This document shows positions 1 to 64,000 of a DNA stretch of 64,000 bases, piece by piece (position 1 is the first letter of the stretch; each line of letters starts with the position of its first letter). Source of the DNA: Tachypleus tridentatus (lineage: Eukaryota; Arthropoda; Merostomata; Xiphosura; Limulidae). The position numbers and the translations under genes were made by a program. Below the pieces are notes generated by a model. It saw nothing but the letters and a program-made list of their open reading frames with translations. It made no database searches and was not told the DNA's origin. The stretch spans positions 62,363,558-62,427,557 of the forward strand of contig NC_134825.1 in the NCBI RefSeq assembly GCF_004210375.1. The letters run 5' to 3'.

Positions 1-2100
1 ACCCTCTAACTTGTTTAAGCTGGATATTTCAGAGATATTAGTTATTACTGGAATATGGATGGATTCCACGAGGCAAGTATTGGTGAAGTTTGATTTGCTC
101 ATTTTTGAATAATGTTTGATCAACCACGTTTCTGTATGTTTACAATATATGTTAAGTAGATTAAGAGTATGTAGAAATATTGTGTACACAGCTCTCCGTG
201 TTTGTTTTGTATGTTATATATTTACCCGGAATAAACTAACGCACTTGTTTCAAGAATACGTGTCATTCCACTATCATTTCTGGCAAGCTGTTTTTAGTAT
301 CGTATTGTTTGTTTGTATCCGCATCACCGACAAAACCAACACAACGTCTTATGTTACTCTTCCCAGTCTCATATTATTTGGTTAATATGTATATTTTGCA
401 ACTAATAGCCAATAAAACGTTACTAAAATACAAGGAAACGTTTAACTAAATATTCTTTTGTTAATTAGTCAAACAAATCACTTTTTAACGTAATTATGAA
501 ATGTTTAGAAGATAAAATTAAAGAAATATGGATAGTGATACCAGCAACGTGCCACATCTTTTATCACCTTCTTCTATCTGCAGTTACAAGTAGGAAGGTG
601 GTTGCTCAGAACAAAAGAAGAGTGGGAGGTAAACAGTGAAACTATCCTTGAAGTTAGTATTTCATCAATATGATGTTTGGAAATAAATTATCAAGATGAT
701 AACGTATAACTATACTAAACCTAACCCTTACTATTAGTATAACTCCCATCATCCGTCCTACTACTTGGAATGTTTTGAAAAAAGAAACAAGAGGCAGCTC
801 TCATGTGAGGAATGTGATATAAATACATTGGTTTACTTATATTAGTATAAAACTGTCCAAATAATGAAGTTTATATCCTTACCAATAATTTTTAGATATT
901 ATTTTACTATTTATTTTAAATTTTGTCATTATTTCTAAATTTAAATAAAGACATTTATATTTATTAAAAATAATTCAAGGCAAGTATAAAATTGTGTTGT
1001 ATTTAAATCAAAATCGTTTTTTTTATAATTTTATGAGTTGTAGATAAAAGTCCTTCATGCAAAATCAGTTTTTATAATCACCAGGATTACTTCCACCTAC
1101 TGTAAAACTCAAAGTAATGTAACTGCACACAACGTTTTTTTTTTAACAAAGCTAAATATATTTGTAAATATTTTTTTATTGGATAGGTGTACGATTAATG
1201 CAGTTATTATAAAAAGTTTGTTCTTGTGACAAATTCACTTGATTACTATAATGGCTTTCTGACTTATTGTCAATACTGTTGTATGTAGCGATTCAATATG
1301 TGCTTGAATATAAATGATATTATGAAAATATGCAGATTTAATTGAGAAATAATGTCATGTGTACTTGATTTGTAATAATAAGTGATTCACAAAATTAACA
1401 GCTCATGGTATTTGCATGTTTCGTTTTACGAGATACATCAACCCCGGAGAGGCTTATCAAAGCATTTGTAAAAGTGATATAAACAAACGCAATGCAGGAA
1501 ATAAGTTTGGTAATAAAAGGATATTGTTGTGAATACATAAGTCATAGTTACGCTGGATTATCTTACGTTTTTTTTTTACTCTATAGCTGTCTCAACTAGA
1601 AGATCAGTCCATGTGCGGTCTGAAGTCTGAAATAGTAAGTATAATTCCTTTTCAACTTTACTATTACAAAATGTAATAGTAACTTTTCCTTTCGTTTTCA
1701 CTGTGTTTTCATCGTCTCCTCTCTCCTATTCTGTACAATTCTGTATGCCTACTTATGTCGTTCGCACTCTCGTGTTATCACTGTTTACTACTATATAATC
1801 CAAGCCTGGGCGGCCACATATCAGGAATTTTACTTTTTGTATATTATATATATATCTATAGTCAGTTAAAATATATTATGTGTCTTATTGTTGAGATAAG
1901 GATTCTTCTAAAGTAGATGTCTCTGACTTGTTGCCGATAAATTTGATAAAATAAAAACATCACTCAATTCATTTGTTTAAAAAATAATGCATATATTAGT
2001 AAGTAGTTAAACGTGTGTAGAACAAATTCTTTACACTATAGATGATCAGAGACATATCATAGACACTGTACAGTTCTCTACTTATTCTCAAAATTACTCT
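1..2100. repeat. Duplicated block, copy at window start
   Basis: Bases about 1-960 match 45,380-46,450 in the same orientation, with many substitutions and a roughly 90-bp difference near 490. Bases about 1,070-2,100 match 38,575-39,590 inverted, and 970-1,080 match 47,115-47,230 inverted. No convincing coding frame is shared, because open frames in one copy are broken in the other. Only the short exon-like piece at 1,587-1,634 looks gene-derived. Boundaries are by eye. Confidence 0.75.
1587..1634 (+). pseudogene. Exon-like 48-bp segment with strong splice sites
   Basis: A T-rich tract ending ACTCTATAG precedes the segment and ATA|GTAAGT follows it. One frame is open for 16 codons and includes DQSMCGLKSEI. 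The inverted copy at 38,964-39,009 keeps the acceptor, the core (DQSTCGQRPEI) and a weaker donor (GTAAAT), but its length is 46 bp, so the frames differ upstream of the core. It may be an exon of the cysteine-rich peptide family described at 32-42 kb, or a relic. It does not match smg5, which lies downstream on the same strand. Confidence 0.35.
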
Positions 2101-5100
2101 TAGACCTTTAGGCTCATAATGAATGATACATCATCAGGTTATTATGGGGTATAATTTTCAACAGTTTTTGAACTTTACATTAAATAAACCCCATTATCTG
2201 GTAGATGGTGTAGTTAAATACTTTTCCTTTGCAAAGAGGTTTTAGTGGAATAGTCCATTGCAGTTAATAATAAGGTAATATAATTTACTTTGTTTGTGTG
2301 AATAATACATACTTCATGAAAAATATGTTAAGATCCATTTTTTTTCATAATTACAGTCATTAAGTGTTGCTTTTTTTTAATATCATTCATGCTTTTTCAT
2401 TTATAAATTTGACTGCTCATGGGAGAGATGTAATTAAACATTAAGGGTTTTTTTTTTCTCTCTAGCACTATACTGTTTCTGCTTCTGTTTGTTTTATTTG
2501 TTTGTTACATGAAATTCCAATTTTGAAGGTCCCAAACTTGTAGATGTTTACAGCACTGGAACTACTAGTAAACATTTGTTAATGAAGAAGAATTTTTGTA
2601 ACATTACTCCTGTTACTGATTGTAAACAGAAGACTTAGTACTCCTGATTTACATATTAATTTATGTTAGTACAAGTATAGTACTATATCATGTTGTTGTT
2701 TTTTAATTCATGAAATACCTATTGTGAATCATATTAGATACTCAAGAGATTCAGACAAATGAAAAAGGTACAGAGCAATATAAAATTCTAACAAAAGATG
2801 GCCATGTTTAGATAGTGAGTAAAAAACTTTCATGTTTTGTTTTTGTTATTTGTTGTGAAAAAAAGTCAGAGTGGCTTTTTAACTAATATAAAAGAATTTG
2901 TTAATGATAGTGCAAGTTCCCTTGCACAGGCCTTCAACAGTTACAGAGATTAGTGATAAGGGTTAACATTTTCTGTGACCATCAGTTGTCTTAAGGGTTC
3001 AAAATATTTGTAAGCTAATAACCATCATGAAGGGTGGAAACTTCTGTAAGGTATCAGCCTCTGTGTTTCTTAAATGTTTTCACTCTTAGTTGTTTACAAT
3101 TCATTTTATGAGGTTGGACTTCAATGGTCACATCATGATTCAAACTGCTTACTCTTGAATGTTCAACATTTGGTTGTTTCTTGTCCCAGCCTTTTGTATT
3201 ACTTTGTTTTGACCATAGGCAATTTTTTTTTCAGAATAGTATGTTACTGTGGACATGAATAATTAGTGTAAATATGTGTATATTGCTTTGATGTTTTGAA
3301 CTATGAAGTGCTTCTTTATGTTTAGTTTTACACTTCTGGAAACAGCTAAAACCATTTAACTCAATTGGGACTTTAACACTAGTTAAAAAGTTATAAAATT
3401 TGATAATATTGTCATGCTTTTGTGTAAATAATAAAAATTTATCAGAGAAACTAACTTTAAAACAAAATATTTACAAGTAGATTTCAAATGAAACAAGTCA
3501 GAACTGTTTTTGTGTGTGTGTTTGGAAAATATTTTATTAATCATTATAAACTTATAACTGCTGCAAAGAAACTGTATAACATACTTATTTTTCTGGTTGT
3601 GTTAGATGTTGATGTTTTTCAGTTTGAAGAAATCAAGTATTGTGGAATGTTTTTTTGTTTAGTAACTAAGAAAGATATTTATCTGCATTGTATGTTGTAT
3701 GTTTTTTTTGTTTGTGGGTTACTTTTTTTTATCCACAAAATAGTTTATTGTAACTATCTGTTCATACCTTTGTTGCTGAGTTTTTGGGAGATAGTTTTCA
3801 AGTGACTTTTGTGTACAAACCAAACAATTTTCATAAAATCAGTTTATAAATTGATCCTATTTAATAATACCATTTTTTTGCTTGAGTTGTATATAGAGCT
3901 TTATTTATATGTTTATGTACACAGTATATTTATTACTTGTTTTGGTTTCTGAAAATATTGGATGGATGAATGGATAGAATACATTAAAAGTTAATTGTAT
4001 ACTTAGTGTTGTTTTGTTAGCTGATGTTTATTTTTAATGTTTTAAACAGTAATTTGTTTGTATTTACCAGTACTATATTATATGAAACTATATTGTTTTA
4101 TCCAATAACAAACAAGCATACTTCAATAAGATGTTGGTTGTTGCTGTTTTTTTAAGTTAAGAAATAATAATACAGTTGTTAACAGAATGACTAGTACATA
4201 GTTTCCAAAAAATGTTTTTTGTAGATTGTTTTTATTATCAGCTGTGTTTGACTTACAGATATTGATGTATAGTCACAGTTCTTTGTAGTAACATTTACTA
4301 TGCAACTCTAGATACATATACTTCTCCTTTAAGTACTTTTGTCAGACATCATTTCATTTGTAGGTCATAAAAACGTGATGAATATAATCTACAGCCTTTG
4401 TTACTGTTTGTTTTTAACAACTAAAATAAGAAGACAATTTTTATGATACACTATCAAGATGTTCCTCTCATTTGATACTTCTGCTTATAATGACGTAAAA
4501 TTATTTTTATGGAAGTAAACATTACAACTTTATTCAACATACATTATTATTGTGGCATTATATTTCTGATTTTATTTCATAACATTCAGTTTGAGATGTT
4601 TTAAGGATAGTTTGGTACAGCTGTAGCAATGTATCCTTGTCTGATACATTTTTTAGTGTTCCTCTTTCTTTTGTTCATGCAATCATATGTCCTAATGTGT
4701 TATTAAATACAGTTATTGTGAAGGAAAAAGAAAATTTACTGAATTTTTAACATGATACAGGATATTTGAATATTTTGAGTTATTTGCTTGAATCATTTCA
4801 TAATGTTCATTATGAAGAATGAGGAGTTAACAACCTGGATTAAACAGAAGTTTATTTATACATTGCTATTTATCTTCAGTTAAGACATTTTTACGTTTTT
4901 CTGTTAGAGATTCCATCTTTTGATTTCCCATCATATGTTATAATCCTTGTACAAATTTTACAACCCAAGTCATTCCCATTTGGTGATCACGTTTGTATGT
5001 ATATTTTCCCCCTTAAATAGCTGATTGGCAAATAGCAAGATTTTACCCCAGCTGTTATTATCTTTGAAGAAAGTTCACTGAATAAAGTAAATTAACATTT

Positions 5101-5778
5101 TTCCAGGGATATTTTTAGCATGATACGGCCATGTTCTCAAAGCTCTCTTTGCCTTCAATTGTAAATTCAAGAAGGTTTACTGTTAGTAATAGGGATAACA
5201 CAAGATGAGTCTGTAAAAATATTTCATATATCAGTTTTTTTACTTCCAATAAAAAAATTTCCTTACAAGAAAACGAGGACAGTTCACTATTAACTCATCA
5301 TCTCTTTTGTATGCCTTTTTTTCAAGGAGCTTCCATTAATAAAAAATTAACTTCTCATCCTGAACCTGTAGCTTAAGGTAGGCATGTTGCTCTCTTTATA
5401 ATCATGAGGTCCTGTGTAAGTAAGTAGTAACACAAAAAGTAATTTAGAATGTATAAGAGTGATATTCAAATGCAAGTAATAAAGTAATACCACCCTAACC
5501 AACAATGGAATTACAAGAGAATGATTGTCACATGCATTTAAAAAAAATTAATGTTATGTAGTAGTTTGTCTTTGGAAATTCTTAAAACTGTTTAACACCT
5601 TAAAACTTCCCCTTGTGGAGACTGCCAAATAAAACTGATGGTCCAAAGATTTTGAGATGCTTGTTAAAATGTTCTGGGATATTTGTAATCAGTGTGATAT
5701 AATGGTCAGGGTCGTGTAATTCTGTGATAAAATACTTAAGTCCTGTCTATTGACTTGAAGATCCCTTGCATATTTGGT
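2101..5778. other. No gene recognised; T-rich intron-like sequence
   Basis: The stretch is rich in T tracts and short TTTTTCAG-like motifs. No segment with paired splice sites translates to a recognisable peptide. The open frames near 3.1 and 3.5 kb are composed of F, V, Y, C and L, as expected from T-rich DNA. The missing N-terminal exons of smg5 were looked for here and not seen. Confidence 0.5.
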
Positions 5779-6048
5779 CTGGCATGGCCAGGTGGTTAAG
5801 GCACTCAACTCATAACACGAGAGTCGCGGGTTTGAATCCCCGTCACACCAAACATGCTCACCCTTTCAGTCATGAGGTTGTTATAAGTGAGACTCAATCC
5901 CACTATTTGTTGGTAAAATAGTAGCCCGAGAGTTAGCAGTGGGTGGTGATGACTAGCTGCCTTCTATCTAGTCTTGCACTGCTAAATTAGGACTGCTACT
6001 TCAGATAGCCCTCATGTAACTTTGCACAAAATTCAAAACAAACACACA
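5779..6048 (+). repeat. SINE family 1, full-length copy
   Basis: It begins with a tRNA-like head (GGCATGGCCAGGTGGTTAAG as A box, CGGGTTTGAATCCCCG as B box). The family body follows, running CACCAAACATGCTC, CCCACTATTTGTTGGTAAAA, GGTGGTGATGACTAGCTGCC and CAGATAGCCCTC, and it ends in an AAACAAACAC-rich tail. It lies about 160 bp upstream of the first visible smg5 exon. The internal promoter boxes imply RNA polymerase III ancestry. It is not a functional tRNA gene, because it lacks an acceptor stem and continues into the SINE body. Confidence 0.9.
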
Positions 6049-6206
6049 ATTTATGCATATTTACTCTTATTTAAAGGAACTTTGTAACTTTGGACAGTAA
6101 CATACTGGAAAAAAAAACCTGTTTTGTTTATTGCTAGTAAATTTTGTTATTTTTGTGCCATTGAAAAATAATTTTGTTTCTGTCTTCTTCTCTGTTTATT
6201 TTTCAG

Positions 6207-6312
6207 TGGTTTCTGAAGAAGAAAATCAAGGAACGATCTTTGTCATGTCGCCGAGTGTCTAGGAGAAGAAAACAAAGTAGTACTAGTCAGGAAAATTCAG
6301 AATTAAGTGAAG
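6207..6312 (+). CDS. smg5: smg5 exon A: basic patch and LSEG linker
   Basis: A strong acceptor (CTGTTTATTTTTCAG) opens a frame starting TGG. It reads through a basic stretch ([19 protein letters not shown]) and an acidic/serine stretch ending NSELSEG. Human SMG5 has a similar basic run followed by DLSEG at the matching place. The exon ends in phase 1 at GAAG|GTGTGG, which fits the phase of the next exon. The donor is the first of 14 near-identical copies in a 38-bp tandem array. Confidence 0.75.
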
Positions 6313-9300
6313 GTGTGGTACTAGTCAGGAAGATTCAGAATTAAGTGAAGGTGTGGTACTAGTCAGGAAGATTCAGAATTAAGTGAAGGTGTGGTACTAG
6401 TCAGGAAGATTCAGAATTAAGTGAAGGTGTAGTACTAGTCAGGAAGATTCAGAATTAAGTGAAGGTGTAGTACTAGTCAGGAAGATTCAGAATTAAGTGA
6501 AGGTGTAGTACTAGTCAGGAAGATTCAGAATTAAGTGAAGGTGTAGTACTAGTTAGGAAGATTCAGAATTAAGTGAAGGTGTAGTACTAGTCAGGAAGAT
6601 TCAGAATTAAGTGAAGGTGTAGTACTAGTCAGGAAGATTCAGAATTAAGTGAAGGTGTAGTACTAGTCAGAAAGATTCAGAATTAAGTGAAGGTGTAGTA
6701 CTAGTCAGGAAGATTCAGAATTAAGTGAAGGTGTAGTACTAGTCAGGAAGATTCAGAATTAAGTGAAGGTGTAGTACTACTCAGGAAGATTCAGAATTAA
6801 GTGAACGTGTTAAATTTTTTTTATTTTAATTTAACTACTACATGAAATAAAAGTAGATAACTACCAGTTCTGTAGTGCCTCACTGGTACAGCAGTAACTC
6901 TACAGATTTACAATTAGTGATTTAATTCCCCTTGGTGGACTCAGCAGATAGCCCAATGTGGCTTTGCTATGAGAAAAACACGTGCCATATCAATTAGTAA
7001 AAGGTAAAAAGATTCTTACCCAATATAGTTATCATAGAAAACTTTAATTCAACATTTTCTAACTCAAAAATACTTTAGAATTGGTTATTTTATCATTTTG
7101 TGACATTTTTTTGATAAAAATTGGAATGAAAATTTAAAAAATGTAAACACTTGTTTGCATACAGCTTTGAGGGGAATCTCTTGTAAATGGTGCAACTTTA
7201 AATTATTTTCAAATTTTCATTCCATCCCAAAACATTGATTTATAGATAAATAAACTATCATACTTTAAATACATAATTAAACATTTTCTGTTTCTTTCCT
7301 TATTTGTATTATTACAGTTTTTCAATTCCACCCTTTTATAATGTCACAGCATGTAGTCTGAACTACAATGAAGAAAAGCATAAAGAATATAGCTACAAAT
7401 AACGTTTGAATGCCATTAGATGGAGCATATTATAAACTGTTTCCATCAGTGTGAAGCAAGTAAAATATTTAAGCAGAGGTCCTCAGAGATGAACAGAGGA
7501 ATCTTGTGAAAAGTTTAGTAAACATAAAACTAAACTAGAGATCTGATACTTTTATTTTTAGTTTCTTTAGGTGTGTTTCTCATTGTTAAAAGGTGTTTTT
7601 TGTATTAAATTATATCTGTTTGAAAGCTATGAAAAGTTTCTCTTACGACCAGACATTAGTTAAATTTAGAGGGTAGTGAAGGTAACACCAATATATTATT
7701 TTGATTCAAATCCTTATTTATATTGTTAGGTTTATTGTATGTAAATAACACGAGTAAAATAACTTGATGAAACTTACATGAATAGATGGCAAATGCCTGT
7801 TGGAGAAAAACAAGTGTAGATGATAACATTTGGAAAGTCTTCCACCTCTCGTCTTCAAGTGGAAGACTTCAAAATATCATCCTCTACACTTGTGATTTTA
7901 CAGCAGTTATCGTCCATTCAACTAAGTTTCATCACAAATACTCTGTTTAAACAAACAATCAAAGAATAGTAAAACAACGTGTTATTTTGTGAAGATAGAT
8001 TGGTCAAGTCTAAGAATATGGTTAGCAAACATATTTTTAACTACTCTGACCACTGTGGTGGTGATACCTTTGTTAAAGTTCATGATGGTAGGTTATGAAT
8101 AAATTTTTGTAACAGAAAGAGCCAGAAAATTTGAAAAGTATTAATTACTGAAGAAGGTATACAACAAATCTCAATAAAAAATGTATTTATTTTCATTATG
8201 ATTGAATATTCATATCTTTTATCAGGCTTGCAAAACTGTGTCAATAAAGCACAAACTATCTGTACAAATGTAGCTGTTCTGTTTTCACAGTTTTCAGAAA
8301 ATATTTACAGGGTCATCACTGTGACCAGTTGTACTTGGCACAGTTTATAATTTGTCAAATTAGCTCTTCTGAGCCATTAGGTTTAAATGTTTGTGCGTTA
8401 GCACAGATGTGACACCATTTAAGAACTTTCATGAAATTGTATTTTGTAAACATGAAAATGTAATTATATAAAGCTGTAGATTTGAATTTGGGTATTTGTC
8501 TGTAGTTTGCACTAAATACTATAAAAGTGATTTGCAAGTCAAGATAATGAAATTTCATATCCAGAAGTACTTAAAATATTATAATTGTAAATTATTCATA
8601 GTGAAATGGTAAAACACCCTTTATGTTAAAAATGTAAAACTGTGACAGTTATGCTGTCCAATATAGTGATTAAATGCTAACAAAGCTTTATAGAAACTTA
8701 ACGATAACCATGATGTCACATTACATTTCCCAGATAAATATTCTTCAAGATTTTAATACATTTCAACTTGTGACTGGTTAGATATCTCACAATAATGTTA
8801 ATATGATATTTTTATTTCAAAAAAATTTCAGGATTGGTAATTTTCAATTTTGTTTGTATAAAATACATCTTTACTATAAAAAATATTGTCTGGTCATTAG
8901 TAACTTTAGTGACACAGATTTTATCGTATCATTATTATTTATCTCGGATGCATTGCATGGTATTTTTAAATGTTGTAAGTATATATTTTAAAGTGTCTAA
9001 CAGATTGTATTATTTCTGTATAAAATTGTTCAATATTATTACGTTCTTTATGACAGACCTTTTTTACTTTGAAAATAATTTATGTTTTGCAATAGATTAT
9101 GTCAAACAACCTCTTGTTGGATTAAAGTTATTAATGGTATTTATCAAGTTTTGGACTTCATCATAACAATGACCATAACAGTTTAAAATAGTTCCAGTTT
9201 ATCTTCATTTTTATGACTTCTAATAGATCAGATATTATTATTTCTTTGTTTTTTCTTGTCACATTTTTGAGGTTTATTTCAGTAATAACTTTATATTTTT

Positions 9301-12300
9301 CATTTATATCTTTGTTATGGATATTTAAATATAAAACTTTGTAATTTCTCATATGTGTGTCAAAATTCTTTATCATGTAAATTAGGGTTTCCCAGAATGG
9401 TTGATATTGATCCTCTTGGTTTGGTGAGACTGTAAAGGGGTGAATAAGGACTTAAGTGTTGATAGGAGGACAGAAATAACTCCTGTGCTAAAGTTGGCCT
9501 ATGCATCTAACTGCTGTATGACTCTCCAAGTTTGTTTGTTGTTAAAACTGCAATTAGTCATGTAAATGGTTGGACTTCTGAAGAGACAGAGAAATAGGTT
9601 TAATGTTAGAAACTTCAGGGACTTGAGACTCAAACTCTGAACCCTACAGTCCGATATTCATCAGGCAACTTTTAGAGAAAACCTCATTCTTTTTCACATT
9701 TTATGTTTCCTAATGATTGCATCATAAAAGTTGATTATATTTTGAAGTTTCACTTCTAATTTATGTTCTAAGAATTTGAGAATCAGTGACCACTTTATAA
9801 ATTTCTAAAGGGGTCAGCATCTCAAAAGGCTTTAGGAAATCCTGATATTATTTTGATACATTTAGGTGTATGGTATACGACGTACTTGTGCTGTTTATGA
9901 CCTCCAAGTTTTTATCATTCATGTTCTATGTAAAGTATAAAATCAGTGGCCTTTTTTTAATCATTTCAAACTAGTTCATGTGTTTGGTCGAATAAACGTA
10001 CGACAAAAAATTTGTCATTATCAATTGCTAACTAATTTCTGTGTGTTATGAAAACAATGATTCAGGTCATTCTGTGTCAGACTTAGAAGAGAAGAACAGT
10101 AGTGACATGGCTAGTTGCACCAGTGGTAGTATAACTGAGCATGGTGTCGAAGAAGAAGAGTTGAGTGACTACGGTGAGCACAGTGGACTTAGTGTTGAGA
10201 GTGTCACGAGCACTGCTGTTGACTGCAATGGAAGACTAGAAGAAAATTTGACTAGTAATAAGGCAGTTCTGCAAAATGGACTTGATTGTATTAGCATTAA
10301 AAGTAAAAATTTTGTTACATAGTTTTATTTTATGCTCAGATTGATAAAAATAAGTGTCTGGTATTTCAGTTTTAAACATTTTTGTTTTGTATAATATTTT
10401 AATATGATGAATGTTTTTGTCAGTCTTTGGATATAGCCAACACCAAAATATATTTTTGAGTAATATCATCCTAAATATAGGTCTCCAGTGGAACAGGAAT
10501 TGACACCCTCAGTAGTTGAAGTCATTAAAATCATCAACCAAGAAGGACTTTTGCTGGGTATCAAAGTTGTTGCTGATTGGCTAATCATCAATAGTGACAT
10601 TATTGTAACTTATGGAGAGGTGATTAAAGCTGTTACTTTGTTTGTTTAAATTCTGGTATATTTATGTTAAATTGTCATTTTTTCTGGAGTGTTATTATCT
10701 TACTGCAAGTTATTTTAAACTGTGGTCTTCATATATGATATCACTATTTTTGCTTTAAATAACCAATTTGTTCTAGCATTTGATTTATATAAATATGTAT
10801 GACTAATTGCTATTTGATTATTTGATATTGTATGGTAATTTTTATATGGAATCAAACTTTTGATATGCACTGCTGGCCAAAACCTTAAAGCCAGTGAACA
10901 TGAAAAAATATACACTTTACGTTGTTAGACACAACCACTTATTTGAGTAGAGCTTCGAAAGATGAAAATAAGAAAAGGGAAAACAAAAAATAAAAAACTT
11001 TTTAGCAGTTAATAAGGAAAATGTGAACACTATGAAATTAGCCTAAATACTAGCTGGTCAAAAGTTTAAGACCATACAGAAACAAAGTGTTAATCGGTAA
11101 ACACGTAATGAAATTTAGTCATTTGTGTTCAAGCATTAGCGTTGTCAATATCTCTCACTGACATCTCCTGTGTTACATTGGGTAAAAACATGGCAAAGGC
11201 TAAAAAGTTGACAGAGTATGAACTTGGCAGAATTGTTGAGCTGCAAAAGCAAGGTCTTTCTTAATGTTGCAAATTTCTTAAAAGACCCTGAAAGATATGG
11301 AACGAGAATTTCAAGTGGTTGGGCCAAGAAAATTTCACTGGTGTTGAGCAGTGTTGATGCAGAAAGTAGATCAAGAACAATAAGCTGGCATCTGTGAGAG
11401 AAAGGCTTTGAAAACTGTAAACGTCTTCAAAGGCCATGCCTCCTTCCACACCATGAAACAGCTCAGTTAAACTTTGCTGAGAAGCACCAAACATGGGACC
11501 TAGAAAAGTGGAAGAAGGTTTTGTTCTCTGATGAGAAAAAATGTAACCTGGATGGTCCAGATGGCTTCCAACGTTACTAGCACGATAAGGATATCCTGGG
11601 GTACTTTCTCCTTCCAGTATTATACAGGGGCATCAAACAGCAGCTGGTTACATTGGCATGTTGGAGAGAGCATCCTTATTGACTGAAGGCCCTTACTTTT
11701 GTGAAAATGACTGGATCTTTCACAAGAACAATGCTGCAATCCACAATGCCCACAGCACAAAGGACTGTTTCATGGCAAATAACGTGATTCTTTTGGACCA
11801 TCCAGCGTGTTTGCTCAAACTGAACCCCATTGAAAATGTTTGGGGGTGGATAGCAAGGTCTTTGATGTGAAAGAATTAGCAAAAGTATAATATTACTACA
11901 TATATATAGACAGACAGACCAACACCTGGTAGTTGTTGTGAACTTACTGGACTGCTTTAGGTTGCTGTAAGTTTAATGCTTGGTATTTTCCAATGCTAGT
12001 CCTCCAAGTGTTCAAGGTTTTGTCTGGAATGGACAAGAATGGAAACAAACACAGCCTTTGCCAGAGGACTTTACCCTACGTGGGCTAGCCCCACTTGAAA
12101 ATTTTCACCTTCAGTTGGACTTTGATACATCCTATGGACTTAGTTCGAAAGAAGAAGTTAGTAATTGTTGATTTAAGTCAAATTAAATTACGTGATTTAT
12201 TTACTTACACATAATAATAAAAACTCTGAATATGCAAAGGAAGTAATCTAGTAAAAGAAGAAAACTATCAGATTTTGACATAATAACCTTCTACAATATA

Positions 12301-15300
12301 AATATTTATCTCTGCTTAGTTTTTTTTTGTTGTAGTTATTTGGAATTTTTAAGAGAAATTTTATATGTGGAATTCTGACTAACCAGTTGTTATTTCATCT
12401 AGAAACAGTTGAATATGTAGCTTCTTTTGTATTACATGGTTGATCTTTATATTATAAATAATTATTACGTTACTGTGTAGTAAATTAAAACTTTATTGGA
12501 TGATAAAACTTAAGTTTTTGTACAAATAATTTAATGCACTTACCCCTGTCACAACTCACATTTCATCCTTCCATAACTTAGAAATAACAACGTACTTTTG
12601 TTCAGGCAAATGTTTCAACATTTTTCTGCAGATGTTCTTCAGGTAAGTAGCTTAAGTTGGATGTGTGGAAGGCTGTAAGCTTACAACTAACCCTGTAAAA
12701 GTGATATATTACAACAGTCTCTCTGTAATAACTTATAGTCGTTTGGCTTTGTTTCTTTGTTGTTGGTTTCCTGAATTACACATTGTACTCAAGTTTAGTG
12801 ATTGCATAAAGGCTTCTACAAGTCATTATATGATTGTGGTTTGTCTATTTAATTTGTGTAACGAGAGTGATGTAAGATTGTGGGATATAACACTGGAACA
12901 TTCATTGTAACTGAACAATGTCATATATATGTTGTTACTGCCTTCATTCTGTGTAAACATAGTTACTTTTGTTACTTCAGTATCCAAACTTTTGTCATGA
13001 GAACACTGAAACTGGCCAGTTTAGATAAAATGCTTGTGTTTAATTTTTTTTTTTTTTGCTCTCCAGCTTTCATTAGTTCTCTTAACTTTTTTACAATCAT
13101 TTTGTGTGTTGTAATAATTAATGTATATTTACCTGTTAGATATCAGTGGATGTGTATTCTGGAATATCATATTATACTACTAATATGTAGACTTTTTGAG
13201 GGAAAAAAAAAGTTTATAAATTAATGTACACAATATTAATGAGATTGTTCAAAAGTGTTAAGTTGAATTTTGTGTTAATCTAGATTTGATTTTCTCACAC
13301 AAGTGTATAAGCTAAAATACATAAACATTTGTTTTTTTGCTTGTGGTGTTACTAGGTTTTTCTCCGCATACAGTATCTTCACAATTTTGGCCAGTTATTA
13401 GCTAGGCTCCCAAAGACAGGAGTCAATTTTAACTCTGAAAAAGAATGCTTTACTCCAAGTAGCACAGAAAAAAGTTTCAGTGGAGCTGTAAGTACTGAGG
13501 CTGTAAGTTTATAACAATCTAAATGTTATTGTGTTATTCACTAGTTACTGGTGTCCATCTCTTTTTCATAACTGTTTATTTGTACACTTCTTTTTTGTTT
13601 TTTTTTCTGTTTCTGTTATAAGCATTAATGATAAACCAAAAATTTGAATTTGATGCCGACTGAAGAAATGTGTAAATATTATGATAAGACAGTTAAAGAG
13701 TAAGTGAATATTTGTTTGAAACTTCCTGATGAAACAATAGAAGAGTTTTGGAGAAATCAACACATAGTTTAAGAGATATTAATATAAGCTGTTGACCTGC
13801 TGTTTTCAGAATCGTCAAGCTGTAGCAGAAAGAAAACTAACACTGGAAGTTTTTGTCTGACTTGTATGCACCATTATTCTGAAAACTGAATTGTGAATAT
13901 TTATTAACTTTAGAGAAGTATTGAATTAATTTCATACTTCTGTTTTATGTCATTACACAAGAAGAAACCTTGCACTAATTACTAAATGATATATATGTAT
14001 ATATATAAATGTGTGTGTGTGTGTGTATAGTTTCTAGGCAAAGATGAGACTTGTTTAGTTTAGTGCCTGGGTTTTAACAAGCAGAATAAATTACTTTGTT
14101 TTTATTTAACCTGTTAAATTTTATTCAGGTATTTGTTGTTTTCAAGAGTATTTTTTAGTGTTAATCTTTTGAATTAATTATATTTCTCAGGGAGTTGAGC
14201 AACCTGTAGGTCAAAGAAAACAGATGATGCGGAACATGGCTCATCTGTGGTTGAAGGTAGGAATGTTCTGAAAAATATATTGTCATGACTCTATAGTATT
14301 ATTACAAATATAAATATATGTTAACTGTCTTATGTTGTATAAAGCATATCAGTTTATGATGTCAATTTATTCTTTATATATTTTTTGTTCTTGTTTGCAA
14401 ATTCTACTTGACTAATATTTTAATGTTAGTGAATTTTCCTTTAGTTTTCAAATTTTTTAAATGATGAAACATATTAGTAATATTTTTTTGATTCATATGT
14501 CTAATATTTCACTGATATGGGTATGTGGATCTAGGCTGAAGTGAATGATTTGGAATCTAAAGTGAAAGGAGGAGGATTTCCCCAACTTTCCCCTTATCTG
14601 GTTCCTGACATTAGCTCCTTCTGTCAACATTTGGCATTAAAGCAGCTGAGATTATCCAAGAGATTTGTTATTGTTGTGCCATCTGTTGGTAAGTACATTC
14701 AGTGGCACAGTTTACTTCTACTATTAGTTTTTGCTTCGTAATTAATAAATAAAACTGAAGGTTATAGATACTCTTGTTGAGTCAAGTTACTCAGCACAAT
14801 ATGAAAGTCAAACATAGAAAATTGTGTTATTCCCTTCTTACTCAGAGAGGTTGTTCCACTATAATTACTTCTAGAACCTTCTAAATGTGTGTTGAAAGTT
14901 TTTAATACAAATTTGTATTTCATCTGCTATTTTCTCAATTTTTAACACTATATGGGTGCTGTCTGTTTGACTGGCCTTGTAACCAACACAACAAAACATG
15001 ATATCTTAATTATCCTTTCCTTCTTTTTAGGATGACTGCAGATTTCAGCAGAAAATTACAATTATTTATCCTAAATGGGAACAAGCTTGTAACAGTGTAC
15101 TTCTGTTTTTAATTTTGTTGTTTTGTTTCTCTTTTATTCATGCTTCATTATAATCTATAGTAACAAAGTGCAGGGATTTTATTTTAAATACAATTAGGAT
15201 ACGTCACCTATCATCTAACAACATATATTCTTTGTGCATTCCTCAAGGCAACAAAATTCCCATTTACCTTTTTTAAATCTAACCTATTAAATTTTTAATT

Positions 15301-16255
15301 TGTACATTTTAGGACTTTTTGGTTAAAGTTTACACATCTATAAAAAAAAAAAACATGTTAAAGAAAAAAATTCAACACTTCAGGATTGAAACCTTTTTGA
15401 TCTTGGAAGCTGATCTTCATCGAAACTAAGTTGGTTGTCCCAAAAATAATTGTATAATTTTCAAATACTCATTTTGGAAATAAAGTTCAAAGAGTAAAAC
15501 AGAATTACTCATACTTATCTTTCTTTCTAACTTACCTACTTATGAAAAGGTTTAAAAGATTTCATTACCTAGTGGAATACTGATATCCTTTTACTAAAAT
15601 GAAACAAAGACATTACAGTCACGTAGGTCATAGAATGGCTTTTTTATTGGTTATAAATATGTAACGTTAACATGAGTAAATAAATAATTTAGAAAGAGAT
15701 CAGACATTCTTATTTTAATTTCTGGCCTGTTAGTATCTGTAATCAGAGTATCTAATTATGGAATATTGTAACACTTAAAGGGAAGAAAGAAAGCTTAAAA
15801 CAAATAATTCAGAGCTAAAAGGTATTGTGTGACATGTAGAAATAAAGATTAAAAATTGACATAAATATATCCTTTTTAAACTAATTGAAACTTGAATTGT
15901 AAATTATGTATTGATGCCAAGCATTTTCACGTGCATTGACAATAAAGTTGTTTAATTGCATTTTAACTGTAACTTAGTAAAAGTTATGATGTGCACTGAA
16001 CACCACTATATGACTTGAAACAATAATTCAGAGTTCAATATTCATTAAGTATTTTTTTTCTCCTAATTATAAGTGCTTTTTTTGTGGGTTTGGCAAATGT
16101 AAGACATGATAGTTTGAATGTGATTTTATTAAAACTCCTTCTTTGTTTCCTCACTTGTTATTAGTGACAGCTGGTCTTGATGAACGTAAGAAAGAAAGTG
16201 TGGGAGCAAGAGAAGCAATTAGGTGGCTGGAAAATGAACTGAGGCATGGAACTAG
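6207..16255 (+). CDS. smg5: SMG5 nonsense-mediated mRNA decay factor, partial gene (10 exons placed)
   Basis: SMG5 works with SMG7 in nonsense-mediated decay: the pair binds phosphorylated UPF1 and recruits phosphatase and decay enzymes. The exons encode, in order, a basic then acidic linker ([19 protein letters not shown]), a helical segment with [74 protein letters not shown], and the PIN-like domain start ([31 protein letters not shown]). This order and wording match the second half of vertebrate SMG5 as I remember it. SMG5's PIN fold is known to lack the full acidic catalytic set. About 400 N-terminal residues and about 85 C-terminal residues were not found in the window. Exon boundaries are listed separately. 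The assignment to SMG5 rather than SMG6 rests on SPYLVPD and GAR..IR.LE. Confidence 0.9.
6279..6815 (+). repeat. 38-bp tandem array, 14 units, overlapping an exon end
   Basis: The unit reads about GTACTAGTCAGGAAGATTCA followed by GAATTAAGTGAAGGTGTA. The first unit is the last third of smg5 exon A including its donor (GAAGGTGTGG). Later units carry GAAGGTGTGG, then GAAGGTGTAG. A few units have single changes (ACTAGTTAGG, GTCAGAAAG, ACTACTCAGG). Because 38 is not a multiple of three and the unit contains TAA, reading past the first donor hits a stop within the first extra unit. Confidence 0.95.
6868..6985 (+). repeat. SINE family 2 copy
   Basis: This is a second tRNA-derived family: CTGGTACAGCAGTAACTCTA, ATTTACA, a degraded B box (ATTTAATTCCCCTT), then GGTGGACTCAGCAGATAGCC and GTGGCTTTGCTATGAGAAAA. 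It lies in the smg5 intron after exon A. Other copies sit at 28.85, 34.8, 37.2, 52.2, 55.6, 56.5 and 57.6 kb. Confidence 0.85.
6986..10065. other. smg5 intron; no further gene seen apart from a palindrome
   Basis: Apart from the long imperfect palindrome at 7,764-7,937, this stretch has only AT-rich sequence. Open frames of 60-110 codons near 8.4-9.4 kb have no recognisable motif and no useful splice context. Confidence 0.55.
7764..7937. repeat. Imperfect palindrome of about 170 bp, Penelope-end-like
   Basis: TGATGAAACTTA at the left pairs with TAAGTTTCATCA at the right. Inside, CAAGTGTAGATGAT pairs with ATCATCCTCTACACTTG, and AGTCTTCCAC pairs with GTGGAAGACTT. The centre is about CTCTCGTCTTCAA. 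The arms look like two inverted copies of one terminal unit, the same layout as the insertion at 25,943-26,289. Assignment to Penelope-like element ends is an inference. Confidence 0.7.
10066..10302 (+). CDS. smg5: smg5 exon B: acidic linker
   Basis: This is a serine/acid-rich segment ([37 protein letters not shown]) that matches the low-complexity acidic linker of SMG5. Two acceptors are possible: AG before 10,066 (adds GHSVS) and AG before 10,081. Both keep phase 1 with exon A. The donor is most likely AAAA|GTAAAA at 10,303, which is phase 1, or TTGATT|GTATTA at 10,288. The 3' end is therefore less certain than the rest. Confidence 0.7.
10489..10619 (+). CDS. smg5: smg5 exon C: helical segment [14 protein letters not shown]
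   Basis: The exon encodes [20 protein letters not shown] followed by [16 protein letters not shown]. This matches the SMG5 helix containing EGLLPAVKVFLDWLRTNPDL. It ends GAG|GTGATT in phase 0. The start is set at an AG within TCTCCAG so that it joins exon B in phase. An upstream AG at 10,480 would also work if exon B ended in phase 2. Confidence 0.8.
10868..11880 (+). mobile_element. Tc1-like DNA transposon, decayed and 3'-truncated
   Basis: The outer repeat CACTGCTGGCCAAAACC at 10,868 and an inner one at about 11,051 (GCTGGTCAAAAGTTTAAGAC) show the IR/DR-type left end of Tc1-like elements. A transposase start at 11,190 gives [20 protein letters not shown] and then a stop. A later fragment at 11,710-11,870 gives [20 protein letters not shown], the region of the last catalytic acid (NPIENVWG). 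Stops, frameshifts and an internal deletion make it dead. No right terminal repeat was seen. It sits in the smg5 intron before the exon at 11,914. Confidence 0.9.
11914..11966 (+). CDS. smg5: smg5 exon D1: short hydrophobic helix (53 bp)
   Basis: The acceptor is within TATATATAGACAG and the donor is GCT|GTAAGT. The peptide [18 protein letters not shown] corresponds to human ...LWNRLSVLLNLLPAAGEL, directly before the LPED region. The exon starts in phase 0, matching exon C, and ends in phase 2, matching exon D2. That phase match is the main reason for the call. Only about 34 bp separate it from the transposon remnant. Confidence 0.65.
12000..12156 (+). CDS. smg5: smg5 exon D2: LPEDF...LRGLAPL
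   Basis: The acceptor TTTTCCAATGCTAG is followed by [20 protein letters not shown] and [20 protein letters not shown]. Human SMG5 has LLPEDMALRNLPPLRAAHRRFNFDT in the same place. The exon ends GAAGAA|GTTAGT in phase 0. A weaker donor (GTTAGT) is used, but the frame stops seven codons later, so the boundary is firm. Confidence 0.88.
13356..13487 (+). CDS. smg5: smg5 exon [14 protein letters not shown], with tandem donors
   Basis: The frame is [20 protein letters not shown] then [12 protein letters not shown] and further polar residues. It matches human VVRICCIRSFGHFIARLQGS. Two donors of identical type follow: GCT|GTAAGT at 13,488 and GCT|GTAAGT at 13,503. They are 15 bp apart and both in phase 0, so use of the second adds five codons (VSTEA). 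Confidence 0.88.
13810..13848 (+). CDS. smg5: smg5 exon F1: possible 39-bp charged-helix exon
   Basis: The acceptor CTGCTGTTTTCAG is strong. The peptide [13 protein letters not shown] is charged and helical like the region QAQFRMAQEEARRN that precedes MRDMAQL in human SMG5. The exon is phase 0 at both ends, fitting its neighbours, but the donor GAA|GTTTTT is weak and the segment is short. Confidence 0.45.
14191..14256 (+). CDS. smg5: smg5 exon F2: [11 protein letters not shown] helix
   Basis: The acceptor TATATTTCTCAG and donor AAG|GTAGGA bound 22 codons, [20 protein letters not shown] then LK. The match to human RNRLMRDMAQLRLQLEV is clear, and the next exon continues it with AEVNDLE. Confidence 0.88.
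14535..14688 (+). CDS. smg5: smg5 exon G: SPYLVPD and PIN-domain start
   Basis: The peptide runs [20 protein letters not shown], then [20 protein letters not shown], then [11 protein letters not shown]. Human SMG5 has MSPYLVPDTQALCHHLPVIR and SGRFIVIIPRTV. The VIVVPSV strand is the first core strand of the PIN-like fold. The exon ends GTTG|GTAAGT in phase 1. Confidence 0.93.
14689..16164. other. smg5 intron, nothing else seen
   Basis: This is AT-rich sequence between two firmly placed PIN-domain exons, with no repeat family or coding segment recognised. Confidence 0.6.
16165..16255 (+). CDS. smg5: smg5 exon [10 protein letters not shown]...[10 protein letters not shown]
   Basis: After CTTGTTATTAG the frame reads [20 protein letters not shown] then [11 protein letters not shown]. 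It matches human VIDGLDLLKKEHPGARDGIR and YLEAEFKKGNR. The exon ends AG|GTGAGT in phase 2. The rest of the PIN domain should follow downstream but was not recognised. Confidence 0.93.
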
Positions 16256-19200
16256 GTGAGTAACGTTTTTTAGTTTTTACTGAATAACCTACAAGTAAAA
16301 TGTTGTGTTGGAATACAAGAAAATGTCTGCAAAAGTATAATATTTATCCAACCATATATTTTTATATTCAGTTAAAAAAAATTAAAAACTAACATGTAAT
16401 ATACGTGTATTGTGTGGGAAAAAATACTTTGATTCTGTAACCTCCATTATTTTGGTTAAATAATTCATAGTTTATAATGTTAAAAACCATGTTTTAATAC
16501 CTGTGATGAGCGCAGCACTGATTGGTAGCTCATTGTGTAGTTTGATTTTAAACACTAATCCGTTACCATACTCTTTTTGGTTTGGAAGTATAATTTGTCA
16601 TCGGTTATTGTTATTATTTGTTTGTTTTTTTCAATTTTTCTGTGCAAGTTTCATCTATGTTTTTATTCCCAATCTTGAAAATTGAAAATATTCTTTCCAA
16701 CTTGTAAAAAAAAAATAATGCCCTACGTCACGAATTGGAAATTATCTCTATTCTTATACTTGCACTTGTTATTTCAAAAATAGTTAAAAACATTCTTTAT
16801 CTTCCAGAAGTCAGACTCCGTTTGTCACCTTGTAATAATTTTCATCTTTCAAAAAAAAATTAAATTCAATAAAACTATTGCTGCTATTTCTTAATATTTT
16901 CAGCTGGAAAATGATTGTTGTGAGGCAAATATTTTTGACTTAGTTATTACTTGCCATCATATCATTTATAAACATCTAACTAGGGTTACACTACCTCTGT
17001 TTATTTCTGTATATAAATATATAATAATAAATAAATTGGTAACATTGTTTTGAATTGGTTTGATAGTATAAAAGGTACTAATATTGTTGAGTTTGTTTCT
17101 ATGTACAAGTGTAATGATAATTAGGTTTAGGATATTTTCAAAACCTCATTAAAAAAAAGAGTAATTTCAAGTAACCAATCTTGGATTGAAGACCAGAGCT
17201 TACAAGTGTCTCATCCTGGTCCTCTAGACAGAGGTTGGTGTCAAGGCCGAGAATGTTTAAACTAAGAGCAGTGGTGAGAATTTTGAAGACAAGACCACAG
17301 TCAGTAGTGCAGTTTTATTAAATGAGATAAGTTTGGCTTAAAATAGACACTTTTGATACAATCATAACAGTCATAAATAGAAAAGTCTTAAAGAATAGGC
17401 TAAATAAGTTTTTGGTCAAAACAAAGATAAGGTTTGCGTCTTTACAGAATATACTTTGTTATAGTGGTACTCAAATGTTTTATGTTACTGCCAATAACAA
17501 CAACAGATACACAAGTTTTACAAAGTGCAGTCCATCCCAGAATTTTTTGGTTGGAATTTCATCTTAACATCTGATGTACTACAAAATGGGATACTTCTCT
17601 TTGACACTGTATTGTGATTATTATTATTATTGCTTGCCTATTAATAATAATAGTTAAAAAAGAAGTACCATTTGATAAATATATTTTTATAAGCTATGTC
17701 ACAAAAATTACCAGTTTATTACATTTTGTATAGCATTGCCAAATCAATGTGAAAACTTTTTTCTCTAACTTTATTGTTATTTTGAACTAAACCTCTGAAA
17801 ATTAATGCAAAGAATACCTGAGCACATCCCTGTAATATCAGGACTACAACACAGGAATCATTTTTCAAAGTTCCTTAACAACTATTGCCATCCTTTCATA
17901 GGTTTATCAATGACTTTTGGAAATTTGTTTGTTGTTTTTTTTTTCAAATTTAGCTGTTGGTTTATTTATTGAAGCCACTTGTGTGCATTTTACATGAAGA
18001 GAGGTTAAACAAAAATATTTATTAAATCTGTTTGGTCTCAATGATCTTTGCCTTTCATTTTTAACACATTGGATTCTGTTTTTTCAACGGAGAAATTTGA
18101 ATATGCAAACTTGACAATTTGGGCTGAATAAAAAAAAACTAAAACTGTTCCTTTGATTCTGAGAAATTATTTTTGTGTTTGTTTTACTAGGTACAGAGTA
18201 TTACTAGTGACAAACGGAAGGTTAAATCTAAAATATGTATGGTGTTTATCATACTACTCTTACTGTAGAAGTTTTACCTCAGAACTGCTTTCAGTATTGG
18301 TAAAGGTAATTCATCTTTCTTCAGAAATTTATATTGATTTTAGAATAGTGAACTTTGGTGTAGATAACTGATTTTCAGTGCAAACTGGGATGCATGAGAC
18401 AGAAGAGACATATATCTTTGCTTAAGTTATAATTATTATTGCAAGTAGAAATCCTATGCTAAATGTCATTTTCATTTAAACAATGACTCAAAATATGTAT
18501 AAGGTATTTTTAATCGAGTACAGGTATCATACTTTAGTAACTTGGTATTCATTGAGCTACCACAATAAACAAATTCTGTAGTAGTCTTAGTTTTGAATGG
18601 ATGTCGTAAATAACTCCTGGATACTTAGGTGAGAATGTCTGGTTTGTAACAAGGCAGTTTAAGTTATTGTTATATGTTATATTAGTATTTTCAAAATACA
18701 GTAACTTTTTCACACAAATAAGCTGTGAATGAAGTGCTTTTAAGTGAAGGATATTTCTGTCTATTATTAGTAAAATGTTGTTCCTTTCAAATCGGAATTT
18801 CAAAATTTGATTTTAATTTGTTATTAAGATCATTAATATTTATGAATATCAAAAACCAAATTATCTATATTTATTGTAATCACAGAAAAATAAAAATAAA
18901 CAATAACTCATAATAATTGCCTTTGCCTTTAACATTTTTTTGTTCTTCATGTTTTGATACTGAATTTATTTACATTTATACATACACAAGGTGCCTAGTT
19001 TGGTAAAAGATAACAAAGTAACATATTTAAATGATGAATTTATTCTGTTCTGTTTTTCTGTGACATTTCAGACATTTTTCAGGAAGTAAATACCATGTGA
19101 CATAGAAACTGTATATTTTGTGGTTAATATAAGAAACCTATATTTTACTGGGTTGGATATTGCTGCAGCATATACTACACTGTTTTTATAGTACACATGA

Positions 19201-20560
19201 AATCTTTTTAACATTATAGTAATATGTGCACATAAAAAAATGTATTTAATTTTTAGTAAATATGAGGCCTCTACTCTAACGTTTTAGCTTTCTTATTCAT
19301 TTCTACCGTAGATTTTTGTTTATTTCATTTATTTCTTACTTTATGTATTGATCAACACTTGCCACAATCAGGTCAAACTGTGAACATCATGATTTCTTTA
19401 GAGTTACATTCAAGATTTGATTAAACTATGTTGTTATTATGTATGAATAAAGTTGGCATCAGAATTTAATTAATATTTTATAAACTTTAAGTTCTTAACT
19501 TTACAAGGATTTATTTTTAAAATGCCCAGTTTCTTTTGATATGAGAATGTGATACTTGCTTTGCAGGTTTTTCTTCTTCTCTGATTTATTTATCAACTCT
19601 CTGAAAAGTACAAAATTTAACATAAATTACTCATTATGATATAGATATTACTCAGGCAAAACATAATTTTCATAACCTTCTTGTTACTTGTTTACAGAGC
19701 CATAAACCAGAAAATCAGAACCACCTTGCAACACCCATCTGTCATATCCTGTCTTACACAAATTGCCAGTAGTTCACTTGGATATTTTATACCATATTAT
19801 TTATAATGAATGGAAAGCCAAGGCTGTAATCTATAAAATGATGTATTTTTGTACATTGTCTGTTTCCATTTTTAGTTTCACATTTGTTCTCACTGGCATC
19901 ACATCAACAAGCTCAGCTTGATTTTGAGGCTCTTATCACATAGCTAGAAAGCCGGAAAAATTATGATAATTATTGGAGATGTGTAATTCATCCATGTAAT
20001 TTTTCTTTATTTTCTGATGTACATCATATAATAACAATTAATAAGTTAGATGAGGTAAGATAAAGAGAAACAATAATAAACATTCTTCACAAGATTTTTC
20101 TTACTGTTGTGTAATTTGATATGGTAATTTAAGCTTTGAGTTTCCAAGTAACTTACTACTTGTATGTGATGGGATTATTAGTTGGAGGCAGTTCAAAGGG
20201 CAATAAAATTTAAGTAAAAACAGATGTCTACTGTTTAAATGTAATTTGATGTTACATGTGAAGTTGCTTGAGAATGAAAAATGAAAAGATAATTTAGGTC
20301 AACCTTGTATATAGGGTACTGAAAAGTAAATTTTATAATTATTGAAAAGGTTTTTAGAGATTACATAAATTAGTAAATTGTCAAATGAATAAAAGTATTT
20401 TTAATTTTAACATGAAAGTCACTTTGCACTTGGACTAGTTAATAAAACTACTTGATAAATTCAGAGGCAAACCTTTATTAACAAGTACTTCATTAAAAAT
20501 ATGTATTTTTTATATACAGAGGTCTTGTAATGTTTACTGCCAAATTGTGTGAAAATATTA
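16256..20560. other. No firm coding sequence; expected end of smg5 not found
   Basis: Two exon-like segments follow good acceptors. One is at 18,191-18,305 (see its own entry). The other starts at 19,699, where the acceptor TTGTTTACAG opens a frame HKPENQNHLATPI that ends at a stop after about 24 codons but needs a phase shift to join exon H. Neither has clear family similarity. The stretch at 17,160-17,340 is less AT-rich and may be an unidentified repeat. Confidence 0.45.
18191..18305 (+). CDS. Weak candidate for the next smg5 exon
   Basis: The acceptor TTGTTTTACTAG and a one-base leftover join exon H in phase to give R-YRVLLVTNGRLNLKYVW and so on, ending GTAAAG|GTAATT in phase 0. Human SMG5 has YIRCQKEV here, so only the first residues agree. 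It could equally be chance. Confidence 0.2.
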
Positions 20561-21092
20561 AAAGTAATAGTATGGAAATGATAATGAGTATAAAATTGTT
20601 ACAAACTATTTTATATGGTAAATAGGAATAATATGGAAATGATAATGAGTATAAAATTGTTACAAACTATTTTATATGGTAAATAGGAATAATATGGAAA
20701 TGATAATGAGTATAAAATTGTTACAAACTATTTTATATGGTAAATAGGAATAATATGGAAATGATAATGAGTATAAAATTGTTACAAACTATTTTATATG
20801 GTAAATAGTAATAGTATGGAAATGATAATGAGTATAAAATGGTACAAACTATTTTATATGGTAAATAGGAATAATATGGAAATGATAATGAGTATAAAAT
20901 TGTTACAAACTATTTTATATGGTAAATAGGAATAATATGGAAATGATAATGAGTATAAAATTGTTACAAACTATTTTATATGGTAAATAGTAATAGTATG
21001 GAAATGATAATGAGTATAAAATGGTACAAACTATTTTATATGGTAAATAGGAATAATATGGAAATGATAATGAGTATAAAATGGTTACAAAC
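20561..21092 (+). repeat. 61-bp tandem array, about 8.7 units
   Basis: The unit starts ATATGGAAATGATAATGAGT, continues ATAAAATTGTTACAAACTAT, and ends TTTATATGGTAAATAGGAATA. Two unit versions alternate (GGAATAATATGG or GTAATAGTATGG; TTGTTACAAA or TGGTACAAA). The same multi-unit pattern repeats, so blocks of several units were duplicated together. Confidence 0.95.
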
Positions 21093-21139
21093 TTGGTTTA
21101 TTTGACCAAGCTCATGTGAATAAGATTAATTAAAAGCAG

Positions 21140-21570
21140 CTACATACAATTTTGTTACCAATATGGTTTACACACTTCCAATTCCATCTGGAAGGTGCAC
21201 AAATCCCTTTGGTAGCTGAAATCAAGTTCTCAGGACTTCTTGACAGTAAGCTGACTTTTATTCCACATATTAATTAGCTTAAAGACAAATATACAACAGT
21301 ACTGAATATGCTTTGCATCCTCTTTTCCACCTCTTGGGGAGCTAATAAGTGCTCTGTACTTAAGATCTATAATTTTATCTAAGAAGGACTGTCAGTCTCT
21401 AGACTGTACTTCATCCAGGGGCTTCCTGCATTTCACAAGTCCAGAGTTTGTAAACAAAATCATATGAAGATTACTTCTCATATGTTTTCAAGTATCTTTA
21501 AATTATGTTGCAAAGCTCTGACCTCTGCCACAGTATCCCATCTGCTATTGTATCTTTATGCCTTATTGGG
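21140..21570 (+). mobile_element. Non-LTR retrotransposon RT C-terminal remnant
   Basis: The frame KFSGLLDSKLTFIPHIN, stop, LKDKYTTVLNMLCILFSTSW then GANKCSVLKIY matches the segment after the catalytic motif of jockey/RTE-type reverse transcriptases (FLGL.FDSKLTF.PHI, LK.K...ALN.L..LS.T.WGAD). In-frame stops show decay. The downstream 900 bp (to about 22.5 kb) may be the same element, but I cannot identify it. Confidence 0.75.
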
Positions 21571-22689
21571 CTATATATTTTGCAGATAGGTGGTCTAAGA
21601 TTTATACCTTTGGCCTACGTATTTAGGCAAAGTTGACTGAGATGATTCTGACATTTCATCCTGCTACAGAATCTTATAATCAGCTCATCTCACCATGGAT
21701 TTTTGCTTTCTCCACTTGTTATTCCTTGAGTCACCGAAAGAACTTGGATACTTCTGCCTGAAAGCACAGTGGCATTTATTTAAGAAACACTTTTCAAGTT
21801 ACTCTTCTTCTTCTTCTTCTTTTTTTTTTTAACAGATAACTCAATATCAGTTGACCATGGGTTCATCTGTGGTTTGCAACAACTTTGTATTAGTTCAACA
21901 GTTTCCTTCATGCTCTGTGTTCATTATTCAGTTGTATGTAATATCACTTGCTCTGAAATGTATAGAAGTTAGCACCACTCTAATTGTATAATCTCTACTG
22001 ACTCTCTTAATACTATGAAGGCTGTGAAACCACTTAATATTAGTTCTCATTAAGTTGTCTTGAGTGTTGTAAAATGAATGTACTATTTCTCCCTATCACT
22101 TCTTTCTGTACAGTTTTTTAGCCAGCCATTTCTCACCTTTTTAACCATTCCAATCATGATCATTTGTTATGCCTGTTAGGACTCTGTAGTGTTAAGTGAC
22201 TCATACTGACTCATATCGACGTGCTAAGAATCAATTGTTTATTTATTGGATCCTTTGTTTTCCTGTGACTTATCTTCCATTACCTTCATAAGGTGGCTTT
22301 GTAAATGATTTACTTAAGCCTATAATAAATTATCATTACAGAAGAGGAATCTTCTGTAGGTTGCATCTTACTAGATTCATCATATTTCTATGTCATTAAC
22401 CATCCCAGTTGAATTGCCCTCTATAAGACATTGAGTGGGCTGGTATGTGGACTACTACTACTAATTATGTATTTCAGTTCTTGCATTATCTGGCAGTTTC
22501 CTTTTCTGAATGCTTTCAACTAACCAATGTACCTATTTTTACTACATCTGTTAGACTCTAACAGGTAATTTTCTCAATCATATAGTATTTCATTCCAGTA
22601 TACCTTTATTTTTTGCTGGATCCCTTCTCTGTTTCACACTAACAACAATTTTAATTATAATTACTATGGGCTGCAACAGGCTGTGTTGA

Positions 22690-23653
22690 AATGAGGTGTA
22701 TATTTTAAATAAATTTCATCAGTTTCTATTAAAGCATTCTTGTCAACATTCACAGAATCATCTACATTAATCTTCTCAGTAACAGTTTGGATTTCACTAT
22801 AATTGTCATAACAAACAAATTCTCCACAATATCCACCATTATCAAAAATAAATCTTCAGTTTCAAAAGCACTATATTACGTATTCATCTTTTACGCACTT
22901 GATTGAATGACTTAAAAATACAATTGCATCTAACACAAATTTTTATGGTAATTTCAGATGTTCTCTTACAGTCGTTCATGTTTGCAATACTATGCTAAAG
23001 CATCAGTTTTCTATATTTCAATTGTATACACTGTATAATTCCATTATCTAGCGACTGTAGAACTGACGTTGTACTTGGAGGTAGAAAGACTAAACGAACA
23101 TTTGAAAGTTGAACTTTTCGGCGACAAGTTGCATTATCTGGGAAAAGTAGAAATCTCCTATTTTCTTGTACAATTCTTGATTTAATATGAACCAAAATTC
23201 CTCGAATATAGCACCTGTCATCATCACTTTATTATTCGCTTTCCATTCCACAGGAAATTGATTGTTTCTTAAATTTTTGAGACAGCGCAAATTTTCACTT
23301 TTGCTTATCACCCACGGTTTCTCTAGTTTTCTATTAGCAATGCCACCAAAAATACAGTCAATCGTTCTTTCGAATAGCGACCCTCGGAACAATGACGGCA
23401 GAAAAAAGAACAGAATATAATTAACCAATACTTACTGCAACAAAATTTCCAAGAAGTTATTATTATTTAGACAAAGTATTAATCAGATAAGAAATAGATA
23501 TTTAATGAAAAATATTTTTTCCGCCCTATTCAGGTTCTAATACTACTTCTTGATAGATGAGACATATGAAAGGTAATTTTCCGTTGGTTTTATGCTGGTT
23601 CCGCCATTAGTAAGGCCTTTTATAACAATTTCTTTCTTAGACAGGATTTACTG
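22690..23653 (-). mobile_element. Tigger/pogo-type DNA transposon remnant
   Basis: Two overlapping minus-strand frames carry the DDE core: RFLLFPDNATCRRKVQLSNV then RLVFLPPSTTSVLQSLDNGI and IQCIQLKYRKLML. This is the Tigger/Jerky signature (DN.P.H, LPPNTTS..QPLDQG). The upstream frame has NNKVMMTGAIFEEFW. A frameshift separates them near 23.15 kb. The 5' end is a terminal repeat, CAGTAAATCCTGTCTAAG read on the minus strand, next to TA at 23,654. The stretch at 22,690-22,900 matches the related element at 62.8 kb. Confidence 0.88.
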
Positions 23654-23765
23654 TATTATCAAATAATTTAATAAGTAATTTTTAACGTTTGTATTTTATC
23701 AGCTAACTGCTTGCAGTCTTTTGCTCACCTACTTTGTTAGTCTTCCTGTATGTCCGTTTGCCAGC
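23654..23765. repeat. Shared flank outside the Tigger end
   Basis: About 110 bp outside the terminal repeat (TTATCAAATAATTTAATAAG through TTTGCTCACCTACTTTGTTA and beyond) match 62,575-62,698 inverted. Matching flanks mean the two Tigger loci share more than the transposon, either through a segmental duplication or through insertion into copies of another repeat. Confidence 0.7.
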
Positions 23766-25462
23766 ATGTATGTCTATCCTATCTTTATTACGCCCTCTTC
23801 CTCTCCATTTTTCCGAATACTTTTATACTATGGATCATTGATTTTGTTTATCGTATCTGTCTTACTGGCATAATCAGTGTATGGCTTCTGTCTCTGTAAT
23901 TCATCTGGAGTTATCTGTTTAGTACGTTTGACTGCACATTTAATGGTACACTGTCTTCAAAACACCTCTAAACAATGTGTTACATGTATTTGAATAACGT
24001 ATAAAAAAAGAAAAACAAATTTCTTTGTCTACATCATGTTAATATTATAGTGGCGTAAAATAAAACATACAAAATGACACGTTATTGATAATTGTGCCAG
24101 AGAAGATCTGTTGTACACCTAATATTTCCTATTAATAGCAGAGTTATAATGCTTAAGATAACCTCTCGAAGATATCTAAATGTGCGTATGATAGTTTCCA
24201 ATAACAAATGCAAAACCACCAAATTTCACCTTTAAATAATCATACGCTCATTTTAGTTTTACCCTACGTGAACCTGACGATGACCGAAGAAGGTGTGTTC
24301 GAGAATAGAGAGAATAGAGAAAACACGCGTAACACTAAACATACAAACAAAACTGGCTTTAAATACCACGTCAAATTTCCTTAAAGCTTTATATGAAGGG
24401 ATTGTCTTAGTGTGCAATTAATCATAAATTGTGTACCTATAAAAATATTGGAGCAGCTAAAAATTCTCCTATATAAATAAGTTCAATGGATAAATGAATA
24501 ATGATAAATTTTGTTAAGAACTTGAGATAAGCTCTTTTCAAATTGCTGTTTATAATTCTTAAAGACATGTTATTGTTCTGTATTCCAAAATTACCGAAAA
24601 TTTACACACCCGTATTTAAGAGAATAGACATACATTTAACTTTACATTTGATAACAACTGCTACACAATTTACAAGACTCAGTGAACTGATGCTAAGAAT
24701 TTAAAAAGTCTTGAACCCAGGCAATTTTTCATCATAATTCAGAAAGCCAAAATAATTCAACGTTGTTCTTAGTACGAAAGTAGAACTAAAGGAGGAATAC
24801 TATGAGTTAGTAATCGATCTCTGGAAACGAAAATTCAAGCGAATGGTCAAGTAACGACAGAAGTCTGTTTTACTCGTCTTAAACAACATTGTACCATTTC
24901 ATTCTCTAACAACCATTTTGTATTTAATGTAATTTCTTTTAGGTAGAAAACTAATTTATTATCACCCAAATAGGTCACCCATATAAAATTAGTTCTTGAG
25001 AAAAGAGCTTTCGTAAATATTATGTATTCAATAGCATTGATATTTAAAGGAAATTATTTGTATTTACTAATTGTAAAGTTTAAGAAAGAAGCGTGTTAAG
25101 ATCCTGTTAATTTGTTTGAAATAAAATAACGTTATTTAAAAATTATGTTTGGTAAAAATGTTGATGAAGATATGGCTGAGAGCAGTAATATTCAAACTTA
25201 AGTGACCAACTTGTCTACTAGTCACATGTAATAAAAACAATGTAGTCATAAGTATTATTACTTTCAGCTTTATTTCAGTGCAGCGCTTTGTTTCTCAATA
25301 AGTAATGATACTTAATTAAAAGTGAAAATTGTTAATTATTCTTGTGATTAATTAACCAAAGGGCTAAAAGTGTTAAGTTATACTTGATAACTATCTCACC
25401 AATTTGAACTAATATCCAGGACAATAATAGCGGTGGGTTATTAAGAAAGCTTTATATGGGCG
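23766..25462. other. AT-rich; one degraded Penelope-like end, no gene
   Basis: At about 24,255-24,345 the motif CCTGACGATGACCGAAGAAG resembles the hammerhead-like core at 26,167, but the 3' half is altered (GTGTGTTCGAG instead of GTCGAAACG). Nothing else was recognised. Confidence 0.5.
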
Positions 25463-25542
25463 CTATCTATCACAGGAAGAATATCCAGACCTAGTGTAAG
25501 CGTCGTAACATCGTGATTTATATCGATAACTACACCTCTTAC

Positions 25543-25705
25543 CAGCATCAGAACTAATTATCAAATCATTTTGCACCCTTAGTCCTGAAATAAACCATCC
25601 AGAGTTGACCTGTACTTTATTGAACAACACTGATTCTTTGTCGTTGACGGTAACGCGTACGATTTTAAAATATTGTTGTTTATCATTTTGATATAAATCA
25701 CCCAT
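25543..25705 (-). CDS. Conserved unrecognised exon, copy 1
   Basis: Starting at ATG (25,705) the frame encodes MGDLYQNDKQQYFKIVRVTV, NDKESVLFNKVQVNSGWFIS and GLRVQNDLIISSDAG, then a good donor (GCTG|GTAAGA). A copy at 60,447-60,609 differs at about 4 of 163 bases, while the bases just upstream differ at roughly one in seven, so the exon looks constrained or recently converted. A TTTATAA lies about 30 bp upstream of the ATG, and no signal peptide is visible. No family was recognised. The partner exons were not found. It could also be an internal exon. Confidence 0.5.
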
Positions 25706-25942
25706 GATTTAACAATAATTTATAAAATAGATTATGTTAAAGCATTTCTCCATTAATATAAACCTATAAGTTACTTGTTATAGCCAGATACAGAGACAAC
25801 GATCATTTCTCAGCTAACTTTCGTCCCAGCACGGCCAGGTGGTTTAGGTGAAATCGACTCGTTATCTGACGGTCGCGGGTTTGAATCCCTGTCACACTAA
25901 ATGTGCTCGCCCTTTCAGCCGTAGAGACGTTATAAAGTTAAG

Positions 25943-26289
25943 TATATATGTAAAAACGGCTGGTATGGTTTGAGAAAAAATTTTATGCAAAGGAGCAAAC
26001 AACGTTTCGACCTTCTTCAGTTTATTGGTTGATTTAGTGTTTTATGGCACAAAGCAGCTAGGCTATCTGCGCCAAACGTCTGGTAAAAAGGTAAAAGTAA
26101 ATTTAGTAAAATTCATAAAAGGAAATTGAGGTAAAACAAAACAAAGTTTTTTTTTAATTTGTGAACCTGATGATGACCGAAGAAGGTCGAAACGTTGTTC
26201 GCTCTTCCACATAAAAACGTTTCTCAACTCATATCAGTTGTTTTTACAAATATATTTTTCTGTACAAGTGAGTTTTCTCGTCATCACGG
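25943..26289. mobile_element. 347-bp insertion with inverted Penelope-like ends
   Basis: The left end, read on the minus strand, carries GAAGAAGGTCGAAACGTTGT, AAAATTTTTTCTCAAACC and CCGTTTTTAC. The right end on the plus strand carries the same order: GAAGAAGGTCGAAACGTTGT, AAAACGTTTCTCAACTC, AGTTGTTTTTAC. Between them is about 130 bp of other sequence. It split a SINE and made a 14-bp duplication. Penelope-like elements are known to carry hammerhead motifs in terminal repeats, and the class assignment is inferred from that motif. Confidence 0.65.
26167..26193 (+). ncRNA. Hammerhead-ribozyme-like core
   Basis: CTGATGA is followed by a four-base stem (GACC/GGTC) closed by GAAGAA and then GAAAC, the canonical hammerhead layout of core, stem II, GAAA. 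Downstream, CGTT and AACG could form stem III before TTT as the cleavage triplet region. Stem I is not convincing by eye, so activity is uncertain. The inverted partner at about 26.0 kb lacks CTGATGA-stem II spacing. Confidence 0.5.
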
Positions 26290-26445
26290 GTTATCAAGTG
26301 AAGATGAATCCCACTATTCGTTGGTAAAAGAGTAGTCCAAGAGTAGGCGGTGGGTAATGGTAAGTAGATGCCCTCCCTCTAGTATTACATTGCTAAATTA
26401 ACAGCGGTTAGCGCAAATAGCTTTTGTGTAGCGAAATTCGAAAGC

Positions 26446-27226
26446 AAAGAAACTAATATACAGCTAACTTGTAACAAAAGAGTGAAAAAATCTCTTGCCA
26501 AGATTAGTTATTTATCGAAATATATATAAAACCTATCATGACAATACGTTCTGCCACTTGCTTAAACTGAACTTATATTTCAGTTTTCAGTTCTTTTCGG
26601 ATTTGTTTTCCTAACTTGTGTTGTTTTTTTTACACAAAAACTTCAGTAAAATGGTGTGATACACAGCCCTTTTATATATTAATAATTTAAACCTCGAAAG
26701 AAGAATAACAAATAAAACAAGAATCAAATTATGCCGTAATAATCTTTCATGTAATAAAAATGAAATAAACCAAGATTCATTCGACTGATATTTGTGCTAC
26801 ATCAGATTCACTGACTGATTTTAATTTGGAATTATTTTTTTCGCTAATAAATTCACCTGTCTGGAATTAAAGACAAAGCTACAGAAGGGGCTATCTGTGC
26901 AGAAGATGTGAATTTAACCTGGTTACAAAACACAATGTTATAATTTAACCTATTATTAGATGCAGGTTTTATTTTACATTTGTTTTGATTGTTACATATG
27001 ACTTAATTATAACACTTCATACTTAGTTCAATTAAAACTTGGATATAATGTTTTTCTGTTACTCTTCATTGGAATGACCTTATTGTTATTATTATTATAG
27101 ATTTATATATAAACACAAAAATACCATAGACGTGATAAAGTGAAATTAAACCACACAATACATATATATTTATACGTATATGAAATATTAGAAAGTATAA
27201 CATATGTAACTTACGTGACAGCCGTT
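26446..27226. other. AT-rich, no gene or repeat family recognised
   Basis: No splice-bounded coding segment and no SINE body were seen in this stretch. Confidence 0.5.
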
Positions 27227-27560
27227 GAGGCCCGACATGACGAGATGGGTTAAGTAATCCGAGGGTCGCGCTTTCGAATTCCGCTCCAACCAAACATGCA
27301 CGCCATTTCAGCTGTAAAGGCGTTAAAATGCACTAGATGAGCTTACGCTGTAGTCAAGATTGAATACATTATAATATTACTGTAGTAAATAAGATTTCCT
27401 TGTAATTCAGGTTTTGGTACTATTCGTTGGTAAAAGAGTTGGCCAAAAGATGGCGGTGGGTGGTGATGACAAGCAGCCTTTCCTCTAGACTTACACTGCT
27501 AACTTAGGGACGGCTAGCACAGATAGCTCTCGTGTAGCTTTGCGAAAAATTCCAAAACAA
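27227..27560 (+). repeat. SINE family 1 copy containing a short insertion
   Basis: The head (GGCCCGACATGACG) and first body half run to about 27,330. About 85 bp of foreign sequence ends TGTAATTCAGGTTTTGGTAC, and the SINE then resumes at TATTCGTTGGTAAAAG. The same foreign end fused to ATTCGTTGG recurs inverted at 52,724-52,765, and the foreign piece also occurs alone at 28,052-28,128. Confidence 0.85.
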
Positions 27561-27844
27561 ACAGACAGACGTGAACACACGAAATAGAAAATAAAACTTT
27601 AACTCAAATTCTACATTATTATCAATATTTGTGCTAGATAATGCTTTCACAATCGTATATAAATGTAAATCTATTAACCCACTTCTAGGGAAACTCTGTG
27701 GAGGCTTTTTTGTTTATTAAAGAAGAACGAATCAACTTTCACACTCACGTAGACGACAATGTCGATAGGATGTGTTGAAACTATTGTCATATTAGACGAA
27801 CAAAATTAATACTGAAAATAGATTCATACTGTCTGAATTCAGCA

Positions 27845-28040
27845 TACGTATTGAAAGGAATGTTACATTGTTCGAAAGGATATTAAAACGAGTTTCCTAT
27901 TGCAAGAACTGAACGAATCTGTTCAAAAATGTATGATATTTATGGAACTGAACGGATGTGTTAAAAGGAGTGTTACATTGTCTGAATGAAAAGGAGTGTC
28001 ATTGTTTAAACGGATGTTGTGAAAGGAATGTCACATTCAC
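27845..28040 (+). repeat. Degenerate short tandem-like repeat
   Basis: GAAAGGAATGTTACATTGT-type units recur with variants (AAAAGGAGTGTTACATTGTC, GTGAAAGGAATGTCACATTC) along with GAACGGATGTG-type spacers. Unit length is irregular, roughly 35-45 bp. No coding frame is kept. Confidence 0.55.
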
Positions 28041-28847
28041 ATTGAAGTGTTCTTACGCTATAGTCAAGATTGGACACATTATATTGCTGTATTGAATGAA
28101 ATTACCTTGTAATTCAAGTTTTGGTACTACGTGTATTTTGACGTTGTTTTTTACAGACGATAAACGAAAACCAAATACAGGCGACGTAATCAACCATACA
28201 ACATATATATCGTATTCTTTGCTTAAAACAAATAATCACCTCATGTAACACAAATAATTATCATATAATACTTCTAATTATTAAATGAGCTATTACTTTA
28301 TTTGTGCTCTCGAGCTCATATTTAATGAAATACCTTACGTTAAATTCTGAATGGATAATGGGATGAACTGAGCTGTAACTATCACAATGACACACGAAAC
28401 ATGTCTAATTTTAAAGCGGATTTATCTATTGCAAACTCTTGGGATTTGATCACCATATTTTTATCGTTGCAGATCTGTGAAATTACCACTGATTTATCGG
28501 AAGACACCTTAACAGATTATTTGCAATAAATTATGTTTATTATATCACTTTCATCAGTAAACGAACACGAAGGAAAAGTTGCAAATGTTGTTTTGAAATA
28601 AAATCAAACGCAAGCATCGTTCTGAACATTATGTTTAGTTGATGTTGAAACAGAAACAGAAACATATTTATTGTTTTTCATAACAATATTTTTTTATATT
28701 TTCTCACCTTAAACATAATTTTCTACACACAACAAACACATCTTCGTTTAATTAAGAATTATGATTGCAACTAGTGTGATATTTTCTTGTTTTTATGTGA
28801 GCTGTTGCACTACCTATTAAAGTGATAGCTTCTATTGAAAGTTTTCC
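28041..28847. other. One copy of an 80-bp mobile piece, otherwise empty
   Basis: Bases 28,052-28,128 repeat the piece that interrupts the SINE at 27.33 kb (CTTACGCTATAGTCAAGATT through TTGTAATTCAAGTTTTGGTA). The rest is AT-rich without recognised features. Confidence 0.6.
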
Positions 28848-28950
28848 CGTTGGTACAGCAATAACTTTACGGATTTACAGCGCTAAAATAAATGGTTCGA
28901 TTCCCCTCGGTGGACTCAGCAGATAGCCCGATGTAGCTGTGCTATATAAA
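28848..28950 (+). repeat. SINE family 2 copy
   Basis: It reads CGTTGGTACAGCAATAACTT, TTTACAGCGCTAAAATAAAT, GGTTCGATTCCCCTCGGTGG, then ACTCAGCAGATAGCCCGATG. The B box is intact. This is the best-preserved copy of the family here. Confidence 0.9.
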
Positions 28951-29749
28951 AAACAGACATTCTATTGAAAGAAGCGGCAGGTATATATTCATACTCAATC
29001 TTTACGAAATACGTACTATTTCTAAACGAAATATCGTGAGAATATGCTACATTTATAATTAAAAGCATATACTGGGAATTGTTGGCGATTTTTAATAAGG
29101 TTTTTTACGTGTTGTGTGTAATAGAGTGAGATGTAACAAAAATCTGTTTGGATAATATATTGTGTTTGTAAGTGATTAAAATAAAATAAAATATTTAGTT
29201 GTCAGCGAGTGCCTCTGAAACCGTACTTGTTATTTGTTGTTCTTGACTTATCATACAGTGTCGATCCATCCAAATTATGTGACAATACGAAAGTTTTTGT
29301 CACATGATGTTCAATAGTGTAACAAAAACATGTCGTTATGTAAATAACTATGCAATAATTTGTTTTTCGATTAAACAAATTGTGGATATTCTTGTAACGA
29401 AAACAGAATAATGCATTTTCTGCATATTGAACGCCATCGACGAAACTGTTCCAAGGACAGTACAGGACACAGGAAATCATTCTCATAAAATATCATTTTC
29501 TCTTATTATTACCATATGTAATTATTCTAACCACATGAAGTCATGCCGTATTATGTACTGAGATACCATAAAACTACACATTTTGTCAAAGTTAAAATAA
29601 TTGTTTTTTCTATCGTGTCAAGAGATTCATTGCTGTTAATTCGTATACAGAATCTCTTACATCTTTTTGAATTCATAGAGCAGAATTATATTTCACTTCC
29701 TTTTTTCAAAATATTATTGTGTTGTTTCTAACAGTTCAAATAATGGTTA
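28951..29749. other. No gene supported
   Basis: A minus-strand open frame of 94 codons at 29,202-29,486 has no start context, recognisable motif or duplicate in the window. I do not call it a gene. Confidence 0.45.
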
Positions 29750-29830
29750 CGACCGGATGGCTAGGTAGTTAAGGCATTCGATTCGTAATATGAGGTGCGC
29801 GGCTTTGAATCTCCGTCAACCAAACATGTT
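29750..29830 (+). repeat. SINE family 1 head only
   Basis: GACCGGATGGCTAGGTAGTT with a CGGCTTTGAATCTCCG B box and CAACCAAACATG. The copy stops after the tRNA-like head. Confidence 0.75.
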
Positions 29831-30059
29831 TTCTCAGTGGTGTTTTTAAAAAGTAATAAAAATTCATTTTGTGCATTCATTCTTAAATATTTCCTTCTAT
29901 AATTAAATATTTATCTTACGAAATACTTGGTTTACTGACTGCTTAGCCATACAAAGCCGTGCTCAACAGTAAAAAACAAATTTAATGAAGATTTTTGTGT
30001 GAGTTTTAAATGTGAAGGATTAAATAGAATATGAATTTCACGTTAATTCTTTTGCAGTT

Positions 30060-30165
30060 AAGCACAAAGCTACAGAAAGAGCCAACTGTGCTCTGCCCCT
30101 TATGGTTATGGAACGCCGGTTCCTAGTGTTGTAAGCCCACAAATATTCCGCTGTGCCACTTTGGG
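30060..30165 (-). repeat. SINE family 3 copy
   Basis: Read on the minus strand: GGCACAGCGGAATATTTGTG, TTACAACACTAGGAACC, then CAGAGCACAGTTGGCTC and CTTTGTGCTTAA. This is a third tRNA-like family (CAGTGGCACAGCGG head, GATACCCGTGGTGGGCAGAG core). Confidence 0.7.
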
Positions 30166-30244
30166 GGATGGTGTTTCTGCTTTACTAAGCAACAGAATTA
30201 ATTGAGTGTCATCATAGTTACGTTAAATGTGATTTGGTTTAACA

Positions 30245-30372
30245 GAGCTGTATTTCACTGAGGATATCTGCGGACATACAACGTCAAAAACTCGGTTTCG
30301 ATACCTGTGGTGGGCAGAGCACAGACAGCCCATTGTGTGGCTTTGTGCTCAATTCAAAAACAACAACAACAG
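30245..30372 (+). repeat. SINE family 3 copy inserted in block A
   Basis: CGGACATACAACGTCAAAAA, GGTTTCGATACCTGTGGTGG, GCAGAGCACAGACAGCCCAT, ending TCAAAAACAACAACAACA. The inverted partner block lacks it (GAGGATATCAACTCC is continuous there). Confidence 0.85.
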
Positions 30373-30647
30373 TGGGGTATTAACTCCAAACTTCTAACAT
30401 ATGTACCTATTACAAAAATATATAAGCTACTTGCGAATATGTGTAACTAAAGTTATAATTATTACTTTTGATTGAGATGTACAGAATAAGTTAATTATAT
30501 AACTTGAAGAAAGAATGAATTAAAATAACATGCTTAATAATTACTACTACAGTAACGATGATAATAAATAATAGTGATGATAATAATAATTGTTATAATA
30601 TTTTGTTTGTTTCTTGCAAATTCGCATAAAGCTAAACGAAGACTACC

Positions 30648-30936
30648 TGCGTTAGCTTTGTTTGTTTGTTTGGAATTTCGCACAAAGCTACTTGAGGGCT
30701 ATCTTTGCTAGCCGTCTTTAATTTTACAGTGTAAGACTAGAGGGAATTCAGACAGTCACCACCACCCACCGCCAACTCTTGAGCTACTATTTTACCAACG
30801 AATCGTGGGATTGACCGTACATTATAACGCCCTTACGGCTTAAAGCGCGAACATATTTGGTGCGACGGGGTTTCGAACCCGCGACCCTCAGATTACGAGT
30901 CGAACGCCTTAACCCACCTGGCCATGTCGAGCTTGT
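30648..30936 (-). repeat. SINE family 1 full-length copy in block A
   Basis: The minus-strand head GCTCGACATGGCCAGGTGGG and B box GGGTTCGAAACCCCG lead into the usual body, ending at TTTGTTTGTTTGTTTGG on the plus strand. Open frames on both strands over this copy are SINE artefacts. Confidence 0.9.
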
Positions 30937-31034
30937 CATAGTGATAAGAGTGATAATGATAACTTCCAAAATATTAATCAGAAATTATATTTTGATAAAT
31001 AATATAAATTATCTTATTGGTAACTTATCAGAAG

Positions 31035-31185
31035 ATGCTCTGATAATCAGTTTTCTGCCCCTCAGTGGCACGAGGTATGCCCACGGAATGATAACACTGA
31101 AAGCCATATTTGAGATCCCGTGGTGGGGAGAGGACAAATATCCTATTGTGTAACTTTAGGCTCAGCTTGAAACAAACAAACAATC
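31035..31185 (+). repeat. SINE family 3 copy shared by both A blocks
   Basis: CTCAGTGGCACGAGGTATGC, GAGATCCCGTGGTGGGGAGA and a GAAACAAACAAACAATC tail. The same copy is present inverted at 51,515-51,660, so it predates the block duplication. Confidence 0.8.
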
Positions 31186-32263
31186 AGTTTCCAGCACATA
31201 TAAAATATTTGGTCTATTAACTGTTTAGCCCCACCAGGTTGTATTCAATACAAAGATCTGTTTCTAATCAAATATTTTCTAGTTGTTTTCTTGCGACCAA
31301 ATTCTGAAATTCGTAAATAAATAGTAGAAATTTAGAATATCGACACTACTTCACCTTTCTCTGTCTACGTTTGAAAACAAATAAAAGTACATAAAGACTC
31401 TTTTTAGTGCTATATTAAAATTTTTGTCATTCTTTTGCGCTGAAACCAGTGAATGAATGTTTGCTAGATTTCATATTAAGAATAATGCTACTTTAAAACC
31501 CATAATCATTGTAACTCTTTATTGTAAAGTAAGACGATAATAAAGTGTGTTAAATAAAAAAAAAATGTTGATTACGTTGTTTAATTTTCAAACGCGATCA
31601 GTTTATTTTCACAAACTGGGCCTTTTATCTGTTGCACCACCCAGAGTTAGTAATTGATGTTGTAAAATCAAAATTTTCATCTTTTACTAACTTTTTGAAC
31701 TACTGAGTTGTGTAATACACTTAGACAACTAGGTGATGCAAGTTATCCACAACAATATAATTACACTACCACAGTCTGTCGACTCTTGTTCTCTTATAGC
31801 ATATACAGATGGCTATGAACAAACTTCAAGGTATATTCTATGCCACACGCAAATGAGATATATCCAATTCATAGCAAAACCACGTGACATTAAAAGTAAT
31901 TTTGGATTTTAAAGATGACCTGAAAAACACTCTTTCAGGGAATTGGTTAAGATACACCAGGAATGTATTAATGGTTAAAGCCCTTTAAACTGGCTGCATC
32001 ACAAATCCTTAAAGTAGAATTAAAGGAGGCATAACTGTAGGCAGTCTCAGGATTTTCAGTGAGATATAGCCGAATTACAGCGGTTGAATACACTGCATAA
32101 AGAATTCGCGCATAGAAACAGAGGGGAATAATAATTTTCTTTTTTTAAGCCTGAAACCTTCATTCACATATGATATTCCTACGAAAATAACTGAAACTTT
32201 CAAACACGTGAAAACTTAAAAACGTATAAATATTGAAGACATCCAACAAAATGTAATTCACTT

Positions 32264-32382
32264 TTATATTTTTAAAGAGTTACAAGCATTATAACAATCA
32301 AATATTATGCGATCTTCAATGGCATCGAGGAAATCTTGAGCACATAAATATTCTTCTTTGATTAGTTGAGGATTGGTTTGAC
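32264..32382 (-). CDS. Cys-rich secreted peptide gene, candidate last exon
   Basis: Read on the minus strand, the acceptor TTTTTTGTATTTAG opens QTNPQLIKEEYLCAQDFLDA then IEDRIIFDCYNACNSLKI and a TAA stop. It has three cysteines on helix-like spacing and a composition unlike the surrounding DNA. The exon needs a phase-1 partner, but exon 4 upstream at 35.1 kb ends in phase 0. Either an exon of 3n+1 bases is missing, or there is a frameshift, or this exon belongs to another gene. No copy was found on the right side. Confidence 0.5.
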
Positions 32383-35300
32383 CTAAATACAAAAAATCAC
32401 ATGTTAGGTAGTTAAAACACCTCTGCTCGGCATGGCCTGGTGAGTTAAGGCCTATGACTCGTAATCGGCTTAAGTAATTATTCTTATAATACGATTTAAG
32501 TATCCTAATAAAGGGGATATACATGTACCCTTATTTGAAAATATTTTCAAACAATTATTATTTTAGTATCAATTGCAGTTTCTAGAAAATAAGCTAGAAC
32601 CATAAAATGTAACACAATTTTTCAGTAGAGGGTGCTCGACTCCTAATCAGAGGGTATCAAATTCGAATCCACATCGCATCAAACATGCTTGCCATTTCAG
32701 CAATGAGTATGATATAATGTGAAGGTCAATCCTACTATTATTTGGTAAAATTAGCACAAGAGTTGTCTGTGGGTGGTGAAGACCAGCTGCCTTCCCTCTA
32801 CTCTTACACTGCTGAAATGAGTATGGCCCTCGTGTGGTTTTGCGCGAAATACGAAAGAAACCAAACCAATCAAACACATTAAATAGTTAAACGGCAGTAA
32901 ATATAATGTTAATCCAAAGTGTTGAAAATAACAAGATATATACACAGAGAGTTTGAATCTATATTTCAATTTATATATTAATTTACAACTTTATGTAATT
33001 TGATAACTCAGAAGACTGAATAAAAAATATATAATTATAGCATCAATATGTACATAAACTTAAAACAAATGTAAAGATTACTCCATATTCGTTTGTTATG
33101 AATACACATCACTTCGTATTAAATTAAAATTTATGGCAAATTTGTTGTAAATTTTCAGAGTACCCAAAGGTAAAATTTGTTTCACAAAATTTCCTCCTAC
33201 ACTCGCAGGTTGCCAAAGCCTTCATATATATATTTTAATAAATATATGTACATGTAACTTATTTAGATAAATTTCAAATAAAACATTGTTCTTATCATAT
33301 GGCTGTCACCAATTAAGCTGCATGAAATATAACAAAAATAATTTAATACGTATCACTATGCACCAAAAACAAAATATATTTTTGTATTTTATTATATATA
33401 TATTTACTCAGAAAACTAAGAGAAATAGCACTACAATGAAAATTCCATAGAGTCGTCAAGCTATTATTTCACTAATTCTTTTATTTTAAATTTATAAATT
33501 TAGTTAACATATATTTCATTGTAATTTTTGAGGTTCTCATCAGATGCTTTACTAGGTACTACATAGTACAAATCTGTATATATGTATATCTGATCACCAA
33601 TTTAATGATCTCTGACAAACAATTAATTGGAAAATTTGGTTTCTGAAGTTCTAAAATTTGTTAGTTTAGGTCGTCTTTCTTTGACACATACGTCTCTGTG
33701 ATCACACATTGTTATAACCTAAACAGTAACCTAAAAATAACATATTTTATGCATTTATTTTAACGCCCTTTTACCTGTAGGGCATTATAATATTACTGTT
33801 AGTCTCACTATTCGTTGGTAAAAGAATAGCCCAAGAGTTGAAGATGGATGATGATAACTAGGTGCCTTCCCTGTAGTCTTACACTTTGCTGAATTGGAGA
33901 CAACCGACGAACATAGCCCTCGTGTAGCTTTACGCGAAACAAACAAGCATTTATTTTAAATATTCGTTATGATTCGAGGGAAAAACTGTGGTCTACCTGG
34001 TCCGGAAATTCACTGAAAAGTGATCATCGTATCTGTATCCTGCTACAACACGTAACTAAAAGGTTTAAAGGCAGAAATGCTATATTATAATTAATTTTAT
34101 AAATAGATTAACAATACAGAAAGCAAGTGAAAAATATTTTATTCATAATTTTTATACTTTTCCATATTCTGCATAAAGTGTTAGAAGCGACAAGCGTACG
34201 AATAAGTTTGGTCTTCACGTCCGATTCGTCTTTCAATAAAATGAGATTTTTTACTGTTGACTGCGATTCTGAAATAAATGAAATTCCTGACTTAAAAAAT
34301 GATAATCAAAAACAATAATGTAATCATAAATAACATTTGTCAAACACCACAATAAACTTTGAAAAAGTAAAACACCGAAATAGAATATTTTATTTCGTAA
34401 CAAGAATCAATCAGTAGCTGAGAGATTAAAAATATAAAACAAACAAAGTCCTCAACCTTGTTTTTCAATTTATTTTATACAACCCAGTTTCAGTAACTAT
34501 ATTAAACATTCGTTTGAGTTCGATAAATAATGTTTCACGAGTCAACTTAAAACACGTTTCAACGACCAAATGAAAATACTTGGTTGTATAATCGAAACAC
34601 AATATTCTACTTTTGATTGGTTATTTCCAGTGTTAAACATCTATGATAACCCTTAAGAAAACAGAAGCTATTCTAAATTAAGAACATGTTAAATACCCCA
34701 ACTGATAGTTTTACTTTTCTGTTCAGATAGTTTTACTTTTCTGTTCAGATAGTTTTATTATAACTTTGTTTCTAGAGAAATGCTACATTGGACTACCTGT
34801 TGTATCCACTGCGGGAAATCGAACGCCAGTATTTAGCGCTGTACGTTAGTCTCACCAGAGGACTTATTATAACTTGTTCAATTATAAGCATTGTACGTAT
34901 GTTATACTCGCGTATAATGCGGGATTAGATTATTACACTTTAAAACATTTAAGCAATCAAATCCAACATATTTTCGTTTTATCAAAATATCTACAAATTA
35001 TATGAGTAACTTCATCTAATAATGAAATTTATAAGTGAAAAGTTCATGATAACTTAAATCCTCTTCAATTATAAATTAAATATTTTACACAATTTCATCT
35101 AATACCTTCAACATAATTAGATTGAACTCACCGGTTGGGAACACGTGATCATATTCAAATTGATAAGCATTCCAATGCATGATTCATTCTAGAAGGAGAA
35201 ACAGAACATTAATAACGAGACATTCATGAGCGAGTTTTTTATTGCATACAAACTATTTAGGTTTTCATAAAAATCTATATAAGGAATATATTTTAAACAA

Positions 35301-38300
35301 AACAACACGGGATGATTGTAAGTACTAGTTATTAAAGTTAATATAAACTAGAAATGAACTTTTATGAAAATAACTGTCTGATTTAGGCTATTCAAATATA
35401 TATTTGTTTCTCATAGTCTTAAAGACATTAAATGAAGTTCTCCAAGTATCTAATAAGTAATCAAATATGTTTTATAAATAGTTTAAACGGAATCCATGAT
35501 AAAATGATATTTACTTTCATGGTATTCAATGTCTACTCTTTTTTTATATAAATGTCAGAATACTGTTTAGAAGGAAGAAAAAACATTATAATATTGTAAC
35601 ACTGAGACATGTATCAATTTTCGATTTTTAAAATTAAGACATTCTATTTTAAAAAATTATACTTTAAAAGCAAATTTTGAAAAAAAAATAAAAAAAAAAA
35701 CAACCAAAAATCACATGTTAGAATTAAAGTCAGAAAGTGAGAAAAATGATTTCTTTCAACTTGTACATGAAATAATATACCAATCAACTAACGGAAAATA
35801 ATTGACACATTGACATTCAAAAATGCGATCTGGTAGTAGTAGACTTTGAATATGCCATGTATGAGAAAAATAAAGTTAGGAGGCAAATTTTTTCAACCAT
35901 TATTTTATGAAGTATTTTTGCAAGGGTTTTAACTTTTTTGACGTCCTTCCAATATCAATGTTTGTGATTGTGTAGGATAAATTTATTCTTCATCTTACAA
36001 GCTTGGGAATATTTATTTATCCTAGTAAAATGATAAATATAATAGAGCATAATCTATGAGAAATATCATAAGTAAATCAAGAAAAATATCTACTTGCCAC
36101 AGCTTGTATCACAGCTTCCATACTATCTCTGGTCTGTGAAAAAGGAGAAACAACAAAACAAAAACCAGTTTGTTCTTGATAGAATAAAACATATTTCGTG
36201 TAAAGTGTAGCTTTGTATTCCTAGGTTTCCTGTAAACAAATTCTTTAGATAGATATCATAAGGAATTCTTCTTTCGAGAATTTGATTTTAGTATCTGTTT
36301 AATGTCTTCTACAAAATACAAAAATGCTCAAAGAGCATGATGAAATAGGTCAATAATATGGAGGAATAACTTTTTCAAAGCTTGTATATATAAATCAATG
36401 TTTCGTCACATACTCAAAATAAAGATCAACAGCCATAACCACTTTATATGCTTTTTAGGTGTACCGTTCTCTTGGTTGTTGGTTGTAAATAAAATAAAAT
36501 AAATACAACCAATAGTGAATTAATAAATTCATAAATATTCAAATTCTTATATCATTCTACGTTATTAGAATGAAACAATTTTGTGCAGTTTCATTTTTAT
36601 TTATCTAGATGTGATGGTTATTTGCTTATGGTCTCTTAACGAATAGATACCCTAATCATCTGTCATTTATTTTCAATTTATCACAAATATAATACATATT
36701 CATTTTACAAAATGTATCTCTATTCAAAGCATTCAGAATTGTCCTTCCATGAATGTAATATACCCTATACATAAGCTACAATCACTTAAAAGTAAACTCT
36801 TATTCTTGAAAAAAGACCAAAGCGTATTTTCTCACTCATGTAAGGGTCTACGTTTGCCAGCAATGCATCAAATATAAATAATAAATTAAGAGTATCTAAA
36901 AAACCCTCCTCCTGGTTTGGGGTTGTGCAGTAGGCTAACAATTTACTCACTTAAAAAACCAGCCTGTTAATGAGTCTGCAAGCGATTGCGGCCCTATGTT
37001 CCTTCATGCAATCGAGAGGCTTAATGTAATGTAATGTAAATCTAAAAAACCGGGAAATGTATATTTATTTTAAAACACCTTCATTCATTGTTTTAAAAAT
37101 AAAAGCTTGAATGCAAATGTCTTAGTTTTCTTATAGCAAAGCTAGATGGGGCTATCTGCTCTTGCTCCATGGGGGATATTTCCACTGATTTTGGCATTGT
37201 ACCTCCGAAGACTTACCTCGAAATCACCAGGGAACATTTGACATTAAAACCATTATTTAGGGTTATATGTATTTAATATGGACTATATATCTACTCACTT
37301 TCTTTTTCGGATGTAATTATTATTAAAAAAGTAATACTTGTGTGCATTTGTTAAGATCAACAAATGAAAGGTTATTTTTTATAGAGTATGTTATAATATA
37401 AAAGTCTGTTTAATGTAGATATTATCAACTTATTTATTTTGTGATTAAATATTTTATGATTGTATAGTTTGTTCATAACAAGACAGTTAAACGTTTTAAT
37501 TTATAGAAAATGATATGACAAGTTTAGTTACGTAACTGGCCTGGCATGGCCAAGCGTGTTAAGGCGTGCGACTCGTAATCTGAGGGTCACGGGTTCGCAT
37601 TCCCGTCGCGCCAAACATGCTCGCCCTTTCAGCCGTGGGGGCGTTATAATGTAACGGACAATCTCACTATTTGTTGGTAAAACAGTAGCCCAAGATGTGG
37701 CAGTGGGTGGTGATGACTAGCTGCCTTCCCTCTCATCTTACACTGCTAAATTAGGGACGGCTAGCACACATAGCCCTAGAGTAGCTTTGTGCGAAATCCA
37801 AAAAACAAACAGTTATGTAACTCGGTAAGAGTCGCACGTTGTGGAGATTATGTTAAGTCATGCGAAATTTATAGATGTCGAGGATATGTCGCAAGCTGAC
37901 GATTGAGTTATAAATATATAAATAATGTTAGACGAGTAAACAGCAGACGGATAAACAGAGAGAACTCGCGAAACTACGTTTGATTTGTTTGTTTCGAATT
38001 TCGCGCAAAGCTACACCAGGGCTATCTGCGCTCTCCGTCCGCAATTTAGATGAGTAAGCCTAGAGGGAAGACAGCCAGTCATCACTAATTCTTGGGCTAC
38101 TATTTTACCAACTAATAGTGGTATTCACTGACACATTACAACACCCCTACGGCGAGCTTTTTGGTGTAAGAAGGATCCGAAAACCCGTGACCCTCTAATT
38201 ACGTGTTGATTACCTCAACCACCTGGACATGTCCGGCCGTTACGCTAAATAAAATGATGTAGAAGTTGTATTCGGACATACAAGGCCTAACTGTTGATAT

Positions 38301-41300
38301 ATATCAGAGCGATATTAACGATGTTGAAAGAGATAAAACGAATAGTGCATTTTGTCAAATAGAGTTCTAAAGTAATTTAACCTGCCTGTGGACAAAAAAT
38401 AGACAATCATTGGAATTCTACGAAATTACAAAAGAAGAAGCAGACAATTTTGAAAGTAAAGAATAACCGTGGTAACTCGACGAAACGCTATTGAACTGTG
38501 CTCCGTTTGGCGACAGGAAGAAAGAAAAATAGCTCGTCTTCTAAACTGAAATTCTAAAGCAAGTAAATAGGTTTAAGTGTAATTTTGAGAAGAAGTAGAG
38601 AACTGTACAGAATCTATGATATGTCTCTGATTATCTATAGTGTAAAGAATTTGTTCTACACATGTTTAACTACTTCCTAATATATACATTATTTTTTTAA
38701 GTAAGGGAATTGAGTGCTGTTTTTATTTTATCAAATTTACTGCCAACAAGTCACACACGTCTACTTTAGTAAACTTCCTGATAGATGGCGGCCCAGCTTG
38801 GATTGTATGGTTCTGAACGGCGATAGACCAAGAGTGCGAACGACATACGTTGGCACACAGAATTTTAAGAATAGGAGAAAGGAGAGGATGAAAACACAGT
38901 GAAAACGAAAGAGAAAGTTAAATACACTGTGTAATAGTAAAGTTGAAAAGGCATTATATTTACTATTTCAGGCCTCTGACCGCACGTGGACTGATCTCTA
39001 CATGTGCACCTATATAGTAAAAAAACCTAAGATAAATCAGCGTAACTATGACTTATGGATTCATGACAATGTCCTTTTATCACCAAACTTACTTCTTACA
39101 TTGCATTTGTTTATAACACGTTTACAAAAGCTTTGATAAGCCACTCTAGTGACGACATATTTCCTAAAACAAAACAATTTAAATACTATTTGCTGTTAAT
39201 TTTGTGAAACACTTATTATAAGAAATCAAGTACACATTGCATTATTCCTCAAGTAAATTGCATATTTGTATAAATTTATTTATCTTTAAGCACATATTTA
39301 ATGGCTACATACTACATTACAGACAATATTTGAGATTTTTGTGAAAATTTTCACATTTTAATTCGAACAATAAAAAAAAATTTATTTAAAAAGCCATTAT
39401 AGTAATCGAGTGAATTCGACACAGGAACAAATTTTTAGTAATAACTGCATTAATCGTCCACCTATCCAATAAAAAAAACATTCACAATTATATTTATTTT
39501 TGTTTTGTTAAATAAAAAAAAGTATTGTGCAAATACCTTACTTTGAGTTTCACATCAGGTGTAAGTAATCCTGATGATTAAACAAATAGCTCATTACGTT
39601 AAATATTGAAAATTCTTTTGAAACTATTCAAAAGCGATTGAGTTTCGAGTATCTTATTTGAAATTCATTGCACCTTCTGTGTGCTAACTCTTTTATCATG
39701 GACCATGGATCCACAGTTTACTGATGAAATTTATTACTTCTTTTTATTAAATATATCCATTAATACATTTATTACATTAACGGTCAATATATTCTAATTA
39801 AATCCAATTGGGGACGACCACTAGTAAGATATTTTAGACACTGTACCAAACCTTCTTCGGTTTTATATGTATTTCAATGGCAGCTACACGACTGACAAAT
39901 TTAACTTTAAACCATAACATATGTCACAGCAAAGAACGCCTTCCACCTTTCATTCAATGTAATGATTTCCTTATCCTGCTAGTTCAACTTATAACTACTA
40001 ACTATATTCTCTTTGCTTACAAACTAGTAATAAATACTCCAACTTAAAATAAACAAACACCCCTAATCCTAAACGTCTTTGACCCTAATATATTTCCAAC
40101 AATCATTCCACATCTGTATGCCACACTTCTACTCTATTTTGAGACTCCATTTCTATATACTGCTTGTTGTGTAAGTAAATGTGACCATTTTCCTAAACGC
40201 CGCATTTTGTAGAAGTTATGAGTTCCACTTCTATTTCTAGCATCTTTTCCTTCAGCGCTAAATCTCAAGAACCCTGTTTCATTCGTAAACCTTTCAACAC
40301 AAAGTTTCATCTGTTTTTGTTTTTAACAAAGAAGAAGGTGTTCGTAATCACAAATCCACATCAAATCAAATTTAACTTTGTAATTAAGCAATTTGGAAAA
40401 CAAATTGTGTGAACAATTACGATAACAACAAAAGTCTTCAGTTATTTCCTTCTGAAAATAGGCCTGGCATGGTCAAGCGCGTGAGGCGTGCGACTCGTAA
40501 TCCCAGCCGTGTAGGCGTATAATGTGACGGTCAATCCCTCTATTCGTTGGTAAAAGAGTAGCTCAAGAGTTGGCGGTGGGTGGTGACTAACTGCCTCCCC
40601 TCTAGTCTCACACTGCAAAATTAGGGACGGCTAGCACAGATAGCCCTCGAGTAGCTTTGTGAGAAATTCCAAAACAAACAAACAAATCCTTCTGAAAAAT
40701 AATAAAAATTATTTTTTATGCTGTGTAACATGATCGTTTAACCATTGCTCTCAAAATCAGTAATGGTATATTTGGAACCTATACCACCGTATAAAGTTCG
40801 TGAAGATGCTGCAAAACTTACTTCTTCAGGCAGGCAACCAAAGATCTGGTGTTTCAGGTCGTCATCGACACAGTCTGAACCAGCTGCTAAATCAGGTTTA
40901 CTTGAATCAGTTATCTTTGTATTTTATTAAAATAATCATTGGACTATGTCTGGTTATAATGGTATGTTATCCGCTTTCATATTCTGCTATATTATATTAA
41001 TATCTCAGAAGACTGCTATTTTGATCCATGAGCGATATATCAAGACTGTTTAATACTTTTGAGACATCCGATATCGATGTTACATGTTCACCTTTCATAC
41101 ATAATTGAACAGTAGTATATTTCGGCTTAAAATTTATCATTGTCAAAGTGACTTGCAGTGGATTGGTAGCAAGTTCATTGACTCAGGCTACATCCACCGC
41201 GATGAACAGGACACCGGTTGGCCTTACATAGATTTTCATTAATACAAACCAATATAGTCAAACTAGGTGATTGTTCCGGGGAAATTAAATGTTATTTATG

Positions 41301-42011
41301 AAAGTTAAATCAGTGCTGTCGAGCTATCAACGTAGACAAAATATTATTTCATTTCTAGTTCTCAAACGCGCATTATTACTCCAAGTAACCACATAATGGA
41401 TATTTTTGGAATATCTTCACGAACTACTGAAAGTGAATAGTTTAAATTCATTGTCACTCTTCTGACATATTCTTAACCTAAAATTATGAAGTGTAATTCT
41501 ATTATTTTCCATAATGTTGCAATAGAAAGATGCGAACGTTGTATTTCCATATCCATACTCCGGTACTACACACATTGAATCACACTCAGTCCTAACATGG
41601 GTAAAAAATGAACCATTTTTAAAAATATAAACAACGTCAAAAAAAAAACGCTTATAGGAAGTTAAAAAACACAGCACGTAATTCCTACAGAGGAATAGCG
41701 TGGGGTAATTCAAAACTATATGTCATATAGAAAGCTTAATGTGAATTTTGACATGTGTTTGACATTAACATATTCGATTTAATTTAAACAAAAATCAATC
41801 TCCTTCAAGAAATTATATTGAGATTCTTATAAAAAAACACAGACTCACCACAGATGACATTTCGGATAGAACCCATGATCATCATTACCTCACTTCTGCC
41901 TCTTCGTGCTGGACCATTTTGATTAGAACGTGGTCGTCTTTCAATTCTACCTTTGTGACCGCTAGCAATAACAGCGAAAATCAAGACCAGGACAATAAAT
42001 ATAATCTTCAT
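32264..42011 (-). CDS. Microplusin-like secreted Cys-rich peptide gene (five candidate exons)
   Basis: Exons on the minus strand are 42,011-41,849 (or -41,889), 40,914 (or 40,874)-40,822, 36,133-36,098, 35,188-35,132 and 32,382-32,264. They encode a signal peptide (MKIIFIVLVLIFAVIASG), a basic segment (GRIERRPRSNQNGPARRGR), then DCVDDDLKHQIFGCLPEE, TRDSMEAVIQAV, NESCIGMLINLNMITCSQP and the last exon. Exons 2-4 join in phase 0. The pattern C, DD.L, C, PET, AV...C, C resembles microplusin, a tick copper-binding antimicrobial peptide of all-helical fold; that match is from memory and is modest. The mismatch before the last exon means it may be a pseudogene. Confidence 0.45.
32420..32880 (+). repeat. 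Degenerate SINE family 1 copy, interrupted
   Basis: The head CTCGGCATGGCCTGGTGAGT at 32,426 stops at ACTCGTAATCGG. A second start, GTGCTCGACTCCTAATCAGA, at 32,631 continues through CCTACTATTATTTGGTAAAA and CGTGTGGTTTTGCGCG. About 160 bp of unrelated sequence lies between. It could be one copy split by an insertion or two fragments. Confidence 0.75.
33765..33950 (+). repeat. SINE family 1 body, headless; paired with 52.97 kb
   Basis: It begins at AACGCCCTTTTACC and keeps CACTATTCGTTGGTAAAAGA through CGTGTAGCTTTACGCGAAAC. It shares private changes (ACTTTGCTGAATTG, GATGATGATAACTAG) with the minus-strand copy at 52,965-53,225, which marks them as duplicates of one insertion. Confidence 0.8.
33951..34439. 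other. No gene supported
   Basis: A 63-codon open frame at 34,127-34,318 starts hydrophobically (KNILFIIFILFHILHKVLEA), but its first codon is GTG and there is no duplicate or promoter-like context. It is not called. Confidence 0.4.
34775..34865 (-). repeat. SINE family 2 copy, shared by both B blocks
   Basis: On the minus strand: CTAACGTACAGCGCTAAATA, GTTCGATTTCCCGCAGTGGA, then TGTAGCATTTCTC. The plus-strand counterpart is at 57,595-57,690. Confidence 0.75.
35132..35188 (-). CDS. Cys-rich peptide exon 4
   Basis: The acceptor TGTTTCTCCTTCTAG and donor CCG|GTGAGT bound 57 bp. The only open frame with the preceding exon encodes NESCIGMLINLNMITCSQP, with two cysteines 11 residues apart. The right-hand copy at 57,274 is extended by loss of this donor. 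The alternative third frame would match the phase of the last exon but has a stop at its first full codon. Confidence 0.55.
36098..36133 (-). CDS. Cys-rich peptide exon 3, 36-bp micro-exon with GC donor
   Basis: The acceptor TCTCCTTTTTCACAG is followed by 12 codons, TRDSMEAVIQAV, and then GTG|GCAAGT, a GC-AG type donor. The inverted copy at 56,290-56,325 encodes TRDSIEAVIQAM and has a GT donor (ATG|GTAAGT). Of three frames only this one is open in both copies. Confidence 0.6.
36906..37039 (+). mobile_element. 5'-truncated non-LTR insertion with TAATG tail
   Basis: About 134 bp starting CTCCTCCTGGTTTGGGGTTG and ending in a TAATGTAATGTAATG tail are flanked by 12-bp direct repeats (ATCTAAAAAACC at 36,894-36,905 and 37,040-37,051). 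The right-hand duplicate block at about 55.74 kb has the empty site. The short target duplication and simple tail are typical of RTE-type retrotransposon 3' ends; the class is inferred. Confidence 0.85.
37125..37235 (-). repeat. SINE family 2 copy, shared by both B blocks
   Basis: On the minus strand: TCGGAGGTACAATGCCAAAA, GTGGAAATATCCCCCATGGA, GCAGATAGCCCCATCTAGC, TTTGCTATAAGAAAAC. It matches the plus-strand copy at 55,550-55,655. Confidence 0.8.
37538..37812 (+). repeat. SINE family 1 full-length copy
   Basis: CTGGCATGGCCAAGCGTGTT with GGGTTCGCATTCCCG as B box, followed by the complete body and an AAAAAACAAAC tail. Confidence 0.92.
37983..38243 (-). repeat. SINE family 1 full-length copy
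   Basis: The minus-strand head GGCCGGACATGTCCAGGTGG leads into a degraded B box, and the body ends at TTTGTTTGTTTCG on the plus strand. It faces the copy at 37.5 kb. Confidence 0.88.
38575..39590. repeat. Duplicated block, inverted copy of 1,070-2,100
   Basis: Anchors include TATCTATAGTGTAAAGAATT (38.64 kb), GCCACTCTAGTGACGACATA near 39.15 kb, and AGTAATCCTGATGATTAAAC near 39.57 kb. It contains the 46-bp exon-like segment at 38,964-39,009 on the minus strand. Confidence 0.8.
38964..39009 (-). pseudogene. Exon-like 46-bp segment, partner of 1,587-1,634
   Basis: The acceptor tract TTTTTTTACTATATAG and donor ATA|GTAAAT bound a frame CTCRDQSTCGQRPEI. It lies between exons 2 and 3 of the cysteine-rich peptide gene, but its length would break the phase-0 chain, so if spliced in it would disrupt the product. 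It may be an alternative or dead exon. Confidence 0.35.
39591..40459. other. No gene recognised
   Basis: AT-rich sequence, part of the 7.5 kb between 39.59 and 47.1 kb that has no counterpart at the matching point in the block at 1-2.1 kb. Confidence 0.5.
40460..40685 (+). repeat. SINE family 1 copy missing its B box
   Basis: CCTGGCATGGTCAAGCGCGT and ACTCGTAATC are followed directly by CAGCCGTGTAGGCG, so about 45 bp around the B box are deleted. The body from GGTCAATCCCTCTATTCGTT to the AAACAAACAAAC tail is intact. Confidence 0.9.
40822..40914 (-). CDS. Cys-rich peptide exon 2: DCVDDDLKHQIFGCLPEE
   Basis: On the minus strand the frame ITDSSKPDLAAGSDCVDDDL then KHQIFGCLPEE ends at a perfect donor, GAAGAA|GTAAGT, in phase 0. 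Two acceptors are possible. AG before 40,914 gives 31 codons in phase 0 and pairs with the first donor of exon 1. AG before 40,874 (TGGTTCAG) pairs in phase 1 with its second donor. A plus-strand frame over the same bases is a shadow. Confidence 0.6.
41849..42011 (-). CDS. Cys-rich peptide exon 1: signal peptide and basic segment
   Basis: The ATG at 42,011 begins MKIIFIVLVLIFAVIASG, a textbook signal peptide with cleavage likely after ASG, followed by GRIERRPRSNQNGPARRGR. Two donors are possible: GAG|GTAATG (exon end 41,889, phase 0) and TGTG|GTGAGT (exon end 41,849, phase 1). The open frame runs past both into the intron. Secretion is well supported; the mature function is inferred from later exons. 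Confidence 0.65.
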
Positions 42012-42061
42012 TGTTAAGAGATGAACACTTTTGTTTGATCTTATACCAGACTGTGAGGGGT

Positions 42062-42069
42062 GTATATAT
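42062..42069 (-). promoter_or_regulatory. TATA box upstream of the secreted-peptide gene
   Basis: TATATA lies 52 bp upstream of the exon 1 ATG on the minus strand (context CTACATATATACACCCCTC), which would place a start site about 20 bp before the ATG. A second TATAAGA lies closer to the ATG but leaves no room for a leader. Confidence 0.5.
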
Positions 42070-43884
42070 GTAGCAAAATCTTTTAACCAGTTTGGTCTGC
42101 ATTCCCTACATTTGGTACCCTTATTGGACGACTAATGCCTGCATAATTACTTCGGTGTTTAAACAGCTGGTAAAAATGTGAATTTGTAGGTTTAGAGAAC
42201 GAAGTTTGAATTTGCATACAAAATGTACTTAATAAATGAGTGATATATAAGCTCTTTAATTATCTTGGCTGACAGAAGATTGTTTAGACAGATGGTGTAG
42301 TAGGCGTGGTCTCAAGATGCAAATATATAGTATTTCATCTTCTCTTGTGTTTTTTAATTGCTTCGACATTTGTAACCATGACAAAATGATAATAAGTAGC
42401 TACTGAAATGATATATTTCACGAATATTTCCTGTATTTTATTGTAACAGTTTTATGTGGGTGCTGTTTCATTATGTTTCTCATGCTATATACACAGAGAT
42501 TTGATGTTGAATAAAGTTTTCTCTCTGGTTCATAACAAGTTTATGCAATTATCATAAATCAAGAAAACATTCGTCAGTATAAGTATTGTAGAACAATAGG
42601 AAATAAAAGTATTCGTATGCTAAGTGGCAGAGGTTAAACATTTCATTTCCGATATTCAAGTTGTTTATAAGTTAGTCTAAAGTAAAAATTACTGACAAAC
42701 AAGCCTATCTAGCTAATTCGGTTGGCCAGGGACGACTTACTTGTTAGCATAATGTACTGAAAATCCAGCATCCAGGTTTATAATTCTAATATTCGAGATT
42801 CTATTTCTAGAGGGCACAGCACAGATAGCTCATTGTGTGACTTTGCATTTAAAAACAACAAATATAAAAAAATAAATGAGCAAATCGCATTAATTTACAG
42901 TAAAATAGAAACAAAAAAAAAACCGGTATACATTTTTGGGGACACCTCCTAGTAAAAAGGTCACAGTTAAATCCTACTACCAGATTAGAGAAGTATAATG
43001 CTTGTAGATTGATATTGTTGACTAATTACCTTCTCATGTCGTCTGAATTTTAGTGACTGTTAGCAAGATAGACCTTTCAATAGCTTTGTGCGAAATCCTA
43101 AGCTGACAGACAAATAAGTTATTCTCACAGTTCTTTGATGTTTCTAAACACAAGTGAACCAGAATAGAACCGAGTTTGGAATAGATATTTACATATTGGA
43201 CTATAACACTGATATTGCATGTTTCTTTCGTGTATTCTTGCTACATAATTTCTCTTTACACTTTGCAGCTGTTAATACATTATGAAATTGGCGTTGGAAT
43301 TCCAATTATCGATTAGATTCAAAATTTGGCAGTAAATACCATTAACTAGCTGATTTCCATCTAGTCTGTAAATTAAACTAAAAATGTTTTTGTGCAACTT
43401 TACCCGATTATCCAAAACTAAGAAGAAAACTAAACACTGGTTATAAATGTATTAATTTAAAATACTGTTGTTACAACTACAATTGAGCAACCAAACAATA
43501 AAGTCTCTCTAACATGCAATTCATAAAGTTAAACTCTGCCCAAAACAACGTCAAATATGTTACCATTAGAAATTCCTATATGTTTTATTGGTTTTTCTGC
43601 TATACTTGAACTACAACTGTACTAAAATGCTATGCCTTATTAATACCTCCATGGAAACGTTTTTCCTGTATAAACTACTATCACACGTCAGTTAATGCCT
43701 TTCTTACTTCATTCACGACTGTATAACTGAATTTAATATAAATTTCATACAAGTGGAACTCTAAGAACTTTTGTTTTTTATTCCGTGCCTAGTTTTCTTT
43801 CTATCTCTATTTAAAAGATTAGATAACCACTCAAAACAAAATCATTACAAATGTTTATACTATCACAGGTTTCAAACACGCGAC
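42070..43884. other. Mostly featureless; one SINE family 3 copy
   Basis: A family 3 SINE fragment at about 42,775-42,862 (+) has GTTTATAATTCTAATATTCG, then GAGGGCACAGCACAGATAGC and TGTGTGACTTTGC. Nothing else was recognised. Confidence 0.6.
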
Positions 43885-44510
43885 TGAGAGTTACAAATGA
43901 CTATACGAGAAGTATCTGCGCTAGCCGTTCGTAATTTAGTAGTAGTGTAAGACTAGATGGAAGGCAGCTAGTCATCACCACCCACTGCTAACTTTTGGGC
44001 TACTCTTTTACCAACGAATAGTGAGTTTGACCGTCACTTTATTACGCACCCACGGCTGAAAGGGCGAGCATGTTTGGTATGACGGGGATTTGAACCCGCG
44101 AATTACGAGTCGAGTTCATTAACCACCTGGCCATGCCGGGCCATGTAAAAACAGAAACAAATAACAATAGAAAACAGTTAATGACCTTAGTTTGTTTGTT
44201 TTTTGTTTTTTTGAATTTCGCACAAAGCTACTCATGGGCTATCTGTGCTAGCCGTCCCTAATTTAGCAGTGTAAGACAAGAGGGAAGACAGCTAGTCATC
44301 ACCACCCACCGCCAACTCTTGGGCTACTCTTTTACCAACGAATAGTGGGATTGACCGTCACATTATAACGTCCCCACGGCTGAAAGGCCGAGCATGATTG
44401 GTATGATGGGGATTTGAACCCGCGAATGACGAGTCGAGTTCTTTAACCACCTGGCCATGCCGGGCAATGTAAGAACAGAAACAAATAACAATAGAAAACC
44501 ATTACCTTAG
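43885..44510 (-). repeat. Two SINE family 1 copies in a direct tandem duplication
   Basis: Minus-strand copies occupy about 43,885-44,145 and 44,195-44,470. Each is followed by nearly the same non-SINE sequence (AACAGAAACAAATAACAATA, GAAAACAGTTAATGACCTTA versus GAAAACCATTACCTTAG). The shared flank shows that the second copy arose by local duplication of SINE plus flank, not by a new insertion. Confidence 0.88.
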
Positions 44511-45379
44511 TAAAAGTGCTCAAAGAAGTGACCATTTCGTCATCAAGAATGTGAAAGGAGTTTTTGAGAAAGGTAATAAAAACCATAACAGTATGTTAAG
44601 AGAAAAAAAAAGACAATTCAAAATGTATTGTGAAGGTTATTGTAAATACCGTTATCACCATAATATTTATAATCGCAAAGTTTCCTTAGTTTAAAATGTG
44701 TTCTTTAGATACGTTTTAATATAATGTACCGATAGTTTTGGAAAAATGAATTTAAATATTAGATATAGAAAACTATGTTTAACTCACAGAAAACGTTTTG
44801 TTAATATATATATGCTCTTGATGTGCTTATTAAGTGGTGCTCACAACTACAATTTCGTTCAAGAAACCTTAATGGCGTAGTGTGGAGAATAATTATATGA
44901 TATGATTTAGTGTTTCTTCTGAACTATCTTCGTCAGTGCCTCATCCATATGCTCATGGCTAAGACTTAAAATTGGGTTTCGATAACGCATTGGGAAGAGC
45001 ACAAATAGCCTACAGTGAAGCTTTGCTTTTAACAAAAATCATCCCAAAACTGACAAAATTAGTTTTATTCATCTATTAGTAAGTCGCTATCATTATCAAT
45101 GTTTCTGATAAAGAAATCTGACGTTATACAAATCAGAGAAATATGAAATACTCCAAACTACATTTTCTTTTCTTTTATTACTGGATTTTAATTTTTTCTT
45201 CATTAATGGTAAGCACTATATCTCTACTTTACCAACGTAGTCTTACAACACTAGAAACCGTGTTTCGATACCTGTAGTGATCAGAGCATTCATAGCTACT
45301 TGGTTATCATTATGCTTAACTGCAAACAAACAAACAACAATTCTTATTAAAATGTTACTTTGAATAATGTTTATGTAAA
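44511..45379. other. Two SINE family 3 fragments, otherwise empty
   Basis: Fragments at about 44,960-45,040 (GGGTTTCGATAACGCATTGG, GAAGAGCACAAATAGCC) and 45,235-45,340 (TTACAACACTAGAAACCGTG, GATACCTGTAGTGATCAGAG) are both on the plus strand. Confidence 0.65.
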
Positions 45380-46450
45380 CTCTCTAACTAGTTTAAACTG
45401 GATATTTCAGAGATAGTAGTAATTACTGGAAGATGGATGGATGGCACGAGGCACGTATTGGTGAAGTTTTATTTGCTCGTTTATCAATAACGTTTGATCA
45501 ACAACGTTACCTGAATGTTTACAATATATTTTAAGTAGATTAATACTATGTAGTAATATTGAGTACATAGGTTCCCATGTTTGTTTTTATGTTGCTTAAT
45601 TACCCGGAATAAACTAACGTTTTACTTGTTTTTTTAAGAATACGTATCATTCCACTATCATTTCCGGCAAGCTGTTTTTTCTATCATATTGTTTGTTTTT
45701 ATTTACATCACCGACAAAACTAACACAACGTCTTATGTTACTCTTTCCAGTCTCATATTATTTGATTAATACGTATATTTTACAGCTAATATCCAGTTAA
45801 ACCTCACCAAAATACAAGGGAACGTGCGCCGACATATTTTTTGTTAATTAGTCAAACAAATCACTTTTTAACGTAATTATATAACGTGCCTTTGTTTTTT
45901 GAGATTTTGAGGAAGTAAGACCTCAATTGACTCGAGGTACACTTTCTATTCGTTTTAACATCAATTTCGCTGGTATCACATATTTAGAAGATAAAATTGA
46001 GGAGCTATGGATACTGAAACCCGCAACGTCCCACATCTCTGTCACCTTTTGCTGTCTGCAGTCACAAGTAGGAAGGTGGTTCCTCTCAAGAAGAGAGGGG
46101 GTAAACAGCAAACAACTATCCTTGAAGTTATTATTCCGTCAATATGATGTTTGGAGATAAAGTATCAAGATGATAACGTACTACTATACTAAACCTAACC
46201 CTAACTATTTGTATTGCTCCCGTACTTCGTCCTGCTATTTGGATCTTCAATGTTTTGGAAAAAGAAACCAGAAGTGGCTCTTCTGTGTGAAATGTTATAC
46301 AAATAAATTGGTCCACCTATATAATGTAGAAAATTGTCCAAATAATGAAGTTTGTTTCCTTTCCAATAATTTCTAGACATTATTTTACTATATATTATAA
46401 ATTTGTGTCATTATTTCTGAATTTAAATAAAAACATATATATTTATTATA
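45380..46450. repeat. Duplicated block, direct copy of 1-960
   Basis: TTAAACTGGATATTTCAGAG, ATTACCCGGAATAAACTAAC, CACTATCATTTCCGGCAAGC and CACAAGTAGGAAGGTGGTTC all match the window start in order. It lies upstream of the signal-peptide exon but in the opposite relative orientation to the other matching block at 38.6-39.6 kb, so an inversion separates them. Confidence 0.85.
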
Positions 46451-46532
46451 AAATAATTTGAAATGTTTGATTAACTATTTTCATCAAAACTATTAAAAAT
46501 CAGTTTATCAACGAATGTATTTATATTTGATG

Positions 46533-46805
46533 ACCCGGCATGGCCAAGCGTGTTAAGGCGTGCGACTCGTAATCTGAGGAACGCGGGTTCGCATCCCCGT
46601 CGCGCCATACATGCTCGCCCTCCTAGCCGTGGGGGCGTTATAATGTGACCGTCAATCCCACTATTCGTTGGTAAAAGAGTAGCCCAAGAGTTGGCAGTGG
46701 GTGGTGATGACTAGCTGCCTTCCCTCTAGTCTTACACTGATAAATTAGGGACGGCTAGCACAGATAGCCCTCGAGAAGCTTTATGCGAAATTCAAAAACA
46801 CACCA
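46533..46805 (+). repeat. SINE family 1 full-length copy
   Basis: CCCGGCATGGCCAAGCGTGT, GGGTTCGCATCCCCG and the full body with CCCACTATTCGTTGGTAAAA and GAAGCTTTATGCGAAATTC. It sits at the boundary of two duplicated pieces. Confidence 0.92.
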
Positions 46806-48879
46806 AACCAAACTATATTTGATATTAAAAATTGTATGTTGCAACAAACTATCTAAGAAGCTGTGTAATGCTTTGTACGACATATGTTGGTACATTATTA
46901 TTTGGAGAAATAAGTCCATTTGTTCAAAATAGTTTCCTCTATCATAAATATTATTATTATTAATTATGTTAACAGTGTACTTCAATATATGATTTGTATA
47001 AATTATCAATCTCTAGAACTGCAGGATAAATGCTATTAATATATTTACTTATTACTAGATTACTAATGGTAATTAAATCGTAAATATATATACAAGTTAA
47101 GCAAAATAATTTTGGATTTATTTTTATTATTATAAACACAGATTTTGCATGAAGGACTTTTACCTATAACTTATAAAATAATAAAAAAACGATTTTGGTT
47201 TAAATACATCACAATCATATGTTTGCCTTGAATAATATACTCAGCAAACAATTGGCAATTCACTTAACTGAATAAAAAAGTAATTAAGTCAAAAATTCAA
47301 AATATTTAGTGATTATTTTTTACACTGCAAGATGTAACTATAAAAAATAATAAATGTTGTTGAAATATTTATATAACTGTTTAACTTTCATTGGGTATCC
47401 AACAGTATCTTTAATGTTCTGAAAATAATGCTTACATGTCCAGTTACTCAACTTTACAGTGTTCAATCTCCTTTATGAAGTAAATGTATGACAAGATACC
47501 TATTTCGTCTCCAATTGTTTAATAACAACAACGAACCTCACAAAGAAATAGTTACACAGCTATTATTAGATGACAAGCATGCCATTCTTATATCCCTAAA
47601 TATGTATGTGTGTGTGTCTATATCAGATATATCTGATACATTTCTTTTTTAAACTTTTATGAAAACTAAGCTAGAATGATCAGAAGGGATTTAATTTCCA
47701 GACATTTCATAATACAGATGCTACTTATAGTTTACAAACACTAATAAAACACAAATTACCACACTTTTCCAGAAAATATTTACATATAAGTTCTACATAT
47801 ACAATGACAGTAAGACAATACTGATTGATAACATACATTATAAATAAATGTGTGCACCATTAAAATATTTATCCTGTCTGCTGAATACAAAAAGTATGAA
47901 AAATGAAAATGAATTTAATATGAAAAAGCAATATTTTAAACTGAAAGTGTAATCTAGTTGTTCATTTTATATGTAAATATCATTTCAGTACTTATTTCGT
48001 TATGCCTATTTTCATAATTTCTTACAATTGGATGTAGCAGTGTACATAAAGTAATAACATAAAGGTTGCATTTATTCCATCAGATGAACTTATTTTATCA
48101 AGCAGCCTCTCTTGATTCGTTATGGTTAAAAAATTATTCAAATAAAATTTGTTTTGATTTTTTTCCTGCTCAATTTCATGTTTACAGAAGTCACTGTATC
48201 TACTTCATATGTATTTTACTTTTCTTGAACCTGAGAGAAAAGGTTTCCTGGAAATATTATTGGATAAACTACTATGTTTGATACACAATATATGTACATC
48301 CCTTTTATAACATATTGTTATTTATTTTATTGTGTTCAGACCTATGTAGTACAACATTGTACTTCACACCTGAAACTAATCTTTGTTAATTTGAAGATGA
48401 TTGAAGAAGGTTGAAATGTTATTCTATAGTTATTTCAATTAAAAGTTTTTATATAAATACCAGACGTGTTGAGAATACATTAAACACTATACGCAAATCT
48501 TTCTGTATGATACAGAATTGTAACCTGTATACCTGAATTTTACAGTCTGTAAATTTCTATTTTGAATGTCCAATCAAACAACTTCGCACTCTTATATTTA
48601 TTTGTTTTCAAAATAAACGTGTTAATTACATAATGCTTTTGATTCAACTATCCCTAATTATAAATTTTCAAATTAGCTTATACATTTACAATAATTTGTT
48701 TGTTTAATAATAGTTTTTATCACTTGATAATTCTTTTCTTTTCGTTATTCGAAAAATGTATTAATACAATTGATGAGGTACAGCAATAATACCTATAAAT
48801 TTCGAGAGGTTATTCAACAGTAGAACTGATCTTATCCATATAGTAGACGAATAAAAAAGATGTCATAACTGGGCCATAA
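46806..48879. other. AT-rich; one duplicated fragment and one Penelope-like end
   Basis: Bases 47,115-47,230 match 970-1,080 inverted (AAGGACTTTTACCTATAACT). Bases about 48,395-48,470 carry a degraded GAAGATGATTGAAGAAGGTT / GAAATGTTATTC unit like the Penelope-like ends at 26 kb. No gene was recognised. Confidence 0.5.
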
Positions 48880-49519
48880 ACACAACAATCAAGAAATATA
48901 TGTCAAGTCTGCTCTGGACGGAGGCATTACAATATGTGATGCTGTACAACTGATACTTCCACGTAGAATATTAGTGGTAATCATCTTTGATGCAAGACAT
49001 CGGAAGTCTGGTGTGAAAGCTTCACATAAAGAAAGCTTATCAGATAACTTACAATAACTCTTTTATAACTGGAGCAGTAGAAATCTCACAGCTGATCAAT
49101 GTCACTAATTACACGATTTTTCTCATTGAATGTTAAGGCAACTTCTTTAATAGATGTCTTGACTTAGATTGAACAAATAAAAATACTCATAATATTGATA
49201 CTGGAGATACATCCCAAATATATCAGATGAATACAACTTGAAAAATAGGCTTTTAAGCATACAGATGCAATTACAGAACAGAAAGTGATAAAAACTGAGC
49301 ACTAATCATAAGGGATGAGTTATTGTATTTTTTAAGAAGAAGGACAGATCCACTAGATTTTGTTTGATTAACGAAATATTAGTGGTGTCCCAATAAAGAA
49401 CGTTTAAAGCAAATTGGTTTTTAATATTAGAATGAAAGATTGAATAGTAGCAAATGCAATTAGATGAAGTAAATAGAGAGAAAACAGCCTTTAATAGTAG
49501 CAACTTGTTGTGTTACAAT

Positions 49520-50040
49520 TTGGGTTACGTAATTCACCTGCTAATTTAGAAAAGTTAATGAGGTATGCTCACATAAACTCTGTTGGAATGCCATACTAAA
49601 CTACTTTAGTGACATAATTACACATGGAAAGATCTTTGATAATGTTTATGATGGACCAAGGAAATCTTTGGATTGTTTGAAGAAATAGAGCTCTAAGCAA
49701 AATTCCAAAAAGTGTGCATTGATTCACCAACTGATACATAGTCCGCAGAGATGCGCCTTCTACATATTCATCTATGACTGAATATATCCAGAATTTAGTA
49801 ACACTAAAACACTTGCATGAAGTAAGATGATTTCTTGGACTGTGCTTCTACTGCCTTCATTTTGTAAAATAATTTTTTGACACAGCTTATTCTCTGTACA
49901 AATTATTTGAATAATAAAACAAGTTTCGTTGGACTGTGATTGTGAACACAATTTAACAAAGCAAAGGAAGTATTACTATCCACTCCTGCATTAGTATACC
50001 AAGCAATTAAAGACAAAATTGTAAAACTTCTGATGTATTA
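49520..50040 (+). mobile_element. Ty3/Gypsy pol remnant (RT end to RNase H start)
   Basis: Frames with shifts and stops read PANLEKLMR, then VRxFLGLCFY and HFVK, then LYKLF, then FNKAKEVLLSTPALVYQAI. These match the Gypsy reverse-transcriptase C-terminus (EV..FLGL..YYR.F) and tether (F...K..L...P.L). Catalytic motifs are lost. No long terminal repeats were seen. Upstream sequence from 48.9 kb may belong to the same element. Confidence 0.72.
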
Positions 50041-50224
50041 TTACAAAGTCTATGTGTTAAAAAAAGAATAAATACAACACAAAAATGGAAGCACAAAATA
50101 GCAAAAAATAACCAATCTTAAAAATAAAGACAGATAACCCACAAGTGATGGCAATGAACTAGTTTGGTCTAATACTCAACTGAAAGATGCTCAAACAAGA
50201 TATCCAAGTCATTTTTTACATCCA

Positions 50225-50452
50225 TAAGACAAAAATGTAGTGAGGAAAGTAGGATCCATTATGGAAATATACCAACTGACAGACACAACTGCTACAGCTG
50301 GTATTTCCACAGTTTCTACATTCCAAAGTACTCCCTTATCTCCACAATCTTTCAACAACTTAACCCTTCAGGAAAAGACAGCAAAGAGAATAAGAGTAAA
50401 CTTTTATGGAATTAGATGTCATGTAGCCACAAAGTATTATAGTGAAGCATAA
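50225..50452 (+). other. Ser/Thr-rich open frame, origin unknown
   Basis: The frame MEIYQLTDTTATAGISTVST then FQSTPLSPQSFNNLTLQEKT and AKRIRVNFYG ends at a stop. The end is faintly like the first strand of a doublecortin domain (AKRVRFYRNGD), which could mean a retro-copied fragment. It has no splice sites or duplicate and lies beside the Gypsy remnant, so it may be part of that element. Confidence 0.2.
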
Positions 50453-50639
50453 TTCAATAAAGTGACTGTCAAAATCAGCAATTACTTATTCTGCCATTTT
50501 AAATACAAATGATTGGTCATTCATCTTACATTGATTTATGAGTTCTTACTAGATGTATATCAAAACATCTCATGACATTTCACTTCAATGTAGAATATAA
50601 TCACAATGAATAGCAAGTGCGGCATAGAACAAATATTGT

Positions 50640-52500
50640 ATGTTTAAGAGAATAATGGTTATACATTCCTGGTGTAACTTTAACCAGTTACCTGAAAGAG
50701 TTTTTTTAGGTCATCTTTATAGCCCAAAGTTACTTTTCATGTCACTTGGTTTTGCTATAAACGGGATATATCTCATTTGCGTATGGCATTCAAGATTACC
50801 TCGAAGTTTGTTCCTAGCCATCTGTATATTAACAGTGTCCATTAGGAGCTGCAAACATGTGATTCAGTCACGGAACTGATACTCTAAGCTATAAGAGAAC
50901 CAGAGTCGACAGATAGCGGTAGTGTACCTATACTGTTGGAGATAACTTGCATCTTCTAGCTGTCTAAGAATGTTACACAACTCAGTAGTTAAAAAATTTG
51001 TAAAAGATGGCAATTTTTATTTCACAATCTCAATAACTAACTCTGGGTGGTACAACAGATGAAAGGCCATGTTTGTGAAAATAAACTGATCGCGTCTGAA
51101 AATTAAACTACGTAATCAACATTTTTTTTATTTAACACACTTTATTATCGTCTTACTTTACAATCAATAGTTACTATGTTTATGAGTTTTAATGCAGCAT
51201 AATTCTTAACATGAAATCTAGCAAACATTGATTCACTGGTTTTAGAGAAAAAAGAATTACAAAAAATGTTAACATAGCACTAAAATAATCTTTATATACT
51301 TTCATTTGTTTTAAACGTAGACAGAGAAAGGAAAAGTAGTATCGATATTGTAAATATCTACCATTTATTTACGAGTTTTAGAGTTTGGTAGAAAAATCAA
51401 CAACATAATATTGGATTAGAAACAGATATTCCTATTAAATACCGCCTGGTGGGGCTAAACAGTTAATAGACCAAATATTTTGTATTGCAGAAAATTGATT
51501 GATTGTTTGTTTGTTTGTTTGTTTGAAGCTAAGCCTAAATTTACACAATAGGATATCTGTGCTCTTTCCACCACGGGAATTTAAATACGGTTTCTGGCTA
51601 TATAATATCCGTAGGCATTCGGCTGTGCCACTGAGGGGCCACAAACTGCAGATTAGAGCACCTTGTGATAAGTTACCAGTAAAATAATTTATGATATTTA
51701 TAAATATGTAATTTTGATAAATATTTTGGAAATTATCATTATTACTCTCACCAATATTATCATTATCATCATTATTATTTATCATTCATACTGTAAGGGT
51801 AATTATTAATTATCACAATAATTGTTAAGCTTGTCCTTTTAATTCGTTCGCTGTTCAAGTTACATTATTAACTTATTATGTAAAAATTAATCAAAAGTAA
51901 TAACTAAAATATAAATTTAGTTATACATATTCACAAATACCTTATATTTTTACATAACAAATATATATGTTTGGAGTTGATATCCTCACTGAAAAATAAC
52001 CATATCAAAGCAAATCACATTTAACATCATTTTAATAACAGTCCATTGAATTAGGAGTCTATAAAGTCAGAAATACTCTTCTCCCAGTGGCGCAGCGGAA
52101 TGTTTGGGGACTTACAACACTAAAATCCGAGTTTCCATACCCGTGATTCCAAAGCACAGATAACTCTCTATGTAGCTTTGTGCTTATGTACAATCCCCCG
52201 CTGGTACAGCGGTAAGTCTACGGATTTACAACTCTAAAATCTCGATGTGGCTTTGCTACAAGAAAACACACACGCTATCAACAAATAAACAAACTAATTA
52301 ATCAGAAATTTATATTTTATTCATTCTTTTCGTTTATAATTGACTGAAAATCTTTGATTAAATTTTGTTTTCTGTTGTGTACGGCTTTGTGTGGCGAAAC
52401 AGTCAGTACACCAAGTATTACCTAAGATAAATATTTAATTATATTATGAAATATTTAACAGCGAATACACAAAATAAATTTTGTAACTACCTTTTCACGT
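50640..52500. repeat. Duplicated block A, right copy
   Basis: Inverted match to 29,840-32,000. Its order relative to block B (A then B on both sides, each inverted) means the two pairs were not created by one simple palindromic event. It carries family 3 SINEs at 51,515-51,660 (-; shared with the left) and 52,083-52,190 (+), and a shortened family 2 SINE at 52,193-52,275 (+). Confidence 0.8.
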
Positions 52501-52579
52501 GTTATGATTGTTAAGGGCCTAGTGAGCAAATTCGTAATTCATATTTAACATGTCGCACTTCAGCTGAACGTAACCTGGA

Positions 52580-52765
52580 GCTTTGTTTGTTGTTTTTGAA
52601 TTACGCACAAAGCTACTCGAGGGTTATCTGTGCTAGCCGTCCCTAATTTAGCAGTGTAAGACTAGAGAGAAGGCAGCTAGTCATCACCACCCACCGCCAA
52701 CTCTTGGGCTACTCTTTTACCAACGAATAGTACCAAAACCTGAATTACAAGGTAATCTCATTTAA
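52580..52765 (-). repeat. SINE family 1 3' half joined to the 27.3-kb mobile piece
   Basis: The SINE body (AGCTACTCGAGGGTTATCTG to CTTTTACCAACGAATAGT) stops abruptly and continues into ACCAAAACCTGAATTACAAG, the same junction as at 27,415 in inverted orientation. Sharing one breakpoint means these are copies of one event. Confidence 0.85.
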
Positions 52766-52799
52766 TATTTAATAAAATATTTTTCGCTTGTTTTCCGTG

Positions 52800-52912
52800 T
52801 TGTCAGTTTATAAAATTGATTATATTATAGCATTTCTGCCTTAATTTTAACCTCAAAGTTACTTGTTATAGCAAGATACAGAGACGACGATCACTTGTCA
52901 GCGAACTTCCGG
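52800..52912 (+). repeat. Third copy of the sequence upstream of the conserved exon
   Basis: AAAATTGATTATATTATAGC, CAAAGTTACTTGTTATAGCA and GAGACGACGATCACTTGTCA match 25,720-25,815 and 60,620-60,725 in the same orientation. The exon itself is absent here, and unrelated sequence follows on both sides. Confidence 0.75.
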
Positions 52913-52964
52913 ATCATGTAGACCATTTTTTTTCACCAAAGAATTACGAATTTAAGATTAAATG

Positions 52965-53225
52965 CTTGTTTATTTTGTATTTCTCCGAAATCTACGTTAG
53001 CCGTCTTCAATTCAACAAAGTGTAAGACTACAGAGAAGGCAGCTAGTTATCATCATCCATCGCCAACTGTCGGGCTATTCTTTTACCAACGAATAGTGAG
53101 ACTAACCATCACATTATAATGCCCCACGGCTGAAAGGGCGAGCATGTTTGGCGCGACAGGGATGCGAAACCGCGACCCTCAGATTAGGAGACGCACGCCT
53201 TAACACGCTTTGCCATGCCGGGCCA
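52965..53225 (-). repeat. SINE family 1 copy, partner of 33.77 kb
   Basis: A full copy on the minus strand: GGCCCGGCATGGCAAAGCGT head, GGTTTCGCATCCCTG B box. It shares private changes with 33,765-33,950. Confidence 0.88.
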
Positions 53226-54469
53226 TAGACCTGGAGCTGGATGCTCTTCTAACATTTCAGAAGTAATGTCGAAATAAGCATATATTATTGAAAGTTGTAA
53301 TATCGTACTAAGGCAAAACTCGATCAGATTTACTAATGTCTACTTTACTAATGAACATAAGTTTGGATTATAGCAACTTGTGATAAACTTCTAGTGTGAC
53401 AGATGATATTCATTTATTATTTATTTATAATATATATATTATTTTTGATAACTAATAATATTATTATTAATATTGTACTTGATCATTATTAAAATTATTG
53501 GACTGCCGGGTACTTATAACTTAAAGTGTTTGAAAAATCCTTCTTCATTGCCGGGTGTTTTATTTAACCATTGGTTTTACAACTTCACTTACTTTGTCAG
53601 TTATATCGTCCACTTCTCCTTTTTGATAGAGATAGAATAATTTAATTCTTTTCAGTATGTTCACCACATAGACTGTCATATTTACACTAATTACATACAT
53701 ACCATGCTAAATAATCACCTATGACATTAACAATAATGTTCTTATCTTTCAGAAAAATTTTCGTTCACATTTTTATTTTTGTATTTAATCACTAGTCAGT
53801 ATCTTTTGCATGTAAAAGCTTAAATGCCTCTTTAATTCATGCTGCCATTTGTTATAGTTTACCCTTATCTTTAGTCATTACTTCTACCCAATTAAGGGTA
53901 GCCACCAGTTTCACCTACATGCTCTGTGCAAATTAAAGAATTTCACCACCAACTTCCATAAATATGTATTCTATTCCTGATGTTTTCAAATAAAACTTTT
54001 ATAAAAACACTCTTTGCAACTGTTTCACAATGCAGACTGTTGGCACTTAACAGTCAAACTACTCTTAAGCACTGTAACCAGGGAATGAATAATAAACACT
54101 AAATATAGGTGTCTGATTAGTCTCTACAACCATTCAAACAATGTAGTGTTTCTAATGGTAGGATAAATTAAATTTAAGTTGTATCTCCATAAATACTGAA
54201 TAAAAATCTCAAGCATTTATAACGTTATTGTACAGGGTGTTCACTGTACAGTTTTGTAATCATATTTTATTCAGTCTATTTCAAGCCAGCAACTGATAGC
54301 AATGTTTAGAAATAAAATAAGAAGGATCCAGTCCTGTATTGATGCCAACGGGGTCACTTTCAACATTGTTTATAATTGTCATTCATACTTACCACCTGTA
54401 TTCTATATTGAAACATGTCTGTTAATAAATATATAAGTTCACAGTGACTTTCCGAACACCTTGTATATG
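53226..54469. other. No gene recognised
   Basis: AT-rich sequence without SINE bodies or splice-bounded coding segments. The right-hand counterparts of peptide exons 1 and 2 were looked for here and not found. Confidence 0.5.
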
Positions 54470-54960
54470 CCCTCAGTTAAACTAGAGTTGGAATACTTGT
54501 TCAATTTTGGGCCTTTAGTAGGAACATTAATATGCTGGAAAGGATTCGTAGGAGTGGTGTTAGGATCATATTTTGGATGGAAAGGAAATTTGAGCATACC
54601 TTGATATGCCTGAAAAAATGAAGGGTTAAAAGGGATCTTACCAAAACTTTTAATATTTAATTGGGATTGATAGTTGTAGAAACGGTATCACTTTTTTTTT
54701 AATTCGCTAATAAGAATGACAAGGTTAGGGGAAATTTTGTCAGGGTAGAAGTCATAATCAAATAAGACACCCTTATTTTTCTAAGAGGTTGGTTGATCTT
54801 TTAAATGTGTTGCCTTCAGGTGTGGTAGATGCAGTTAATGAGCTGACTAAAGTTTTATTTTAGAATTTAGCACAATGAATGGAATGGTCTAGATGTACCA
54901 AGATATCCCTTGTTGTCTTTATATATACCTGTAAGAGTAGGGTGGGTCTATTAGGATTCT
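54470..54960 (+). mobile_element. CR1/L2-type non-LTR retrotransposon 3' remnant
   Basis: The frames read NMLERIRRSGVRIIFWMERK, VKRDLTKTF, a region like R.NFVRVEVIIK, then GVVDAVNEL. This is the layout of the C-terminus of such reverse transcriptases (LE.IQRR..K, L..RR...D...TYKI, FF..R....WN.LP..VV.A.S...FK). Stops and shifts are frequent. The subfamily is uncertain. Confidence 0.5.
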
Positions 54961-55124
54961 TTTTTTATGTCAGAGCATTATACTTATATAACTATCTGTA
55001 ATTTACAGTAGCCATAGGTAAGAGTACTGATCATATGAAGTTATTGTTGTGCATAGAAGGGTAGAAAATTCGTCCAATTTGTAAATTCAAAACTTCTATA
55101 TTATAACTGCAAACATATTCATAT

Positions 55125-55252
55125 TCCCAGTGGCACATAAGTATGTCTTTGGACTTAAAATGCTAAAAACAAGGTTTCAGTACCAGTAATGGGCAAAGAA
55201 CAGATAGCCCATTGTGTAGCATTGTGTTTAACTTCAAACAAACAAATAAACA
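55125..55252 (+). repeat. SINE family 3 copy
   Basis: CCCAGTGGCACATAAGTATG, TTCAGTACCAGTAATGGGCA, CAGATAGCCCATTGTGTAGC and an AAACAAACAAATAAAC tail. Confidence 0.85.
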
Positions 55253-56289
55253 GGTATTCATTGTTGCTTTTGTAACAAATTGCAAAGAAATGACATTTCC
55301 CTTATCTGTAGGGAGTCCATAATATGCACTACATTTATCATTTGTACGTTTGTCACAACACCACCTCTTCTCCAGTATGTAAGTACTTGTTTAATACTAG
55401 TTATACCTTTAACAGAACATAATTATAACTGATAACATTGGACCAATTAATTCATAATGTTCTATTAAAAATACATACAACTTACAGTTCTTGAACCTGT
55501 TACAAATATACATATAACTCTAAATAATGGTTTTAATGTCAAACGTTCCCTGGTGATACCATAGTAAGTTTTCGGAGATACAACGCCAAAATCAATGGTT
55601 AGGTTCCCTTGGGGACACAGCAGATAGTCCCATCTAGCTTTGCTATAAGAAAGCTCATATATTTGCCTTCAATCATTTTACCTTTAAAAGAAGTAGAATG
55701 AAGGTGTGTTAAAATAAATATATATTCCAGAGTTTTTAGATACTCTTAATGTATTATTTATATTTGAGGCATTGTTAGGAAAAGTAGGCCCTCACATGAG
55801 TGAGGAAATACGCTTTATTCTGGAGTGAAAGTAATGAAAGCGCTGTTTAGTAACGTAGAATGATATAAGAATTTGAATATTTATGAATTTCTTAATTCAC
55901 TGTGGGTTGTATTTATTTTATTTTATTGACAAGCCAGAACTAAGAGAACAGTACATTAAACTAACAGCTAATGTAGTAATGGTTATTTGACCTTTATTTT
56001 GAGAATGTGATTAAATATTGATTTGTATATATATAGATGTTTTGAAAAATTATTCCTCCATATTATTGAACTATTTCACTTCTGCTCTTTTAGCATTTAT
56101 GTAATATATAGAACATATTAAACAGATACCAAAATCAAATTCTCGAAAGCAAGAATTTTCTTATGATATCTATTTGAAGAATTTGTTTAAGAGGAAAGCT
56201 ACGAATGAAAAGCTACACTTTACACGAAATAAGTTTTATTCTTTCAAGAACATACTGTTTTTTGTTTTGTTTTCTCGTTCTTTTCGCAG

Positions 56290-56325
56290 ACCAGAGATAG
56301 TATAGAAGCTGTGATACAAGCTATG
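56290..56325 (+). CDS. Cys-rich peptide exon 3, right copy
   Basis: CGTTCTTTTCGCAG|ACC...ATG|GTAAGT gives 12 codons, TRDSIEAVIQAM. It differs from the left copy at two of twelve residues and has a standard GT donor. Splice sites are kept in both copies, which argues for past or present function. Confidence 0.5.
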
Positions 56326-57273
56326 GTAAGTGGATATATTTCTTGATTTACTTATGATATTTCTCACAGATAATTTTCTATTATATTTATAATTTGCTCA
56401 GGATAAATGTATATTCCGTAGCTTGTAAGATGAAGAATAAATTTTTCCTACCGACTCATGTACACTGATATTAGTAGAACATCAAAAAACTTGCGTGTCT
56501 TTTGTGTGTTTTTCTTTTAGCAAAGCCACAAAAGCTATCTGCTCAGCCCACCGAGAGGAATCGAACCCTGATTTTAGCGTTGTAAAAACATACTTTGTCG
56601 GTTGCAAAAATAATGGTAAAATAATGGTTGAAAAAATATGCCTCCCAACTTTATTTTCAAAGTCTACTTCTACTATATCTTATTTCTCAATGACAATGTG
56701 CTATAAACTATTTTAATATAAAGCTATTTGTTAAGTTATTTAACATTGATTTTTGGCTTTTTAATAAATTTTTTAAAATTTGCTTTTCAAAGTATAACTT
56801 TTTGAAATAAAACGTGTTACAATAAAAGATCGAAAATTTATACACGTCTCGATGTTAAAATATTATAATGTTTTGTCTTCCTTCTTAGCAGTATTCTGAC
56901 ATTTGTAAAAAAACAGTTGAACTTGAATGGCATGAAAATTAAATATCATTTTATCATGGATTCCATTTAAACTATTTATAAAACATATTTGATTACTTAT
57001 TAGATACTGGGATAACTTCATTTAACGTCTTTAAGATCATGGGAAACAAATATATACTTGAATAGCCTAAGTCAGACAGTTATTTGCATAAAAGTTCATA
57101 TCTAGTTTATATATATAAGTACTAGTTTAATAACTAGTACTTACAATCATCCCGTGTTGTTTTGTTTGAAATATATTCCTTATGTAAATTTTTGTGAAAA
57201 CTTAAATAGTTTGTATGCAATAAAAATCTCGTTCATGAATGTCTCGTTATTAACGTTCTGTTTTTCCTTCTAG

Positions 57274-57360
57274 AAGGAATTGTGCATTGGAATGCTTATG
57301 AATTTAAACACGATCCTGTGTTCCCAACTGGTTCAATCTAATTATGCTGAAGGCTTTCGC
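57274..57360 (+). CDS. Cys-rich peptide exon 4, right copy, donor lost and extended
   Basis: After TGTTTTTCCTTCTAG the frame reads KELCIGMLMNLNTILCSQL and then ten further codons (VQSNYAEGFR). A four-base deletion turned the ancestral donor GGTGAGTTC into GGTTC. The frame stays open to CGC|GTAAGA at 57,361, a replacement donor in phase 0. No signal-peptide, exon 2 or last-exon copy was found on this side, so this is probably a partial gene. Confidence 0.45.
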
Positions 57361-58030
57361 GTAAGATGAAATTGTGTATAATGTTTAATTTGTACCAAGT
57401 ACTTTTGACTTAAATGTTTCATCTTCCGTTGAAGTTACTTCTATAAGTAGTAGATATTTTGATAAAACGAAAATATATTGGATTTGAGTGCTTAAATGTT
57501 TTAAAGTTTAATAATGTAATTACGCATTAACCACGAGTATAACAGATGTACAAAGCTTATAATTGAACAAGTTATAATGAGTCCACTGGTGAGACTACAT
57601 TAAGTTTACTAACTCACAGCGCTAAATACTGGTGTTCGATTCCCAGCAGTAGATACAATAGATAGTCCATTGTAGCATTTCTCAAGAAACAAACAAAGTT
57701 ATAATAAAATTATCTAAACAGAAAAGTAAGAATTATCAATTGCGGTATTTAACATGATCTTAATTTAAAATAGCATCTGTTGTTTTGAGGATTATCATAG
57801 ACGTTTATCACTGGAAATAACCTATGAGTTAAAAGTTGAAAATTGTGTGTTTCGATTATACAGCCCAATATTTTATTTTGCTAGTTGAAACGTGTTTTAA
57901 GTTGACTCGTGAAAAAATATTTATCGCGCTCAAACCAATGCTTAATATTTTATTTATACTATGTTGTATAAAATAAATTGTTTATCGTATTTATTTTTGA
58001 ATAAGAAAGTCGAGGACCTTACTTTCTGTG

Positions 58031-59819
58031 TTATCAGTCATATCCTATATACATACATTTTTCCTTTCACGAATGAACGAAGTTACGTGTTTTTCCATCA
58101 TTTTATAGCATCTTAGCAAATTTTAATACAGTATAAAATCTGTTATTTTTTGGTTATTTAAATTAAGTACAAAGCTACATAAATGAGAACATCTGCTCTG
58201 CCCTCCAAGGGTATCGAAAGCCGATTTTAGCGGTGTTAGTCCGCAGACGTACTACTATGGGGAATATAAAATCGAAAGAGGTTATGGGACACATTATAAA
58301 TCTTTCACGTGTGTCTATCTCAAAACAAGTTTATTTTATTAAGAATTTGAGATAAGCTAATTTAAAATGCAATATAACGAAACAAAATACCACCTTATCT
58401 TATGGTATACAGTATTATACAACAAAACCTTTTGATGAATGGAATACACTGTAATTCATTCTTTGTGGGCGACATATTAAGACAGATAAAACGCTTACTC
58501 GCTTCTAGTCACACAGTTTGAAATATCAACAAATAACAGTGTTAACAACTAAATGATCTTCTTTAAATATTTCTGTAGGTTGTTATACCAACATAATAAT
58601 TCAGTTTTTTAGTTTAACTTTAATTATCTGAACTTTATTTATCATGTATATTGAAAGTCATTGTAAAGGAGTTTTTGAACATTTTAAATTACAACAATAA
58701 TCTCTGATATGAAATTGTAAAAAGAAACATTGATATCAGTGATTGAAATAGAAATAGAGAAACCAAATATGATTCATTATAAAAAATAGAAGATGAATAA
58801 AGCACGCAGTTCTATAAAAAAAAAATAGTCCACGAACTCTCAAAACAGACATCGTCAGAGGCTATGAATGCTGTATCTACGATGTTCAAAACTTAGACTA
58901 TCTTCTGCTGTGTGAAGATTTCTACTAAACATGAACAAGTCAGGTGTGGAACCATTAACAAAATAAAAACAGAATTGAAACTGTAAAACAATAACCCTTT
59001 TGATGAAAAAGTATTATATATTTAATGATTAAATTAAATAATTAAAAGTTATTGAATCAATAGATCCAAATATGGCATACTTTTTGACCCGTCTAAGTTT
59101 AGGATATATATATTCTACGGTTAACGTTACTAACATATATCATTCAGAAGATTTCAAAATGGAACATTCTTTAATTACTCCGAGTCGTACTTAGGCGGTT
59201 AGCATAAATACAATTCATTCCGCTTAAAACAAATAATGAGAAATTAAAATAAACCATAGTATTCAAACGCTGTTCTATCTACGAAAGGCTAATTTTACAA
59301 CAGACATGAATGGCAAACAGATTTTCCAGACCCTCGTCCTTCCAATTTCATCAATATATTTCTTATTTTCATGTATATATCCTTTGTTAGGCTTAGCCTT
59401 CACAGAGTAATGGTCAGCTACGTATATGTAACAACTTTAGGGAAGGGAAAAGAACTAACGTGGGAGTTGGATGTTCGTGCAATGTGAAAGATGTGAACCT
59501 ATAATACTGACATTACTCACTTTTCTTACATAATAATGAAAATTTCCAAGAAATATCAAAGGATAATAAAAGCATAAACCAACAACGTAATAAAACTTGA
59601 TGTTATTAGAATTACATAAAATTAAGGAAGAGGTCTAAAGGTTTTGAATTTTTTGTGCGTTTTGTCAGAAAAAAAGTGAAAACATTGTGGAACAAAAGTG
59701 AAATTTCAAAATAAAATCATATATATTGTTTTTTCCTCACTCAACCACTATAAATTTTAACCTACTTTAAAAGGACACATAAAGTTTGACCTTTTCACGA
59801 TATTAAGAATTGAAGTATT
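58031..59819. other. One SINE family 3 copy, otherwise no feature
   Basis: A minus-strand family 3 SINE at about 58,150-58,262 shows GTACAAAGCTACATAAATGA and CTGCTCTGCCCTCCAAGGGT on the plus strand. No coding segment was recognised. Confidence 0.6.
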
Positions 59820-60320
59820 TTGAACCGGGATGATCAGTAGTAGGTATTGTAATGCGTAGAGCTTGTATAATAAATGGTGTGTGTTGAAACGTTTATAACC
59901 TTTCTGGTCAATAATGGGAGTTGAAATTTTCGAGACCTGTATGTCAATATTAGGTTTAAAGGTGTAGGATCAGCAGTATCTGTTGAAACGTCTGGGTCTC
60001 GAATGGTCAGTGGTGGATGTTGAAATATTTATGACCAGGACGATGAATTGTGTTTTGAAATGTCTAGAACCTAGATTGTGAGTAGCAGATACTGAAATGT
60101 ATACGATTCAGATAATTAAAGATGTGCGTTGAATTGTCTTGGACCTGGATTGTGGTAAGTGTTGAAATGTAAAGGATCGAGACGATTATTGGTAGAAGTT
60201 ATAGTGTATAATATCTAGGAACTGGATGGTCGGTTTTAAATGTTGTAAGGTCTTAGACATTAATGGTTAAGATTTCTCGGATCTGGTTGGTCAGTTAAGG
60301 TCTTGAAATGTCCAAGACAT
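59820..60320 (+). repeat. Degenerate minisatellite, unit about 40 bp
   Basis: Variants of GTTGAAATGTCTAGGACCTG followed by GATGGTCAGTAGTAGATG recur about a dozen times with heavy drift (TGTTGAAACGTCTGGGTCTC, TTTTGAAATGTCTAGAACCT, GTTGAATTGTCTTGGACCTG, CTTGAAATGTCCAAGACATG). It lies just 3' of the conserved exon at 60.45 kb on the plus-strand map. Confidence 0.75.
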
Positions 60321-60446
60321 GGATAATCAACTGTATCTTTGCAAATAATTGTAAAGTCTTCGATGAACCTACTACCAATATTTCCTTATCACTTAGATAA
60401 AGTTTGCTGCAATACAAGGAATAAGATATGTATCGATAGCTCTTAC

Positions 60447-60609
60447 CAGCATCAGAACTAATTATCAAATCATTTTGTACCCTTAGTCCTGAAATAAACC
60501 ATCCAGAGTTGCCCTGTACTTTATTGAACAACACTGATTCTTTGTCGTTGACGGTAACGCGTACGATTTTAAAATATTGTTGTTTATCAATTTCATATAA
60601 ATCACCCAT
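60447..60609 (-). CDS. Conserved unrecognised exon, copy 2
   Basis: MGDLYEIDKQQYFKIVRVTV, NDKESVLFNKVQGNSGWFIS and GLRVQNDLIISSDAG, then donor GCTG|GTAAGA. It differs from the copy at 25.5 kb by QN to EI near the start, V to G in the middle and one silent change. The upstream about 110 bp and a SINE head at 60.73 kb are shared too, so a segment of at least 380 bp was duplicated in direct orientation. Confidence 0.5.
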
Positions 60610-60727
60610 TACTTAACATTTATTTATAAACTAGATTATGTTAAAACATTTTTGCCTCAATTTAAACCTATGAGTTACTTGTTGTAGCAAGATACAAAGA
60701 CGACGATCATTTCTCAGCTAACTTCCG

Positions 60728-60805
60728 TCCCAGCACGGCCAGGTGGTTAATGTATAATCGACTCGTTAAGTTACGGTCGCGGGTTTGAATCCCTGTCACA
60801 CTAAT
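60728..60805 (+). repeat. SINE family 1 head, shared with 25.83 kb
   Basis: CCAGCACGGCCAGGTGGTTA and GGTCGCGGGTTTGAATCCCT match the 25,827 head including private changes (CCAGCACGG, CCTGTCACACTAA). The body is absent here. Confidence 0.85.
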
Positions 60806-61849
60806 TCACTTGCCTATACTATTTATTTATCTTTACCATTAAATTTATTTTTTTGTTAATTATGAGCGATAGCTCTTCAATAAGCTCAGCTTCTGTTTGA
60901 TTGATTGTTAAAGTTTGTGTCCATGAAATTCTTCCTGTATGTTTCTGTTTTTATTTGCGATTTTTTCCAATGGTGAAAAATTCTTCATGTAAGTGATAAC
61001 AGACCTCTACTAGTAACGTATGTTCTAGTGGAATTTCTGTCAATATATTTACACTTCCTATTCACATGAAGTTATTTGTGAAAGGTAGTGTTTCTGACAA
61101 AGAACGATACTATTCTCTGTTAAACAGATGGTGATAAGAAACAGACCATACACCAAGAACGTGTTCCACGGAGGAAAAGCAGTAGTTTTAAGGACTTACA
61201 ACACTGAAATCTGGGTTTCGATCTCTCGCAGTGACCGCAGCAGAAAGATCTATATTTATGCAGAACAGTTAAATGAAAAGTACTATATTTGTCTTCCCAG
61301 TGATTAAATTAGCTTACAATTAATAGTTTTAGAGAGATTATATTTTTATAAGTATGGTTATATTTAGTAAAAGATTAGATATATGATTCTTACACAATAT
61401 AGGTGAATAAAATATAAATGTTGGTGTTTTTTAACATTTAGACTTTAGGTACGAAAAAAAGATACATATTAACAACAGGTTAAAGAGTGAACAAGGATCG
61501 TTCTCTTGAATGTGATGGTGGTGACCACCACGATCTCTAAACAATTCTCACGTGGTTCTCACGCGAACCAGAAGGTTTCCGAGCTTATCGACAAGCTGGC
61601 TCAGCATAGCTAACAGGAAGAGCAGTTTCATTCGGCGTTCTAACATTTGACACGGCGTGTTTTAAAAACAAATTTACTTTTTTTTTTTCCTTTTTCTTTC
61701 CCAGAGGCAAGTTTGGAGTTCAAGTTGCAATACAAATAGCTGAAAATAGTAAAAATTATGTTTACACTGTTGTAGTTTAATCTGAACAGTATATTTACAG
61801 GCGATGCGACAGAGATAAATACTTTTTATTTTTCTAAGATAATTATTTG
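60806..61849. other. One SINE family 3 copy, otherwise no feature
   Basis: At about 61,165-61,262 (+): GGAGGAAAAGCAGTAGTTTT, CTTACAACACTGAAATCTGG, GTTTCGATCTCTCGCAGTGA. The remainder is AT-rich and unrecognised. Confidence 0.6.
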
Positions 61850-62102
61850 TTTGTCATGAATTTCTCTCAAAGCTACACGAGGTGTATCTGCGCTAGCCAT
61901 CTTTAATTTAGTACTGTAAGACTAGAGGGAAGGCAGCTAGTCATCCTCCCAACTTCTGGGCTACTCTTTTACCAACGAATAGTGGGATTGATCGAACCTT
62001 ATAACGCCCCCACGGCTGAATGGGCGAGCATGTTTGGTGCGACCGGTATTCGAACCTGCGACCCTCGGATTACGAATCGAACGCCTTAACACACCTGGCC
62101 AT
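61850..62102 (-). repeat. SINE family 1 copy
   Basis: The minus-strand head GGCCAGGTGTGTTAAGGCGT and B box CAGGTTCGAATACCGGTC lead into the body, with a short deletion between GACTAGCTGCC and GGGAGG. Confidence 0.9.
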
Positions 62103-62394
62103 TTCTAAGAGAAATCGCGTGCAAATATAGTTCAGACAATCATCAAAACAAAACACACAACAACTACTAGTACTTGTGATGGATTAACTGTTATACAATT
62201 ATTTTAATTTATACGTCTGTTTTAGTGTGATGCGTGTGACGTTTATTGTTGGATATGTATTGCGCAAGTCCCGCCTGTTCTCTAACTTGTAGATTTTCGA
62301 GTGTTAGGACCAACAAAACTTGAACCTTCACTTAACGTTCATATGTAATATAGCCATTCATCCGTTATTCTGTAAAGCATGTTTTATTGTTTGT

Positions 62395-62575
62395 TGTTTT
62401 AAAATTCGCGCAAAGTTACTCCAAGGGTATCTGCGCTAGCCATCCCTAATTTAGCAGTGCAAGACTAAAGGAAAGGCAGCTAGCCGTTATTACCACCCAC
62501 CGCCAACTATTGGGCTTCTCTTTTTACCAACAAATAGTGGGATTTATTATAACTTTATAGTACCCTTACGTAGGA
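62395..62575 (-). repeat. SINE family 1 3' half
   Basis: From AATTCGCGCAAAGTTACTCC to CCAACAAATAGTGGGATTTA on the plus strand. The tRNA-like head is missing, and the copy ends where the sequence shared with 23.66-23.77 kb begins. Confidence 0.85.
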
Positions 62576-62698
62576 CAGACATACAAGCTGGCAAACGGAC
62601 AAACAGAAAGACTAACAAAGTAGGTGAGCAAAACACTACAGACAGTTAACTGATAAAATATAAATGTTAAAAATTACTAAATAAATTATTTGATAATA

Positions 62699-63385
62699 CA
62701 GTAAATCTTGTCTAATCCGGAAATTGCATCGGGCAAAAACCTGTAATTAACAGGTAATGGCGGAGATTGTGGAGAAGTTGTTTGTTATAACGATTCTAGT
62801 GAAATCCAAACTCTTATTGAGAAGAATAATACAGATGATTCTGTGAACGTTGATAAGAATATTTTAACAGAAACTAATGAAATGTATTTAAAATATATAA
62901 TAGAATCGCAAGATGGTAACAGTGTGAGAGATTCAGAAGATGAAAAAATAGTGAGGAAATAGAAATTCCAACTTCACCACAAGTGTTAAGTTACATTAAC
63001 GCTATCAAATTGTGTGCAAAAATGAAGGGGGAAAATTAACTTCCTGAATAAGCCGTAGAACTGGCGTTCTCTTTTAACCACATCAGAAATACCATTAAAA
63101 AAAACGAAACAGTTGAAATTGGACACTTTATCAAAATAAATTTGATTAGGATTTTGTGTGCTTATGTATATTTTGAATGTATATTTTTGTTCTTATTCTA
63201 ATAAATACAGCAGAAACAACTTTATTCACAAACATATTACTTCCCTTGAGTGAAGAAAGTATAGCGTTCCGCTCAAAAATTACATATAATTAACGAAATG
63301 CATGCTCACTGTCTATGCTAGAAAACCTGCTTAAGCCAAAAATTCACTAGGTTGCGTGAGATTCCGCCGCATATAGGTTTCACTG
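62699..63385 (+). mobile_element. Compact Tigger-type element with both ends and TA flanks
   Basis: CAGTAAATCTTGTCTAATCC opens and GGTTTCACTG closes the element, both flanked by TA (62,697-62,698 and 63,386-63,387). The interior keeps the C-terminal region of a Tigger protein (GEVVCYNDSSEIQTLIEKNN then TDDSVNVDKN) also seen at 22.7-22.9 kb, but the DDE core is absent. At about 687 bp it is a non-autonomous deletion derivative. Confidence 0.82.
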
Positions 63386-63468
63386 TACTATGACAAACAA
63401 GTTAACAGACTTGGAAACCAAGAAAAATTAGGAACTCGAAATAGGCTTACTAATGATGAATGAGCGAA

Positions 63469-63600
63469 TGGGTCTGATATAGTTGGGCCATGTATGTAGA
63501 TTAGTTTCCTGAACGAACAGGTCTGGTAAAGTTGAGACATCTGGATTAGTTTATAACGGGTCTGATAAAGTTGGGATATGCAGATTAGTTTACTGGTAAA
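63469..63600 (+). repeat. Degenerate tandem repeat, three units
   Basis: GGGTCTGATATAGTTGGGCC, AGGTCTGGTAAAGTTGAGAC and GGGTCTGATAAAGTTGGGAT each lead to CAGATTAGTTT-like ends. Unit length drifts from about 40 to 57 bp. Confidence 0.7.
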
Positions 63601-64000
63601 CCCGAATAATCACAGAACAACAGGCTAGCTGACTGAAAACAAGAACGAACGATTAAAAGTGTAGATGAAAGTTTTCAAACATATACACACACACCAGATT
63701 ACTTCCATAGGGTCCTGAAAGTGTTTCGTTTCAAGAATAAATAAAATCTAAATTAAGAATAATAAATATTTTTAACTATTGTTTTTCAAGTTCGTATTTC
63801 AGGCTGTGTTGTTGTCTTCAGAGTGCATAATCCTTCTCGTGATTCACGCCATGCGCACGTTTTACTAACATCACGACTGTACAAAATTGCAACATTAAGC
63901 ATTCCTTATGCAACTTGATTTTAGTGTCTACTGACAGGCAGTAATATACTGTATAGGAACGAGAGCAGCTAAAATAGATGACCCCACCAGGTGGCCATAC
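63601..64000. other. No gene recognised; window ends near a SINE-like motif
   Basis: The last bases (CACCAGGTGGCCATAC) resemble the head of SINE family 1, which may continue beyond the window. Confidence 0.4.

Follow-up and report, generated by a model that had tools for sequence, protein, structure and literature searches.

Crustacean penaeidins and arasins join a Pro/Arg-rich arm to a cysteine domain, cystine-knot peptides are built on a compact six-cysteine knot, insect odorant-binding proteins (OBPs) carry six cysteines with the spacings C2-x3-C3 and C5-x8-C6, and microplusin adopts a five-helix fold; from horseshoe crabs themselves, coagulogen is known. According to the available part of the source, microplusins have in common six cysteines, as well as an HH start of the mature protein and a His-rich C-terminus that make up the copper site (PMC6509419). 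The microplusin label is used loosely, since one tick protein described as microplusin-like lacks the histidines, keeps four of the six cysteines and reaches 60 % to another such protein, as stated in the accessible portion of its report (PMC11596346). Tachystatins and Tatritin are secreted cysteine-rich peptides of horseshoe crabs; the accessible text on Tatritin gives 68 residues, two exons and a C-terminal cystine-knot β-sheet, and describes its gene as unannotated in the genome (PMC8984021).

The gene described here lies within a stretch of 64,000 nucleotides of Tachypleus tridentatus DNA that was analysed as a whole and is referred to as the window (C1:62363558-62427557 in a 2.17-Gb assembly). 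Like Tatritin it is cysteine-bearing and unannotated; unlike Tatritin, it is coded by five exons, and its cysteines stand far apart. We put at roughly 50 % the probability that it encodes a small secreted protein, most likely a host-defence effector. Even after decades of mining horseshoe-crab hemolymph for effectors, a gene cluster with five tiny exons per gene can elude gene prediction. Exons of the coagulin family are present in the same genome, the best at E 1.5e-25 on C11, a signal that none of 14 control genomes gives, and the hemocyanin family has 25 matches there, three of which were compared with the PDB and have the hemocyanins 1LLA, 3IXV and 1OXY as best chains; both findings indicate a horseshoe crab.

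Exon structure, splice sites and promoter region

Exons 1-4 lie on the minus strand where the original prediction had located them, and paralogs, here designated by letters, repeat their order, orientation and splice positions. Their contents were likewise confirmed, with a signal-peptide-like start and a basic segment in exon 1, C-VDDDL...C-LPEE in exon 2, TRDSMEAVIQAV in exon 3 and NESC...C in exon 4. Exon 1 (41849..42011) comprises signal-peptide-like codons 1-18, the basic segment (19-42) and MMIMGSIRNVIC; its phase 1 donor, G|GTGAGT, is kept as G|GT in 11 of 13 cluster copies, being lost in F and G as well as in an old copy at 41.99 Mb. This exon sits inside a 108-codon stop-to-stop frame (41805-42131), at odds with the view that none of the exons could be found by open-frame scanning. 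Exon 2 (40822..40883, minus strand), encoding (A)GSDCVDDDLKHQIFGCLPEE, was aligned at 13 of 14 places, the 41.99-Mb copy being left out. The exon places implied by the predicted junctions hold, but the acceptor of exon 2 had to be corrected to CAG|CTGG, as is common to the aligned copies (CAG is also present in the old 41.99-Mb copy); the exon ends in phase 0 at GAA|GTAAGT.

Exon 3 (36098..36133, minus strand) was aligned in 16 copies (of 18 rows, two short pieces being dropped), 13 of which have a GT donor (GTG|GTAAGT) and three a GC donor, namely the window copy and the pair I/M. Exon 4 (35132..35188, minus strand), which encodes NESCIGMLINLNMITCSQP, was aligned for 17 of its 18 matches after the partial one at 62294836 was dropped, and 16 of these 17 copies have a phase 0 donor of the form GTAAGT, GTTAGT or GTGAGT (CCG|GTGAGT in the window copy). 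At about 32440-32880 and 40500-40690 (minus strand) the introns hold an interspersed repeat, which we take to be a horseshoe-crab SINE.

A TATATA element (42063..42068, minus strand) is found 57 nt 5' of the ATG. Among the nine copies examined, out of 14 with exon 1, it is present in eight, at -57 in seven and at -61 in copy B, and copy F is without the exact motif. The heptamer TCACAGT (42050..42056, minus strand), 12 nt from the TATA element start to start, occurs in all nine upstream sequences; the canonical spacing of an initiator from TATA is ~30, and the heptamer was dropped as a candidate initiator because it lies too near the TATA element. A crude pattern for NF-kappaB-like sites found none in the 358-400 nt upstream of the nine copies.

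A paralog cluster with intact and broken copies

A protein search of the genome with exon 1 returns 14 matches, of which 13 lie at C1:61.94-62.41 Mb and the last at 41.99 Mb, and DNA searches return at least 18 matches for exon 4 and at least 20 for exon 5, all within C1:61.935-62.458 Mb. In the 200 kb of the cluster region and the small further pieces in which paralogs were examined, exons 1-4 follow one another in 12 copies (A, B, C, E, F, G, H, I, K, L, M and N); copy D has exons 1-2 within the DNA examined and the remaining copies are partial. Half of the 12 (A, B, E, H, K and L) are intact, in that the ATG is present, the splice sites can be used and the frame stays open to the end of exon 4, and the other half are broken, by frameshifts, stops or lost donors in C, F, G, I and M and by loss of the ATG in N. 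Copies F and G are similar but oppositely oriented, as are I and M (C1:62193475-62215000 noted), which suggests inverted segmental duplications in the cluster.

The copy at 41.99 Mb (L037, C1:41994001-42004000), 20 Mb from the cluster, is an old decayed relative in which the start codon is ACG and exon 2 carries two stops; a search for exons 3-5 gave nothing convincing within its 10 kb. The window itself contains a second, fragmentary copy, on the strand opposite to the window gene, of which only exon 3 (56290..56325, plus strand; TRDSIEAVIQAM) and exon 4 (57274..57330, plus strand; KELCIGMLMNLNTILCSQL, its GTRAGT donor disrupted by a small deletion) were found.

Because an exon order and splice positions that repeat in paralogs are not expected by chance, the sequence makes it very likely that the gene is real, and that it is one copy of a duplicated, fast-turnover horseshoe-crab gene family.

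The last exon

With exon 4 ending in phase 0, the reading of exon 5 is VKPILN followed by a stop: the coding part of the window copy spans 32362..32382 (minus strand), with TAA at 32364-32362, in phase after the acceptor TTTAG|GTC. In an alignment of 17 of the 20 exon-5 matches (62125839, 62248780 and 62328375 being left out), the acceptor AG is kept in 13 copies, as TTTAG, TGCAG or ATAG. Four copies (61952584, 61979964, 62103703 and 62457528) fail to align in their upstream part, and these have lost the acceptor AG too. Read in phase, exon 5 meets TAA at codon 7 in nine of the 17 copies, window included, and a stop at codon 8 in two; in the other six (E, H, K, N, O and Q) it is open to ...IIFDC(D/Y)NAC... 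The remainder of the exon (32264..32361, minus strand), non-coding in the window copy, matches the C-terminus ...IIFDC(Y/D)NAC and contains near 32330 a 1-base deletion, found in four of the 17 copies (window, 62002944, 62080735 and 62309137; carriers lettered A, C, J and L).

The original prediction had ended the protein in a three-cysteine tail, YLCAQDF...DCYNAC (GQTNPQLIKEEYLCAQDF...DCYNAC), and had argued from it for novelty. This tail is out of phase, requiring one base that the two splice sites do not supply, and it is open only by way of the 1-base deletion, which slips the wrong phase into the ancestral one; as an argument for novelty it dissolves into a frame artefact of the window copy, and it illustrates how an exon read out of phase can produce a plausible cysteine motif. 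An alternative exon-4 donor four bases later (CCGGTGA|GTTCAA), which would give the phase of that tail, was rejected, as it is poor when judged against the donor consensus and 13 of the 17 exon-5 copies then hit stops.

The GC donor of exon 3 and the early end, with six of 12 copies broken, mean that the window copy could be decaying. It is possible, though we doubt it, that this copy is a pseudogene of a real secreted-peptide family, of which only the longer copies (E, H and K), ending in ...IIFDCDNACNHLEI, make a working protein: the stop at codon 7 is followed by a deletion, and six of the 17 exon-5 copies stay open to the same end. Exons 1-4 of the window copy and their splice dinucleotides are nevertheless usable, the otherwise intact copies A, B and L share the end ...KPILN-stop, and a last-exon stop would not be expected to set off decay. 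The second half of exon 5, moreover, gives no clear frame signal in 15 copies, with a pairwise pN/pS of 0.68 in frame versus 0.64 and 0.50 in the other frames, nor by events, with 0.52 in frame versus 1.08 and 0.54, so that frame-specific constraint on the longer end is not apparent.

The predicted protein

The window protein has 112 residues and five cysteines spaced x4, x11, x19 and x11, the first standing ahead of a core C-x11-C-x19-C-x11-C. Its basic arm, the hypervariable segment at 41886..41957 (minus strand), reads HKGRIERRPRSNQNGPARRGRSE with a net charge of +6, and its core, VMMIMGSIRNVICAGSDCVDDDLKHQIFGCLPEETRDSMEAVIQAVNESCIGMLINLNMITCSQPVKPILN, has a net charge of -5; across the six intact copies the arm has 16-23 residues and a charge of +4 to +6, and the core ranges from -1 to -5. 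Three intact paralogs (E, H and K) have the longer end mentioned above and 7-8 cysteines in total. The number of cysteines is odd (5 or 7) in five of the six intact copies and 8 in H; this suggests a dimer or a free thiol, and a closed set of disulfides is accordingly not obvious. A furin-type release of the arm was considered on account of RRGR in A, B and D and dropped, the motif not being conserved in L, E, H and K.

To judge by the signal-peptide-like look of the first 18 residues, the protein is probably secreted, and its core is probably a bundle of short helices tied by disulfides. As a host-defence effector it may work as follows. A birth-and-death cluster would keep the gene copies, driven by a TATA-element promoter; the signal peptide of 18 residues would lead to secretion; the disulfide-tied helical cysteine core would act as a scaffold; and the cationic arm would touch the target surface and evolve quickly, with some paralogs bearing a longer end with two or three extra cysteines. 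A bolder and more tentative proposal is that the cluster represents an undescribed, horseshoe-crab-restricted antimicrobial family, in which an acidic cysteine-helical scaffold would bear a hypervariable cationic arm subject to diversifying selection; the family would number ~12-20 copies in a birth-and-death cluster, and last-exon changes would have produced a short form with 5 cysteines and a long form with 7 or 8. If expressed, it would extend the effector repertoire by a family in which a dozen natural copies allow the variable arm to be compared.

Comparison with described families

The family has no match in any library searched. What the original prediction had proposed in outline, a multi-exon gene probably encoding a secreted cysteine-containing peptide with a basic segment, stands, and this gene is without a significant Pfam or PDB relative. 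Pfam-A yields no family for the window protein at the curated cut-off, and paralog K has one sub-threshold match (DUF2689, E 0.11, 12.7 of 25 bits); a PDB profile search gives nothing significant, the best of eight matches up to E 10 being MamM (E 0.1). Six sequence strings of the family do not occur in the literature searched.

By description, penaeidins and arasins resemble the window protein in joining a signal peptide, a variable cationic Pro/Arg arm and a cysteine-stabilised domain, but their cysteine pattern is another one and the window core is acidic. Judged by spacing alone, the five cysteines (x4, x11, x19, x11) do not form the cystine-knot motif of Tachystatin and Tatritin, which has three disulfides near the C-terminus in the available part of the source (PMC8984021).

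The insect OBP spacing is absent from the window copy; the long copies alone have a C-x3-C, a single one at their end. That the family consists of carrier or recognition proteins (OBP-like, egg or seminal) instead of defence peptides seems to us improbable, if not strongly so, given that the cysteine spacing is off the insect OBP pattern and that we know of no carrier in which a cationic variable arm is a feature. Fast evolution and gene turnover would, on the other hand, also suit reproductive proteins. The OBP-like proteins and candidate carriers of chelicerates are, in the portions of the sources available, likewise small, secreted and cysteine-bearing, and are set apart from the window protein by description, not by sequence, namely by its spacing relative to the insect pattern. 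Carrier-type families are included among the small secreted cysteine proteins of chelicerates in the same portions, and a tick microplusin-like protein is linked to olfaction in the accessible text of its report (PMC11596346).

A horseshoe-crab member of the microplusin/hebraein family, acting as a copper-chelating antimicrobial peptide, is a far weaker candidate for the window gene, even though the original prediction had made this link. Microplusin (2KNJ) is also secreted, with a mature protein of ~90 residues, and by eye both proteins have an acidic DD.L near the first core cysteine and PET after the second, in the order C...DD.L...C...PET...C; the core spacing C-x11-C-x19-C-x11-C can be set beside C-x12-C-x21-C-x10-C of 2KNJ if its fourth cysteine is skipped, and in four of the six intact copies (A, E, H and K) a single His comes right after the assumed signal peptide. 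Since microplusin is itself without a Pfam match, the absence of a Pfam family says nothing on this point, and direct comparisons are the informative ones. With hhalign, 2KNJ, the one microplusin compared, gives a probability of 0.3 % and E 0.19 over 18 columns; local and end-free shuffle tests give P 0.10-0.65, with the lowest values for the out-of-phase version of the protein; and 2KNJ is absent among the eight PDB profile matches up to E 10. In place of the six conserved cysteines there are five in the window copy and 7 or 8 in the long copies, and instead of an HH start and His-rich termini the six intact copies have the basic variable arm, 0-4 histidines and no His-rich end. A sequence tie of the kind that joins tick microplusin-like proteins is missing for the window protein.

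Divergence and constraint

Divergence and pN/pS were counted on chosen or dereplicated subsets of copies, all of them paralogs from one genome. Among seven intact copies, pairwise pN/pS reaches 3.26 in the basic arm, with 0.78 in the signal peptide and 0.83 in what remains of exon 1, and exon 2, at 0.30, has the lowest value of the exons; exons 3 and 4, counted in six copies, have 0.95 and 1.03. A three-frame control of exon 2 in 10 dereplicated copies gives 0.39 in the coding frame versus 0.95 and 1.33. In the same test on dereplicated copies, frame-specific constraint was not found in exon 1 (1.33 in frame versus 0.74 and 0.73), exon 3 (1.35 versus 0.74 and 0.54) or exon 4 (0.64 versus 1.42 and 0.44). 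When changes are counted once, neither the arm (N 31 : S 5, p = 0.13) nor exon 2 (N 10 : S 7, p = 0.067) reaches significance. Relative to the decayed 41.99-Mb copy, pN/pS is 0.40 for the signal peptide and 0.80 for the rest of exon 1, and exon 2 has a pS of 0.507 and a pN of 0.330.

The arm also stands out by divergence per site, which in seven intact copies is 0.205 versus 0.113 for intron 1; of 156 windows of 72 nt only two reach its divergence, both overlapping the arm. The pair B-D behaves in the opposite way, with 5 of 51 sites differing in the arm and 133 of 885 in intron 1. These comparisons, drawn from paralogous DNA, make it likely, though not proven, that the family is coding and that its arm evolves fast and its core more slowly. 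That there is no gene, and that unrelated open stretches in repeats have been taken for exons, is hardly credible: the duplications did take introns along with exons, exons 2-4 diverge about as much as their flanks, and exons 1, 3 and 4 are without frame-specific constraint, but exon order, splice sites and the TATA element are common to copies ~11 % apart in intron 1, exon 2 has frame-specific constraint in the pairwise counts, and the signal peptide is constrained against the old relative.

Other features of the window

Rfam and tRNA scans of the window returned nothing. Nine long open frames were scanned against Pfam, one of which, at 23090-23431 (minus strand), matches DDE_1 (PF03184, E 2.3e-7) and is what remains of a DDE transposase; the other eight have no match at E 0.01, and a tenth frame, the one holding exon 1, was outside the scan. 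The window further contains a minisatellite at 6277-6810, in which a 38-base unit is repeated 14 times with 98 % matches, and a tandem array at 20559-21093 with ~9 copies of a 61-base unit and an additional 182-base period.
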